From Akkermansia sp. (GTDB taxonomy: Bacteria > Verrucomicrobiota > Verrucomicrobiia > Verrucomicrobiales > Akkermansiaceae), in the NCBI GenBank assembly GCA_017521405.1, contig JAFXCP010000007.1:1-38355 (forward strand): DNA of 38,355 nt, in the 5' to 3' direction. The notes beneath the pieces are model-generated. The model searched no databases. It saw only the letters and a program-made list of their open reading frames with translations, and was not told the origin of the DNA. Of the stretch, positions 1 through 38,355 are shown one piece after another (positions within the stretch are counted from its first letter, which is position 1; each line of letters begins with the position of its first letter). The position numbers and the translations under genes were made by a program.

Positions 1-435
<435 letters not shown>

Positions 436-735
436 ATAAATTAAGAAATTGCTGGACCACCGAAAGCCTTTTTTGCTTCCGGCAGTACCGTGTGTCCCCC
501 GCTCCGGATTCCCGCAGGAATCCCTCTTCGCAGTGTGACCACGGCACGCGTCACGACCTTTTCCTTCCCTCTCTTTATCCTCTCCGGCATCCCACCCGGC
601 AGGTTGTAGCCGGTGGAGCGTACCTTGCGGCGGCTCCGCGATGCCTCGGAAAGTCTTACGACTGGAAAATTGCCTTGCCCGGCCGGCAGGGCGACTTGCG
701 CCTTACCTTCTCGGGCAACCCCGTGATGGGGTGCG
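436..735 (-). other. rRNA operon leader (5' external transcribed spacer)
   Basis: About 300 nt lie between the predicted rrn start site and the mature 16S 5' end. No protein gene is convincing here, although both strands hold short ORFs. It probably contains processing and antitermination signals, but I cannot point to a specific box. The stretch from 771 to 984, before the next gene, shows no clear feature apart from AT-richness. Confidence 0.6.
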
Positions 736-741
736 GGGCAG

Positions 742-770
742 ACTATACACGAACTGCCACGAAACGTCAA
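742..770 (-). promoter_or_regulatory. rrn operon promoter
   Basis: On the minus strand, TTGACG (770-765) is followed after exactly 17 bases by TATAGT (747-742). This near-consensus sigma-70 promoter faces the 16S gene and places the start about 300 nt upstream of the mature RNA. It is the best promoter in the first kilobase. Confidence 0.8.
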
Positions 771-984
771 GCCAATTTTTTGATTTTACATAAAAAAATC
801 ATCTCAACCCTACAAGACGTTCTATTTACACAAATTGCAATAATTTGATGCATTTTTCACACTTAGAGTTCAACGCCCTTTCCATACATTCAGGCTAGAA
901 AAATTGAATAAGGGCTCTTTTTTTCTGTACACGCGAGGAGAAAAAGAGTATCATTTAAGGGTAATAGCTTGGATTCCTTTTGCC

Positions 985-3900
985 ATGAAATTATCTCTTC
1001 CTATCGTTCTTCGTCGTGCGGTCATTGCAGCATTGTTTTTCATTTCAGCGTCTACAACGGTGTATGCCGGATGTATGCATGAGGATGCTTATCTGACTAC
1101 TTATACAGATTTTGGGCAAAACAGAGGACGCTACGTAGTCGGAACGCGCGTCAATGCATTGTTGGAACATCTTCGAGAGAAGGATGGCGGCATAGCGATT
1201 GAATATAAAGACGGAACGCCTACGTACATCATCTCCAATGAGCAGGGCATGATAGATTTCCGAGGAGCTCCGGATGCCGGTTATGCGGCTCTGATTGGCA
1301 ACAATTTTTTAGCCACGGTAAAGCATAATGGCTCTCTGAATGGCTCTTACAGTGGGAATGATATCGGGACCGAACATGCGATTTCGTATTCTGCAGTAGA
1401 TATTCGAGGTTCGGAGATTTTCCGACTTTTCCCCGAGAGTTTGGATTACATGGTACAACGCCAGAGTAAATTGGCAACTGATGCGGTATCGACGCCGGTG
1501 ATTTCTCTGAGCAATATGACTACCCTGACGGGACAGCTTATGTACCATGTTGGTTCCGGTTCGCAGGGTGTGTATACCGAACACAATAAGACCTATAATT
1601 CCTATTGTGGTGCCTACGTCTACAATATCGGTGATATTGTTGAGATAAAGAATTACGGAGGAAATACCCAAACCGGAGATTACACGGTAGGACGAGACCC
1701 CGGATTTGGTGATGGTATAGGTGCAAGTGAGGCAAACCCCCTACCTTCCGCACTGCGTGCAGGTGATTCCGGCAGTCCGATGTTCTTCTATAACCAAGAG
1801 AAGGGACGATATGAGTTTTTGGCTGTGGAGCAATCCGGCAATCCATATTCCGCAGATTACGGTCGAGGCAACAAGCAATGGACGAATACGCAGTTAACTC
1901 GGTTTGATCGCTCTGTTTCTATGGGAGCGGATTGCTCGGTAGTACATTTAGGAGCGATTGATGCAGAGGGGGAGACGCTTACAGACAATTTGGGGAATTC
2001 CACCACGCTGTACAGCGGCAAAGTGACGAATGCTTCCAGGCAAGAGCTTACCTCTTACAAGGGGATTCGGGCAGGAGAGCATACTTGGCGAGATTTGAGC
2101 GAGGTGAAGAATACCGCCAATTGGTATGCATACGATTCCAACAATTACGATGCAAACAGTAATTCAGACGGCTATTTGCTGCAAAGTCGTGCTGATTTGT
2201 TCTTTACAGAAAATCTCGTATTCTCGTCCTCCGGGCAGGATAATACGATTGTACTGGATGCGACGGTAGATTTGGGTGCAGGTTACGCAGAATTCAAAAA
2301 TGCTTCATACACCATTCAGGCTGCAACGGGGAACGATTTTCAGTTTAACCATGCAGGCTATGTAATTCACGAGGGTGCCGAGGTACACCTGAAGCTTACA
2401 AATCCTGACAATTACATGCGTGAATGGCGCAAGACAGGAGCGGGGGATTTGTATATCGATGGCACGGGGAATACTAATGCGCTCCTTAACTTGGGCGGGA
2501 CGGGAACGACCTACCTAAAGCAACAGAATGGGCATGCCGCTTATAATGTGCTTCTTAACATGGGAGCTTCCCTTGTGATTGATTCTACCATGCAGGTGGC
2601 GCGAGATGTTACCTTTGGCTCAGGTGGTGGCACACTCGACATGAATGGTAATAGCATGGATTGGTATACTACTGGTGGGGAGAATCTCAATAATGCCTTC
2701 ACCATTAACGCTCTGACGGAGGAAGCCATGCTTACCAATAGCTCTACTTCGGACGTGACTCTCACCTATAAGCAGGGGGGGGAGACAACGTATCTGGGTT
2801 CCTTCCGAGATTCAACTAATGGAGCTCTGATTATTGATTACAAAGGAGGAGGCACATGGCACCTCAACGGCATCCACACTGATTTAAGCCAACATGAAAA
2901 TAGTGGGTTGAATGTCACAAACGGGACGGTAATTTTGTCGGGCGTCAATACAATCCATGGGGAAGGTTCCGCTACGGGACGTAATCAGGATCGATTGGTT
3001 GCAGAGAATGATTGGCACTATGCCGATGCCACCATGAATGTTAACGTTGAGGATGGCGGCACGTTTGAACTGGGGAGCCATGCTCGGTTAAGTGGAGATG
3101 TTGAGGTTCAAAGCGGTGGTACATTTGTGATGCATGAGGGAGTTCAGCATGCAGAGGAGTACATCGAAGGCGGCACATCTCTGCAAAGCACTGCAGATAT
3201 TCAGGATTTCTACGGATTGAAGGGGAATGTACAGCTGAATAACGGAAGTGCAATGCGCATTGAGTTTAGTGAGGGGACAAAAACCGCGAATTCTTATGAT
3301 GGCAAAATCTCCGGCACAGGTTCACTGACGGTTGAACTGGGTGCAGCAGATAAGAAGCTTATTCTCTCCGGGGATAACAGTGGGCTTAGCGGAGAGAAAG
3401 AGCTGGCATCCGGTTATTTGGTGGCTGAAAATCTCCATTCGCTGGGTAATACCGACAGCAATACCTGGAAAATGACCGGGGTGGATGCTGTTCTTGCGTC
3501 TCATGAAGGCACGGCTGCTGATTTGCTGGCTCGTGTGCATGGAGATTCCGTGGGTACTCTGGCTCTCTCCGGCGATACGGAATCGGCTCTCGATCTCAGT
3601 GGGTACACGGGGTTGTACATTGGTGCAGAGGATGGTACATCTGTTCACTATGGTCGTTTCGATACTGCACTCGATGCCGTGGGTGGGAAGTGGCAGCTTG
3701 GCGGCGGCGGCGGCGAGCTATATGTGGATTTCAAGCTCAGCGGCAACAATAATCTGGTGCTGGGCATCTCCGAGACGGCTTCTGGTACAGTGGTGCTGAA
3801 TAATGGAGAAAATGATTTTACAGGGGGGATTTCGTTCTCCGGTAAAGGACTCATTCTGAAATCCGTGACCGGCGGTCTCGGTGCGGCAAAACTGGATTTG

Positions 3901-6900
3901 AACTATGGTAATGCATTAGGAGCATCCTCCACGGATGTACTGCAAAATCATAATCTTGTAGATGGTTCCAATGGTATTCTACTCGTCAATGATATAAGCG
4001 GGGCTTCGATTAACTTGACCGATTATGCGGATTTGGCACTCGGTGCACAAGGTTCTGCCATTTACAATGGAGACATTACGCTAGCAGAGGGGGCAGCATA
4101 TAGATTCAGTGCCGCCGCCGGAGGCAGTTTAACCGTTTCCACCGCACTTGAGGCAAACCGAGACATCGTGGTAGACGGACAAGGTTTGAGTGGTGGTTCT
4201 GTTGTGCTGAAAGGCAATGCTACATTGAATGGAGCCATTGCAGTGAGGGGTAATGCTACAGCCAATAGCCATGGAGATATCACTTTTGTTCTGGGGCGCA
4301 ATTTGACGACCACGGGTGCAGTAACGGTGGAAAATGGCGGCACCATTGATTTAGCAGGCTATAATCTCGCCATTGCCGGTTCTCTCTCCGGTACCGGAGG
4401 CAGACTTATCGATTCCAAAGGCTATGGTGTTCTGACATTTACGGCGGATAGTACAGATGTGAGCAGCGATGCTTATATGGATTTAGGTACTGTACGAAAG
4501 ACCGGCGCGGGGAACTTCTCGCTGACGAATGAAAACGTAGTTATCGACCATCTGTATGTGGATAATGGCAGCGTAAGCATGGGGGCCGGGGCACGAGGAA
4601 TGACTGTACATCTGGCAAACGGAACGCATGTGGATGTAGGTACACATACTATGCAGTTTGACCTGAATATGGCATTCAACAGTGGAGTGGCAGAGCTGAA
4701 ACATACAGGAAATAACAACGTAACTCTTGCCGGAGATATCAATCTGGGAGGTGGTTCACAGCTCAATCTGCATGGTGGTTCGGGGGTGAGCTATACTTTG
4801 AACGGTGCCAATTACGGGGGCGGCAATGCTGTGCTTTCCGTTGATGCGGACAGGATTCAGTTTAACACTCAATCGACCGCAATTCTTGGGACTCTGAAGG
4901 CAGAAAGTGATTTGGAAATCTATTCCAATGCTAGTGGAGAGTTGGAACGTTCTATTTCCGAGCTGCACATCAGCAATGGTGCAAAGGTAACCCTTAATGA
5001 GCGCACCTGGAAGACGATTTGGAACATTGACAGCCTTTCCGGCGAAGGCGAATTGAATTGGAAATCTAACACAACGCACTACAATACCTCCAGAGTTGTC
5101 CTGAAGGGAGATGGGGGCTTTACCGGTACAATTTCCTTGGAGCGCAATAGAAACAATGCTGAGCGTACCCATGGAGCCTTTATTGAACTTGCCAGCGATA
5201 CAGCGGCCAAAAACGCCGTCATATCGCTCTCCGGAGCCAATTCCAATTCTATAGCAACGCTGGCAGTTAATACTCATAATGCCAGCATAAAAGGGTTAAA
5301 GGGCAACGAACACAGCTATGTGTATGCAGGGGAATCCATGGATGCGGCCGCCTTAAGCGGAACAGCGCGTCCCACGGCGACCCGAAATGCTACACTCATT
5401 GTTAACGTGGCAGATGGGGAGGAATATACATACGCCGGTGCTCTTGGCTGTGACAAAGATACAACCAATGCCGGGCTTAACTTTGTGAAGATTGGCAATG
5501 GTGTACAAAATCTTACCGGTTCTATTGCCACTAATAACCTGACAGTAAAACAAGGCACGCTCAATATCTCCCAAGCACCTATTCGCGGCAACTTGGAGGT
5601 AGGCTTGGGTGCGAATCTCAATACCGGCGGGAGTTTGGTGTTAAATAGCGGACAGATGCTTTCTGCCATAATGGGTGTGGAGGGAGATTATTCCAGTGCA
5701 GTGCTGAACGGAAGTCTTACGCTTAATGGGGGCTCCCTGGGTTTCGATGCTGCAGCCATTGCCGCAGCAAATAAGGCCGGAAATGCAGCTCTTTCTCTGC
5801 AGGGCATCAATTTAAATGGTGCTGCCTCCATTAATTTTACAAACTACACAGCCTTCAAAACCGGGCAAGTTTATACCTTGGCAACGGGCAATTGGCAAGG
5901 GCTGGCAGAATCGCTCACCTCAACGGGGTTGGGGTACTATTCAGCAGCTTTTAGTACGAATGATTCCGGATATTTGCAGATGACGCTGACGAACGGAGGC
6001 TCTGCTATTCTCTGGAAGGGTACAGATGCGGATAATGTGTGGGATCGGAACAGTTTTGGGCCCGATAATAATAGCACCAATAATGCATCGGTTGTTGTTT
6101 TTGAGGACGGAGCTGAATGCAAAACTGTTTCCATGACGGTTCCCCGCGTGTATGTGAAGGAAGTTATCTTCAATAATACAGAGGATTATACCATTGCTCG
6201 TGGTGCTGAGGGCTATATGGTGGGTGCTACGGCTCAAAGTCTTTCCGTGGTGAACACCGGCACGGTAGTGGTGAACGATTGCATTACTGTCACCGGCAAC
6301 ACAGTTGTCAACAACGGAACGCTTGTTTACAAGATGTCCGGGCTGCTTGAGGGGGAAGTCTCCGGAACCGGTACATTCGAAGTAGCATGGGGAAGCGCAA
6401 CTCCATGGGGCATGTACGAAGAGGCATACAATTTGAAAGTAAATGGGCTGAATACTCTTCACATTTCAAATGGTATCCTTGGCTACACAGAGAGTAAGGC
6501 CATGAATGTGGAAAACATCATTCTGGAATCCGCCGGTACCTATATTCAGGGTAATGATGTGGACCAGACCTCCAATTTTGTAGTTAATGGGGGCAGAATG
6601 CAGTTGGGTAATGGCTCCTTAAACGGCACACTAACACAAAATGGTAATGCAGAGCTGCAAGTTCGGAATGGGGCAAATGCATATTTAAACTCCACTCTTA
6701 CCCAAAACGGGAAGTTGCTGACCCAGACCGGTGGCGGAGCACTGCATATAGGGGCCGATTCCGCAACTGTGCTGCAAAACTACAGAATTAACTCCGGGTC
6801 TCTGCTCTATGATTCCGGTGCAATGTCTCAGGGTAACGGTCATATCGAGGTAGCCGGAGGTAAGCTGCATGTGCAGTCTGGTGCAGGGCTGGAAGCAGAG

Positions 6901-9552
6901 GAAATCACAATAACCGGGGGTGCTTTACAAGTGGACGCCGGTGCATCACTCATGGGTGCAAGTGCCCTGCATTTAGCACATGCCTCTGCTGTTGCTCAAT
7001 TGGATTCATTCAACACATACAATGGGGGAACCACCATCGATGCCGGCGTACTGACAGCGACAGCCAATGGCGCACTGGGCAGTGGAGCTATCGAGTTGAA
7101 TGGAGGTTCCTTAGTTGTAGGTGCAGCAGCGAGAAACATATTCAGCACCATTTCCGGGATGACGATGACCGGTGGTTTGCTGGATCTTTCGGCCATTTCC
7201 TTTAACGAACACGATGCCATGGCTCTAAATGGAGCTTACTCCATAACCGGAGGAAGCATCAATTTGGGAAGCAGCATCTCCCAAACAGATACAAGCTATG
7301 CAATTTTCGACATCACCAATGCAGAGCTGGACTGGGAAAATCTTAAGGATCGTGTGATGGTTAATGGTGTGCATCTGAACTGTTACAAGGACGTAAGTAT
7401 GTCTATCTACGAAGGGGCTGCGACCCTTACTTTTGGCAGTTTTGAACTTAGCAAAATCGTCGTACCGAGCAATTCCACTCTTTCCTATTCGGAATCGCAA
7501 CTTCTCAGCATGAATACGCCCATCGTTGTTAGCTCCGGAGCCACACTTGTTCTGACGGGGAAAGAAACCTCAGCAAATTTGACATCCGAGGCTTTCGATA
7601 ATGTAAGCGGTGAAGGTAATGTGGAATTAACGCTTTCCAATGATAATGGTGTAGGATTTAACCTTAGCGGGATTTCCGGAGATGTTATCGTTGCAACGGG
7701 GCGTTTGCAGGTGAATACCTCCCAGCTCAACGATGAATCTACCATTAAGCTCAACTCTGCAAGCAGCCAGCTGGTATTCAATGGCAACGGCACAGAATTG
7801 AACAATGATGTAGAACTGGCAACAAGCACCACGGTCCATGTTAACAGCGGTAAGGATGGTACCATACTCGGCACTGTTAGCGGAAACGGAGGTCTCACCA
7901 AAGCCGGAGGCGGCACCCTCACTTTCGCCGCAGAAAACACCTATATCGGAGAAACAAACATCTCCGGTGGTAAAATCGTGTTGGACGTAAAGGATGGTGG
8001 GAATTATACACTTCGGGGAGCTATGAAAAACGGTACTTTGGAAGTGTCCAAGGATACCACGCTTGTCAACAACGGCATGGAAATTACTTCAACCTTGAAG
8101 TTGCTGGCAGGAGCCTCGGCTGATATGACCGGTTCCTGCAAGTTGAAGGGAGATATCCATGTGGGCAAGGGTGCAGAGCTTGTATTCTCCGGGAACAATG
8201 CATACGATACCATTGACTATGGCACCCCAAATAAGAAAATTGTGGTGGATGGCGGCATAGTGGACTTCGGGAAAACTCGCCAAACAATCCAAGGCTGGTC
8301 TATTAGCTTGAAAAATGGGGCAGTTTTGAAAGGAAGCGGGCAAATGTACAATGGCACAACGTACGCTGCCGCAATGGACTTTAATCAGGATGCTACCATC
8401 CGTGTAGAAAGCGGAGAAAACACGATTGCTGCTAATATGCGTCTGCGTGGCGGAAACACTCGTACGCTTACATATGACATAGCCGACGGAGCAACGCTCA
8501 ATCTGGCCGGGCGTATGCACGCAGATGATACCAATGCCAAAGGTAATGTCATTAAATCCGGCACAGGTACACTGGATGCGACTTCCCAGCTTATGCTGAA
8601 TAAGCTGGTTCTTCAAAATGGTGAGACTGTTCTTTCCTATACCGGGCAGGATGGCAATACGATTTCTACCATTCAAATGGGCAGTGATGCCACTTTGAAG
8701 ATTGCACAAGATGCCAAACTCTTGCTTGGCAATGCTCAGGTTTCCATCTCCGGGGATGGTGAAAGTGCCACACTAAAGACGACCGCCGCAGGGGATTATA
8801 GCGTAAGCAGTGACTCTTACGAGCTGAGTAATGGTCACATTCAAGCCACGGGAGAGAATACCACTATTGGCAATAAGCTGGTTAATAGCACCGTGGAAAA
8901 TGCAGGAACGGGCACACTGCTTGTAACCCATGATAACAATGTTCTCAAGGGCATCAAGGCAAGCAGCGGCAGCATATCTATCCACAACAGTCTGGCAAGC
9001 TTTGATTTGCAGGAGCTTACCATCGGCACGCAGCAGACAGTAACTATTCTTACTTCTGATGTGGAGGTTGGTTTCTTACCCACCTATGAATCAACTGTCA
9101 ATGTAACAAGTTCTGCCCATTTTGCCACCGGTGCCACGCTAAATGCCAACTTAAAGCTTGACGCAGGTACCATGGTTCGCTTGGATGGGGCACTTGCCAT
9201 GGGTAGTAGTCTGACCTTGGTCGGAGGGGAAACAGCCATCACGTTAACCGGCGATATGTACGAAATAGCCAATGCGCTGGAATACGGAGAGAGTTTGGTA
9301 CTGTTCAGCGGAGTGGATAACTTCTCTCTCGAAACGAGCGATACCAGCTTAACATTTGCGCCCGGAGAACTCACAGCAGATGCCGGTATAAAAGCAAATC
9401 ATTATTTCTCCAATTTGGAGGAATCTCTGGTTCTTGAGTACGATGAGGATGGCAGGGTGATGGTAACACAAAGCACCATCCCGGAGCCTGCAACAAGTGC
9501 CTTGAGCCTGCTGGCATTGGCAGCCATGAGTGCCCGCCGTCGCAGAAAATAA
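985..9552 (+). CDS. Giant S6-like serine protease with beta-helical passenger and PEP-CTERM tail
   Basis: The protein has 2855 residues from the ATG at 985. The frame is open back to a TTG at 904, but 985 gives a clean signal peptide (cleavage after VYA, residue 28) and matches the start of the paralogue at 28055. The mature N-terminus (YTDFGQNRGRY) resembles SPATE/IgA-protease proteins. A putative triad is His114 (TVKHN), Asp154 (LDYM) and Ser262 (GDSGSP), with spacing close to that known for S6 peptidases such as EspP. Residues of about 370-740 resemble the S6 post-protease region (MREWRKTGAGDLY, GGGTLDMNGNSMDW). A long Gly/Asn/Ser/Thr-rich repeat region follows, with autotransporter-associated repeats near 2005-2045 and 2290-2330. 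The end is IPEPATS, a hydrophobic stretch and RRRRK, a PEP-CTERM signal. No autotransporter beta-barrel is present. Surface anchoring and substrate are inferred or unknown. Confidence 0.85.
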   Translation: MKLSLPIVLRRAVIAALFFISASTTVYAGCMHEDAYLTTYTDFGQNRGRYVVGTRVNALLEHLREKDGGIAIEYKDGTPTYIISNEQGMIDFRGAPDAGYAALIGNNFLATVKHNGSLNGSYSGNDIGTEHAISYSAVDIRGSEIFRLFPESLDYMVQRQSKLATDAVSTPVISLSNMTTLTGQLMYHVGSGSQGVYTEHNKTYNSYCGAYVYNIGDIVEIKNYGGNTQTGDYTVGRDPGFGDGIGASEANPLPSALRAGDSGSPMFFYNQEKGRYEFLAVEQSGNPYSADYGRGNKQWTNTQLTRFDRSVSMGADCSVVHLGAIDAEGETLTDNLGNSTTLYSGKVTNASRQELTSYKGIRAGEHTWRDLSEVKNTANWYAYDSNNYDANSNSDGYLLQSRADLFFTENLVFSSSGQDNTIVLDATVDLGAGYAEFKNASYTIQAATGNDFQFNHAGYVIHEGAEVHLKLTNPDNYMREWRKTGAGDLYIDGTGNTNALLNLGGTGTTYLKQQNGHAAYNVLLNMGASLVIDSTMQVARDVTFGSGGGTLDMNGNSMDWYTTGGENLNNAFTINALTEEAMLTNSSTSDVTLTYKQGGETTYLGSFRDSTNGALIIDYKGGGTWHLNGIHTDLSQHENSGLNVTNGTVILSGVNTIHGEGSATGRNQDRLVAENDWHYADATMNVNVEDGGTFELGSHARLSGDVEVQSGGTFVMHEGVQHAEEYIEGGTSLQSTADIQDFYGLKGNVQLNNGSAMRIEFSEGTKTANSYDGKISGTGSLTVELGAADKKLILSGDNSGLSGEKELASGYLVAENLHSLGNTDSNTWKMTGVDAVLASHEGTAADLLARVHGDSVGTLALSGDTESALDLSGYTGLYIGAEDGTSVHYGRFDTALDAVGGKWQLGGGGGELYVDFKLSGNNNLVLGISETASGTVVLNNGENDFTGGISFSGKGLILKSVTGGLGAAKLDLNYGNALGASSTDVLQNHNLVDGSNGILLVNDISGASINLTDYADLALGAQGSAIYNGDITLAEGAAYRFSAAAGGSLTVSTALEANRDIVVDGQGLSGGSVVLKGNATLNGAIAVRGNATANSHGDITFVLGRNLTTTGAVTVENGGTIDLAGYNLAIAGSLSGTGGRLIDSKGYGVLTFTADSTDVSSDAYMDLGTVRKTGAGNFSLTNENVVIDHLYVDNGSVSMGAGARGMTVHLANGTHVDVGTHTMQFDLNMAFNSGVAELKHTGNNNVTLAGDINLGGGSQLNLHGGSGVSYTLNGANYGGGNAVLSVDADRIQFNTQSTAILGTLKAESDLEIYSNASGELERSISELHISNGAKVTLNERTWKTIWNIDSLSGEGELNWKSNTTHYNTSRVVLKGDGGFTGTISLERNRNNAERTHGAFIELASDTAAKNAVISLSGANSNSIATLAVNTHNASIKGLKGNEHSYVYAGESMDAAALSGTARPTATRNATLIVNVADGEEYTYAGALGCDKDTTNAGLNFVKIGNGVQNLTGSIATNNLTVKQGTLNISQAPIRGNLEVGLGANLNTGGSLVLNSGQMLSAIMGVEGDYSSAVLNGSLTLNGGSLGFDAAAIAAANKAGNAALSLQGINLNGAASINFTNYTAFKTGQVYTLATGNWQGLAESLTSTGLGYYSAAFSTNDSGYLQMTLTNGGSAILWKGTDADNVWDRNSFGPDNNSTNNASVVVFEDGAECKTVSMTVPRVYVKEVIFNNTEDYTIARGAEGYMVGATAQSLSVVNTGTVVVNDCITVTGNTVVNNGTLVYKMSGLLEGEVSGTGTFEVAWGSATPWGMYEEAYNLKVNGLNTLHISNGILGYTESKAMNVENIILESAGTYIQGNDVDQTSNFVVNGGRMQLGNGSLNGTLTQNGNAELQVRNGANAYLNSTLTQNGKLLTQTGGGALHIGADSATVLQNYRINSGSLLYDSGAMSQGNGHIEVAGGKLHVQSGAGLEAEEITITGGALQVDAGASLMGASALHLAHASAVAQLDSFNTYNGGTTIDAGVLTATANGALGSGAIELNGGSLVVGAAARNIFSTISGMTMTGGLLDLSAISFNEHDAMALNGAYSITGGSINLGSSISQTDTSYAIFDITNAELDWENLKDRVMVNGVHLNCYKDVSMSIYEGAATLTFGSFELSKIVVPSNSTLSYSESQLLSMNTPIVVSSGATLVLTGKETSANLTSEAFDNVSGEGNVELTLSNDNGVGFNLSGISGDVIVATGRLQVNTSQLNDESTIKLNSASSQLVFNGNGTELNNDVELATSTTVHVNSGKDGTILGTVSGNGGLTKAGGGTLTFAAENTYIGETNISGGKIVLDVKDGGNYTLRGAMKNGTLEVSKDTTLVNNGMEITSTLKLLAGASADMTGSCKLKGDIHVGKGAELVFSGNNAYDTIDYGTPNKKIVVDGGIVDFGKTRQTIQGWSISLKNGAVLKGSGQMYNGTTYAAAMDFNQDATIRVESGENTIAANMRLRGGNTRTLTYDIADGATLNLAGRMHADDTNAKGNVIKSGTGTLDATSQLMLNKLVLQNGETVLSYTGQDGNTISTIQMGSDATLKIAQDAKLLLGNAQVSISGDGESATLKTTAAGDYSVSSDSYELSNGHIQATGENTTIGNKLVNSTVENAGTGTLLVTHDNNVLKGIKASSGSISIHNSLASFDLQELTIGTQQTVTILTSDVEVGFLPTYESTVNVTSSAHFATGATLNANLKLDAGTMVRLDGALAMGSSLTLVGGETAITLTGDMYEIANALEYGESLVLFSGVDNFSLETSDTSLTFAPGELTADAGIKANHYFSNLEESLVLEYDEDGRVMVTQSTIPEPATSALSLLALAAMSARRRRK

Positions 9553-9584
9553 CAAGCTTGGTTATACACCCAGGGCAGCTTATT

Positions 9585-9620
9585 ATCCTCGCTTTTCCTT
9601 GCGAAAAGCGAGGATTTTTC
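9585..9620 (+). terminator. Intrinsic terminator after the giant protease gene
   Basis: A 13-bp perfect stem (ATCCTCGCTTTTC at 9585-9597, complement 9603-9615) with a 5-base loop is followed by a run of T. It sits 33 bases after the stop codon. The following 230 bases, up to the transporter gene, contain nothing I recognise beyond a small AAGGCG-ATA-CGCCTT palindrome at 9741-9755. Confidence 0.9.
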
Positions 9621-9850
9621 CAGCCTCAGTTAATGGTTGTGGCTTGGCCATTCATCATGGTGGACGGAGCGGGCACCAGAGTATCGGTAAAAGTAATTTT
9701 ATTAGCTTCTCTGTTCCCGGAGTTTACCTAATGGCGAGGCAAGGCGATACGCCTTCGGATTGGAGTACCCATAAGACCGATATCGCGGATGGTCTTTTTC
9801 CAGGGGTGCGAATGGCACTGCGCGCCGATGGTAAGTAAAAAAGATATCTC

Positions 9851-11497
9851 TTAATCCTCCGGTACGGTTTCTGCCCGAAGGGAAGGACGGCTTGTGACAA
9901 AAAGAAACACACACCCCACACAAAGAGACATGGAGCCATACAAAAGGAATGCATAAGTGGAAGCAGGGTCTTCCACGAGCGAGGTAAGAAATACGACCAG
10001 AAGATTTCCTAATGTGCTGGTAAGGAGCCAAAAACTAGCTACGATACTTTTAAGATTTTTTCCGGCAGCAGTATACGCATACTCCAATCCTGTTGTACTA
10101 ACAAGAATTTCAGAAACAGTGAGGAGGAAATAGGGAAGCCCCTGCCAGAGAATGCTAAGCTGCTCACCGCTCTCCAAGCGGTGCTGCAACCAAGCAATGG
10201 TGCCGTACGCCAATCCTGCAAGGAGGATACCTGTACCCATGCGCTTAAGGGGTGCACCCCATTTTCCCAGGTAGGGATATACGCAGAGAGTAACCAAGGG
10301 CACAAAAATCATAATCAGAAGGGGATTGAGACTTTGTATTTCCTCTGCACCAAAGACAAATTGCGTTCCCCAGAAGCTAAGGTCAATACTGTTCATCTGC
10401 TTTCCCTGGAGTACCCAGCTGGAAGCCGTCTGGTCGTAGAGGCTCCAGAAAGGAATAATCATGAGGAAAACCACTATTACACGTGCCAAGTTACGTGTTC
10501 CGGCTATATCGACCAAAGAGTAGCGACTTTCTGTATCCGCCTTAGAGTTAAAGATGAGACTTCCCCCCACCCCTAAAAAACCTTTCATACCCACGGAGGC
10601 AGCCAAACGCAATGCTGCCAGCAAAAGTGCGGCAATGTAGAGCAACAAGCCTACAAGAGCACAAAGGGAAGCCCATGTTTCCTGTATTCCACTCAAGCGG
10701 GCCAGACGGAAGGCACCACTATGTACCCAGTATCCCAGTAAGAGAACAATAGGGGCTATGACGATGAAGGCGGCTATACCCAATGCTGTGCGGGTGGTAG
10801 AGGCAACAGCGGCTCCGCCAAAACGTTCCACAGCGCGAGCTGAGCCCATGGTTAAACGGGTAAAGAGGATGGGTAGGAATTCCGGCTGTGCCGGGGGGAC
10901 ATGGTTATACTTATGGCGTCCCAACCAGAAAATGAAGGTAGCCAATGCCATGAAAATACCGGGTATACCAAAAGCCCAGCTATACCCCCAATTCTGGCGC
11001 ACCCAAGGAATAACTAAGAAGGAGAAGAATGAGCCCAGATTGATTGACCAGTAGAAAGCAGCGTAGAGGCGCGTCATCACCGGGGAATTTTTGGCTTCAT
11101 CCTTCACTTGGTCACCCACAAAGGCAGAAACGCAGGGTTTGATGCCCCCTGCCCCCACAGCAATGATGAACAAGCCCGCAAATAGTACCCAGCGGCGGGT
11201 TTCCACGTCCCCGGCAAAATCCGCCGAGGCAAGCACGAAATTACCTACGCAGTACAGTAAGGAAATGTAAAAAATCGTGCGATAGCGTCCCCAGAAGCGG
11301 TCGGCAAGCCAAGCCCCGAGAAGGGGCATAAGATATGTGGCAGCAATGAATAAATGCACCACCTCTGTGGCATCATTCTTGCTCATCATCAGCATCCCCG
11401 TCATGTAAGCCACGAGGATGCTGCGCATGCCATAGAAGCTAAAGCGCTCACACGCTTCGTTACCCACAATGTAACGAGTCTGGGGAGGCAGTGGCAT
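9851..11497 (-). CDS. POT/PTR2-family proton-coupled peptide transporter
   Basis: This 548-residue polytopic inner-membrane protein would import di- or tripeptides with protons. The N-terminal NEACERFSFYG matches the ExxERFxYYG proton-coupling motif of the family. GGIKPCVSAFVGDQ and FYWSINLGSF are further POT signatures. The many hydrophobic segments fit the usual 14-helix bacterial form. The gene starts 10 bases after the PpiD-like gene and is probably cotranscribed with it. Peptide substrates would suit a mucus- or protein-degrading gut bacterium, but that is inference, and specificity cannot be read from the sequence. Confidence 0.9.
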   Translation of the reverse strand: MPLPPQTRYIVGNEACERFSFYGMRSILVAYMTGMLMMSKNDATEVVHLFIAATYLMPLLGAWLADRFWGRYRTIFYISLLYCVGNFVLASADFAGDVETRRWVLFAGLFIIAVGAGGIKPCVSAFVGDQVKDEAKNSPVMTRLYAAFYWSINLGSFFSFLVIPWVRQNWGYSWAFGIPGIFMALATFIFWLGRHKYNHVPPAQPEFLPILFTRLTMGSARAVERFGGAAVASTTRTALGIAAFIVIAPIVLLLGYWVHSGAFRLARLSGIQETWASLCALVGLLLYIAALLLAALRLAASVGMKGFLGVGGSLIFNSKADTESRYSLVDIAGTRNLARVIVVFLMIIPFWSLYDQTASSWVLQGKQMNSIDLSFWGTQFVFGAEEIQSLNPLLIMIFVPLVTLCVYPYLGKWGAPLKRMGTGILLAGLAYGTIAWLQHRLESGEQLSILWQGLPYFLLTVSEILVSTTGLEYAYTAAGKNLKSIVASFWLLTSTLGNLLVVFLTSLVEDPASTYAFLLYGSMSLCVGCVFLFVTSRPSLRAETVPED

Positions 11498-11507
11498 ATG
11501 TAGGAAA

Positions 11508-13265
11508 TCAGTTATTGAGTTTGATACCCTCGGCCAGTTTCACATCGTAGCGGGTGTATGCATTGTGCAGCCAATCCAGCAGCACTTGTCCACGCAGGCG
11601 AGCATTCTGGGAGGGGATAAGGCTGAATGCTTTGATGCTGCTGTATTCCGGGCTCATTTCCACAGTACGCTCCGTTACTGCAGCCACTCGGGCACCCTTA
11701 CCGGGAATCACCACCAGGGGGGCCAGTTTCCCCGTGGGAACGCTCATGAGTGCTTGCGTTTCCACGCCTTCGGGGAGGTTGGCAGCGGCCAACCCCATGC
11801 CAACGGGACCGAAGTCCTCCACGGAGGCACCGGCAGCAGCGGCCTTAGCCAAGGCTGCATCCAGATTTTCTTTTTCCACGGTTTCGGACATTTCGGCAAA
11901 GAGTTTTTCCGCTGCGAGCTGGAGGGCGTTTTCGGCACGTTGTTTCTTCAGGTCGACCAGGGCTCTCTCGCGAGCAGCCTCGAATTCCAGCACTGTGGGC
12001 GTTTCAATCGCTTCTACACGGAGGAAAGCCAGCTTGCCATCGCGAGTGGGGAAATAGCCACGAATCTGGCGAATGGAGGGAAGTTGCTCATCCGTACCGG
12101 CTTTGACAGCAGCTTCATAATCTGCCACAGAGGGCGCAGTGGCGACTTCCTTGTAGGCGATATCGCCCAAGGTGGTAGTGGAGCCATTGTGTTCCACTTC
12201 CGTTTTGAGGAGGTCTGCTGCTTGAGACAGCGTGGAGAGCGGGAGGGTTACATGGGATTTTCCCTCGGGGGTAAGATAGGTAAAGGGTTCGTTCTCCGGG
12301 TTGGTCGCGGCAGCTTCCAGCATTTTGGCAAATCCCTTACCATTAGCAAGGGAAAGGTCTTGCATCAGGGTATCAGCGGTAACCATCAGGGCATCGAGGG
12401 AGGAATCCGCAGCAGGCGTAAGCAAGTAAACGGAGATGATGCGGCGTTCCTCGCTCTTGTACTGTTCTTTATTTTCTTCCCAGAATGCTTTAAGTTCCTC
12501 CTCCGTGGGGTCCGCAGGAGCCTGAGCGGCGGCTACCGGGAGCCAGACAGATTTACCGCGAAGTTGCTGGCTAAATACATCAATCAACTCGGAGGTGGCG
12601 GAGGTTTGGAATTGGAGACCATCCGTGAGCATGGCGGCAAGGGATTCCCATACCATCATATCGGCAATCACGGCGCGGAAGGCTTGTTCCTGAGGATTAT
12701 TGGCCATACCGTTGCGGAAACCGGTAAGGCGGTGGTACAGTTCCTGGTCGAAGCTACCATCCGCCTTTTTGAATGCGGGCATGGCCTGAAGGTATGCATC
12801 CACCTGCTCCTTAGAGGGAGAGATTCCGAGATTTTCCGCTTCGGCATGGAGGATGGCACGATTTACGGCCACATTCAAGCCGCCATCCTCGGCAAAGCCA
12901 TAGCTCCAGCTCTGGTAGACATCAGACACATGGTCAAGCATTTGCTGGAATTCCGGGTGCTGGGAAAGCCATGCCTGCATGGCGGAGGCTTCCGTTTGGC
13001 TCAGTTCCTCATCGCCATCCTTATCAAACATGGCCTGAACTTTGCTGCCCGCAGAAGAATTGAGGGACTGGAGGTATGCTTGCCCATTTTCTCCCAAGGC
13101 GGCAGCCTCCGGGTAGGTGTAGTTTTTTCCATTCACCTGGATGTAGAAATCGCGGGAAAACTTGCTGGAATCGCCATAGTCCATCATGATGAGACCCAGG
13201 CCCACGCCGGCCACGACGATAAGAACCAACATGGAATTTTTGCGGATGAATTCGAGTGCGCTCAT
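11508..13265 (-). CDS. PpiD/SurA-like periplasmic folding factor
   Basis: The protein has 585 residues starting at MSALEFIRKNSM. The frame extends 10 codons upstream, but the internal ATG begins the typical PpiD N-terminus: a short cytoplasmic piece, then one membrane helix (about residues 10-30). The periplasmic part has a SurA_N-like helical region and a long coiled, Ala/Glu-rich C-terminus. An acidic loop of 12 residues, DKDGDEELSQTE (about residues 79-90), fits the spacing of an EF-hand calcium loop apart from Glu where Gly is usual. I see no convincing parvulin (PpiC) active site, so it may act as a chaperone rather than an isomerase. Length is close to E. coli PpiD. It probably forms an operon with the transporter downstream. 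Confidence 0.75.
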   Translation of the reverse strand: MSALEFIRKNSMLVLIVVAGVGLGLIMMDYGDSSKFSRDFYIQVNGKNYTYPEAAALGENGQAYLQSLNSSAGSKVQAMFDKDGDEELSQTEASAMQAWLSQHPEFQQMLDHVSDVYQSWSYGFAEDGGLNVAVNRAILHAEAENLGISPSKEQVDAYLQAMPAFKKADGSFDQELYHRLTGFRNGMANNPQEQAFRAVIADMMVWESLAAMLTDGLQFQTSATSELIDVFSQQLRGKSVWLPVAAAQAPADPTEEELKAFWEENKEQYKSEERRIISVYLLTPAADSSLDALMVTADTLMQDLSLANGKGFAKMLEAAATNPENEPFTYLTPEGKSHVTLPLSTLSQAADLLKTEVEHNGSTTTLGDIAYKEVATAPSVADYEAAVKAGTDEQLPSIRQIRGYFPTRDGKLAFLRVEAIETPTVLEFEAARERALVDLKKQRAENALQLAAEKLFAEMSETVEKENLDAALAKAAAAGASVEDFGPVGMGLAAANLPEGVETQALMSVPTGKLAPLVVIPGKGARVAAVTERTVEMSPEYSSIKAFSLIPSQNARLRGQVLLDWLHNAYTRYDVKLAEGIKLNN

Positions 13266-13312
13266 GGTATTAAAATGGTGCGACCCGCAGGGCATGTGCG
13301 GGTAATGCGGCT

Positions 13313-13340
13313 ATTCTACCGCAATCAGCCCGCGTTGCAA
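13313..13340 (-). promoter_or_regulatory. Candidate promoter for the PpiD-like gene
   Basis: On the minus strand, TTGCAA (13340-13335) and TAGAAT (13318-13313) are separated by 16 bases, about 48 bases ahead of the start codon. Both boxes are imperfect. Confidence 0.45.
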
Positions 13341-13413
13341 GCAAGAAAACGGCTCTTTGCGTCATTCTCCTCACTGCTTTATGGCAATCTTTATGCTTTT
13401 CCCCCTCACATGA

Positions 13414-15252
<1,839 letters not shown>

Positions 15253-15328
15253 TAAAAAAATCTGTTTTCCGAAGATTTTCCGAGCATTTTACGCTTGCCA
15301 AGGTGGCGGCTGTGTGCTTGGATAAGAG

Positions 15329-15513
15329 TGTACCGTACGGGAAATGCCGTACGGAGAGGCTCCGGGAGGCGGCGGGAAGCCGCAGGAAATAGATGGGGAA
15401 GGCGGTGAGAATCCGCCACTGTGCCGCAACCGTGTTGCGCTGCGAGGCGCTCAGTCGGAATGCCAGCCATGGAGACTCGCCGGAATAGGGGCGCAGCGAT
15501 GCACTGCCCCCGC
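15329..15513 (+). promoter_or_regulatory. Cobalamin riboswitch
   Basis: The conserved core is present: GGGGAAGGCGGTGAGAATCC (about 15395-15414), then CGCCACTGTGCCGC. The B12 box, AGTCGGAATGCCAGCC, follows at about 15453-15468, with flanking paired elements. A GGGGC...GCCCC stem (about 15488-15510) lies just before the receptor's start codons and has no T-run. Regulation is therefore more likely by hiding the ribosome-binding region than by transcription termination. Element boundaries are approximate. It should turn off the downstream uptake genes when corrinoid is plentiful. Confidence 0.92.
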
Positions 15514-15532
15514 CATGGCCACCTATACCAAA

Positions 15533-17512
15533 ATGAATCACCACACCAAGGCATTCCACAGCGGTGCCGTATACGCCGTACTTGCCCATATGTTGGCAAG
15601 TTCCTGTGTGCTAGCACAATCGGTCAGCACACCTCTCGCACCACCGGAAGCAGAGCTTCCGCCCATAACGGTTTCTGCCCATGGAGGTGCTGCCGTACCC
15701 TACAACCAAACGGGAGCATCCGTCAGCATTCTGGACATTCCGAAACTACGGGAGGAGGGCATTAGCTCCGTATCGGAAGCACTCACCACCGTTCCCGGGG
15801 TTTATGTCCTGCCCGGGGGGGGAGCCGGGCAGCGGGGCAACACGCTCAACCTCGCTATGCGCGGAAAAAGCAGTGGGCAGGATATTCTGCCGGTTATAGA
15901 TGGCATGCGCTTGTACGAAAGCTCCGGGGATTGCCTGCTTACCGGCAATATTCTTGCCCGTACCAATCTGTATGCTCTGGGGACGGCGGAAGTGCTACGC
16001 GGCGCCCAAGGCGCAATCTACGGCAGTGGCGCCAATGCCGGTGTGGTATGGATGGAAACACCCCGAGGAGAGGGAGAACCAAGCGCCTCTCTTTTCAACG
16101 AGTACGGCAGTTTTAACAGTTACACGGGCAACCTCACCACCCAAGGGCAGCAGGGGCCGCTGGCATTCTTCCTTTCCGCCACATACGAAAGCACGGAGAA
16201 CGATATCCACACAGCCCCGGGGCTTTCCATGCCGGACAAGGTGGGGCGCTACATCAACGAATCCATGGCTCTGCGCTTGGATTACGAGCTGAATAAGGAA
16301 AACAATCTCTGGGTTTCCTACCGCCGGGAAGATGCCGATTACCAGAGTCTGGCCATGCAGCAGGATTGGCACGATTTCACGGAGAAAGCCATTACCGTAC
16401 CTTACCACATGCGTACTAATTTGGTGTCTGCCCACTGGGAGAGTCTGCTCAGCCATGCATTTTCCAGTTCTCTTATGGCCGGTTACTTCGGCGCGGATTA
16501 CCAATTCGGAAAAGGCACCTACCACCAAACACGAAATGTGCAGGTGGACTGGCGCAACCATTACCGCTGGTGCCGCCACCAGCAAAGCACGGCGGGTTTC
16601 ACTTGGAGCCGCAGCGAGTCCATGGCGGAAAATAATGGGCAAACATACAGCAGCGGCCGCGCTCTGGAACACGTGTATAGCCTCTATGCGGAACACAGCA
16701 TTACTCCCACAGAGGGGTGGGAAAACACCTTAGCCGCCCGCTGCGATCTGAGTAATGTGTACGAAACACAGTATACTCTGCGGGCCGCTACCAGCTATGC
16801 CTTTAACGAATTCCGCACGCGAATGTACGGCTCTGTGGCGCAGGGATACCGCGCCCCGGCAGAGTTTCAGCGGATGAAGGGCAGTTACCTCTCGCCTTAT
16901 GGGCTGCAATACCGGGGAAATCCTGCGCTGGAGTGTGAAACCAGCTGGAGTGCCGATGCCGGGCTGGAGCATGAATGGCTGGAGGGGCAGCTGCTGGGAT
17001 TCAATCTTTTCTGGGTACGCACGCAGGATGCCATTACCCCGCAAACAGATAACAACACAGGCATAACCGATTGGAAAAATTCAAGCTCCCACCAAACGAG
17101 CCAAGGCATTGAGTTATTGATACACGGCCAGCTGGAGGAGGCATGGAACACAAGCTACCGTGTGGCCTGCACACTCACCAGCCCCAAAAACAGGCAGGGG
17201 CAGCAGATTAGCTACACGGCTCGGCAAACTTGGTCTGCCGAGCTATCCACCACACCATGGGAGGGATTCACCACGGGCTTAGGGCTGGCAGCCGCGCTCA
17301 AGCGTACGGACTGGTCCGGGCAGCAGGATTCCTACTACACGCTACGCTGGTGGGCACAGTATGAGCTAAACGAGCATTTGCTGCTCCACCTACGCATTGA
17401 AAACCTTACGAACCAAAAGTTTGTGACGGATACCCTCTGGGGCATGCAGCAAAACATCAGCATGCTCAATGCCGGTACCTCCGTGCATGCAGGTTGCACT
17501 CTTCAATTCTAA
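15533..17512 (+). CDS. btuB: TonB-dependent outer-membrane corrinoid receptor (BtuB-like)
   Basis: The receptor has 659 residues from ATG 15533, chosen because MNHHTK... gives a signal peptide ending in CVLA|QS. ATG 15515 is an alternative, and the longer open frame overlaps the riboswitch. After the signal peptide comes a TonB-box-like segment (PPITVSA), then a plug domain (about residues 60-180, with DILPVIDGMRL and EVLRGAQGAIYGSGANAGVV), then a 22-strand-type barrel ending in a terminal Phe (CTLQF). The cobalamin riboswitch immediately upstream makes a corrinoid the likely ligand. The symbol rests on that context and overall architecture, not on ligand residues I can identify. The gene is 12 bases from the next. 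Confidence 0.88.
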   Translation: MNHHTKAFHSGAVYAVLAHMLASSCVLAQSVSTPLAPPEAELPPITVSAHGGAAVPYNQTGASVSILDIPKLREEGISSVSEALTTVPGVYVLPGGGAGQRGNTLNLAMRGKSSGQDILPVIDGMRLYESSGDCLLTGNILARTNLYALGTAEVLRGAQGAIYGSGANAGVVWMETPRGEGEPSASLFNEYGSFNSYTGNLTTQGQQGPLAFFLSATYESTENDIHTAPGLSMPDKVGRYINESMALRLDYELNKENNLWVSYRREDADYQSLAMQQDWHDFTEKAITVPYHMRTNLVSAHWESLLSHAFSSSLMAGYFGADYQFGKGTYHQTRNVQVDWRNHYRWCRHQQSTAGFTWSRSESMAENNGQTYSSGRALEHVYSLYAEHSITPTEGWENTLAARCDLSNVYETQYTLRAATSYAFNEFRTRMYGSVAQGYRAPAEFQRMKGSYLSPYGLQYRGNPALECETSWSADAGLEHEWLEGQLLGFNLFWVRTQDAITPQTDNNTGITDWKNSSSHQTSQGIELLIHGQLEEAWNTSYRVACTLTSPKNRQGQQISYTARQTWSAELSTTPWEGFTTGLGLAAALKRTDWSGQQDSYYTLRWWAQYELNEHLLLHLRIENLTNQKFVTDTLWGMQQNISMLNAGTSVHAGCTLQF

Positions 17513-17524
17513 ACGCCAACAGTC

Positions 17525-19312
17525 ATGATTTCTCGCCGCATACTCCTTGCTGCCACAGTATACGCTCTATTCATTTTAGGGATTCTATGGTGGAATTGGC
17601 GCGGCGAGGAATCTGCACTGCAAGCCTCAGCAAAAGAGGAAACCACGCAGGCCATGCCCTATCCGGCGGATATGGCCGCAAGAGCCGCCCGGATACCGGG
17701 GCTGAAACTCTGCCTTCAAGCCCCACCACCCCCGAAGGATTTGCCATGGCAACATAGCGCAAATACGGAGGAAGCAGGAGATTCGGCAGCCCGCAAGGGC
17801 GGCCGCCTCCGCCTGAGCAATGCCGGTCCCTACCCTTCCAACCTTCTCGCATTCGGCAGTCCCACACCGCAATTTTTCCACCACAATCTCTTCCGCGCGG
17901 TTACTCTGCCACTGGTAGCACATCATCCGCTCAAGGATGCGCCGCTGGGAGCAGTGGCCGCCGCCTGGTGCCACACAGAGATGGAGATTTGGTACCGTAT
18001 CCACCCTCTGGCGCGGTATAGTAATGGGCGTCCTGTGCGCGCCGCAGACTATCTGCTTGGCGCACTACTGCAAGCAGAACTCCGCTGTGCGGAGTACGAT
18101 GCTCTGGCGGAACATGTTGCAGAATTACGCATTCATGGGGAGGATGTTCTTTCCGTGCGCCTGCGAAAGCCCTTACCGAAGCCGGTGCGCCAAGTAGCAG
18201 CATTGCTGTATGCCGCGGAGCCCGGGTTTTATACCGAGTTTGCCGCTTCCACCTATCGCAAGCAATATGCGTGGCGTGTGCCCCCCACCACCGGGGCATA
18301 CACGGTGGACGAGGCCCGGAGGGGGCAGTACATCCGCCTCAAACGCATTCCCCGGTGGTGGGGCAGCAGTCTCCCCGGCTACAAATTCCGCTTTAACGCC
18401 GCCACCATCGAACACCATTTCCTCCAAGACGAGGCTCAGGTATGGGAGCTTTTTCTTCGGGGGCAGCTGGATGTGCTGCAAACCCGCAACGTCGCTGCAT
18501 GGAATCGCTATCACAAAACCCCGCGCGAAGGCATCCGCGCAGCATGCCATAAAGTAGAATATCCCATGCCGCCCTACGGTATTGCGCTGAATGCCGCCAC
18601 GCTGCCCGACCCCGCCCTGCGGCAGGGACTTCTGCATGCCATGGATATGAATCGAGCCATAGCCGCCATTACACAAGGGGAAGGAGAGCGTTTACACAAC
18701 TTCCACACCGGCTACGGCGCGCTCTGCCCGCAGGAGGGTGAACTGCCGGATTTTTCCCCGGAAAAAGCGCGTGCCTGCTTTGCCCGAGCCGGATACACAC
18801 AAGCAGGGCAGGATGGTATTTTACGAAAAACAGATGGTACCCGCCTGCGGGTGGAACTGCTGCATCCGCCCATAGAAAAAATCCAAACGCTGGTGAATCT
18901 TCTCGCGCAGAGCGCAGCCACCTGCGGAGCGGAGATTATACCAACAACTCTTTCCTGGCAAAACTCCCAACGGCGCCAAGAGGAAGGCACCCACGAGTTG
19001 CTGTACTGGGCCACGGCAGCTACGGAAACACCGGAGCCGGCTCTGTACTTCAGCAGTTGCGCCCCAAGGAATCAATCTCCCTTCGGCTTAAAAGATGCAA
19101 TCATGGATCAACTGCTGGAGCAATACCGAACACACCCCACGGCTCCGCATCTGGAAGCGATTGAGCAGCGAATTCGGGAATGTGCCATATGGCTTCCCGG
19201 GTGGAAGGAAAACCGCATTTACCTGCTGCACCATGCGCGAATTCACGCACCACAGGTGCCGGGAATCTTCGATGTTACGGAGGGGCACTATCTCTGGGTG
19301 GATACACCATGA
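17525..19312 (+). CDS. Family-5 extracellular solute-binding protein, membrane-anchored
   Basis: The 595-residue protein has an uncleaved-looking N-terminal membrane helix (about residues 5-24) and no lipobox. A SBP_bac_5-type fold follows: NAGPYPSNLLAFG near residue 100, NGRPVRAADYLLGALL near 165, PPTTGAYTV near 258 and YGIALNAATLPDPALRQGL near 350. Family members bind oligopeptides, nickel complexes or other solutes for ABC importers, but no permease or ATPase gene is nearby. It lies between a B12-controlled receptor and a TonB-like gene and overlaps the latter by 4 bases, so a role in periplasmic corrinoid or metal handling is tempting. This is inference only. The usual B12-binding protein, BtuF, belongs to a different family. 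Confidence 0.78.
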   Translation: MISRRILLAATVYALFILGILWWNWRGEESALQASAKEETTQAMPYPADMAARAARIPGLKLCLQAPPPPKDLPWQHSANTEEAGDSAARKGGRLRLSNAGPYPSNLLAFGSPTPQFFHHNLFRAVTLPLVAHHPLKDAPLGAVAAAWCHTEMEIWYRIHPLARYSNGRPVRAADYLLGALLQAELRCAEYDALAEHVAELRIHGEDVLSVRLRKPLPKPVRQVAALLYAAEPGFYTEFAASTYRKQYAWRVPPTTGAYTVDEARRGQYIRLKRIPRWWGSSLPGYKFRFNAATIEHHFLQDEAQVWELFLRGQLDVLQTRNVAAWNRYHKTPREGIRAACHKVEYPMPPYGIALNAATLPDPALRQGLLHAMDMNRAIAAITQGEGERLHNFHTGYGALCPQEGELPDFSPEKARACFARAGYTQAGQDGILRKTDGTRLRVELLHPPIEKIQTLVNLLAQSAATCGAEIIPTTLSWQNSQRRQEEGTHELLYWATAATETPEPALYFSSCAPRNQSPFGLKDAIMDQLLEQYRTHPTAPHLEAIEQRIRECAIWLPGWKENRIYLLHHARIHAPQVPGIFDVTEGHYLWVDTP

Positions 19313-20073
19313 GCCGTTTCCACAAATACAGCCGCTACTCTACGGCGCAGTTGGCACAACAGAGACAGCGCATGGCGGAGCGTCTGGCGGGCGGGCTTCT
19401 GCTCCTGCTGCTTGGCTGCGGTGTGTTGGCGATTCTTTGCCCTTCCCCGAAGCTTTTTCGCGAGGGCGACCACTGCCATTTTCACGGCGTTCCGTATACA
19501 GAAAAAGCACAGCCTCCCGTAAAGAGAGAAAAATCCCCCCAAGGTGCAATACAAGCTATTCCCCACGCAGCAGCACCATCCCTCCGGCTGCCGCTTACAC
19601 TCCCGGCAGCAGAGATTACCCTCCTGCTTCCCCCGGAAGCGCCGCAAGTATCTTTGGACACGGATGCTCCCACGGAGGATTTCTACCCGGAGATTGAAGG
19701 GGACTCTCCGCCTCACGCTGAGATTTCTGATGCACCGCAGAACAAGCGCTTCGTGGCAAGAAAGGCGGGGAATCCGCCCCCTGCCCTCCAAGCTCCGGCT
19801 TATCTGCATACCCCGGCACCACCATATCCCCCTGCGCTCAAACGCCGCCGCATCGAAGGCAGCGTGGGGCTTCGCATTCATGTATCTGCCTCCGGCGCCC
19901 CCACCACCGTGGAAATAACGGCTCCCAGCCCCCACCGCGAATTTAACACTACCGCTCGCTACTGGGTACGCCGCCACTGGGTGTTTACCCCTGCCCGCCA
20001 AAAGGGGCAATGCGTGCCGGGCATTGTGAACACGCACATCATTTTCACACTTGCCGCAAGCGAGCATCCATGA
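19309..20073 (+). CDS. tonB: TonB-like energy transducer
   Basis: The 254-residue protein starts at an ATG overlapping the previous stop codon (ATGA). The longer open frame upstream lies inside the solute-binding gene and is rejected. A short basic cytoplasmic N-terminus is followed by one membrane helix (about residues 25-42), a Pro-rich periplasmic spacer (about 55-170) and a TonB C-terminal domain (about 170-254). The domain is recognisable by PPYPPALKRRRIEGSVGLR and a VSASGAPTTVEI strand. It presumably powers the neighbouring receptor. No exbB or exbD is in the window. Confidence 0.85.
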   Translation: MSRFHKYSRYSTAQLAQQRQRMAERLAGGLLLLLLGCGVLAILCPSPKLFREGDHCHFHGVPYTEKAQPPVKREKSPQGAIQAIPHAAAPSLRLPLTLPAAEITLLLPPEAPQVSLDTDAPTEDFYPEIEGDSPPHAEISDAPQNKRFVARKAGNPPPALQAPAYLHTPAPPYPPALKRRRIEGSVGLRIHVSASGAPTTVEITAPSPHREFNTTARYWVRRHWVFTPARQKGQCVPGIVNTHIIFTLAASEHP

Positions 20074-20088
20074 TACACTGCACCTAGC

Positions 20089-22851
20089 ATGGGTACTTTC
20101 TGCATTCTGGACGGCATGGCGCTTATTTACCGCGCTTTCTACGCATTCATCAATTCTCCGATGCGGAATTCTTCCGGGTTGAACACCTCGGCCATGTTCG
20201 GCTTCATCAATACGGTAGTCCATTTGCTGGAAAAGTACAACCCTACCCACATCGTAGCCTGCTTGGATCCTTCCGGCCCCACTTTCCGCCACGAGCAATA
20301 CCCGGAATACAAGGCAAACCGCCAAGCCATGCCCCAAGAACTGCGCGATTCCATCCCGTGGATAATCGATATTCTGGCAGCCATGCGTATCCGCACGTTG
20401 CGTATTCCCGGTTACGAGGCGGATGATTTGATTGGCACTCTTACCCGCATGAGCGATGAGCTTGGCAATATGCAAGCATACATGGTTTCCAAGGACAAGG
20501 ATTTGGGGCAGTTGCTTTCCCCCACCTGTTCCTTTCTGCGCCCCGGCAAAAAAGGAAGCGATTTCGAGCAGGTGAGCGATACTGCCTTCTTGGAGGAATG
20601 GGGAATTTCCCATCCCCGGCAGATTATCGATATTCTGGCGCTCATGGGCGATAGTTCCGATAATGTGCCCGGCGTACCCGGCATCGGAGCCGTCACAGCG
20701 CGTAAACTCATTGCACAATTCGGCTCCATTGAGGAGCTGCTGGCTCGCTCCGCCGAAATTAAAGGTAAAATGCGGGAAAAAATTGAAAGCAATGCCACGA
20801 GCGCCCGACTTTCCTACGAGCTGGTCACCATACGCCGGGATGTACCGCTGGATATTACCCCGGAGGACTGCCTACGCCGGGATTTCGACCAAGCCGCCCT
20901 GGCCTCCCTGCTGGCCAAGCTGGAGTTCCGCGAGCTTTCCCGCAAGCTCTGCGGTCGCGCAGCAGCACAGGATTCTCCGGAAGATTTAGGGGAACTCTTC
21001 GCCACCGCCGCCACTCCTAAAGAGGAGCCCATGCAGGAGGACCTCTTCTCCACGCCGACATTGGCCACGGCAGCCACCACCCCGCACCATTACCATTTGA
21101 TTCGCACGGAGGAGGAACGCTGCGAGCTCGCGGCGCGTCTGGAAACGGCTTCCCGCTGGGCTTTCGATACGGAAACCACAGGGCTGGACCCACTTACAAA
21201 TCGCCTGCTGGGCATCTCTTTCTGTTTGGAAGCACACGAGGCCTACTACGTTCCTGTGGATTCCCCCGCCTGCATAGAGCCCTTCCGAGCCGCATTTAGC
21301 GCTCCGGCGGAGAAAATCGGCCTGAACATGAAGTTCGACCTCCAAGTTCTGCGAGCCGCCGGTCTGGCGGTACAGGGACCTTATGCAGATGCCATGCTGG
21401 CACACTGTGCGCTGCACCCGGAGCTGCGGCATGGCATGGATGATATGGCAGAAGCTCTGCTCTCCTACCGCACCATCCGATTAGAGGAAATTGCCCCGGG
21501 CAAGGGGAAGGAGCTGGATACCGCTGCCATACCCTTGGAAACCATGGCGGAATATGCGGCGGAAGATGCCGATATAACACTGCAATTGTACGATGTGCTG
21601 CACCCGCATCTGGCAGAAGCAGGCATGGAAAAGCTGATGCAGACGGTGGAATATCCGCTTATTCCCGTGCTGGCGGATATCGAGTTCGAAGGTATGCGTG
21701 TGGAGCCGGAACAATTGCAGCAAAGCTCTGCGGAGCTGGGTACTCAGATCGACACCCTCCGCGCACGCATTGATTCTCAAGTGGGACGCCCCATCAACCT
21801 CAATTCCCCCCGCCAGTTGGGAGAGCTGCTTTTCGATGAGCTAAAGCTGCTGGATAAGCCCCGCAAAACACGCACCGGGCAGTATGTGACGGATGAGGAA
21901 ACACTCCGCAAGCTGGTACCGATTTCCCCCTTGGTGGCAGATATTCTGGAGTACCGAGAGCTAAACAAACTCAAAAGCACCTATTTGGATGCCCTGCCCC
22001 GCTATATTTCCCCGGCGGATGGGCGTATCCACTCCTCACTCCTCCAAATGGTGACGGCCACCGGGCGACTGGCCTCCCAAAATCCCAACCTACAAAACAT
22101 TCCCATCCGCTCCGAGGCCGGGCGCCTTATCCGTCGTGCCTTCGTAGCAAGGGATGCCCATTACCGCATCCTATCCGCAGACTATTCCCAGGTGGAGTTG
22201 CGGCTTATGGCCGCCCTCTCCGGCGATTATGGTATGATTGAGGCGTTCCGCTCCGGGCGCGATATCCATACCGAAACGGCCGCTCGCATTTTCGGACTTC
22301 CCCACAGCGAGGTTACCCCCCAAATGCGCCGTGCCGCTAAAACGGTCAACTTCGGTATTATTTACGGCATTTCCGCCTTCGGGCTCTCCCAACGCTTAGA
22401 CTGCACTCGTGGGGAAGCCGCCGGACTCATCGATAACTACTTTACCCAATTCCCCGGAGTAAAGGATTATATGGAACGTCTGGTAACAGAAGCCCGCGAG
22501 CGCGGTTACGCCGAAACCCTTTGCGGCCGCCGCCGCCGTTTGCCCGATTTGACCAGTGCCAACTTTAACCTCCGTACGGCAGCGGAGCGCACAGCCATCA
22601 ATACCCCCATCCAAGGCAGTGCTGCCGATATGATTAAAATAGCCATGGTGCGGGTGGCCGCATTGCTGCAAGGGCGCCGCAGCCGCCTTATCATGCAGAT
22701 TCACGATGAATTGCTGGTGGATTTGCACGAGGAGGAACAGGAACTCATCCCCCGGATTACGGAAGCCATGCGCTCCGCTCTCCCCCTACCCAACGATGTG
22801 CCGCTGGAGGTGGAGGCTAATACTGCCGCCAACTGGTTAGAAGCTCATTAA
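20089..22851 (+). CDS. polA: DNA polymerase I
   Basis: The 920-residue enzyme is complete. The 5' nuclease domain covers residues 1 to about 290 (MGDSSDNVPGVPGIGAVTA). The 3'-5' exonuclease domain (about 340-520) keeps its acidic residues: Asp360 and Glu362 in FDTETTG, NMKFD, and YAAED. The polymerase domain (about 545-920) has motif A with Asp698 (DYSQVELR), the O-helix RRAAKTVNFGIIYG, and motif C with Asp873 (QIHDELL). It should be proofreading-competent. It begins 15 bases after the TonB-like stop, with no visible terminator between, so some transcription may come from the B12-regulated operon. Confidence 0.98.
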   Translation: MGTFCILDGMALIYRAFYAFINSPMRNSSGLNTSAMFGFINTVVHLLEKYNPTHIVACLDPSGPTFRHEQYPEYKANRQAMPQELRDSIPWIIDILAAMRIRTLRIPGYEADDLIGTLTRMSDELGNMQAYMVSKDKDLGQLLSPTCSFLRPGKKGSDFEQVSDTAFLEEWGISHPRQIIDILALMGDSSDNVPGVPGIGAVTARKLIAQFGSIEELLARSAEIKGKMREKIESNATSARLSYELVTIRRDVPLDITPEDCLRRDFDQAALASLLAKLEFRELSRKLCGRAAAQDSPEDLGELFATAATPKEEPMQEDLFSTPTLATAATTPHHYHLIRTEEERCELAARLETASRWAFDTETTGLDPLTNRLLGISFCLEAHEAYYVPVDSPACIEPFRAAFSAPAEKIGLNMKFDLQVLRAAGLAVQGPYADAMLAHCALHPELRHGMDDMAEALLSYRTIRLEEIAPGKGKELDTAAIPLETMAEYAAEDADITLQLYDVLHPHLAEAGMEKLMQTVEYPLIPVLADIEFEGMRVEPEQLQQSSAELGTQIDTLRARIDSQVGRPINLNSPRQLGELLFDELKLLDKPRKTRTGQYVTDEETLRKLVPISPLVADILEYRELNKLKSTYLDALPRYISPADGRIHSSLLQMVTATGRLASQNPNLQNIPIRSEAGRLIRRAFVARDAHYRILSADYSQVELRLMAALSGDYGMIEAFRSGRDIHTETAARIFGLPHSEVTPQMRRAAKTVNFGIIYGISAFGLSQRLDCTRGEAAGLIDNYFTQFPGVKDYMERLVTEARERGYAETLCGRRRRLPDLTSANFNLRTAAERTAINTPIQGSAADMIKIAMVRVAALLQGRRSRLIMQIHDELLVDLHEEEQELIPRITEAMRSALPLPNDVPLEVEANTAANWLEAH

Positions 22852-22863
22852 CCCCCGAAAAAG

Positions 22864-23364
22864 ATGATGATTACACTTGTAGGTTTAGGTTACGATATTC
22901 ACCGCTTTGCGGAGGAGGAACGCCCGCTCTGGTTGGGCGGTGTGCAGGTGCATCCCACCAAGGGGCTGGCCGGCCACAGCGATGCCGATGTACTCTGCCA
23001 TGCTTTAGCAGATGCCATTTTGGGAGCTATCGGCGAGCCGGACATCGGCTACTGGTTCCCCCCGGGGGACCCCGCCTGTGCTAATATATGCTCCCTACGT
23101 ATCGTGGAAAAAGCCGTGGAGCGGCTCCGAATACAAGGCGGGCGCGTGGTGAATGCCGACTGTGCACTCATTGCCGAAGCACCCAAAATTATGCCCTTTG
23201 TAGCGCAAATGAAGGAAACGCTGGCCACAGTACTGGGAGTTCCGGCCAAGCGTGTGGGCATCAAAGCCACAACCAATGAAAAACTGGGAGCCATTGGTCG
23301 CCGGGAAGGCATGGCCGCCTTTGCCACGGTTTCCCTGCTTGTACCCGAAGATTCCGATTCCTGA
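22864..23364 (+). CDS. ispF: 2-C-methyl-D-erythritol 2,4-cyclodiphosphate synthase
   Basis: IspF cyclises CDP-ME-2-phosphate to MEcPP in the non-mevalonate isoprenoid pathway. The 166-residue length is normal. GYDIHRF supplies the metal-binding Asp and His, and GHSDADVLCHALADAI and TNEKLGAIGR are family signatures. There are two consecutive ATG codons at the start, and either could be used. It sits 12 bases after polA and 2 bases before the next gene, so the three genes are clearly cotranscribed. Confidence 0.97.
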   Translation: MMITLVGLGYDIHRFAEEERPLWLGGVQVHPTKGLAGHSDADVLCHALADAILGAIGEPDIGYWFPPGDPACANICSLRIVEKAVERLRIQGGRVVNADCALIAEAPKIMPFVAQMKETLATVLGVPAKRVGIKATTNEKLGAIGRREGMAAFATVSLLVPEDSDS

Positions 23365-23366
23365 AC

Positions 23367-23864
23367 ATGAACACCGAAATTGAATTGATGGCCTATGCCA
23401 CGGTAGAAACGCTCAAATCCGCAGGGCTTTCCGTGGCCACGGCAGAAAGCTGCACCGGAGGGATGATTTCTGCGGCACTTACGGAGGTGCCGGGAGCTTC
23501 CGCCGTATTCCGCTATGGCTGGGTGAGCTATTGCAACGAAGCGAAAGAACGCATGCTGCATGTGCCCACAGAAATCATCGAGGCTCACAGCCCCGTAAGC
23601 GAGCAGGTGGTAGCCGCCATGGCAGAATCCGCTATGCGCCAAGCCGGAGCAGATCTGGCCATTGCCGTCTCCGGCAATGCCGGTCCCACAGCCCCGGAGG
23701 GAGAACCATCCGTGGGCACCGTATGCCTGGCCCTTGTACGCCGTGGTGCTGCGCGCCCGCTCCATACGGAAACCATGCAGCTGCCCGGGCTCTCCCGCAA
23801 GCAATTCCGGCAGAGGGTAACAGCCCGCGCTTTGGAGCTTATTCTGGGCTCTGCAAAGGGATAA
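23367..23864 (+). CDS. pncC: CinA C-terminal family protein, NMN amidohydrolase PncC type
   Basis: This 165-residue stand-alone CinA C-terminal domain is of the kind that deamidates nicotinamide mononucleotide in pyridine-nucleotide salvage. ATAESCTGG near residue 25 carries the conserved catalytic Ser region. VSGNAGPTAPEGEPSVGTV matches the family's second signature. It starts 2 bases after ispF and converges on the Sel1 gene, 22 bases away. I see no terminator between them. The activity is assigned by family only. Confidence 0.9.
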   Translation: MNTEIELMAYATVETLKSAGLSVATAESCTGGMISAALTEVPGASAVFRYGWVSYCNEAKERMLHVPTEIIEAHSPVSEQVVAAMAESAMRQAGADLAIAVSGNAGPTAPEGEPSVGTVCLALVRRGAARPLHTETMQLPGLSRKQFRQRVTARALELILGSAKG

Positions 23865-23886
23865 AACACCCCCTTGCCCTGTCTGC

Positions 23887-24363
23887 TTACTCTGCGGCAG
23901 GATAGCCTTGGGCCTTAGCCTTCCCCAGCCACTCTTCCGCCAAAGCTGCATCTTGGGTCACGCCCACACCATCGCGATAACAGCAGCCAAGCGTGTACTG
24001 AGCCTGCGGCACCCCCTGTTCCGCAGCCATGCGGCACCAGCGGAAAAACTCCTCACGGCTGGCATCCACACCCTCCCCCAAAGCATAGCAGCGTGCCACA
24101 TTAAACTGTGCCACGGCATCCCCGGCTTGAGCCTGTTGCAGTAGAGCTTCCACCTCCGGAGTGGGAGGTCGGGGGGTGGGGACAAGCTCCGCCGAAGCAG
24201 CGGGCTGCGGAGCAGGAGTTACCTGCTCCTTCTCCGGCACGGGAGCCACGGGGGGCACCACCTCCGGCTGCGGAGCAGATACCCAGACAGGGACATAATA
24301 CGCCAGTGTGGCCACCAATGCGGCCACAATCACAATCAACAGAATCTTTATTTTTCGGGACAT
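23887..24363 (-). CDS. Membrane-anchored Sel1-repeat protein
   Basis: The 158-residue protein starts at MSRKIKILL. The open frame runs 20 codons further up inside pth, but this start gives a sensible N-terminal membrane helix (about residues 5-28). A Pro/Glu-rich linker (about 30-80) follows, then two Sel1-like (TPR-type) repeats: AQFNVARCYALGEGV and AQYTLGCCYRDGVGV. Sel1 repeats mediate protein-protein contacts. The partner is unknown. The start overlaps the end of pth by 16 bases. Confidence 0.8.
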   Translation of the reverse strand: MSRKIKILLIVIVAALVATLAYYVPVWVSAPQPEVVPPVAPVPEKEQVTPAPQPAASAELVPTPRPPTPEVEALLQQAQAGDAVAQFNVARCYALGEGVDASREEFFRWCRMAAEQGVPQAQYTLGCCYRDGVGVTQDAALAEEWLGKAKAQGYPAAE

Positions 24364-25019
24364 GAGGATGATGGGGAAAGCTCCCCCTGCTCTATGGCGG
24401 CAGGCGCAGTCGTTTCGGCACACTCCGCAGCCACGGGGGATTTTTTCTTCTTTTCTTTGCGAATATTGAACTGATTGGCCGCCGCTTGGAAGCCCTGGCT
24501 AAGCACCATGGCTGCCGCTGCTTCCGCCTTGCTTAAAGCATCCTCCAGCATGGGCTGCTCCTCCGGCGCAAACTTTCCCAGCACATGGCCCACCATGTTT
24601 TTCTGCCCGGGCACACCGATGCCGATGCGCAAGCGGGGAAAACGCTCCGTCCCCAAATGAGCAATAATGGATTTCATCCCATTATGCCCACCGGCAGAAC
24701 CGCCGGCACGCAAGCGCATTGTGCCCACCGGAAAGGAAATATCATCGTATACCACCAGCACCTGCTCCGGGGCAAACTTGAAATAACGCATCAGGGAGCC
24801 GGCACTCTCCCCGGAGGCATTCATGAATGTTTGCGGTTTGACCAAAAGCACGCCGGGGCCCGCCGCTACTTCGGCCCTATGAAACTTCTCCATCTTCCAG
24901 GTGGCTCCATAGCGGCGGGCAAGACGTTCCAGCACCATGAAACCCACATTGTGGCGGGTTTCTGCATAGTCGCGACCCGGGTTCCCCAGTCCCACGATAA
25001 TGCGTACAGGTTGCTCCAT
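24348..25019 (-). CDS. pth: Peptidyl-tRNA hydrolase
   Basis: Pth releases peptides from peptidyl-tRNA dropped by the ribosome. The 223-residue protein has GLGNPG with Asn13, catalytic His23 (RHNVGF), PQTFMNASG, VVYDDISFPVG with the conserved Asp near 95, and GGHNGMKSI. From about residue 190 it has a Lys-rich (EKKKKK) then Ala/Ser-rich tail, longer than the E. coli enzyme, which may be species-specific. It is 13 bases downstream of leuA. Confidence 0.96.
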   Translation of the reverse strand: MEQPVRIIVGLGNPGRDYAETRHNVGFMVLERLARRYGATWKMEKFHRAEVAAGPGVLLVKPQTFMNASGESAGSLMRYFKFAPEQVLVVYDDISFPVGTMRLRAGGSAGGHNGMKSIIAHLGTERFPRLRIGIGVPGQKNMVGHVLGKFAPEEQPMLEDALSKAEAAAAMVLSQGFQAAANQFNIRKEKKKKSPVAAECAETTAPAAIEQGELSPSSSCPEK

Positions 25020-25032
25020 AAATTACTACGAA

Positions 25033-26586
25033 TCAGGCGTTGGTAGCGAGAGATTCCAGCGTCAAATTACGATTCACGGCATTCAGATAGGCACGGGCGG
25101 AGGCTTCGATGACGTCCGTAGCAGCGCCCTTGCCGGACACAGGCTTGCAATCGCAATCGCCGAACTGCACCTTCACCGTCACCTCACCCAAAGCATCCTG
25201 CCCCACGGAAGTGGAACGCACATTGTAATCCACCAGCGCGCCTTTGCTCTTCGTAATGCGGTCGATAGCTTTGAAACAGGCATTCACCGGACCATTACCA
25301 ATGGCGCAGTCCGTGTAGGTCCTGCCCTCCTTCTCCAGCTGCACCGTGGCAGTGGGACGTGCGGCAGATCCGGCCACAAACTGAATATCCACCATCTTCC
25401 AGGCACCATTGTGCGTATCCAATGAATCATTGACCAAAGAAGCCAAATCATCATCGTACACAAACTTCTTGCTATCGCCCACTTTCTTGAAGCGCTCAAA
25501 CACCTGAGACACCTCCGCATCGGAAAGAGTGTGCCCCATCTTCTCCAAGCGAGCCTTCACCGCAGCACGCCCGGAATGCTTCGTCAGCGGCAATTCCGTC
25601 TCGCCCCAGCCCACTATGGCAGGGTCTATCACCTCGTAAGTCTCGCGCTTGGCCAGAATACCATGCTGGTGAATACCGGAGCTATGGGCAAAAGCGTTCT
25701 CACCCACAATTGCCTTAGAACGCTGAACGGAAAGCCCGCTCATGCGAGAAACCACACGGCTGGTCTTTACAATCTCCCGCGTGTTCAAATGATGGGGCTG
25801 TTCACCGGCGGCAAAACCGAATGCCTCCGGGCGGGTAGAAAGTGCCATGGCCACCTCCTCGATGGCGGCGTTACCGGCACGCTCGCCAATGCCGTTAATC
25901 GTGCCCTCCACCTGGCGAGCACCGGCAGTGACGGCTGCCAGCGAATTCGCCACAGCCAAGCCAATATCATTGTGGCAATGCACGGAAATAACAGCCTTAT
26001 CGATATTCTTCACGTGCTTGCACACATATTGAATCATATCGATATACTCCTGAGGCGTGGTGAAGCCCACCGTATCCGGCAGATTCACCGTAGTGGCTCC
26101 GGCCTCAATCACAGCCTCCACCACTTGAGCCAAATAATCATGCTCCGTGCGGCTGGCATCCTCTGCAGAGAATTCCACGTCCGCCACCAAGCTCTTGGCC
26201 AGTTTTACCCCGGCCACGGCCATGCTGATAATCTCCTCCTTGCTCTTCTTGAGCTTAAATTCGCGGTGCAGCGGGCTAGTGGCCAAGAAGGTATGAATGC
26301 GTGCGCGGTCCCCCGCGGGAGCCACAGCGGCTGCACACTGGCGAATATCATTTTCCACGCAGCGCGCCAAGCCTGCAATCCGGCAATTCTTTACCGTGCG
26401 CGCAATTTGCGACACGGCCTCAAAATCTCCATCCGATATGCAGGGAAAACCGGCCTCAATAATATCCACACCTAGTTTCTCGAGCTGACGCGCTACCTCC
26501 AGCTTCTGCCGGAGATTCATCGAAGCTCCCGGGCACTGCTCACCATCGCGAAGCGTGGTGTCGAAGAATAATACTTTGTCGCTCAT
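25033..26586 (-). CDS. leuA: 2-isopropylmalate synthase
   Basis: LeuA condenses 2-oxoisovalerate with acetyl-CoA in the first step of leucine synthesis. From ATG 26586 it has 517 residues; an in-frame GTG precedes it directly. The N-terminal HMGL-type barrel has DTTLRDGEQCPGASM and the metal-binding VHCHNDIGLAVANS. The C-terminal leucine-sensing domain contains GPVNACFKAID and ends with DVIEASARAYLNAVNRNL. I saw no leader peptide or attenuator upstream. It leads a minus-strand group with pth and the Sel1 gene. Confidence 0.96.
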   Translation of the reverse strand: MSDKVLFFDTTLRDGEQCPGASMNLRQKLEVARQLEKLGVDIIEAGFPCISDGDFEAVSQIARTVKNCRIAGLARCVENDIRQCAAAVAPAGDRARIHTFLATSPLHREFKLKKSKEEIISMAVAGVKLAKSLVADVEFSAEDASRTEHDYLAQVVEAVIEAGATTVNLPDTVGFTTPQEYIDMIQYVCKHVKNIDKAVISVHCHNDIGLAVANSLAAVTAGARQVEGTINGIGERAGNAAIEEVAMALSTRPEAFGFAAGEQPHHLNTREIVKTSRVVSRMSGLSVQRSKAIVGENAFAHSSGIHQHGILAKRETYEVIDPAIVGWGETELPLTKHSGRAAVKARLEKMGHTLSDAEVSQVFERFKKVGDSKKFVYDDDLASLVNDSLDTHNGAWKMVDIQFVAGSAARPTATVQLEKEGRTYTDCAIGNGPVNACFKAIDRITKSKGALVDYNVRSTSVGQDALGEVTVKVQFGDCDCKPVSGKGAATDVIEASARAYLNAVNRNLTLESLATNA

Positions 26587-26697
26587 CACTAAATGGGGTT
26601 ATTTGTTGTAAAGAATCTTCAATATACACAACACCGGCAGGATTTCAAGTCCAAGATGCGGCATTGATAGAATAATTCCAAACAGAAGAATGTTTTC

Positions 26698-27093
26698 TCA
26701 CCGAACAGTAATCACAAAGGATGTAGTAGGCGTATGTTCATTCTGCACACCATCCCCGCCTACTGCCGCCAAACGCACCAAGACCACCCCCTTCCCCCTC
26801 CCGGAAAAGGTAATCGAACTGGGCGGGGGAGGCCCACCACACACAGGCCCGCAATCTGCCACCGGGGAAAAGCCGAACTGCACATCCACCACACCCTCTG
26901 CCGGGGAGACCTCCTGCAACACCCAGCGCAATCCATACTGCGGAGGTGCCGGCAGCATCACCTTTGTCTCCTCCCCTCGTTGCAGCGCCACCGGCACCGC
27001 ATTCTCATCCACCATCGGCATCGGTGCCTCCGGGCTGCAGGAAAGCAGCATCCCGCCCCAGCTAACGACTACTGTAAAAAGAAAACATCTCAT
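26698..27093 (-). CDS. Small lipoprotein, possibly chagasin-like
   Basis: The 131-residue protein starts at MRCFLFT. Its signal peptide ends in the lipobox LLSC, so it is probably lipid-anchored. The mature part has an APPQYGLRW segment and a final strand pattern (SSITFSGRGKGVVLVRL, then FVITV). That order of motifs recalls the chagasin/I42 inhibitors of cysteine proteases, which have a Gly-rich loop before a Trp and a late Phe-Gly strand. The resemblance is weak, and the diagnostic NPTTGY loop is not exact. It stands alone between leuA and a divergent barrel gene. I do not claim a function. Confidence 0.6.
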   Translation of the reverse strand: MRCFLFTVVVSWGGMLLSCSPEAPMPMVDENAVPVALQRGEETKVMLPAPPQYGLRWVLQEVSPAEGVVDVQFGFSPVADCGPVCGGPPPPSSITFSGRGKGVVLVRLAAVGGDGVQNEHTPTTSFVITVR

Positions 27094-27178
27094 ACCCCTA
27101 TGCGCCCATGCTACCACAGAATACTCCGCGCACCAGCAAAAAAAACTCTACCCCCACAAAAACACCACTACCTCCCCC

Positions 27179-27208
27179 GACGATGCCCTTTAATACACGG
27201 GCATCGTC
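27179..27208. other. Intergenic hairpin
   Basis: A 10-bp perfect stem, GACGATGCCC (27179-27188) with GGGCATCGTC (27199-27208), has a 10-base loop. Neither side has a good T-run. It lies between divergent genes, so it may be a regulatory structure in the lipoprotein mRNA leader rather than a terminator. Confidence 0.55.
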
Positions 27209-27240
27209 CGATATTTCTTTTCATATCATTCCGAAAGGCA

Positions 27241-27269
27241 TTGACGCCAGTGCCCTAAAATGTTATGTT
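27241..27269 (+). promoter_or_regulatory. Promoter for the outer-membrane barrel gene
   Basis: TTGACG (27241-27246) and TATGTT (27264-27269) are separated by 17 bases, the same layout as the rrn promoter. The predicted start leaves an mRNA leader of about 60 nt before the ATG at 27337. Confidence 0.75.
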
Positions 27270-27336
27270 AGACACAGCACAAGGGAGTTCTCTTCTTCCC
27301 GGAGTGTTATCTAACCTATCCAACAATAATTCAACG

Positions 27337-27951
27337 ATGAAAAAATCTATCATTTATGCACTGGCCTTGGCCGTTCCCGCTTTTGCGGGTGAACCCACAG
27401 CTCCCGTAAATGTCTGCCCGGCTCCGGCATGCAGTTGCCCCCTTGCTCTCGAAGTAGGACCGACTTACACCTATGCCACCTGCGACCTTGGCGAGGGAGC
27501 CGGGCATCTGGATATGGCCGGGGTGGATCTTACCGCTGTGTACGATTTGAACGATAAGTGGGCCATTACGCTTCGTGGTGCATGGGCCACCGGAGATACC
27601 GGTTACCCGTACATTTACACGAACGGCACAAATGAATATACCAACGATGATATCGATGGCGAAGCCTGGAGCCTCATGATAGGGCTGCGTTACACCTCCC
27701 CCATTACGGAGAATCTTTCTTGGTTTGCCGGGGCGCAACTTGGCTTTACCAATATGGAGCTGGAGGCTGATACCGAATCCGATGATGACACCGGTGTTTC
27801 TTACTCCATTGAAGGTGGTCTGAAATACGATTTGACTCAAAAGCTCTATGTGTACGGAGCCGTACAGGCCACGGGCTGCCATGCCACCCCTGCGGAGTTT
27901 GATAAGCAATACGGCATTGGGGTACGCGCCGGCATTGGTTTTGATTTCTAA
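27337..27951 (+). CDS. Outer-membrane beta-barrel protein
   Basis: The 204-residue protein starts at MKKSIIYALALAVPAFA. The open frame extends 24 codons upstream across the promoter and is rejected. After the signal peptide come alternating strands such as LEVGPTYTYAT, WAITLRGAWATG, LSWFAGAQLGF and LYVYGAVQA. The last residues are GIGFDF with a terminal Phe, typical of barrels handled by the BAM machinery. About eight strands, as in OmpA- or OmpX-like barrels, would fit. It has a strong promoter and a strong terminator, so it is a well-expressed single gene. Function is unknown. Confidence 0.82.
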   Translation: MKKSIIYALALAVPAFAGEPTAPVNVCPAPACSCPLALEVGPTYTYATCDLGEGAGHLDMAGVDLTAVYDLNDKWAITLRGAWATGDTGYPYIYTNGTNEYTNDDIDGEAWSLMIGLRYTSPITENLSWFAGAQLGFTNMELEADTESDDDTGVSYSIEGGLKYDLTQKLYVYGAVQATGCHATPAEFDKQYGIGVRAGIGFDF

Positions 27952-27973
27952 CCTCTTCCATACGACAACTTAT

Positions 27974-28003
27974 AAGGCGGGGTGGTACAGCCCCGCCTTT
28001 TTT
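27974..28003 (+). terminator. Intrinsic terminator after the barrel gene
   Basis: The stem AAGGCGGGG (27974-27982) and CCCCGCCTT (27991-27999), with an 8-base loop, is followed by six T. It sits 22 bases after the stop codon. Confidence 0.92.
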
Positions 28004-28004
28004 C

Positions 28005-28032
28005 TTGACTAATTGATGAGAACACGGATAAT
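28005..28032 (+). promoter_or_regulatory. Candidate promoter for the second S6-like protease
   Basis: TTGACT (28005-28010) and GATAAT (28027-28032) are separated by 16 bases. They directly follow the terminator and sit 23 bases before the ATG at 28055. Confidence 0.65.
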
Positions 28033-28054
28033 AGATAAATCTCCTAGGCTTGCT

Positions 28055-31000
28055 ATGAAACTTCGTTTTCCTCTTCGATTCCTGCATTGTGTTCTACTGC
28101 CCGTCGGGGTTATACTCACGCTGAATACTACGCTTCATGCGGCAGTTATGCACTCGGATGTTTCGCGCAACACTTATGTGGATTTTGCATCGAATTCCGG
28201 GCGTTATGCAGTAGGTACAACTAATGCATTACTGGATTACATACGGCTGAGAGATGAGGGAGTGCAAATAGAATATACATCTACCAGTGGTAAGAGCGAT
28301 ACCCCCTACACCATGCAGCATGGTATGTTGAGCTTTGATTCCGTGTCGGATATAGGCAGCAGCACGGCAATTTCATACAACTATGTGGTGACTGCCGCTC
28401 ACCAGATGTCTGTACCATATCCTACGTTTACCACGAATGATTGGGGGATTGGCACCAATCGCAGTATCAAGTACATGGGGATTGAGGAGGGAACCAAATT
28501 TATCCATCAGATTTTCGGTGGCTCTAGTTCTGCTACGGAGCAGGACTATAAAATTTCCAGATTGAGCAAGTTGATTACCGATGTGGAGCCCGCCATGCTG
28601 TATACCGGAGATATCGGCAAGGAGTTGAAGCCAGAAGCTGCATTGGTATATCGTGTGGGCGGTGGTACTCAGTTGACTTGGGATAAGGATGGTAAAGAAA
28701 CTGAGGTGAACTACGGTGGTATGTTCACAGTGGGTGGTATAGGCTATATCCGCGATGTGGTTGAGGTTAGCGATGACTTTACTCGGGTGTATGTGACAAC
28801 GGCCGAAAAAACTACCAGTGGAGGTGCAAGCGATTTAACTCCTTTACCCTTTGGCTCTCAAGGGGCGGATTCCGGCAGCCCCTATTTTGTGTGGGATGCT
28901 AAGAGCAAGAGTTTTTGCTTCCTAATGGAACATATCGGAACCAATGGTGCCACCTATAAACGTGGTGGTTCTGCAGCGGGGTGGACGCAGGCTCAGATGA
29001 ATGCCGATAATGTCTACGTCAATATGGCTACTGTGGAAGGAGCGCTCAGGATAGAAGGAGCAGAGACATCCGAGGATGGCGGCACGACTGATACCATCAG
29101 TGGTCAGGAGGTGACAGTGAATCCGGCAGTGGGATACCTGAGACATAACGGGGGCAATTTGGTCTACGATAAAATTAATTGGGAGAGTGTGACGTTCAGG
29201 GCAGTCGCAACCGGGCAGCATACCTGGAAGGATTTGTCGTCATTGAAGAATAAGGACGATTGGTATGGTTACGGTAGTGAATATCTGAACGCAACACCCA
29301 GTGTTACGTTCGATGATGATGATAAAGCTGTTATCGAGGAGGGAATCACCTACGCGAAGTTGTATCAGACTCAGAATCTGGTGCTCCTGGCAGCCGCCGA
29401 TAAGGCTACCTACGATGTCAACGTGACCATGGATACAGATTTGGGGCTGGGGTACATGCACTTTGCGGCTAATGGACACAAGGATGTAGTTTACAAGGTC
29501 AACCCGGCCGGCAGCAATCAATTAAACTCGGCCGGTTATATGGTAGATGCCGGGGTGCGGGTGGATATAAGCCTACGCAATTCCGATACGAACTACATGC
29601 GCGAGTGGCGCAAGGTGGGTGAGGGTACGCTCAATATCTGCGGCACGGGTAACAATGAGATATTCCTGAATCTGGGTGGCAAGGGCGAGACTTTGTTGAA
29701 CCAGCAAGATGGTTATGCTGCCTACAATGTGCTGGTGAATACCGGCTCTACGGTGAAAATTGCCGACACAGGGCAGATTTTCCGGGATCTCACGTTCGGC
29801 AATGGTGGCGGCACACTGGATATGAATGGTCTGTCGATGGATTGGTACCTGACCGGCGGGGAAAAGCAAGCGGGCTTTACCATTCATGCACTTACGGAGG
29901 AAGCTGTGATTGCCAATAGCTCTGCAAAGCATGCTTCCCTTACTTTTAAGGAGGGAGGCTCGCAAAAATTCGTAGGCTCTTTCACTGATGACAAAGGGAA
30001 GTCTTCATTGGGTATAACCTATGCCGGTGGCGGCACCTGGGAACTGAACGGCATACAAACCCAACTACTCCATGAAAAGAGTGGGCTCACCGTGCAGAAC
30101 GGCACAGTTAAGCTCGCCGGTACGCTGACTGTACACGGATTCGGAAGCTCCAGTACATCAAAGGATGTCGTGAACTTTTCCACCCGAGAGAATGACTGGC
30201 ACTATGCGGATGCTACCATGAATGTCACCGTGCAGGACGGTGCTGTTTTTGAACTGGAGAGCCACGCCCGCCTAATCGGAACGGTAACGGTGCAAGAAGG
30301 GGGCAAATACATTATGCACGAGGGGGTGCAGTCCGAATACGAATATATTGAAGGTGGCGAGCAGGTGGAATCTACCGCAGCCATTAAAGATTATTACGGT
30401 CACAAAGGCGATGTGAAGCTGCAGAAAGATGCCGTCCTTTCCTGGCAGCGCGGTAGCATCGAGGTGGCATCGCTAAAGGGCACCGATGAGGCTTTTGCTC
30501 TGTCGAACATCGAATCCACCATCCTCTCTGAATCAGAACTGCGCTTGAAAGCAGTCGGCAATGAGCAGGCAGTCATATCTTCCTCTATTCTGTCGCTGCA
30601 GAAGAATACAAGTGTGGAGCTTGGCGCGCTTTATCTGGATTCTACCGCCTCGATTTCCTCGACGGAGGGAGCAACTGTCACCATGCAAGGTACTACACTT
30701 GTACTGGGAAGTGACAATACGACAATAACCGACATGACGACGGAGTCGCCTATAACCCTCAGTTTGCGAGGAACTGCTGATATGCCGTTGCAGCTGGATA
30801 GCGGTATAGCTGTGTCGGATATAACTTCCTCGGCTCTAATGGGCTCGCTCTCTCTTAATGGTACTCATCTTGTCATTAATCTTACCGAACTTAACACGCC
30901 GTTAAAGGGCTTGGTGCGTATACATTTCGGAGAGGATGTGAAGTTTGTCGATTCGGAGCTGACCGTAACGGCTCTTACGGATGCAGGTCAGACGGTCGGT

Positions 31001-31114
31001 TATTTCGAGCCGGGCAACGAGGCTTGTGTCTACTTCAACATTCCGGAACCCGCTACAAGTACCCTGATTTCGCTTGCGCTGTCCGCCCTTGTCACACGAC
31101 GCAAAAGAAAGTAA
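28055..31114 (+). CDS. S6-like serine protease with PEP-CTERM tail (shorter paralogue)
   Basis: The protein has 1019 residues from ATG 28055. An upstream in-frame TTG at 28013 overlaps the promoter and is rejected. A signal peptide ends near residue 29 (TLHA). The putative triad is His116 (VVTAAHQ), Asp164 (DYKISRLSKL) and Ser273 (ADSGSP, with Ala replacing the first Gly of GDSGSP). The segment after the protease domain is clearly homologous to the giant protein at 985, for example YMREWRK, GGGTLDMNG, MDWYLTGGE, ENDWHYADATMNV and IMHEGVQ. It has only a short extra passenger of about 220 residues. It ends with IPEPATS, a hydrophobic stretch and RRKRK. No autotransporter barrel is present. Secretion and surface sorting by the PEP-CTERM route are inferred. 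Confidence 0.87.
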   Translation: MKLRFPLRFLHCVLLPVGVILTLNTTLHAAVMHSDVSRNTYVDFASNSGRYAVGTTNALLDYIRLRDEGVQIEYTSTSGKSDTPYTMQHGMLSFDSVSDIGSSTAISYNYVVTAAHQMSVPYPTFTTNDWGIGTNRSIKYMGIEEGTKFIHQIFGGSSSATEQDYKISRLSKLITDVEPAMLYTGDIGKELKPEAALVYRVGGGTQLTWDKDGKETEVNYGGMFTVGGIGYIRDVVEVSDDFTRVYVTTAEKTTSGGASDLTPLPFGSQGADSGSPYFVWDAKSKSFCFLMEHIGTNGATYKRGGSAAGWTQAQMNADNVYVNMATVEGALRIEGAETSEDGGTTDTISGQEVTVNPAVGYLRHNGGNLVYDKINWESVTFRAVATGQHTWKDLSSLKNKDDWYGYGSEYLNATPSVTFDDDDKAVIEEGITYAKLYQTQNLVLLAAADKATYDVNVTMDTDLGLGYMHFAANGHKDVVYKVNPAGSNQLNSAGYMVDAGVRVDISLRNSDTNYMREWRKVGEGTLNICGTGNNEIFLNLGGKGETLLNQQDGYAAYNVLVNTGSTVKIADTGQIFRDLTFGNGGGTLDMNGLSMDWYLTGGEKQAGFTIHALTEEAVIANSSAKHASLTFKEGGSQKFVGSFTDDKGKSSLGITYAGGGTWELNGIQTQLLHEKSGLTVQNGTVKLAGTLTVHGFGSSSTSKDVVNFSTRENDWHYADATMNVTVQDGAVFELESHARLIGTVTVQEGGKYIMHEGVQSEYEYIEGGEQVESTAAIKDYYGHKGDVKLQKDAVLSWQRGSIEVASLKGTDEAFALSNIESTILSESELRLKAVGNEQAVISSSILSLQKNTSVELGALYLDSTASISSTEGATVTMQGTTLVLGSDNTTITDMTTESPITLSLRGTADMPLQLDSGIAVSDITSSALMGSLSLNGTHLVINLTELNTPLKGLVRIHFGEDVKFVDSELTVTALTDAGQTVGYFEPGNEACVYFNIPEPATSTLISLALSALVTRRKRK

Positions 31115-31441
31115 ACAGTTTGTTATGGACGGCTTGTTATAGCGAAGCCACGCGAGATGTGAATGTGACGTGACATTGCAGAGAACCGCTGAGTTGCTTA
31201 ACCCGGGGAGAGGGAGAGGGCTGAGGCAAATCGTTAATCTCCTGAGAATCAATTTCACAAGAGACAATTCGTTAAACATGCGCTGAACCATGGCTGCGAA
31301 TCGGGAGTTTACCACCTTGAAACAGCCGGGCATAACTTCCTTTTGTATGGCTCGTTCTTGAAACACTCCACAATTTCTGCAAGACAGCGGATTCGGAAAT
31401 CAAATGCCACAATTTCTTGGCTTGCCCCTAAATATAGGGCA
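31115..31441. other. Intergenic stretch, possible gene remnants
   Basis: There is no convincing gene or terminator here. A minus-strand frame (VMPGCFKVVNSRFAAMVQ within about 31130-31366) reads somewhat protein-like but overlaps the protease gene's end and matches nothing I know. It may be debris of an older insertion. The drop in GC begins here. Confidence 0.4.
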
Positions 31442-31526
31442 ATAAACTAAAAAAGCCTGCTTTCCAAATCGTGTCGGAAAGCAGGCTCGGCGAATACCCT
31501 TTGAGAAGGGTACGTCTCCGAGGATA
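31442..31526. repeat. 85-bp direct repeat, left copy
   Basis: It is identical to 37613-37697 except at two bases (C/T in the hairpin loop, G/A near the right end). It contains a 12-bp stem and a second, smaller hairpin (TACCCTT, TGAG, AAGGGTA at 31495-31512). The two copies bracket the defence-like genes. Confidence 0.95.
31448..31487 (-). terminator. Minus-strand intrinsic terminator inside the left repeat
   Basis: Read on the minus strand, AGCCTGCTTTCC, a 10-base loop and GGAAAGCAGGCT form a perfect 12-bp stem (31454-31487), followed by a T-run. It is positioned to end transcripts coming from the AbiH-like gene and the genes upstream of it. The 180 bases between it and that gene show nothing else. 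Confidence 0.85.
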
Positions 31527-31708
31527 GAGGTTGCTTAGGTGTAAACCTTGTATGCTGGAATTTCATTATGGCATCTTTCATAGAGCATCCCAAGTGTAAT
31601 AGAATGAAGTAAAAAGCGACGAAGATGATGTATGCCAGATTTTGACATCATGGCGAGTACATTCACGACCTACTTCACTCTCTGTCAGGATTACAAATTC
31701 GCTTCATT

Positions 31709-32722
31709 TTAAATTGTACTCTCACTATCCCATCCCTCAAGTTCCATATTTAGCTTGGTACTTCTTTGCCGGGATTGCAAATCATCATAAAATATTCGTT
31801 TCCCCGGGATTTTCATATTTATTAAGCGTTGTTTTTGTCTCAACGCTGATTGTACATCTTTAGAATATAAACGGATTTGTATTTCTTCCCTATTTAAATG
31901 ACTGAAGATTTCTTCAAAATACGGGACATCCACAGAAGAAAGAGAATGTCCATAGATTCTTATTTCCCTTAAATCAGATAAAGAATTGAAAAAATCCTGA
32001 TTTTCACTAATAATAGTCCTAGTGTCTTTCTTTAATTCTGAAACACTCAATGCAATTTGCTCAAGTCCAGAATCATAGGCGTATTCTGATGATTCGTAAT
32101 CTGTCATTTCATCTGGGAGTGAATCAGAGAGAAAACTATACTGTGCATCAGGAGGGGTTAGTAATTCCATGATTTTATCCCGATTAACTGAATGGCCATA
32201 TACTAGGTCGGAATTCTCTCCGCTAATGCCGTGTATATGTAAAATTTGTGTTTCAGGTATATTATATATTAGTTCCAATGTTTTGGTGTAATTGAATGTC
32301 AAAAACATCACATGCGATGATAACGGAATATCAACTTTTTGCTTTACTTTTTCCTTGTTAATTTCAATCTGAGAAATCCACTTCGAAAATGACTCAGTAA
32401 GGTCGTTATACATGCATTGCAGTTCTTCCTTACATGATTGCTGAAATTGATGATATTCACTGCACGAAAAGTCAACTGCCATATAACGCGGTGGAGTATA
32501 CAATTCCATAAGGTGGTATGGATCCAAGTATTGAAGAGACTCTTCAAAATCAGACCAAAAATCCGAATTTTCGTTAACGTTATAGTATAAAGACATTCTC
32601 TCTAATAGTGCAGGATTTGTTTCTAGCAAGAACTCGTGAAAATCTGCATAACGAGTTGGCAAACCGTGTTGCAAGTCAAACCCATTTCCGATAATGTAAA
32701 GCAATTTTATTTTTTCTTTCAT
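31709..32722 (-). CDS. abiH: AbiH-family phage abortive-infection protein
   Basis: The 337-residue protein has the AbiH landmarks: N-terminal IIGNGFDLQHGLPTRYADFH (residues 10-29), FNYTKTLELIY (about 142-153) followed by LHIHG, and IYGHSLSSVDVPYF (about 256-270). The GNGFDL segment looks like a nucleotide-binding loop, and the FNYT, HIHG and GHS motifs recall SIR2-like folds. AbiH was described in lactococci as blocking phage propagation by an unclear mechanism. The gene is AT-rich compared with the core genes. It lies last in a minus-strand defence cluster, after a broken TOPRIM fragment, and just before a repeat-borne terminator. Confidence 0.85.
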   Translation of the reverse strand: MKEKIKLLYIIGNGFDLQHGLPTRYADFHEFLLETNPALLERMSLYYNVNENSDFWSDFEESLQYLDPYHLMELYTPPRYMAVDFSCSEYHQFQQSCKEELQCMYNDLTESFSKWISQIEINKEKVKQKVDIPLSSHVMFLTFNYTKTLELIYNIPETQILHIHGISGENSDLVYGHSVNRDKIMELLTPPDAQYSFLSDSLPDEMTDYESSEYAYDSGLEQIALSVSELKKDTRTIISENQDFFNSLSDLREIRIYGHSLSSVDVPYFEEIFSHLNREEIQIRLYSKDVQSALRQKQRLINMKIPGKRIFYDDLQSRQRSTKLNMELEGWDSESTI

Positions 32723-32773
32723 AATATATCAGGCGCTTGTTTAGATATACTTAATTCAAGTTATCTTCATCCC

Positions 32774-32985
32774 TTAAGAGATGACTAATGCTGTTGAGAG
32801 GAGTGTGCTTTTTTTGCTGCGACGACTCAATATCTTGCGCGATAGGATGTGCTGATTGCAACCTCTTTCCAAGGGACGCAGCACTTCCTGTTTGGAGATG
32901 TAGTCCCATGAGTCAATGTATTCGCTGACTAGCACGGCCGGAGGAACATCTGAAATGTAGTTGAGAAAATCTGTCGGGGTGTCCC
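32774..32985 (-). pseudogene. 3' fragment of a second TOPRIM-like gene
   Basis: Positions 32826-32985 align without gaps to the 3' end of the intact TOPRIM-like gene (34513-34672), with about 22 mismatches in 160 bases by hand count. The minus-strand frame stays open for 69 codons (DTPTDFLNYISDVPPAVL..., against DTPTDFLNFISTVPPAVP in the intact gene) and ends with a different tail (STALVIS). It has no usable start, and the catalytic N-terminal half is missing. The mismatches are too many for a recent tandem copy, so it is more likely the leftover of a related cassette. It sits between the coiled-coil gene and abiH. Confidence 0.85.
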
Positions 32986-33053
32986 CATGATAAAACTGCG
33001 TTGTATTTGTAATCCCTCCTTCGTAAAAAGGAGAGTTTTGTTTTTTTTACTCA

Positions 33054-34451
33054 TTACAGCTTATTGTTTTGAGGATTACTATATGCTTTCGCTATGTCAA
33101 TACAGGCTTTTGAAAACATTTTAAATTCTTTAGATTTGAAGAAATCGGTGCAATCTTTCCCATTTGTTATTATGGGTTGAGTATACAGCTTTTCCACAGT
33201 ATCCATCAATAATGTGCATTTATTTCTGTCCTTTTCTCCATCAAGTTGATCTAAATAAGAGGTTAGAGTGGCTGCTACTGCTTCTCTAAAGGCATATTCT
33301 TCTAGTAAATGTCTTTCTTTTTTGTACTGTGCTAAGATAAACCATAACAGTACAACTGCAGGCGAGGTTTTGGCTACATTGACAATTAAATTTGCAAAAA
33401 TGATGATGCCGGTATCGGAAAGTTGCGTACCCTCTGCAAGATTTGTGTGCAAATGGGTGAATACATACCATATCCACCATCCTAAAGCTACGATACCAAT
33501 AAAACAAAAGAGTCGCCAAAACAACGCAGACCACCAAATTGCTCTTTTTCGTTTATTGAAGCTATGAGTCAATGTTCCATCGTTAATAAAATGCATCATC
33601 TTTCTCACTTCTTCAGCATGTGATGATACCTGTGCGAAATCTGATGCGATTTGTGTTATCTTCGATTTTGCTTCTTCGGTAAAATCAACCAAAGACTTTT
33701 TGCTCGCTGCAATATTGTTGTTGCTAGCCGAAATTTGATCGCTTACAATACTCTGGGAGTTTTCAAGACTATCTATAATCTTTTTAGTCTTGTTGTCTGA
33801 TTCTGTTATTGATTTCTCAAGCTTTACCGTATTACTTTCTATGTTCCGAATATTATTTAAGATTGTGTTGGATTCGGATTGATTTATCCTTAATGTCTCT
33901 AGTTCTTGTCGTTTTGTGCTAATAAGTTTTTCAATCTCTGTTTTTTTGTTACCCAACACTTCAATCAACTCGTCCACCTTATTTTCTCTCTCTTTAGCAT
34001 GAAGCAATGAAAGTTTCAGTTTTTCCTCGAGGTCAACCAAAGATTTATTAGTGCTTGTCCGCCCTCGCTTGTTTTGCATCCAGATGCCACAGTGCATTTC
34101 GAAATAAACAAGAGCTTTTACATATTGAGCCGCTTGTTCATATGAGGCACTAGCAAAATAATTTCTAATATTATCAATATTAGAGCTTAACGAAAAGCTA
34201 CCATATGATGACAATGGAACATTGTCGGATGGGAGAACTTTCCAATTTCCGGTTTCCAAAAACTCGTTTAACAAATCAATTGCCTTACGTGACTCAGCAA
34301 AAAGCTCAGCAATGGTATACTCTCCCACTAGAACAGTGTCAACCGTATTTGCATCAGTGTCTTTGTACTTCTTCTGGAAAGGCGTATCAAAATCAGCCTT
34401 TTGGTACTCCACTATTGCATCTAAAATCCTTTGTCTTTGAGCTGAATTCAT
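33054..34451 (-). CDS. Coiled-coil protein with two membrane helices, unknown function
   Basis: I do not recognise this 465-residue protein. The N-terminal 130 residues are mixed helix-rich sequence. Residues of about 135-275 are a long heptad-like coiled coil rich in Glu, Lys, Asn and Ser. Two membrane helices follow, near 303-330 (many Trp, such as WWSALFWRL and GWWIWYVF) and 345-373. A cytosolic C-terminal helical region (EEYAFREAVAATLTSYLDQL) ends the protein. There is no signal peptide. It starts 48 bases after the TOPRIM-like gene on the same strand, so cotranscription is likely. TOPRIM-gene sequences flank it on both sides. Its position inside a defence cluster makes a membrane-acting effector possible, but that is inference. 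Confidence 0.75.
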   Translation of the reverse strand: MNSAQRQRILDAIVEYQKADFDTPFQKKYKDTDANTVDTVLVGEYTIAELFAESRKAIDLLNEFLETGNWKVLPSDNVPLSSYGSFSLSSNIDNIRNYFASASYEQAAQYVKALVYFEMHCGIWMQNKRGRTSTNKSLVDLEEKLKLSLLHAKERENKVDELIEVLGNKKTEIEKLISTKRQELETLRINQSESNTILNNIRNIESNTVKLEKSITESDNKTKKIIDSLENSQSIVSDQISASNNNIAASKKSLVDFTEEAKSKITQIASDFAQVSSHAEEVRKMMHFINDGTLTHSFNKRKRAIWWSALFWRLFCFIGIVALGWWIWYVFTHLHTNLAEGTQLSDTGIIIFANLIVNVAKTSPAVVLLWFILAQYKKERHLLEEYAFREAVAATLTSYLDQLDGEKDRNKCTLLMDTVEKLYTQPIITNGKDCTDFFKSKEFKMFSKACIDIAKAYSNPQNNKL

Positions 34452-34499
34452 ACTAAAATAGCGTTGTTATTGTTGGAGTATGTCCTTATTTTTGTTCTT

Positions 34500-35213
34500 T
34501 TAGTTGTGTTTTCTCAATATCTTGTACAATAGGATGTGCAGATTGCAACCTCTTTTCAAGGAATGTAGCTCTCCCTGTTTGGTAATGTAGTTCCATGAGT
34601 CAACGTATTCGTTGGCTGGAACGGCCGGAGGAACAGTTGAAATGAAGTTGAGGAAATCTGTCGGGGTGTCCCTATACTTCTCATCGAATTGGTCGGCGAG
34701 TTTCAGTTTTTCTCTTGTTGTGCAATCTTTCTCAATATCAAACAAAACGTGTTCCAAGTTGCGAGAGCAATAGTATGCCTCGTAGGGGATGCTCTTGTAT
34801 GTAGTTCCCATGGTGGCTAGGAGGAGCATATTTCTACTCTTGGTTGCATTACGCTTTCTAACACTGTCCTTTGTCGGAGCTGTAATAGTTGTTGTCGTGT
34901 ATTGAAATCCGCTTGCTGTATCATCTTCCATAATTGCAGATTCCGGGACAAACGCACCATCCGTATCCATTAGATGAACAACTTGCAACAAGTCCTTAGG
35001 TTGCAGTCGATAGGAGGTCACAAATTTTCTAACCAAATCATTGAGCATTGTCTTTACGCTGGTTGTTCCTCGTCTCTCCAGCGTTGTTACGTCAGCACCG
35101 ACCACATGGAACCGGATTTTCTCATTGCTAAGCAACTTGGCAAGTACTCCCTCCAGTGCAGCGGCATCCGACTGCCCTTCCACTATGAACAATAAAACCT
35201 TTCTTGCTGCCAT
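34500..35213 (-). CDS. Small TOPRIM-like protein partnered with an AAA ATPase
   Basis: The 237-residue protein opens with LLFIVEGQSD, giving the TOPRIM-type Glu12, and has LMDTDG with Asp83 and Asp85 in a DxDG arrangement after a hydrophobic strand. TOPRIM folds bind metal and cut or join nucleic acids. Later segments (YYCSRNLEHVLFD, about 150-162) recall RloB/AbiL-type partners. It starts 5 bases after the ATPase gene, so the two form one unit. Split ATPase plus TOPRIM pairs are known in PARIS (AriA and AriB) and RloA/RloB-type systems, while OLD and Gabija GajA fuse the two parts. I cannot place it firmly in any of these. A broken relative lies at 32774-32985. Confidence 0.75.
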   Translation of the reverse strand: MAARKVLLFIVEGQSDAAALEGVLAKLLSNEKIRFHVVGADVTTLERRGTTSVKTMLNDLVRKFVTSYRLQPKDLLQVVHLMDTDGAFVPESAIMEDDTASGFQYTTTTITAPTKDSVRKRNATKSRNMLLLATMGTTYKSIPYEAYYCSRNLEHVLFDIEKDCTTREKLKLADQFDEKYRDTPTDFLNFISTVPPAVPANEYVDSWNYITKQGELHSLKRGCNLHILLYKILRKHN

Positions 35214-35218
35214 GGCTC

Positions 35219-36580
35219 TTAATCTCTCGGGATGGTCTTACGAATAGCGCGAGCAATTTCCGTTTTGTTGGTTTCTTCATACAGTTCCAGCTCCTGCCCC
35301 CCAATAAAGATAGAGCGCAGATATACATCTCGTAAGTTATTGCTTGCCTTGATATTCTTCATGCGGATAAATCGCTGATTCGGATCTACCGTGGTAAACA
35401 CCACGCTGCGCTTATCGAGCATTTCCAGAGGATGCAAGTTGTGTGCAGTGAAGATAAGCTGTCCTTGGGCATTTTCCTCCCATACAGAAAGAAGCTCACC
35501 CAGAAGATATTCAAAAATACTGGCATCAAGCTCATCCACAATCAGGCAGGAACCCGGAGTGTTGGAGACGATAATCCAATACAGCAAAATCGAGATAATC
35601 TTTTTAATGCCATCAGACTCGAACTTCAACGGTATCTCCACACCTTGACGGGAAGCTAAAAGCTCCATGCGCATCAGTTCTTCATTAATCGCACTCAGTT
35701 CAAGCCCCAGTTCCCGAACCTGCAATTCGAAGCCGGGAATAATCTTGCACATCACTTGATTCATGTGCGCAAGGGATTGTTTGAACTCCTGATATATGGG
35801 AAGCGGCAACGTTGACGGTGCGTTCAGATTAATCAGGCAGGTTCCCACAGCGGAACAATCGCAGTTTGAATCTGTGTGGGAAATAGGTATGGGCTGCAAG
35901 TTGACGTTAACCAAGCCAGATTTACTGTGTCCGATGACGAAAAGATTCCGTTCCGCATAGCAACGTACCGCACGAAGAGCCTCGCTACCTTCCGTCCCCA
36001 GCGTCATCAACAAGGGATACAGCCTTTGGTTGAAAATATATGAGGTACGCTCCTGATATGCCAATACCTTATTGATGACCAAATCTTGTCTGGAGCTGTT
36101 GCCTAAGACTTTACTGAAAGATGCATTAGGTACAAACTCTGCAACTGTCGGTAATTCCGGTTCCGTAAACTCTGCAACGGTGTTGGTTCGAGCTTTGGGG
36201 GCATTTGCCTTGATGGTAAAGCTCTCTTTCTTGACTCTAGCTCCATCGGCGTCATTGCCAATAGTGACCGCATATTGTGCAAAGATGTTGAAATTGTCGC
36301 GTTCTATGCTGAATAGAATGGCAACCGAAGCTTCCTTTTCCCCACAAGTAATCAAAGAAGCTGTGTCTGACTCCAATGGTAAACCGCAAATAAGTCGTTG
36401 CAGCAAAATGAAAGCATTGACTACGGATGTCTTGCCTGAACCATTCTGGCCATAAATGCCCAGCAGCTCTCCTTTTTCTGGCATATAGCCCGGGAGCCGA
36501 TTTGGCATGTCTATTTTCCCATGCCTGACATTTTTTATATTGGTAATCTCAAACGAGCATATACGCACCACCGTTTTCAT
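35219..36580 (-). CDS. OLD/ABC-like AAA ATPase of a defence module
   Basis: The 453-residue protein has Walker A GQNGSGKT (residues 44-51), an ESDGIKKIISILLYW signature-like helix near 320-340, Walker B CLIVDELDA near 345-352, and a switch-like FTAHNL near 378. This layout is that of AAA_15/AAA_21 proteins, whose ATPase heads dimerise like SMC or OLD proteins. A middle Cys pair (NCDCS) is notable. The final stretch (GGQELELYEETN) may contact the partner. It lies just upstream of the TOPRIM-like gene, as in known phage-sensing ATPase/nuclease pairs. A near-consensus promoter abuts its ATG. Confidence 0.82.
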   Translation of the reverse strand: MKTVVRICSFEITNIKNVRHGKIDMPNRLPGYMPEKGELLGIYGQNGSGKTSVVNAFILLQRLICGLPLESDTASLITCGEKEASVAILFSIERDNFNIFAQYAVTIGNDADGARVKKESFTIKANAPKARTNTVAEFTEPELPTVAEFVPNASFSKVLGNSSRQDLVINKVLAYQERTSYIFNQRLYPLLMTLGTEGSEALRAVRCYAERNLFVIGHSKSGLVNVNLQPIPISHTDSNCDCSAVGTCLINLNAPSTLPLPIYQEFKQSLAHMNQVMCKIIPGFELQVRELGLELSAINEELMRMELLASRQGVEIPLKFESDGIKKIISILLYWIIVSNTPGSCLIVDELDASIFEYLLGELLSVWEENAQGQLIFTAHNLHPLEMLDKRSVVFTTVDPNQRFIRMKNIKASNNLRDVYLRSIFIGGQELELYEETNKTEIARAIRKTIPRD

Positions 36581-36589
36581 AGCACGATT

Positions 36590-36617
36590 ATTTTACCAGA
36601 AAAAGAAGATTTGTCAA
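36590..36617 (-). promoter_or_regulatory. Proximal promoter of the ATPase operon
   Basis: On the minus strand, TTGACA (36617-36612) and TAAAAT (36595-36590) are 16 bases apart. The -10 box ends 9 bases before the ATG at 36580, so the transcript would have almost no leader. Confidence 0.75.
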
Positions 36618-36928
36618 CGGCAGATATACAAACCGGCATAAAAAATACCTTTATTTGTTTTATTTGTAGCCTGGAAGCCTGTTTTCGGTAGCTCGATAGA
36701 GAAGTAGAAACGCCATTTCCGGTTCAATACATGTAAAATTGGACTTGATTCTTATTCTGCACGTGCCCCATATACGCTAACTTATACGCCTCTCTTCTTG
36801 TTGAAAACGAGTTGTTCTTCCCACAAAGTCCTTTCTAGATGATTGGTTTATGTTCGATGAGGAAAATTATATATAACGTGGAGTTTGTGTCGTGTCAATT
36901 TATTGTGTTAGAAATTATGGTGTTACAA
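36618..36928 (-). other. Leader or ncRNA region between two promoters
   Basis: This AT-rich stretch of about 310 bases has no convincing protein gene. On the minus strand it would be transcribed from the distal promoter at 36898. It holds only very short ORFs (for example MGHVQNKNQ...) and no clear terminator. It might be a long leader or encode a small RNA, but nothing I can see decides between these. Confidence 0.4.
36870..36898 (-). promoter_or_regulatory. Distal promoter upstream of the ATPase operon
   Basis: A perfect TTGACA (36898-36893), 17 bases, and TATATA (36875-36870, within TATATATAAT) on the minus strand. It lies about 290 bases before the ATPase start and just after the end of the upstream ORF. 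Confidence 0.72.
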
Positions 36929-37387
36929 TTAACGAATCAAATTTTTTGCGCGAGATTTAATGCAGGTCGCGCATGCCTGATGTGACCTCAAGTGATATAG
37001 TCTGCTGGTTTTGTAATCCAAGTACACAACAAATCTTTTATTTTCTTCCTCTTGCACCTGAGCCGGAGCCAGATTCAGCAATTTCTCAACGGGAATACGC
37101 CAGAAACAAACCTTACCTCGGATTCCGCAATAGAACAGCCAGTATTTTTTCCTTAGTTTTTCTGCACGTAGTTTCTTGTATGGAATACGCATAACACACC
37201 ATTCCGGATACTTCAAATCAGAAGAAAGAGAAATGGACACATTCCTTCTCTGGCTCCTTATGCTGGGAGTCTTTCCGAGAGGAAGGTTTTGTAGCGAGTC
37301 ATGATAAACATACACATTCTGCACACGCAGGAACAGTTTGCCAATCAATCGTTCCCATGCCGCATTGAAACCTTCTTCGGACGACAT
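36929..37387 (-). CDS. Hypothetical protein, N-terminus uncertain
   Basis: The frame is open from 37720 (263 codons), but its first third crosses the 85-bp repeat and other repeated sequence, so I take the first clear internal ATG (37387; MSSEEGFNAAWERLIG), giving 152 residues. The sequence just upstream (KIAQNLRDLSVAPIIIQVRNK) also looks protein-like, so the true start may be a GTG or TTG further up. The body has a basic pattern with strands (VCFWRIPVEKLL, RFVVYLDYKTSRLYHL) and a C-terminal CATC pair. I recognise no family. It precedes the ATPase operon on the same strand and may be part of the island or a truncated gene. Confidence 0.5.
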   Translation of the reverse strand: MSSEEGFNAAWERLIGKLFLRVQNVYVYHDSLQNLPLGKTPSIRSQRRNVSISLSSDLKYPEWCVMRIPYKKLRAEKLRKKYWLFYCGIRGKVCFWRIPVEKLLNLAPAQVQEEENKRFVVYLDYKTSRLYHLRSHQACATCIKSRAKNLIR

Positions 37388-37499
37388 TTTGTTCCTAACC
37401 TGAATGATAATAGGAGCTACTGATAAGTCCCGTAGATTCTGGGCGATTTTCTGAATTCTCCCTTTTTCCCCAGGCTGCTGGAACAAATAGGCATATATG

Positions 37500-37592
37500 G
37501 CTCTTCTGCAATAATTGAGGAATGACCAACGGACGCAAGAAACGCAGGCGGAGAAATCTATTAGTAAAAGGTAGAAAAACAGGGCTTGACCC
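37500..37592. repeat. Diverged repeat unit, copy 1
   Basis: It begins with GCTCTTCTGCAATAAT (37500-37515), continues with GGAATGA and an AAG/AGA-rich stretch, and ends in GGGCTTGACCC (37582-37592). A second GGGCTTGACCC lies at 37600-37610, with a CCCAA-AAA-TTGGG palindrome between. It matches 37794-37890. On the plus strand, ATG 37522 opens a 66-codon Lys/Arg-rich frame that runs on through the 85-bp repeat. I doubt it is a gene. Confidence 0.7.
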
Positions 37593-37612
37593 AAAAATTG
37601 GGCTTGACCCGG

Positions 37613-37697
37613 ATAAACTAAAAAAGCCTGCTTTCCAAATTGTGTCGGAAAGCAGGCTCGGCGAATACCCTTTGAGAAGGGTACGTCTCCAAGGATA
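37613..37697. repeat. 85-bp direct repeat, right copy
   Basis: It is 83/85 identical by hand count to 31442-31526 and in the same orientation. It marks the right edge of the bracketed defence-like segment, 6.17 kb from the left copy. Confidence 0.95.
37619..37658 (-). terminator. Minus-strand terminator inside the right repeat
   Basis: The same 12-bp stem (37625-37636 with 37647-37658) is followed on the minus strand by a T-run. It would insulate the island from minus-strand transcription coming from the right. Confidence 0.8.
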
Positions 37698-37793
37698 CGG
37701 GCAAAAAAATGAGAAAACATAAAACCATATCTATAAGTATTTTATAAAACAGAGCAAAGGGTTTAAGATGGGGCTTTTTGGGGCTTTTTTTTC

Positions 37794-37890
37794 GCTCTTC
37801 TGCAATAATGGTGGAATGAGCCCAGCAAGGAAGAAAACGAAACCGGAGAAAACCATCAAGAAAGAGCAGAAAATTATTTAGGCTTGACCC
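37794..37890. repeat. Diverged repeat unit, copy 2
   Basis: It starts with the same 16 bases, GCTCTTCTGCAATAAT, has GGAATGA 6 bases later, a purine-rich stretch coding a 21-residue Lys-rich peptide on the plus strand, and ends in AGGCTTGACCC. The core is diverged from copy 1, but both ends are conserved. A GGGGCTTTTT direct duplication precedes it at about 37770-37792. Confidence 0.7.
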
Positions 37891-38355
37891 GTTGTTTTTA
37901 CTGAAGAATCCTCTGAGACGCTGAGCGTTAGAGGTTTACAAGATTTATATCCTTAGAGAAGAGTGCAACACTTCGTAACAGAATGATACTACGAATATTA
38001 CGAAGCACCTTTAATTTTACCCTGTCTGAGCATATACGGAACAAGTCCTTTCTTTTTATGTGAGTTTGCCGCGGGTCTGTTTCAGATTTGCTGGTGTTTA
38101 TTTCCGATTTGGCTCGATTCAATGAAATTAAGTCATTGAATGTCAGGCTAAGAATACCTAGTGTCATAAAAATGCATTTTTGTAACTTTACAAGCACTCT
38201 GAAATAGCGCTCAGTAGGTCATTTCTGTAACAGATGTAAGCAATTGGTTAAGTATTTGTTCTCTGTGGGTCACAGAAAATATCTACTTCTTAGACATCCT
38301 AACTCTATACCCTCAAGAATGCTCTATTTTACCTATTTTTACCAGCAGATTTGAA
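37891..38355. other. AT-rich end region, no convincing gene
   Basis: A minus-strand frame at 37928-38197 (89 codons, MLVKLQKCIFM...) has no recognisable family and poor coding character, so I do not call it. An imperfect inverted repeat (CCTCTGAGACGC with GCGTTAGAGG) lies at about 37909-37933. Nothing else stands out up to the window end. Confidence 0.4.

Follow-up and report, generated by a model that had tools for sequence, protein, structure and literature searches.

PARIS is built from adjacent genes for an OLD-type ATPase (AriA) and a TOPRIM protein (AriB); an anti-restriction protein is its trigger, and the TOPRIM protein cuts host tRNA. The available part of its description identifies the system by an AAA_15 match of at least 32 bits or an AAA_21 match of at least 27 bits, plus a DUF4435 match of at least 27 bits (PMC9122126). 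OLD nucleases of classes 1-3 are, in the accessible text of PMC10568477, single-chain ATPase-TOPRIM proteins, and GajA of Gabija belongs to class 2. The locus described here shares the ATPase type with these nucleases but has the ATPase and the TOPRIM domain split over two genes. It lies in a window (the whole stretch of DNA analysed, 38,355 nucleotides) that is one contig (C33) of a 2.0-Mb Akkermansia genome. A first-pass annotation had read the two genes and a third one behind them as a single candidate defence system. We find that the first two genes are a real unit, which most likely works like a split OLD system and matches no named system among those tested, and that the third gene does not belong to its core. 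The features of the locus are as follows.

31442..31526, no strand assigned: 85-nt repeat with an intrinsic-terminator-like hairpin, at one edge of the island
31709..32722, minus strand: AbiH-family gene, 337 aa, downstream on the same strand (Pfam AbiH, PF14253, 2.9e-56, 191.9 bits, above the cut-off of 30.9)
32806..32988, minus strand: relic of another TOPRIM gene, diverged and reduced to its 3' tail (nucleotide and amino-acid similarity to the intact tail)
32989..33054, minus strand: frameshifted start of a 214-aa gene (alignment with locus L074 of genome G293, where the ORF is open and follows the third gene)
33054..34451, minus strand: 465-aa third protein with an N-terminal domain, a coiled coil and two transmembrane helices, of an unnamed family; a linked, probably independent gene
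34500..35213, minus strand: TOPRIM protein of 237 aa, presumed to be the nuclease half of the pair
35219..36580, minus strand: ATPase of the OLD type (ABC-like), 453 aa, presumed to be the sensor half of the pair (Pfam, PADLOC, motifs and dN/dS)
36590..36617, minus strand: candidate promoter of the pair, TTGACA-16-TAAAAT with an extended -10 (consensus scan, 11/12)
37613..37697, no strand assigned: second copy of the 85-nt repeat (98%), at the other edge of the island

The three minus-strand ORFs were recovered as described (36580-35219, 35213-34500 and 34451-33054, with gaps of 5 and 48 bases). The two promoters proposed for them are weak, as 22 promoter-like sites occur in 31000-38355 compared with 17.9 +/- 4.7 in shuffles; a single 11/12 site with an extended -10 (36617-36590) immediately precedes the ATPase start. 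The motifs named for the first two proteins are in place. The ATPase has the Walker A GQNGSGKT at residues 44-51 and the Walker B LIVDELDAS from residue 346 (D349, E350), and its Walker A and B, ESxG and switch-His columns are invariant in seven of seven aligned ATPases. The TOPRIM protein has E12 and DTDG at 83-86, with E12, D83, D85 and G86 invariant in all 34 aligned sequences, while T84 varies. Because these residues (T84 excepted) are invariant in seven ATPases and 34 TOPRIM proteins, the motifs go beyond chance, and the combination of a Walker A/B ATPase with the TOPRIM Glu and DxD fits the OLD-type ATPase/TOPRIM group in its wide sense. The TOPRIM alignment comprises the window and 33 of 46 scan loci; among the 13 loci left out, some are split or cut (for example L032, L054, L056, L064 and L065), and L035, L038, L057, L060 and L062 were simply not entered. 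The ATPase is under purifying selection (dN/dS 0.05-0.14).

The reading of these genes as a split OLD-type pair is borne out by their coupling: the ATPase adjoins the TOPRIM gene in 56 of 57 other TOPRIM loci among the matches listed, L062 being the sole one of these listed loci without a called ATPase. The two ORFs overlap in 50 of the 56 pairs among the matches listed, a count that rests on longest-ORF starts and overstates overlap. The number of loci is thus at least 57, and L019, L109 and L110, second copies of L044, L056 and L023, are not counted in it. A further pair locus, L107 (G290, ATPase 58%), stands outside the 57, as the script called no TOPRIM ORF there; the TOPRIM sequence lies inside a longer ORF behind the ATPase, and G290 has no match to the third gene. 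The pair is seen in Clostridia, Spirochaetes, Actinobacteria and Akkermansia, and also on three plasmids, in one phage record and in four viral contigs.

Compared with named systems, the ATPase half is familiar. Its best PADLOC profile is AbiLi (PDLC02335, 1.2e-30), so that it qualifies as AbiLi-like, followed by a match to AriA at 2e-10, and Pfam AAA_21 scores 33.9 bits against a cut-off of 27, which passes the ATPase half of the PARIS rule as given in the available part of its source. The nuclease half differs. AriB is a DUF4435 TOPRIM, whereas at E <= 1 Pfam lists no DUF4435 for the TOPRIM protein of the window, matches above 0.1 being mostly removed by the HMMER filters, and the whole genome has none at E <= 1e-5. 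Likewise, AbiLii has no match in the genome at E <= 10, and an hhalign comparison of the TOPRIM protein with seven AbiLii-type proteins gives 2.7% probability. In the Pfam profile search, no RloB family is listed for the TOPRIM protein at E <= 1. The nuclease half fails both the PARIS (DUF4435) and the AbiL (AbiLii) models, and the pair is therefore a new form of split OLD system; membership in PARIS and in AbiL is contradicted on the nuclease half by the sequence models tested. The pair thus represents a distinct and testable branch of split OLD systems, with a nuclease half that the models tested do not recognise.

The structure model of the TOPRIM protein (pLDDT 92) gives a probable fold class. 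The four best VIA-align rows are the OLD TOPRIM domains 6nk8, 6njx, 6njv and 6njw, with modest similarity. Foldseek returned no match to the model at E <= 0.001; the PARIS complex appears there at rank 13 (E 0.074), and its absence from the 50 VIA-align entries shown is no evidence against PARIS likeness. TOPRIM-like proteins of the DUF4276/HEC-01B kind match weakly at the N-terminal TOPRIM motif (DUF4276, Pfam E 0.012 and 16.3 bits against a cut-off of 30.2; HEC-01B, 0.0055). A profile of DUF4276 loci aligns with the TOPRIM protein over 32 columns around the first TOPRIM motif at 61% probability, although this profile is not clean: it holds 19 ORFs from the phylum, and at least two of them (L115, L122) are, by eye, neighbouring ATPase ORFs.

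The third protein has a recognisable family plan, consisting of an N-terminal domain of ~145 residues, a long coiled coil, two transmembrane helices and a conserved QYxxERxxxEEYAFK-like tail. The coiled coil noticed at first reading is supported by a heptad-like stretch within ~130-295, whose heptad contrast is reached by 28 of 2000 shuffles of the stretch. Two hydrophobic helices (~303-334 and ~348-374) are also present as described, but only the first is Trp-rich (six Trp versus one). The gene is intact in the window and under purifying selection. In Pfam, NCBIfam, PADLOC and PHROGs every match of the protein stays below threshold, and almost all of these weak matches are coiled-coil proteins, the exceptions being an LMBR1-like match (E 0.0072, under the Pfam cut-off) and phrog_13035, of unknown function (residues 58-145, E 0.0043). 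A PDB sequence search found coiled-coil or long-helix proteins, and the titles and abstract openings surveyed contained no description of a protein like it. Across the phylum of the window, the family profile matches in six of 288 genomes (the window's included), near full length only in G045 and over the coil and transmembrane part in the rest.

The neighbourhood counts separate this gene from the pair. Among the 57 listed pair loci it occurs in one, G319, which belongs to the genus of the window (profile and tblastn agree); at least 1.5 kb of sequence is available behind the TOPRIM gene in 50 of these listed loci and less than 1.5 kb in seven. At E <= 1e-5 the third gene is found in three of 77 genomes of the genus, behind the pair in G000 and G319, with the same order, strand and spacing, and at a contig end in G293, while the ATPase is found in 10 of them (E <= 1e-40). 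Fisher's test for their co-occurrence in the 77 genomes gives p = 0.043, uncorrected for shared descent. An ATPase of ~98% identity is present in four genomes, the window's included, and two of them lack the third gene. In these two, the Akkermansia loci nearest to the pair of the window, the pair is followed by an unrelated 476-aa gene (L020, genome G335) or by a 500-aa AAA protein (L021, genome G315). The association therefore breaks down outside one genus and holds locally, behind the pair in two of three carriers of the genus, the third carrier being cut by a contig end. Absence of a conserved association is what the first-pass annotation itself had named as counting against its proposal, and that is what is found outside this genus. 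The third gene is not a general component, being present in one of the 57 listed pair loci, in the same genus, and lacking the pair at all 12 of its other loci, and these counts rule out a three-gene system as a general rule. Three close genes need not be one system.

No match to the ATPase or TOPRIM profiles at E <= 1e-3 was found in any of those 12 loci (L013, L077, L078, L082, L086-L090, and L083-L085 with the coil and transmembrane part only). L077 is split over two frames, L090 is diverged and cut, and L084 comes from the window's own genus. A 13th locus outside this set, L074, has no pair match either, but its contig ends inside the third gene. The other contexts include prophages and a BREX operon. 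An Acinetobacter BREX operon carries a homologue as an extra gene between pglX and pglZ (84% of the length, 26.7%, E 8e-22), annotated as a hypothetical protein; the 15 kb tested there contain no ATPase/TOPRIM pair. By comparison, seven named genes make up a cloned Acinetobacter BREX operon in the available part of its report (PMC9122589). Twenty-four Acinetobacter plasmid records carry the homologue, and pglX or pglZ is named at the match in 19 of the 24. On a Hymenobacter plasmid, a family member that is apparently split over two frames lies behind a P-loop NTPase gene. Among 50,697 phage records a single one, that of Riemerella phage GDF21, has a family member, as do five viral contigs. In prophages, members lie near HTH/repressor and integrase genes (L078, L089), with integrase, Zot-like and nicking replication proteins in a prophage read as filamentous (L086), or next to a baseplate gene (L087, L088); the prophage form of L088 had no megablast match in E. 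coli genomes. An unnamed family that recurs in prophages and in a BREX operon offers an inexpensive candidate to those who look for new defence genes.

The third gene has also been reshaped by recombination. Silent divergence (pS) between the window and G319 rises from 0.081 over codons 1-147 to 0.787 over codons 148-465, and over these latter codons the window and G293 encode proteins that are 89% identical, with dN/dS 0.11. The part encoding the coil, the membrane helices and the tail was therefore exchanged as a block, with a boundary close to the start of the coil.

We consider it probable that the pair is a self-contained abortive-infection module and that the membrane gene next to it moves independently; the defence role itself is inferred. 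The ATPase would form a scaffold that keeps the TOPRIM nuclease inactive and would sense a phage product; an ATP-dependent step could then release the TOPRIM protein, which may cut either tRNA, like AriB, or DNA and so stop the infected cell. Within a lineage of Akkermansia the third gene would have come to lie behind the pair, and its product probably acts alone, as in prophages, perhaps by detecting infection in the cytosol and then exerting a blocking or damaging effect at the inner membrane. That the pair is simply PARIS or AbiL is improbable: the AbiLi and AriA matches and the AAA_21 score agree with it, yet neither DUF4435 nor AbiLii accounts for the nuclease half. A repair or maintenance ATPase and nuclease with no role in defence is very unlikely. 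The ordinary-looking genes that follow the pair at many loci would suit such a function, but not the patchy spread of the ATPase in the genus, the occurrences on plasmids and in phage and viral sequences, or the AbiH gene that adjoins in the window.

The place of the third gene allows other readings. In this lineage it could have been recruited as the membrane arm of the pair, either an anchor or a pore-forming second effector. We regard this as doubtful, since an almost identical ATPase occurs without it in L020 and L021, it is absent from 56 of the 57 other pair loci among the matches listed (seven of which offer less than 1.5 kb behind the TOPRIM gene), the family is found in places that lack the pair, and its coil and membrane part has been swapped. 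These points outweigh the shared arrangement in G000 and G319, the intact and selected state of the gene, its co-occurrence with the pair in two of three genus carriers, and the similarity of codons 1-147 between the window and G319, which is nearly that of the pair. A separate module made of the third gene and the 214-aa gene, reduced in the window to the former and a broken start of the latter, is unlikely. The stop/start overlap of the two genes in L074 and the frameshifted relic in the window speak for such a module, but G319 has the third gene without the 214-aa gene, those BREX and prophage members that were viewed lie beside different genes, and the contig of L074 ends on the upstream side. 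A broader reading is put forward tentatively. The third protein may found a new, widespread, single-gene family of membrane defence (or superinfection exclusion) in tailed and filamentous prophages, BREX operons and the island of the pair, with a coil-membrane effector exchanged by recombination and an N-terminal sensor kept, while the pair would be a new split OLD class that perhaps uses the third protein as a membrane arm in Akkermansia. The independently mobile membrane gene beside a two-gene module remains our preferred account.

The surroundings complete the picture of the island; the AbiH gene, the TOPRIM relic and the 85-nt repeat had no place in the first-pass annotation of this finding. 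Rfam gave zero matches at E <= 0.5 across 30500-38355. A SIR2 origin of the upstream 263-aa ORF (36929-37720) was rejected, as just 22 residues are common with the SIR2 protein of L073 and the remainder is a separate ORF. The relics, the AbiH gene and the flanking repeat on both sides show island turnover, and together with the swapped gene part they make the locus an illustration of how defence islands change. The relic at 32806-32988 is 83% identical over 183 nt to 34493-34675 and 64% identical at the amino-acid level to TOPRIM residues 180-235. It equals the intact tail of the window at 140 of 163 nt, whereas the intact tail equals that of G319 at 162 of 163. A second pair probably once stood downstream and has since been largely deleted. 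The frameshifted start of the 214-aa gene is joined to the diverged TOPRIM tail at a short shared GGGAC.

The island around the trio (the ATPase and TOPRIM pair and the third gene) is bounded by two copies of an 85-nt repeat and carries further genes on either side of the trio:

31442-31526 and 37613-37697, 85-nt repeat containing a terminator-like hairpin, flanking the island on both sides
31709-32722, minus strand (as the trio), AbiH-family abortive-infection gene behind the trio
32806-32988, remnant of the tail of a second TOPRIM gene, diverged, matching the end of the intact TOPRIM gene at 83%
36929-37720, minus strand (as the pair), ORF upstream of the pair

The TOPRIM-tail relic abuts the broken start of another gene. 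In L073, the same-genus locus of G319 that also has the trio, the ORFs that follow the third gene do not include the AbiH gene. The ORF upstream of the pair returned no family in a Pfam search, and conservation of its 176-aa core in L073 is 87.5%. Copies of the 85-nt repeat also flank the island on both sides in L073, and a third, partial copy lies elsewhere in the window's genome (G000:C36:8412-8467).

Two 215-aa genes, 97% identical and presumably chloramphenicol-acetyltransferase-like (as judged by eye), lie one on each side of the G319 island (L073 1932-2579 and 9658-10305), and a SIR2-like protein (L073 4357-5133, SIR2_2 match) is encoded close to the pair. A relative of the 215-aa genes precedes the pair in L021, an Akkermansia locus lacking the third gene; there, a 500-aa AAA_21/AAA_15 protein (8835-10337) occupies the slot behind the pair that the third gene fills in the window.

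In L084, a same-genus locus sharing only the coil/membrane part of the third-gene family, and in L007 (G027), the transmembrane part is preceded by putative Sel1-type repeats, recognized by eye, which suggests that this part is a wider shared membrane module.
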